Source: Dehalococcoidia bacterium (GTDB lineage Bacteria > Chloroflexota > Dehalococcoidia > GIF9 > AB-539-J10). From it: DNA of 9,928 nucleotides. The position numbers were made by a program, and so were the translations under genes. The notes beneath the pieces are model-generated. The model searched no databases, was not told the origin of the DNA, and saw only the letters and a program-made list of their open reading frames with translations. This document shows, piece by piece, positions 1 through 9,928 of this stretch (position 1 is the stretch's first letter; every line of letters begins with the position of its first letter). The stretch lies in assembly GCA_030669525.1 (NCBI GenBank), contig DAOVDO010000024.1, forward strand, positions 1-9,928, given 5' to 3'.

Positions 1-389
1 CCTGAGAGAGCAGCCATATTTCCGCGCAGTATGTCAGGCGTGTACAGCGCCACGCCGACATTCTTTGCTGCGTCGGGAAGCCGACTAAATCCAGCCATAT
101 AATAAGGGGTATACAACAGCATAATAGCCATCATCACCAGCAGCAAGAGATGAACACCCCTGTTCTCGATGCGGTAGGCAAAACAGGCAAAGCCAGCCAG
201 GGCAACTAAGGCAATGGCAACATAATAAAGCGGAAATAAGGAACGTATCTCGGCCAGAGGGTCGATAAGCCTGGTGTTCTGAAATACCGGATAGGCCAGT
301 TTTATTGATATTAGATATATTATTACGGCGACTGCGCTCAGCAGCAAAACGATAATTATTTTACGTTGAGACTCCGTGTTTTCCTTCAT
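1..389 (-). CDS. Polytopic membrane protein, N-terminal part (runs off left edge)
   Basis: An open frame on the minus strand starts at ATG 389 and continues past base 1, giving 129 visible residues. The upstream frame reaches a TAG with no other ATG, so 389 is the best start, although its Shine-Dalgarno is weak. Three hydrophobic helices are visible: about residues 11-31, 52-71 and 79-98, with a short charged N-terminus (MKENTESQRK) in front. The visible part shows no catalytic motif that I recognise. It lies 79 bp downstream of a glycosyltransferase and on the same strand. From that context I infer a polyprenyl-phosphate-sugar-dependent glycosyltransferase (GT39/GT83-like) or a polymerase of the same glycan pathway; a transporter is also possible. 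That it is a real membrane protein is likely, but its function is a guess. Confidence 0.7.
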   Translation of the reverse strand, partial: MKENTESQRKIIIVLLLSAVAVIIYLISIKLAYPVFQNTRLIDPLAEIRSLFPLYYVAIALVALAGFACFAYRIENRGVHLLLLVMMAIMLLYTPYYMAGFSRLPDAAKNVGVALYTPDILRGNMAALS

Positions 390-468
390 TTTATATGTCC
401 ATCGACGAAACTTGGGGCAACTGCTTGGCTATATCACCCAGGCATTCTGATGTATGGAGTGACCCATA

Positions 469-1464
469 TTAAGCATACCTCCTGATAGGGCAAAGATTAC
501 GCAGGTTATAATTCAGATATCCAGCGGCAACGCAGGCTAACACCAATTTGGTAACCAATAACTGGCGCAGAGCGGTTGCCGGCTGTCTGAATAGAAGCTT
601 TAAAGAGCCGGGTATCAGCTTGAAAAAGATGCGTTGGAGAAGCTCATGTTCAGTAGATAATGTCTGTTCCTTCTTATTAGCAGAACTATACAAGTTATTA
701 AGTATAGCCTTGGCATAACCCTCCCAGTAAGCTCTCTTCCTGATAAAGCTGCTGTTAAGCCTGTAGCGATAAACCCTGTGTTTTACCTTTATGTGTGGAT
801 GATAGATTATGCACTTACCTGTTTGCCACTTAACTCTCAAAGAAAATTCGGTTTCCTCTGCACCCACTCCCTGCCAGCCACTTTTACCATATCCTTTAAC
901 TCCAAGGCTGGTTTTGAAGAAGCCACACAGATCAAAAGCCTCCCTTCGAAAGGATATATTGGCCCCATAGCCATTCCTGACCTCGGTGGGCTCAGTCCAT
1001 TCCCAGTAGGTGCAGGAAAATATCCAGTATAATTCCCTGGGAAACCATGCCATTGACTCATCTTGCCACAAGGGGAGAATAGGCCCGGTGAGGCCGATAA
1101 TTGAGCTGTCTTCAGCATAAGCTTTAACTGTTTGCTCTGCCCAATCGGGGAAGATAAGGGCATCATCATCAACAAATGCCACTATTTCGCCTCTCGCTTG
1201 TTTTATACCTAGATTTCTTGATGAAGAAACCCCCCACTCACCTCGATTGTATAGCACCACCATATTAGGATACCCTTTTTCCTGGGTGTAATTCTTAATG
1301 CTCTCGACAAGCTCTGGTGACCTTTCAGCTACAATTATAGTCTCAATATTCCTGTAGCTCTGCGCCCGTATGCTGTCAAGCAGCTCAGTAATATCATTGT
1401 ACCTGTCCATAGTGTAGGATGAAATAATTATAGATATCCTTGGAAGATTGGCAGTTGTTGTCAT
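469..1464 (-). CDS. Glycosyltransferase family 2
   Basis: This 331-residue GT-A fold enzyme should move a sugar from an activated nucleotide donor to a glycan or lipid acceptor at the inner membrane face. The N-terminal Rossmann-like half begins PRISIIISSY (residues 8-17). The metal/nucleotide-binding acidic motif is VAFVDDDA (residues 96-102), and a likely catalytic-base segment, GAEETEFSLR, lies at 201-210. A basic, helical C-terminal tail (about 270-331) with a hydrophobic stretch near 303-316 may associate with the membrane. The ATG at 1464 lies 1 bp after the TAG of the upstream epimerase, so the two are translationally coupled. Donor and acceptor cannot be read from the sequence. The family assignment is firm; the role in surface glycan synthesis follows from the neighbours. 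Confidence 0.9.
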   Translation of the reverse strand: MTTTANLPRISIIISSYTMDRYNDITELLDSIRAQSYRNIETIIVAERSPELVESIKNYTQEKGYPNMVVLYNRGEWGVSSSRNLGIKQARGEIVAFVDDDALIFPDWAEQTVKAYAEDSSIIGLTGPILPLWQDESMAWFPRELYWIFSCTYWEWTEPTEVRNGYGANISFRREAFDLCGFFKTSLGVKGYGKSGWQGVGAEETEFSLRVKWQTGKCIIYHPHIKVKHRVYRYRLNSSFIRKRAYWEGYAKAILNNLYSSANKKEQTLSTEHELLQRIFFKLIPGSLKLLFRQPATALRQLLVTKLVLACVAAGYLNYNLRNLCPIRRYA

Positions 1465-1465
1465 T

Positions 1466-2401
1466 CTATCTGCTTAAAATGTCCTTTATTGCTTGCCTGA
1501 CAGCCCCATTTGAATTATATTCAGGCTTCCAGCCCAATCTCTTCATCCCGGTAATATCATACCTCAACTGAGGGACATCGCCACGCCAGCCACGGCTGCC
1601 ACCGGTATAACTGAACTTTACTCCGGATAAACCCATAGCCTCAGCCAGCATATTTGCTATGTCGGTTACATTGGTGGAGGAGTCCGTACCAAGATTCAGT
1701 ATATTAACCCGCTCCTGAGAATGCTCAAAACCAAACAGGATACCATCAACGCAGTCACTAACATGAAGATAGGGCTTCTCCTGGGTGCCATCCCCGAGTA
1801 TCTCCAGCTCTTCGGGATTTTGCCTCAGTTTATTAAGGAAGTCAAAGATAACACCATGTGTGGCTCTGGCGCCAACAACATTGGCAAAGCGGAAAATCCA
1901 TGCTTGCATATCAAATAGATGACAGAAGGCACAGATAAATCCCTCACAGGCAAGCTTGGCTGCACCATATAGGGATATGGGCAGCAAAGGGCCATAATCC
2001 TCGCCAAGCGGCATTGTGCCCGCTTCACCATAAACCGTAGAGCTGGAAGCAAAGACTATTTTAGTGATACGGTTAATCCGCATAGCTTCCAGAACATTAT
2101 GAGTAGCCCTTACTCCTTGCTGTAAATCAAGGTTGGTATCTGTAATGCCAGCCCTGACATCAGGATTAGCAGCCAGATGGAAGACTAAATCGTGGCCAGC
2201 AATGGCTTTGTTCAATGCCTCGAAATCCAGCAGGTCGCCTTGAACAAATTTAAAATTGGTCTTGCCCAGGTGTTGTTCAATGAATTCCATCTTGCCTGAG
2301 CTGAGATTGTCATAGGCAGTTACCTCACCGGAGTTGATGAGACGGTCAACAAGATGGCTGCCGATAAATCCGGCTCCACCGGTAATTAAGTATTTATACA
2401 T
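1466..2401 (-). CDS. NAD-dependent sugar-nucleotide epimerase/dehydratase (extended SDR)
   Basis: This 311-residue cytosolic enzyme is of the UDP-glucose 4-epimerase type and supplies a modified nucleotide sugar. The dinucleotide-binding glycine motif GGAGFIG is at residues 8-14, followed by an acidic residue suited to the NAD ribose (YDNLSSG, 30-36). HLAANPDVR (75-83) is the usual NAD-contact segment. The catalytic triad appears complete: SSSTVYG (119-125) and Tyr145-x3-Lys149 in YGAAK. Length is normal for the family. Its start codon overlaps the stop of the upstream GT2 by one base (TGATG), and the next GT2 starts 1 bp after its stop, which places all three in one operon. Whether it is a 4-epimerase on UDP-Glc/UDP-GlcNAc or a dehydratase-like relative cannot be decided here. 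Confidence 0.92.
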   Translation of the reverse strand: MYKYLITGGAGFIGSHLVDRLINSGEVTAYDNLSSGKMEFIEQHLGKTNFKFVQGDLLDFEALNKAIAGHDLVFHLAANPDVRAGITDTNLDLQQGVRATHNVLEAMRINRITKIVFASSSTVYGEAGTMPLGEDYGPLLPISLYGAAKLACEGFICAFCHLFDMQAWIFRFANVVGARATHGVIFDFLNKLRQNPEELEILGDGTQEKPYLHVSDCVDGILFGFEHSQERVNILNLGTDSSTNVTDIANMLAEAMGLSGVKFSYTGGSRGWRGDVPQLRYDITGMKRLGWKPEYNSNGAVRQAIKDILSR

Positions 2402-3087
2402 CAGGAAAACCTATTTCTTATCAGTGTCCATCCTATTCTAAGCCCAGCTCTTATGGACCTGAGCTTACTGGGTGTAGAACGACGGCGATAGTAAATGGGA
2501 ATCTCTCCCATTTTATAGCTTCTTTTGGCTATCTGAGAGAACAGGTCAGCCTCAAGGTTAAAGCCTTCAGCAGATAAGTCCAGCTCAGGTATAATTTCAC
2601 CCTTGAATCCCCAGTACCCGGTACACAGGTCGCTTACCCCCCTAAAATACAACAGCCTCGCCATTAGAGTAAGTAGATGATTACCCACGATATTCAAACG
2701 GCTTATAGACCCTTTGGCTCTATCGCCTTTCAACCTGGAGCCAATTACCACATCATATCCCTGGTTCAATTTATCCATCATATCGGTTATGTAAACAGCA
2801 GGATAGGTGCAATCAGCGTCAAGCATGAATACAAAGTCAGCCCTGGTCTGTGCAAAGGCCGTTCTCATCGCTCTTCCCTTGCCTTTCCTGTACTCGATGA
2901 TAACCTCAGCTCCCCTTTCCTGGGCTATCTGCCGTGTCAAATCACTGCTATTGCCATCAACAACCATAATCTTAACCAGATATCCTTTCTCCTCCAGTTC
3001 TTCCCTGGGGATTTCATCAATGACTTTGCCGATGGTCTCCGCTTCGTTAAGCGCAGGTATTATTATGTAAAGCTCTTTGCCACTCAT
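2401..3087 (-). CDS. GT2 glycosyltransferase, dolichyl-phosphate mannose synthase (DPM1)-like
   Basis: At 228 residues this resembles soluble DPM1/DPG-synthase enzymes, which put a sugar from a nucleotide donor onto polyprenyl phosphate for later use by membrane glycosyltransferases. Visible motifs are YIIIPALNEAETI (7-19), VVDGNSSD (42-49), the metal-binding DAD (90-92) in MLDADCTYP, GFNLEADL (175-182) and the basic IPIYYRRR...SKL segment (196-209). There is no C-terminal GtrA-like membrane domain, as expected for the short form. The ATG at 3087 has AGGTGA seven bases upstream. It is the first gene of the minus-strand operon and overlaps the epimerase by one base. The partial membrane protein at the end of the operon could be a user of its lipid-linked product; that link is inference. 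Confidence 0.9.
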   Translation of the reverse strand: MSGKELYIIIPALNEAETIGKVIDEIPREELEEKGYLVKIMVVDGNSSDLTRQIAQERGAEVIIEYRKGKGRAMRTAFAQTRADFVFMLDADCTYPAVYITDMMDKLNQGYDVVIGSRLKGDRAKGSISRLNIVGNHLLTLMARLLYFRGVSDLCTGYWGFKGEIIPELDLSAEGFNLEADLFSQIAKRSYKMGEIPIYYRRRSTPSKLRSIRAGLRIGWTLIRNRFS

Positions 3088-3114
3088 CTTTTCTTCACCT
3101 TTAATATAAACACT

Positions 3115-3143
3115 ACTTTACCTTAATCGGTGTGCCTTGACAA
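3115..3143 (-). promoter_or_regulatory. Likely sigma-70 promoter of the glycan operon
   Basis: Read on the minus strand, TTGTCA (3143-3138, 5 of 6 consensus) is followed after exactly 17 bp by TAAAGT (3120-3115, 4 of 6). Transcription would start near 3108, about 20 nt before the ATG at 3087, with the AGGTGA ribosome site at 3100-3095. The geometry fits well; the -10 match is moderate. Confidence 0.5.
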
Positions 3144-3149
3144 GGGAGT

Positions 3150-3725
3150 ATGAGATTAAGTTTCAGTGATATAATAGCCAATCAAGAGCTAATGTTCGAA
3201 GAAATTCTGAGCTGGAATATTCCTCATGAGTTAATAATCGTTATCATATCTGCTTTACCCGTGGTGGAACTTCGAGGAGCCCTACCAATAGCCATTAACT
3301 TATTCCACATGCCCTGGTATAAGGCATTCTGCCTGGCCATTGTTGGCAATCTGATACCTGTGCCAATCCTGTTACTGTTTCTGGACTCTCTGGCCAAAGC
3401 AGCCAGCAGAGCAGGTATAGGACGTCGTATAGTAGACTGGGTATTGGAACATACCAGGCGCAGGGGAAGGGCTATCGAAAAATATGAGAAAATTGGGTTA
3501 ACACTATTTGTGGCTATTCCCCTTCCCATAACTGGCGCCTGGACAGGTTCAATTGCTGCTTTCCTGCTCGGCCTGAAGTTTCGATACTCCTTTCTTTCCA
3601 TACTTATAGGCATCGTTATTGCCGGGGCAATCGTCACCAGCCTGTGCCTTATTGGCTGGCGTGGGGCAGTAATCGCAGGCGTGGGGCTTAGCATTACAGC
3701 AATTCTGGCCTGGCGAAGAACATAA
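3150..3725 (+). CDS. Small multidrug-export family membrane protein (PF06695/COG2426-like)
   Basis: This is an inner-membrane protein of the poorly characterised 'putative small multi-drug export' family. The hallmark is PVVELRGALPIA (residues 37-48), the ELRGA-type signature, with a matching re-entrant-like second half AIPLPITGAWTGS (122-134). Hydrophobic segments lie at about 28-50, 58-80, 117-142, 148-168 and 172-188, with a basic cytoplasmic loop (RRRGRAIEKYEK, 103-114) between the halves. Length is typical of the family. The start is uncertain. ATG 3150 has AGGGAG only 1 nt away, which is too close. The in-frame ATG at 3192 gives a 177-aa protein that still contains the whole signature and lies just downstream of an extended -10. 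It is divergent from the glycan operon. Transport activity is known only by family name. Confidence 0.85.
   Translation: MRLSFSDIIANQELMFEEILSWNIPHELIIVIISALPVVELRGALPIAINLFHMPWYKAFCLAIVGNLIPVPILLLFLDSLAKAASRAGIGRRIVDWVLEHTRRRGRAIEKYEKIGLTLFVAIPLPITGAWTGSIAAFLLGLKFRYSFLSILIGIVIAGAIVTSLCLIGWRGAVIAGVGLSITAILAWRRT
3167..3175 (+). promoter_or_regulatory. Extended -10 element inside the annotated N-terminus of the export gene
   Basis: TGATATAAT combines a perfect -10 hexamer (3170-3175) with the TGn extension, and no good -35 is found 17 bp upstream. Transcription from it would begin near 3182. That excludes the ATG at 3150 from the transcript but leaves the in-frame ATG at 3192 about 10 nt downstream. 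It may be fortuitous, since the TTGACA at 3137-3142 lies 27 bp away. Confidence 0.35.
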
Positions 3726-3744
3726 ATCTGGCATATGGTATTTA

Positions 3745-3773
3745 TTGACACCCCCCATCCATCAAAGTATAAT
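3745..3773 (+). promoter_or_regulatory. Consensus sigma-70 promoter (TTGACA-17-TATAAT)
   Basis: Perfect TTGACA (3745-3750) and perfect TATAAT (3768-3773) are separated by exactly 17 bp. The predicted start is near 3780-3781, only about 4-5 nt before the ATG at 3785, so the 96-aa ORF would be read from an almost leaderless mRNA. Transcription could also continue into tRNA-Lys at 4110, for which I see no other comparable promoter. Confidence 0.8.
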
Positions 3774-3784
3774 TTTTACAAGAC

Positions 3785-4075
3785 ATGCGAATAAAGTTGA
3801 ATCCAGAGCAATTAAATCACCTGGCACAACAGCTCCCTTTCGAAGTGTTGCTGGAGCAATCCAGAGATGTTAGAGGCTTCCTGGAAATATTAGGGCATAA
3901 CATGCCCTGGAATGAAACAGGACTGAGCAAGTTTGGTGACCCTGTCAGAAAACCAAACAGGATAGCTTTTTCTGTCGATTCAGTTGATGGTGGCTACGTT
4001 TGCGATGTACATCCCGCTTTTGCATGTTATGTTTCCACCCTCCTGACAATGGACTCAAAAGACTCTCAATCCTGA
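3785..4075 (+). CDS. Conserved-looking hypothetical protein, 96 aa
   Basis: I do not recognise this protein. It is soluble in appearance: an amphipathic N-terminal helix region (NPEQLNHLAQQLPFEVLLEQ, residues 6-25) is followed by a likely beta-rich C-terminal half (IAFSVDSVDGGYVCDVHPAFACYV, segments within 60-83) with two cysteines (C73 and C81) and a histidine between them. There is no signal peptide or membrane segment. The ATG at 3785 follows a consensus promoter so closely that no Shine-Dalgarno can be present on the mRNA. Either it is translated as a leaderless message or the promoter mainly serves the tRNA 34 bp downstream. There is no other plausible start until the ATG at codon 40. 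Coding status is likely from its length and balanced composition, but not proven. Confidence 0.6.
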   Translation: MRIKLNPEQLNHLAQQLPFEVLLEQSRDVRGFLEILGHNMPWNETGLSKFGDPVRKPNRIAFSVDSVDGGYVCDVHPAFACYVSTLLTMDSKDSQS

Positions 4076-4109
4076 GAGCAACATTGTTAACTACAACTTG
4101 TTAAATCAT

Positions 4110-4185
4110 GGGCCGTTAGCTCAGTTGGCAGAGCACCTGACTTTTAATCAGGGTGTCGTGGGTTCGAATCCCTCACGGCCTACCA
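4110..4185 (+). tRNA. tRNA-Lys(UUU)
   Basis: A full cloverleaf is visible. The acceptor stem GGGCCGT (4110-4116) pairs with ACGGCCT (4175-4181), with a G-U first pair. The D-loop is TAGCTCAGTTGGCAGAGCA. The anticodon stem CCTGA/TCAGG (4136-4140/4148-4152) encloses loop CTTTTAA with anticodon TTT at 4143-4145. The T-arm contains GGTTCGAATCC. The discriminator is A4182 and CCA is encoded at 4183-4185. The foreign istA fragment begins immediately after the CCA, so the tRNA 3' end is a junction point. Confidence 0.97.
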
Positions 4186-4528
4186 GACAGTGCTTCTGGG
4201 CCAGCAACTCCTGAATCCGGGTAAGCTTCAGCCGATCAGCCTTGAGCCACTGCTCAACCTGGTCAGCCCAGGGCTCAAGCACCTCGTTGGTGGGTACCGC
4301 TACCTGATGCGGGCCGGCTTTGTTCAACTGTACCATGGTAATCAGTTGAGACTCGCCTAAGGGTGGCCCATCATGCACCAGACCACAGCTTTTTGCCGTC
4401 AGAATGTACTTTCGAATCGTGTTGCGGGCCAGTCCGGTTGACCTCGTTATTTCTCGGATGCCACGACCTGCCTGACATTGTCTTACTACTTCTGTAATCT
4501 CCACTCGGGAAACCTCCTTGTATGCCAT
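4148..4528 (-). pseudogene. istA: Truncated IS21-family transposase IstA (N-terminal fragment)
   Basis: The N-terminal 114 or so residues match the start of an IS21-type IstA, the DDE transposase that acts with the ATPase IstB. A helix-turn-helix lies at about residues 19-41 (GIREITRSTGLARNTIRKYI), followed by the usual linker and the segment LTRIQELLAQK. The catalytic DDE core and all of istB are missing; a whole IstA has some 400-500 residues. IS homology stops at base 4186, and the last dozen codons (ending GREGFEPTTP) are simply the antisense of tRNA-Lys, so the frame's stop at 4148 is accidental. I prefer ATG 4528 over GTG 4534 because AAGGAG lies five bases before the ATG but overlaps the GTG. 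The fragment cannot transpose on its own. Confidence 0.85.
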
Positions 4529-4662
4529 TGCCACTCCTTTCTAATAAGTCTGCGGCAATGGTAGCTTATTTTTTTCCGGGTGGGTCAAAGATCCTGGTTA
4601 AGGTGGGTCAATGTTGGTGGTTAAAAGCCTGTTTTCTGGGTCAAAGTTTGTGGTTTTTCACA
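4186..4662 (-). mobile_element. IS21-family insertion sequence remnant (left end plus 5' istA)
   Basis: The remnant runs from the tRNA-Lys CCA end to an apparent IS terminus near 4662, which on the minus strand begins TGTGAAAAACC, a TG-starting end as is normal for IS21 relatives. It holds the 5' part of istA, about 130 bp of terminal region and three transposase-site-like repeats. The other end and istB are absent from the window. The outer boundary is placed from the end sequence alone and could be off by a few bases. Confidence 0.7.
4582..4656 (+). repeat. Three imperfect 19-bp terminal repeats of the IS21 remnant
   Basis: Copies at 4582-4600 (GGGTCAAAGATCCTGGTTA), 4605-4623 (GGGTCAATGTTGGTGGTTA) and 4638-4656 (GGGTCAAAGTTTGTGGTTT) share GGGTCA at one side and TGGTT at the other. 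Offsets are 23 and 33 bp. Multiple internal repeats near the tips are characteristic of IS21-family ends, where they bind IstA. Confidence 0.75.
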
Positions 4663-5013
4663 CATAAGAAATCGCTTACAATAAATGACCTGAGTTATAT
4701 TGTTGTCTATCAGCCTACTTGATAACTTTGAGTTTGCCCTATTCACTCAAAACCAAGTATATTATAGCGCCCGCAGTACTGACTAACAATAACTTTGCTC
4801 TGGATTATCCTTATGATTCGTGGAATGATTTGTATTGCACAAACCGTTAGAAAGTGCAGTCAAATAGACTGGCGGCTTCAGAACCAGGCTATTATCAACA
4901 CTATTCCAAATACGACTATGCTAGGCGGAACACTAGCCATCCCAGATTACCCAGAGAGAACGGAGGGGGCTAAGAATTACAGTACACTGCCCAGATACTT
5001 GTCGAAATGAGCT
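4663..5013. other. Gene-poor stretch between IS remnant and caspase gene
   Basis: No convincing gene is seen. An ATG-started frame of 71 codons at 4795-5010 (+) has no ribosome site and no recognisable protein features. A second open frame on the same strand ends at the TAG near 4850 and also has no recognisable features. A small hairpin can form around 4920-4936 (CTAG...CTAG arms). The stretch may be debris of a deleted gene left by the same event that truncated the IS. Confidence 0.4.
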
Positions 5014-5042
5014 TTGACAAAATAGCCATGAGAGAATAGCAT
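5014..5042 (+). promoter_or_regulatory. Possible promoter of the caspase-like gene
   Basis: A perfect TTGACA (5014-5019) is followed after 17 bp by TAGCAT (5037-5042, 4 of 6 to the -10 consensus). The start would be near 5049, giving a leader of about 44 nt before the ATG at 5093. No strong Shine-Dalgarno is seen in front of that ATG (AATTAAG only), which suggests low basal translation. Confidence 0.4.
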
Positions 5043-5092
5043 TATTATGTCCATTGGGGATTGATACGGTTCCGTGCCAACAATGAATTAAG

Positions 5093-6829
5093 ATGGATAA
5101 CGCAACATATTCTCCTCAGTATTCATCAAGTCATGCCCTTGTCATAGGCATAAACGACTACCAGTCTGCTGCCCCGTTGGGCTATGCGATAAATGATGCA
5201 GAGGCAATTGCCCAACTCCTTATTGACAAGTTTGGTTTTGATGGAGAGAATGTTCTCTTGCTTACTGATGCGAACGCGACCAGGGCCCGTATCATAGATT
5301 CCTTTCTCTCATACGCGAGTAAGTCCGATGTAAATGACAGGATACTCTTTTTCTTCGCCGGACATGGGTATACTGTTTCTGGTCGCCGAGGCGAAGTCGG
5401 ATTATTAGTACCTTACAATGGCGAACCACGAAACCTATCCACGCTCATTAGATGGGATGAACTAACGAGAAATGCAGAGCTGATACCGGCTAAGCATGTG
5501 CTCTTTGTGATGGACGCATGCTACGGCGGACTTGCGATCACACGGCCATTGGCACCTGGTAGCATGCGATTCCTCAAGGACATGCTGTTGCGGTACTCTC
5601 GCCAAGTGCTCACCGCAGGTAAAGCCAATGAAATCGTAGCTGATGCTGGTGGTCCCATACCCGGTCATTCCGTTTTCACTGGACATTTTATTGAGGCGCT
5701 TGAAGGTAAAGCAGCAAGCGGGGATGGAATAATCACTGCAAATGGTGTAATGGCATATGTCTATGAACGCGTTGCAAGAGACCAACAATCACACCAAACC
5801 CCTCATTATGGGTTCATTGATGGCGATGGCGATTTAATTTTCAAAGCACCAATACTCGACTCACCCAGGAAGGAGGAAGAGAAGGATGAAGACATGCTTA
5901 TAGCCGTTCCTTCCTCTATGCCAATGGCGAATATAGGTGCATCAGGAAACGTAGTCAATGTGACAAAGGAGTATCTCTCAGATAGTCGCTACACAATTAA
6001 GCTTCATGACCTAGTCGTTCAGGAACTGCGAGAGGTTCTACTTCAAACATCTGAAGACAATTTCGTGGTTCAGGGTATCAACTGGTCACTTCAGGAATTC
6101 ACATGCCGACTTAAGGAGTACGAGCGGATAGTTGATGATTTGCTACGTATCCTATCCTGTATTGCCTACTGGGGGAAGCAGGAACATCTAACAATGCTTA
6201 AGATGGCATTGATGCGTTTGACAGATCGGCTAGAAACGAAGAGCGGTCTCGCTGTTTGGCAGGCTCTGCGCTGGTATCCCACTATGCTCCTTTTCTATGG
6301 GGCGGGAATTTCAGCATTAGCATCTGACAGATACGACAATCTAGCCGCAATATTGTTGACTAGGGTTGGATCCTCGCGTTCCGCTACCTCCTCGACTCCA
6401 CTTACCCTTGCGATCGGTGAAGCCACTACAAAGCTGCATGACATGTTCAAACAACTTCCAGGCCATGAGCGCCAATATGTCCCTCGTAGCGAATATCTAT
6501 TCAAACTACTTCAGCCAACTTTGGACGACCTATTATTCTTAGGGCGAAATTACGAGCAGGACTTCGATCGATTTGAAGTGTTATTGGCTTTAGTTCATGC
6601 TGATTTGGAATCCAAGGAGTCACGTGGTATCTGGGGCCCTCCTGGAAGATTCGGCTGGAAATTCCACCATTATGATGTAAATCCCTTAAAAGACCTTATC
6701 GCTGATGCAAACGGACAAAAGGAATCATGGGGCCCACTTAAAGCAGGGCTGTTTGGAGGAGATTACACTCGCTTTGGAAAAATCGCTAGTGAATACACTA
6801 CACTTATCACACGTCTAAACTGGTTTTAG
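5093..6829 (+). CDS. Caspase-like (peptidase C14/metacaspase-type) protein with large C-terminal module
   Basis: This is a 578-residue cytosolic protein without signal peptide or clear membrane helix. Residues 14-250 form a caspase-fold domain: HALVIGINDY (14-23), the strand-plus-histidine motif FFFAGHGYT with His91, and the cysteine motif VMDACYGG with Cys143, so the catalytic dyad is intact. By family knowledge, prokaryotic relatives cut after Arg or Lys. A Lys/Glu-rich linker (259-267) leads to a mostly helical module at about 295-578, including ALRWYPTMLLFYGAGISALA (391-410), DRYDNLAAILL and DRFEVLLALVHADL (492-505). I recall similar YPxLLLxYxxGxxA...RYDxLAALL modules behind other N-terminal effector domains in bacterial proteins; this is memory, not a search. 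The architecture suggests a sensor-effector of defence or regulated death. Start ATG 5093 is forced by an in-frame TGA just upstream. Confidence 0.88.
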   Translation: MDNATYSPQYSSSHALVIGINDYQSAAPLGYAINDAEAIAQLLIDKFGFDGENVLLLTDANATRARIIDSFLSYASKSDVNDRILFFFAGHGYTVSGRRGEVGLLVPYNGEPRNLSTLIRWDELTRNAELIPAKHVLFVMDACYGGLAITRPLAPGSMRFLKDMLLRYSRQVLTAGKANEIVADAGGPIPGHSVFTGHFIEALEGKAASGDGIITANGVMAYVYERVARDQQSHQTPHYGFIDGDGDLIFKAPILDSPRKEEEKDEDMLIAVPSSMPMANIGASGNVVNVTKEYLSDSRYTIKLHDLVVQELREVLLQTSEDNFVVQGINWSLQEFTCRLKEYERIVDDLLRILSCIAYWGKQEHLTMLKMALMRLTDRLETKSGLAVWQALRWYPTMLLFYGAGISALASDRYDNLAAILLTRVGSSRSATSSTPLTLAIGEATTKLHDMFKQLPGHERQYVPRSEYLFKLLQPTLDDLLFLGRNYEQDFDRFEVLLALVHADLESKESRGIWGPPGRFGWKFHHYDVNPLKDLIADANGQKESWGPLKAGLFGGDYTRFGKIASEYTTLITRLNWF

Positions 6830-7196
6830 TATCTATTGTCAGCGAAATTGGCGCGACTTCGTATTGGAAACTTCAAGTAGTCAAAATGTATTTGTTGGCG
6901 ATGTTGAGCTTATTGAACATTTGCCAAATTTGTGTAATCCAGAAATAGTTCATTCTATGGAAAACCAGCTAGTTAAAAAGGCGTGTTGGATTTCATGCTT
7001 GAAGGCTATGCTTGATAATCTGACTCGAATAAGGACCCTTTTTGCAGAGACTATTATAGGTAAGAGGATACAGAACAAATACACTTCTGGGTAATTATTA
7101 CTCTAAAGGGATTAGATTAAAACCTGAAGCTAAATAAGCAGTCAATTATATGGCGACTGCGGTGTCTACAATGGGTTGTAAATTAAAGGCAGGATA
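6830..7196. other. Interval between caspase gene and convergent small membrane protein
   Basis: A frame opening with TTG at 6864 and ending at 7094 (+) would give 76 residues containing NVFVGDVELIEHLPNLCNPE. It has no ribosome site, and an internal ATG at 6957 has none either. It begins only 34 bp after the caspase stop, so a co-transcribed small partner cannot be excluded, but I rate coding at about one in five. A small TACAA/TTGTA hairpin lies at 7167-7180. I see no strong terminator for either flanking gene. Confidence 0.3.
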
Positions 7197-7424
7197 TCAA
7201 ATAAGCACTATACTTACTATTCCAAGGATAAGTCCTATCATCAAACCCATTTTAGTAAGTGAGTATCGTTTGTTCAACCGTTGACATTTAAAAATCCTCT
7301 TTATACTTACTGCGAGTTTACTAAAAGAGTTATCCTGGTCCTCAGGGTCAGTAAATCCTATCCATGCAGCAACTGTGAATACCAATAAGCTCAATAACGA
7401 TAATACCTTCACCAAACAAATCAT
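7197..7424 (-). CDS. Small two-helix membrane protein, 75 aa
   Basis: I do not recognise the family. One hydrophobic helix spans about residues 4-24 (VLSLLSLLVFTVAAWIG), then a polar loop starts acidic (DPEDQD, 26-31) and becomes strongly basic (K42, R43, K46, R49, K52, R53). A second helix lies at 58-75 and ends at the C-terminus. The basic loop suggests an inside loop with both termini outside. I place the start at ATG 7424 rather than ATG 7439 because GGAGGT lies seven bases before 7424 and would itself be coding if 7439 were used. An extended -10 sits about 40 bp upstream. It faces the caspase gene convergently. A membrane partner or toxin-like role is possible but has no direct support. 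Confidence 0.6.
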   Translation of the reverse strand: MICLVKVLSLLSLLVFTVAAWIGFTDPEDQDNSFSKLAVSIKRIFKCQRLNKRYSLTKMGLMIGLILGIVSIVLI

Positions 7425-7465
7425 TTCTGCGACCTCCATGTGCGTTAAGATTAATTGCCTAGTCC

Positions 7466-7474
7466 ATTATAACA
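7466..7474 (-). promoter_or_regulatory. Extended -10 promoter of the 75-aa membrane protein
   Basis: On the minus strand TGTTATAAT (7474-7466) gives the TGn extension plus a perfect TATAAT. No -35 match is found 17 bp upstream, as is usual for extended -10 promoters. The start would be near 7459, some 35 nt before ATG 7424, leaving room for the GGAGGT ribosome site. Confidence 0.55.
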
Positions 7475-7522
7475 GTGGAGCCAATAATTTGAGCAGGATA
7501 GGATAGGTATTGATATTGTGTC

Positions 7523-7560
7523 GGTTTCCCGTCACACGCCTAACGATAAAACGTGAAACC
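7523..7560. repeat. Inverted repeat, 9 of 10 paired
   Basis: Arms GGTTTCcCGT (7523-7532) and ACGtGAAACC (7551-7560) pair with one C/T mismatch around an 18-nt loop. There is no adjoining T-run, so an intrinsic terminator is unlikely; an operator, RNA hairpin or mobile-element relic are all possible. Confidence 0.5.
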
Positions 7561-7681
7561 ATTCTACAAAAAAGGACAGATTTTGCCCTAGAGATAACAT
7601 TTCGTCACTTTGTTACTACGACGGAAGCATCACACTGCAAAAAGCAACCTAGAGTACACAGGGACCTACCCCCCAAAAAGT

Positions 7682-7718
7682 AGTCCAGTCTTAATGTTAG
7701 ACTAGGGCTTGATGGACT
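7682..7718. repeat. Nested inverted repeat
   Basis: An outer pair AGTCCA (7682-7687)/TGGACT (7713-7718) encloses an inner pair GTCT (7688-7691)/AGAC (7699-7702). As RNA this makes a bulged hairpin with a 7-nt loop. Flanking CCCCC blocks on both sides lie in direct orientation. Confidence 0.45.
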
Positions 7719-7916
7719 TGCCCCCTTTTCTATACCGGTTGCAGTGAAAACAAAAAAGTTCTTCAGAAATATAGGGCATTGCCCAAGCTTGAAAGTAGGG
7801 ATATAATGATTACTGTTTGGAGATGGTACTAAAACGGGGGCACCCCATATTCTATACCTGTCTCTCCATAACTGAGTTGCATGAAGCTCTATCCCTGATT
7901 TGTAGAGATACATAAA

Positions 7917-9179
7917 GTGAAAAGAGTACATAATAGTGACCTTATGTTTTTAGCAAGCACAGCAATGAAATTTGCTGAGCTTCCGCCTGAAGAAGACATC
8001 TACCAGTTTATAGGAGAGCAGCTAAGAGAACTCACTGGCAACTCTATTGTTGTCATAAGTTCGTTTGATGAAGTGTCTAATAGCTTCTGTGTCCGATCAA
8101 TTGTGGGAATTGGACAGCACATGGACGCTTTTCTTGAGACTATGGGACGACACCCTGTTGGAATGACTACCTCGATAAATGACAAAGCAAGACTTGGGCT
8201 CATCAGTGGCAAGCTGGTGAAAGTCCCTGGAGGCCTGTATGAATTTTCTTTTGGGGAAATACCAAATTCCGTTTGCCATGCGATTGAGCAGCTTCTTGAT
8301 TTAGGTGACATATATGATATTGGTTTTACCTGGAAAGGAAAATTATTTGGCAGCGCCGCCATCCTTACACGCAAGGGAACTAAATTGGAGAATCCAAGCG
8401 TTATAGAGACATTTATAACCCAGGCATCGGTAGCACTGCAGCGCTGGCAGGCAGAGAAGGCATTACAGCAGGCTAGTGACGATTTAGAAATGAAGGTAAG
8501 GAAGCGAACTGCGGAGCTAACAAAAGCTAACGAAGCACTACGGGTTGAGATCACCAAGCGCAAGCGGACAGAAGAGGAACTCAAACAGACCACAGAGAAG
8601 CTGCTAAAGGCCTTGGAAGACACCATCCAAGCCATGGCTATGATAATCGAAATGAAGGATCCCTATACTGCCGGTCATCAGCGACGGGTAACTCAACTTG
8701 CCAACGCCATAGCCAAGAAGATGGGCCTTTCAGAAGATCAGATTAGTGCACTCCACTTGGCTGGACTCATTCATGATGTCGGCAAGGTACATATACCTGC
8801 TGAGATTCTCGCCAACCCTAATGGGTTATCTGAAGCAGAATTCAGCATCATTAAGACACATCCGTCAGTCGGCTACGAAATATTGAAGGCTATAGAATTT
8901 CCATGGCCCATTGCCCAAATTGTGCATCAACATCATGAAAGGGTGGATGGCTCGGGGTATCCTTTAGGTCTATCAGGTGAGGATATTCTTCTGGAAGCAA
9001 GAATCTTAGCTGTCGCTGATGTTGTTGAAGCTATGTCCTCTCACCGACCTTACCGACCAGCTTTGGGTATAGATAAGGCTTTGTCAGAAATTACACAAAA
9101 GAAAGCTGTTCTTTATGACGCCAACGTGGTGGACACTTGTCTATGGCTTTTTACCGAGAAGTCGTTTAAGTTTGAGTGA
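7917..9179 (+). CDS. GAF - coiled coil - HD-GYP domain protein (probable c-di-GMP phosphodiesterase)
   Basis: This 420-residue cytosolic signalling protein has an N-terminal GAF-like sensor at about residues 8-176, a helical linker (about 177-235, with RKRTAELTKANEALR and KRKRTEEELKQ typical of signalling coiled coils) and a C-terminal HD-GYP domain from about 238. Metal and signature residues are present: H254 in TAGHQRRV, HDVGK (286-290), H315, H339, HERVDGSGYP (340-349) and D368 in VADVVEAM. It should therefore hydrolyse cyclic di-GMP under control of a ligand bound by GAF. There is no receiver or membrane domain and no GGDEF partner in the window. The C-terminal tail is complete. The start is GTG 7917, with only a weak GAGAT-like site upstream; ATG 7944 is an alternative that would trim nine residues. 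Confidence 0.93.
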   Translation: MKRVHNSDLMFLASTAMKFAELPPEEDIYQFIGEQLRELTGNSIVVISSFDEVSNSFCVRSIVGIGQHMDAFLETMGRHPVGMTTSINDKARLGLISGKLVKVPGGLYEFSFGEIPNSVCHAIEQLLDLGDIYDIGFTWKGKLFGSAAILTRKGTKLENPSVIETFITQASVALQRWQAEKALQQASDDLEMKVRKRTAELTKANEALRVEITKRKRTEEELKQTTEKLLKALEDTIQAMAMIIEMKDPYTAGHQRRVTQLANAIAKKMGLSEDQISALHLAGLIHDVGKVHIPAEILANPNGLSEAEFSIIKTHPSVGYEILKAIEFPWPIAQIVHQHHERVDGSGYPLGLSGEDILLEARILAVADVVEAMSSHRPYRPALGIDKALSEITQKKAVLYDANVVDTCLWLFTEKSFKFE

Positions 9180-9318
9180 AAGACGAAGTCACAGTCTTCA
9201 TCAAATAGAGATCGCATCTGTGTATTTTCATTGGCACTTCTTGGCTGAACAATTGGGCGTTTTGTTGAATGGCCAGCTTTGCTGCTCCTGTCGTTGCCGC
9301 GAGAGAAATGTCAGGGTA

Positions 9319-9363
9319 AAATAGGATCTTAGGGAGAAGTTCCGATCCTGTTTGGGGAGGAAC
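9319..9363. repeat. 10-bp stem with an interleaved second stem (possible pseudoknot)
   Basis: AAATAGGATC (9319-9328) pairs with GATCCTGTTT (9344-9353), including one G-U as plus-strand RNA. GTTCC in its loop (9339-9343) can pair with GGAAC at 9359-9363. The second stem's 5' arm abuts the first stem's 3' arm with no gap. The first stem alone could work as the HD-GYP terminator, although there is no proper U-tract. Confidence 0.45.
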
Positions 9364-9382
9364 CCAAAGCAGATTATCTTTA

Positions 9383-9438
9383 AGGTAACATCCCGGACCG
9401 ATTCTGCAATTAGGTAACAAAACGGGCTTTTGTTACCT
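9383..9438. repeat. Three copies of octamer AGGTAACA, two forming a perfect 12-bp hairpin
   Basis: AGGTAACA occurs at 9383-9390 and 9412-9419, and inverted as TGTTACCT at 9431-9438. The last two belong to a perfect 12-bp inverted repeat (arm TAGGTAACAAAA at 9411-9422, the other arm at 9428-9439) with loop CGGGC. No T-run follows on either strand. Confidence 0.7.
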
Positions 9439-9561
9439 ATGCGCATCCTGGAATGGCTTAATGGGTTGACAGTAATTACGACCTGCTCAAAGGTTATTTA
9501 TTCCCCGTTGTGCACTGCCCGTATTTTATTACTCAGGCTATTGATATTACTCTTTTTAGTT

Positions 9562-9584
9562 AAAAAGTCCAGGCATCTACTGCC
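9562..9584 (-). terminator. Weak candidate terminator after the small ORF pair
   Basis: On the minus strand, immediately after the TAG of the 62-aa ORF, GGCA (9584-9581) and TGCC (9575-9572) form a 4-bp stem with a 5-nt loop, followed 5 nt later by five T (9566-9562). The stem is short, so this is tentative. Confidence 0.25.
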
Positions 9585-9773
9585 CTAAGCAATAGCTTTG
9601 TGTAGCTCTGTATCCTCGTAGGCATCTTGCAGGCAGAGCAGAATCTCACGCCAGTCGTCATCCTGCACTCCTTCCTGAAGCAAAGCTTTGTAACGACGCC
9701 ATGCAAGCAGATACAGTATCCAGAATTGAACCGCGGTAATTTTGATTTCAATTGGTTCAGCAGTTTTAGTCAT
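9585..9773 (-). CDS. Small hypothetical protein, 62 aa
   Basis: I do not recognise the family. After a polar N-terminus (MTKTAEPIEIK) comes an aromatic, hydrophobic helix (VQFWILYLLAWRRYKALL, residues 15-32), then an acidic helical C-terminus (QDDDWREILLCLQDAYEDTEL, within 37-57). The hydrophobic part is short and followed by basic residues, so it is more likely a packed or membrane-peripheral helix than a full span. I place the start at ATG 9773 because GGTGG lies five bases upstream; a GTG at 9782 is three codons further out and overlaps that site. The start overlaps the stop of the upstream ORF by 8 bases (ATGACTAA), which implies translational coupling and supports both being real. Confidence 0.55.
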   Translation of the reverse strand: MTKTAEPIEIKITAVQFWILYLLAWRRYKALLQEGVQDDDWREILLCLQDAYEDTELHKAIA

Positions 9774-9912
9774 TGCAACCACCCCAACGATTTAATCTTA
9801 CTATAGAGTCTATCCTGTCAGCAATTCTTTCTTGGGCTCTAATAAGTATTGATAACATTGAAGAAGAGCCCTGTTTGAATTTTGCTATATAAATCTGGAG
9901 TTCTGTAAGCAT
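9766..9912 (-). CDS. Tiny hypothetical protein, 48 aa, coupled upstream partner
   Basis: This short minus-strand frame begins at ATG 9912, with AGGA eight bases upstream, and stops with TAA at 9768-9766. The frame is open to the right edge, so a longer protein beginning outside the window is possible. The product is highly helical: TELQIYIAKFKQ (3-14), then MLSILIRAQERIADRIDSIVRLNRW (19-43), whose heptad-like I/L/V spacing suggests a coiled coil or oligomerisation helix. It resembles no family I can name. The 8-base overlap with the following ORF indicates one transcript. No promoter is visible before the window ends. Confidence 0.45.
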   Translation of the reverse strand: MLTELQIYIAKFKQGSSSMLSILIRAQERIADRIDSIVRLNRWGGCND

Positions 9913-9928
9913 AGAAGATGTCCTGAGT

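Follow-up and report, generated by a model that had tools for sequence, protein, structure and literature searches.

A caspase-fold protease joined to a widely shared helical module in a Dehalococcoidia bacterium, a candidate single-gene defence system

The window (the whole stretch of 9,928 nucleotides that was analyzed) contains a gene in which a caspase-fold protease is followed by a linker and a long helical module (Table 1). To the left of this gene lies the remnant of an IS21-family transposase, matched by the transpos_IS21 profile with an E-value of 3.9e-8 and 33 bits, which is under the cut-off of 160. Three related 23-nt direct repeats at 4579-4657 resemble IS21 end repeats, and no second copy of the tRNA-Lys end is present within the window. 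Among the window's six scanned neighbours, Pfam reveals no obvious match to a defence family. An 80-aa ORF on the minus strand (7197-7439), located downstream of the caspase gene, shows two hydrophobic stretches by eye and has no Pfam match, and further along is an HD_5-domain (HD-GYP-like) gene (7917-9179), the N-terminal ~170 residues of which are unassigned. Besides the window, there is a second tRNA-adjacent case: in the phylum of a Paenibacillus relative, a caspase-module gene (L078:8881-10686) ends about 50 bp from a tRNA-Ala gene.

Table 1. Positions of the described features, counted from the first letter of the window.
Feature	Position	Strand	Basis or remark
tRNA-Lys(TTT), left edge of stretch	4110..4185	+	ARAGORN
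IS21-family transposase, N-terminal remnant; frame enters the 3' end of the tRNA-Lys gene	4151..4534	-	NCBIfam transpos_IS21
Whole gene, 578 aa: caspase-fold protease, linker and ~290-aa shared helical module	5093..6829	+	
Caspase (Peptidase_C14) domain, residues 14-238	5132..5806	+	
Catalytic His91	5363..5365	+	kept in 108/108 full-length sequences including the window
Asp141 and catalytic Cys143	5513..5521	+	kept in 108/108 full-length sequences including the window
Poorly conserved linker, residues ~258-285	5864..5947	+	pLDDT <50 at 258-265 and 273-285; mean conservation 0.54
Helical module shared with other proteins, residues ~288-578; corresponds to PADLOC PDC-S65, C-terminal half	5954..6826	+	PADLOC profiles, helical model

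The N-terminal domain is a caspase-fold (C14) peptidase with predicted proteolytic activity. The Peptidase_C14 profile scores 64.4 bits against a curated Pfam cut-off of 21.4, and both the His/Cys dyad and the caspase fold are present. The preliminary description of this DNA had claimed an intact His91/Cys143 caspase domain, which is borne out by the invariance of the active-site residues among the full-length sequences, and its observation that this protease is attached to a separate, sensor-like helical module is likewise confirmed. Asp141 presumably occupies the S1-pocket position of metacaspase-type proteases.

Pfam and NCBIfam profiles do not match the C-terminal half at E ≤ 1. Its likeness is to the C-terminal half of PDC-S65, a PADLOC candidate: residues 288-574 match PDLC05061 with an E-value of 4.6e-50 (PDLC05060, 3.8e-37) and align to positions 308-588 of the 592 in the PDC-S65 model. 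Full-length matches to this model carry SIR2 at the N-terminus (L047, residues 2-578 over model positions 16-587, and L030), where the window protein has its caspase domain. As the window match begins only at model position 308 and leaves out the SIR2 part, the window protein is not placed in PDC-S65. When predicted alone, with nine sequences as input, the module adopts a helical fold (pLDDT 84.4, pTM 0.88), for which a comparison with the PDB gave no significant match, the nearest, weak ones being helical repeats. In an alignment of 22 sequences across the partner types described below, at least 90% conservation is found for the Y-P pair of RWYP and for a Y and a G that closely follow it, together with a Pro, the DRFE Glu and the G of GRFGWK. 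The three sequence blocks noted earlier in this region are conserved motifs, but each occurs in a single copy and they are not repeats.

Relatives were obtained from a pattern scan of 84,980 species genomes, which gave 12 loci, from samples of whole genomes, from plasmids and from a set of 5.8 billion proteins. The last gave 868 matches at E ≤ 0.001, and among the best 120 of these the N-terminus is a caspase Pfam domain or has no assignment, the latter mostly in shorter proteins; a further search of the same set gave 180 matches, of which the best 120, partly overlapping the first set, were considered. By Pfam and PADLOC, the module is fused to seven N-terminal types: caspase, SIR2_2 (L047, E 5.2e-11; L030, below the Pfam cut-off yet a full-length PDC-S65 match), AAA_31/ParA (L009, 4.4e-7), TIR_2 (cyanobacterial L040, 2.7e-21; L110 on a Rhodococcus plasmid, 3.8e-20), Pkinase (L049 and L077, about 2e-50), DUF4062 (L043, 6.1e-10; L042, below the cut-off but matching PADLOC PDC-S60 at 7.8e-25) and SEFIR/bSEFIR (L114, with Pfam TIR_2 at 1.3e-21, SEFIR at 7.9e-15 and PADLOC bSEFIR at 1.5e-72). 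Since TIR, SEFIR and DUF4062 are related folds, these seven partner types represent five superfamilies. Homology of the module itself was verified for the distant members, by BLASTP for the cyanobacterial TIR fusion (E 4e-22) and by hhalign for the DUF4062 (L043, 97.8%), kinase (L049, 98.5%), SEFIR (L114, 99.9%) and Rhodococcus TIR (L110, 99.1%) proteins. Similarly, BLAST of the N-termini of the 65 proteins used for the tree below returns the assigned type for 27/27 SIR2, 19/19 caspase and 3/3 DUF4062 rows, counts that include the reference rows. For the N-terminus of the Rhodococcus TIR row BLAST found no hit, and its type was assigned from Pfam. The proposal that the C-terminal module is common to other effector types is therefore upheld. 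From the set of effectors that had been anticipated on it, protease, TIR and ATPase were found, along with SIR2, SEFIR, DUF4062 and kinase, whereas no nuclease-module fusion was present among the relatives gathered from genomes, plasmids and the protein set. The module is neither restricted to orthologues in core loci nor a match to a metabolic domain.

An all-against-all BLAST of the neighbouring genes covered 41 loci, including 15 of the caspase type, of which L007 has little flanking sequence; no gene recurs next to the caspase, SIR2 or TIR forms. Isolated pairs that were detected, among them an epimerase (window and L005), a membrane protein (L011 and L064), integrases and response regulators, lie mostly several genes away and at differing places. 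A different arrangement is found in cyanobacteria, where at four of four loci (L071-L074) the module gene is directly followed, on its own strand, by a member of one family of 285-294 aa, the module gene being a DUF4062-module fusion in three and lacking DUF4062 in L071. This downstream gene is identified as ThsA_Macro by Pfam for L072 (7.4e-56) and as ThsA by PADLOC for L072 and L074. To judge from these matches, the pair could be a Thoeris-like system with a Swarozyc-type NADase. In a Terriglobia MAG (L009:8294-10876), a TIR_2 gene (1.3e-9) is situated directly upstream of the ParA-module fusion. Together, the DUF4062/ThsA-macro loci and the TIR_2 gene beside the ParA fusion indicate that the module probably works in two-gene arrangements as well. 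The earlier suggestion of a one-gene system consequently holds for the caspase, SIR2 and TIR forms, which have no conserved adjacent gene, but not for the cyanobacterial DUF4062 form, probably not for the single ParA fusion, and not for the lone modules described below.

The setting of these genes was assessed in the 15 genomes whose contigs had room for a control stretch. Up to four genes per side were taken from a simple ORF caller (≥100 aa), giving 119 neighbours, which were set against 120 control genes at other places on these contigs. At E ≤ 1e-20, PADLOC families number 28 among the neighbours versus 5 among the controls, these being counts of families, several of which can match one protein. 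The neighbour families, in the 25 of 28 considered, include QatA-D, PtuA/B, ThsB, ThsA-macro (2 members), LmuB, Hhe, PDC-S37, PDC-S60, MkoA, PifA, REase_II and mad3, and both ThsA-macro genes belong to DUF4062 pairs. The five control families are three models of type II methyltransferases, one restriction enzyme and mad3, the last with 3 members. For the caspase form, 28 families were counted among 95 neighbours of 14 loci, the window included and with no separate control; 11 of the 25 considered come from one L002 methyltransferase, DndA/SspA and RTasMBL resemble housekeeping enzymes, and REase_II, PDC-M48B, PDC-S39, SspH and TIR-effector models are also matched. In L002, two genes lie upstream of the caspase form, one for a type III methyltransferase (E 9.9e-132) and one that weakly matches a type III restriction enzyme (1.2e-10). 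From these counts, an enrichment of defence genes looks clear beside the module family as a whole and is modest beside the caspase branch alone. The defence-island setting foreseen in the preliminary description thus applies to the 15 genomes, in which neighbours exceed controls, and less to the caspase loci, and the window itself has no recognizable defence neighbour.

The distribution of the module family is patchy. Matches were found in 42 of 1975 genome look-ups without the centre genomes, which had been chosen for having the gene, and in 51 of 1984 with them; A2, A3 or A6 served as queries, part of the genomes were examined two times, and a few matches are fragments or near the threshold (for example G1273, at 9.6e-4). 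These counts are lower bounds because the search scored only some first-look candidates. The phyla sampled, as inferred from the names of the centre genomes, were Chloroflexota, Pseudomonadota, Cyanobacteriota, Acidobacteriota, Bacillota, a deltaproteobacterial one and an archaeal one, the last with a match in 9 of 196 genomes. The SIR2 form matches 45 plasmid records, 30 of them at ≥80% coverage, and three Rhodococcus plasmids carry TIR-annotated matches, of which one (L110) was verified. The caspase form has one match in the plasmid collection, on a 1.3-Mb Pseudoalteromonas replicon. No match to the window module was found in 50,697 phage records; L047 matched three of these, all in the SIR2 part and none at 80% coverage. 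Viral contigs scanned with the module, A1, P0127 and L047 yielded no confirmed match.

The module also occurs on its own. Of 109 new proteins (P0121-P0229), 56 consist of the complete module preceded by no more than 32 residues, 39 carry caspase sequence and 10 are cut inside the module, in a search that admits proteins of about 160-515 aa and so favours lone modules, some of which may be miscalled starts. These 56 proteins are 292-325 aa long, 51 begin with Met, and several have common leader peptides of their own. A genomic lone module (L029/L062) adjoins a DUF4062 gene and has a TIR gene near; at L062:5995-9943, a DUF1883-TIR gene, a DUF4062 gene and the lone module gene lie within 4 kb. 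A quick IQ-TREE analysis of 65 rows, in which the root is not fixed and the TIR, kinase, SEFIR and L062 rows have long branches, recovers a clade of 30 rows (support 100) that holds 19/19 caspase rows, nine of the ten lone modules, the ParA fusion and P0147. All 27 SIR2 rows fall outside this clade, in several groups, and well-supported branches force at least five changes among the ten lone rows. The simplest reading of the effector swaps visible on this tree would be that SIR2 came first, with one change to caspase followed by splitting and by one ParA swap.

Several known systems bear comparison with this architecture. DUF4062 proteins are described as TIR-like NADases forming the single-gene antiphage system Swarozyc, the auxiliary domain of which binds the phage portal (2026 preprint, PMC13174449), and SpbK as a TIR protein activated by a phage portal (PMC12847820). 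As is proposed for the window protein, both combine an executioner and a sensing domain in a single protein, both act by abortive infection, and their DUF4062 and TIR domains are of the kinds that are also partnered with the module. They differ in that the executioner of the window protein is a protease, and in that the Swarozyc auxiliary domain is described as helix-turn-helix/winged. A caspase-like protease is also the executioner of type IV Thoeris, as cited in PMC12847820, where the TM-macro protein ThsA is the type II effector; no TIR gene is present among the window's nine scanned ORFs, with the contig ending at 9928. In the two-gene EACC1-caspase systems, as described in PMC7159879, the caspase is likewise followed by a further domain; there the caspase is constant, the C-terminus varies and a membrane EACC1 gene is present, whereas in the window family it is the effector that varies, in front of a constant C-terminus. 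The NCBIfam profile caspase_w_EACC1 gives the window protein 84.4 bits, below its cut-off of 140, and the protein is thus not placed in these systems. No gene recurs beside the 15 caspase-type loci (BLAST E 1e-6, ORFs ≥60 aa), a search in which a very diverged short EACC1 gene could be missed. EADs resemble the module in being one non-catalytic domain common to many effectors (PMC7159879, PMC8195603), but are described there as small, whereas the module has ~290 residues and no Pfam match. What is already known comprises the SIR2 form, as a PADLOC candidate, and all of the effector types. A literature search that covered few subscription papers found nothing on PDC-S65, and the literature covered holds no phage assay of the caspase-module architecture. 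Nor did this search yield a description of the caspase form, the effector range, the lone module or the pairing of DUF4062-module with ThsA-macro.

Taken with the partners, the homology of the module and the enrichment among neighbours, these comparisons support the earlier interpretation of a shared sensing or assembly module in a candidate defence system. The caspase-module gene is probably a single-gene abortive-infection system, with the module as an interchangeable receptor. The occurrence of the module behind these executioners, and upstream of ThsA-macro in the DUF4062 loci, is the reason for reading it as the infection-sensing or assembly part. In such a mechanism, the C-terminal ~290 residues would detect infection, or assemble upon a trigger, and would thereby bring the caspase domains together or free them. 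The Cys/His protease, which probably cuts after basic residues, would then cleave cellular proteins and halt phage production by the infected cell, making the caspase version a one-gene protease suicide switch. The same module would serve as an exchangeable receptor behind SIR2, TIR, SEFIR and DUF4062 domains (destroying NAD+ or producing a signal), a kinase and a ParA-like ATPase. In this scheme, cell death, the role against phages, sensing, activation through oligomers and basic P1 specificity are what we infer. SpbK and Swarozyc, both triggered by a phage portal, are precedents for a single-gene effector with its own phage sensor, and type IV Thoeris is one for caspase-like execution. One finding counts against a fast-evolving phage sensor: inside the caspase clade, the module (mean conservation 0.68) is little less conserved than the protease (0.77), with the linker at 0.54. 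This degree of conservation would also fit an assembly or small-ligand domain. Also weighing against the antiphage reading are the window's lack of an obvious defence neighbour, the modest signal beside the caspase loci, and the absence of the module from the phage records and of a confirmed match from the viral contigs scanned.

The module might be an oligomerization scaffold only, with sensing left to another factor or to the effector domain. The helical predicted fold, with helical repeats as its nearest weak matches, and the motifs conserved across distant members are consistent with this idea, and lone module proteins could serve as adaptors. In the caspase, SIR2 and TIR loci, however, the partner domains are unrelated and there is no conserved adjacent gene, indicating that in these proteins the module is the likeliest sensor, and a pure scaffold is therefore unlikely. 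Slightly less probable still is that the module is the receptor for a nucleotide signal made elsewhere, and not the primary infection sensor. The caspase-like effector of type IV Thoeris is switched on by a TIR-made cADPR isomer, according to PMC12847820, and TIR effector models pick out at least one of the genes neighbouring the caspase-type loci. Against this stand the lack of a TIR gene among the nine ORFs scanned in the window and of a conserved neighbour at the 15 caspase-type loci. Furthermore, the module is also present on likely signal makers (TIR and DUF4062), which makes a nucleotide-receptor role less likely, and in the DUF4062 loci the separate ThsA-macro gene is the expected signal reader, so that a receptor on the signal maker would be superfluous. 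Bacterial caspase-fold proteins are not all defence genes, and two of the three close Chloroflexota relatives (L001 and L003) lie among ordinary-looking genes, by eye, but a role in regulated proteolysis or programmed death for stress or development is highly improbable given the patchy spread over phyla, the presence of established phage-defence effectors among the partner domains, the plasmid-borne SIR2 and TIR forms, and the defence families found in the neighbourhood.

Extending the reading of the module as an interchangeable receptor to the whole family is more tentative, and we rate it as slightly less likely than not. The module may be a general, as yet unnamed infection receptor of bacteria and archaea, placed on executioners of seven or more types (a protease, several NADase-type domains, a kinase and a ParA-like ATPase), feeding a Thoeris-like macro effector through DUF4062 and also free-standing, with a caspase branch that would have arisen once from SIR2-type ancestors and was later split or swapped again. 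If this is true, a single receptor module accounts for a set of candidate systems for which present catalogues record the effector only, or nothing, and whether the same phage feature is recognized by one sensor grafted to different executioners becomes a testable question. Bacterial caspase immunity would gain a single-gene protease pathway in the caspase form, and the pairing of DUF4062-module with ThsA-macro would tie the new Swarozyc-type NADases to Thoeris-type signaling.

Three further proteins or loci of the family are of note. P0147 has a ~207-residue N-terminus without a Pfam or PADLOC match joined to the module, which may be another effector. In P0165, the module is joined in frame to a Maf domain (PF02545), which may reflect recent recombination or a chimera of the assembly. 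In an archaeal genome (L088), two SIR2-module genes are adjacent in tandem on the same strand.
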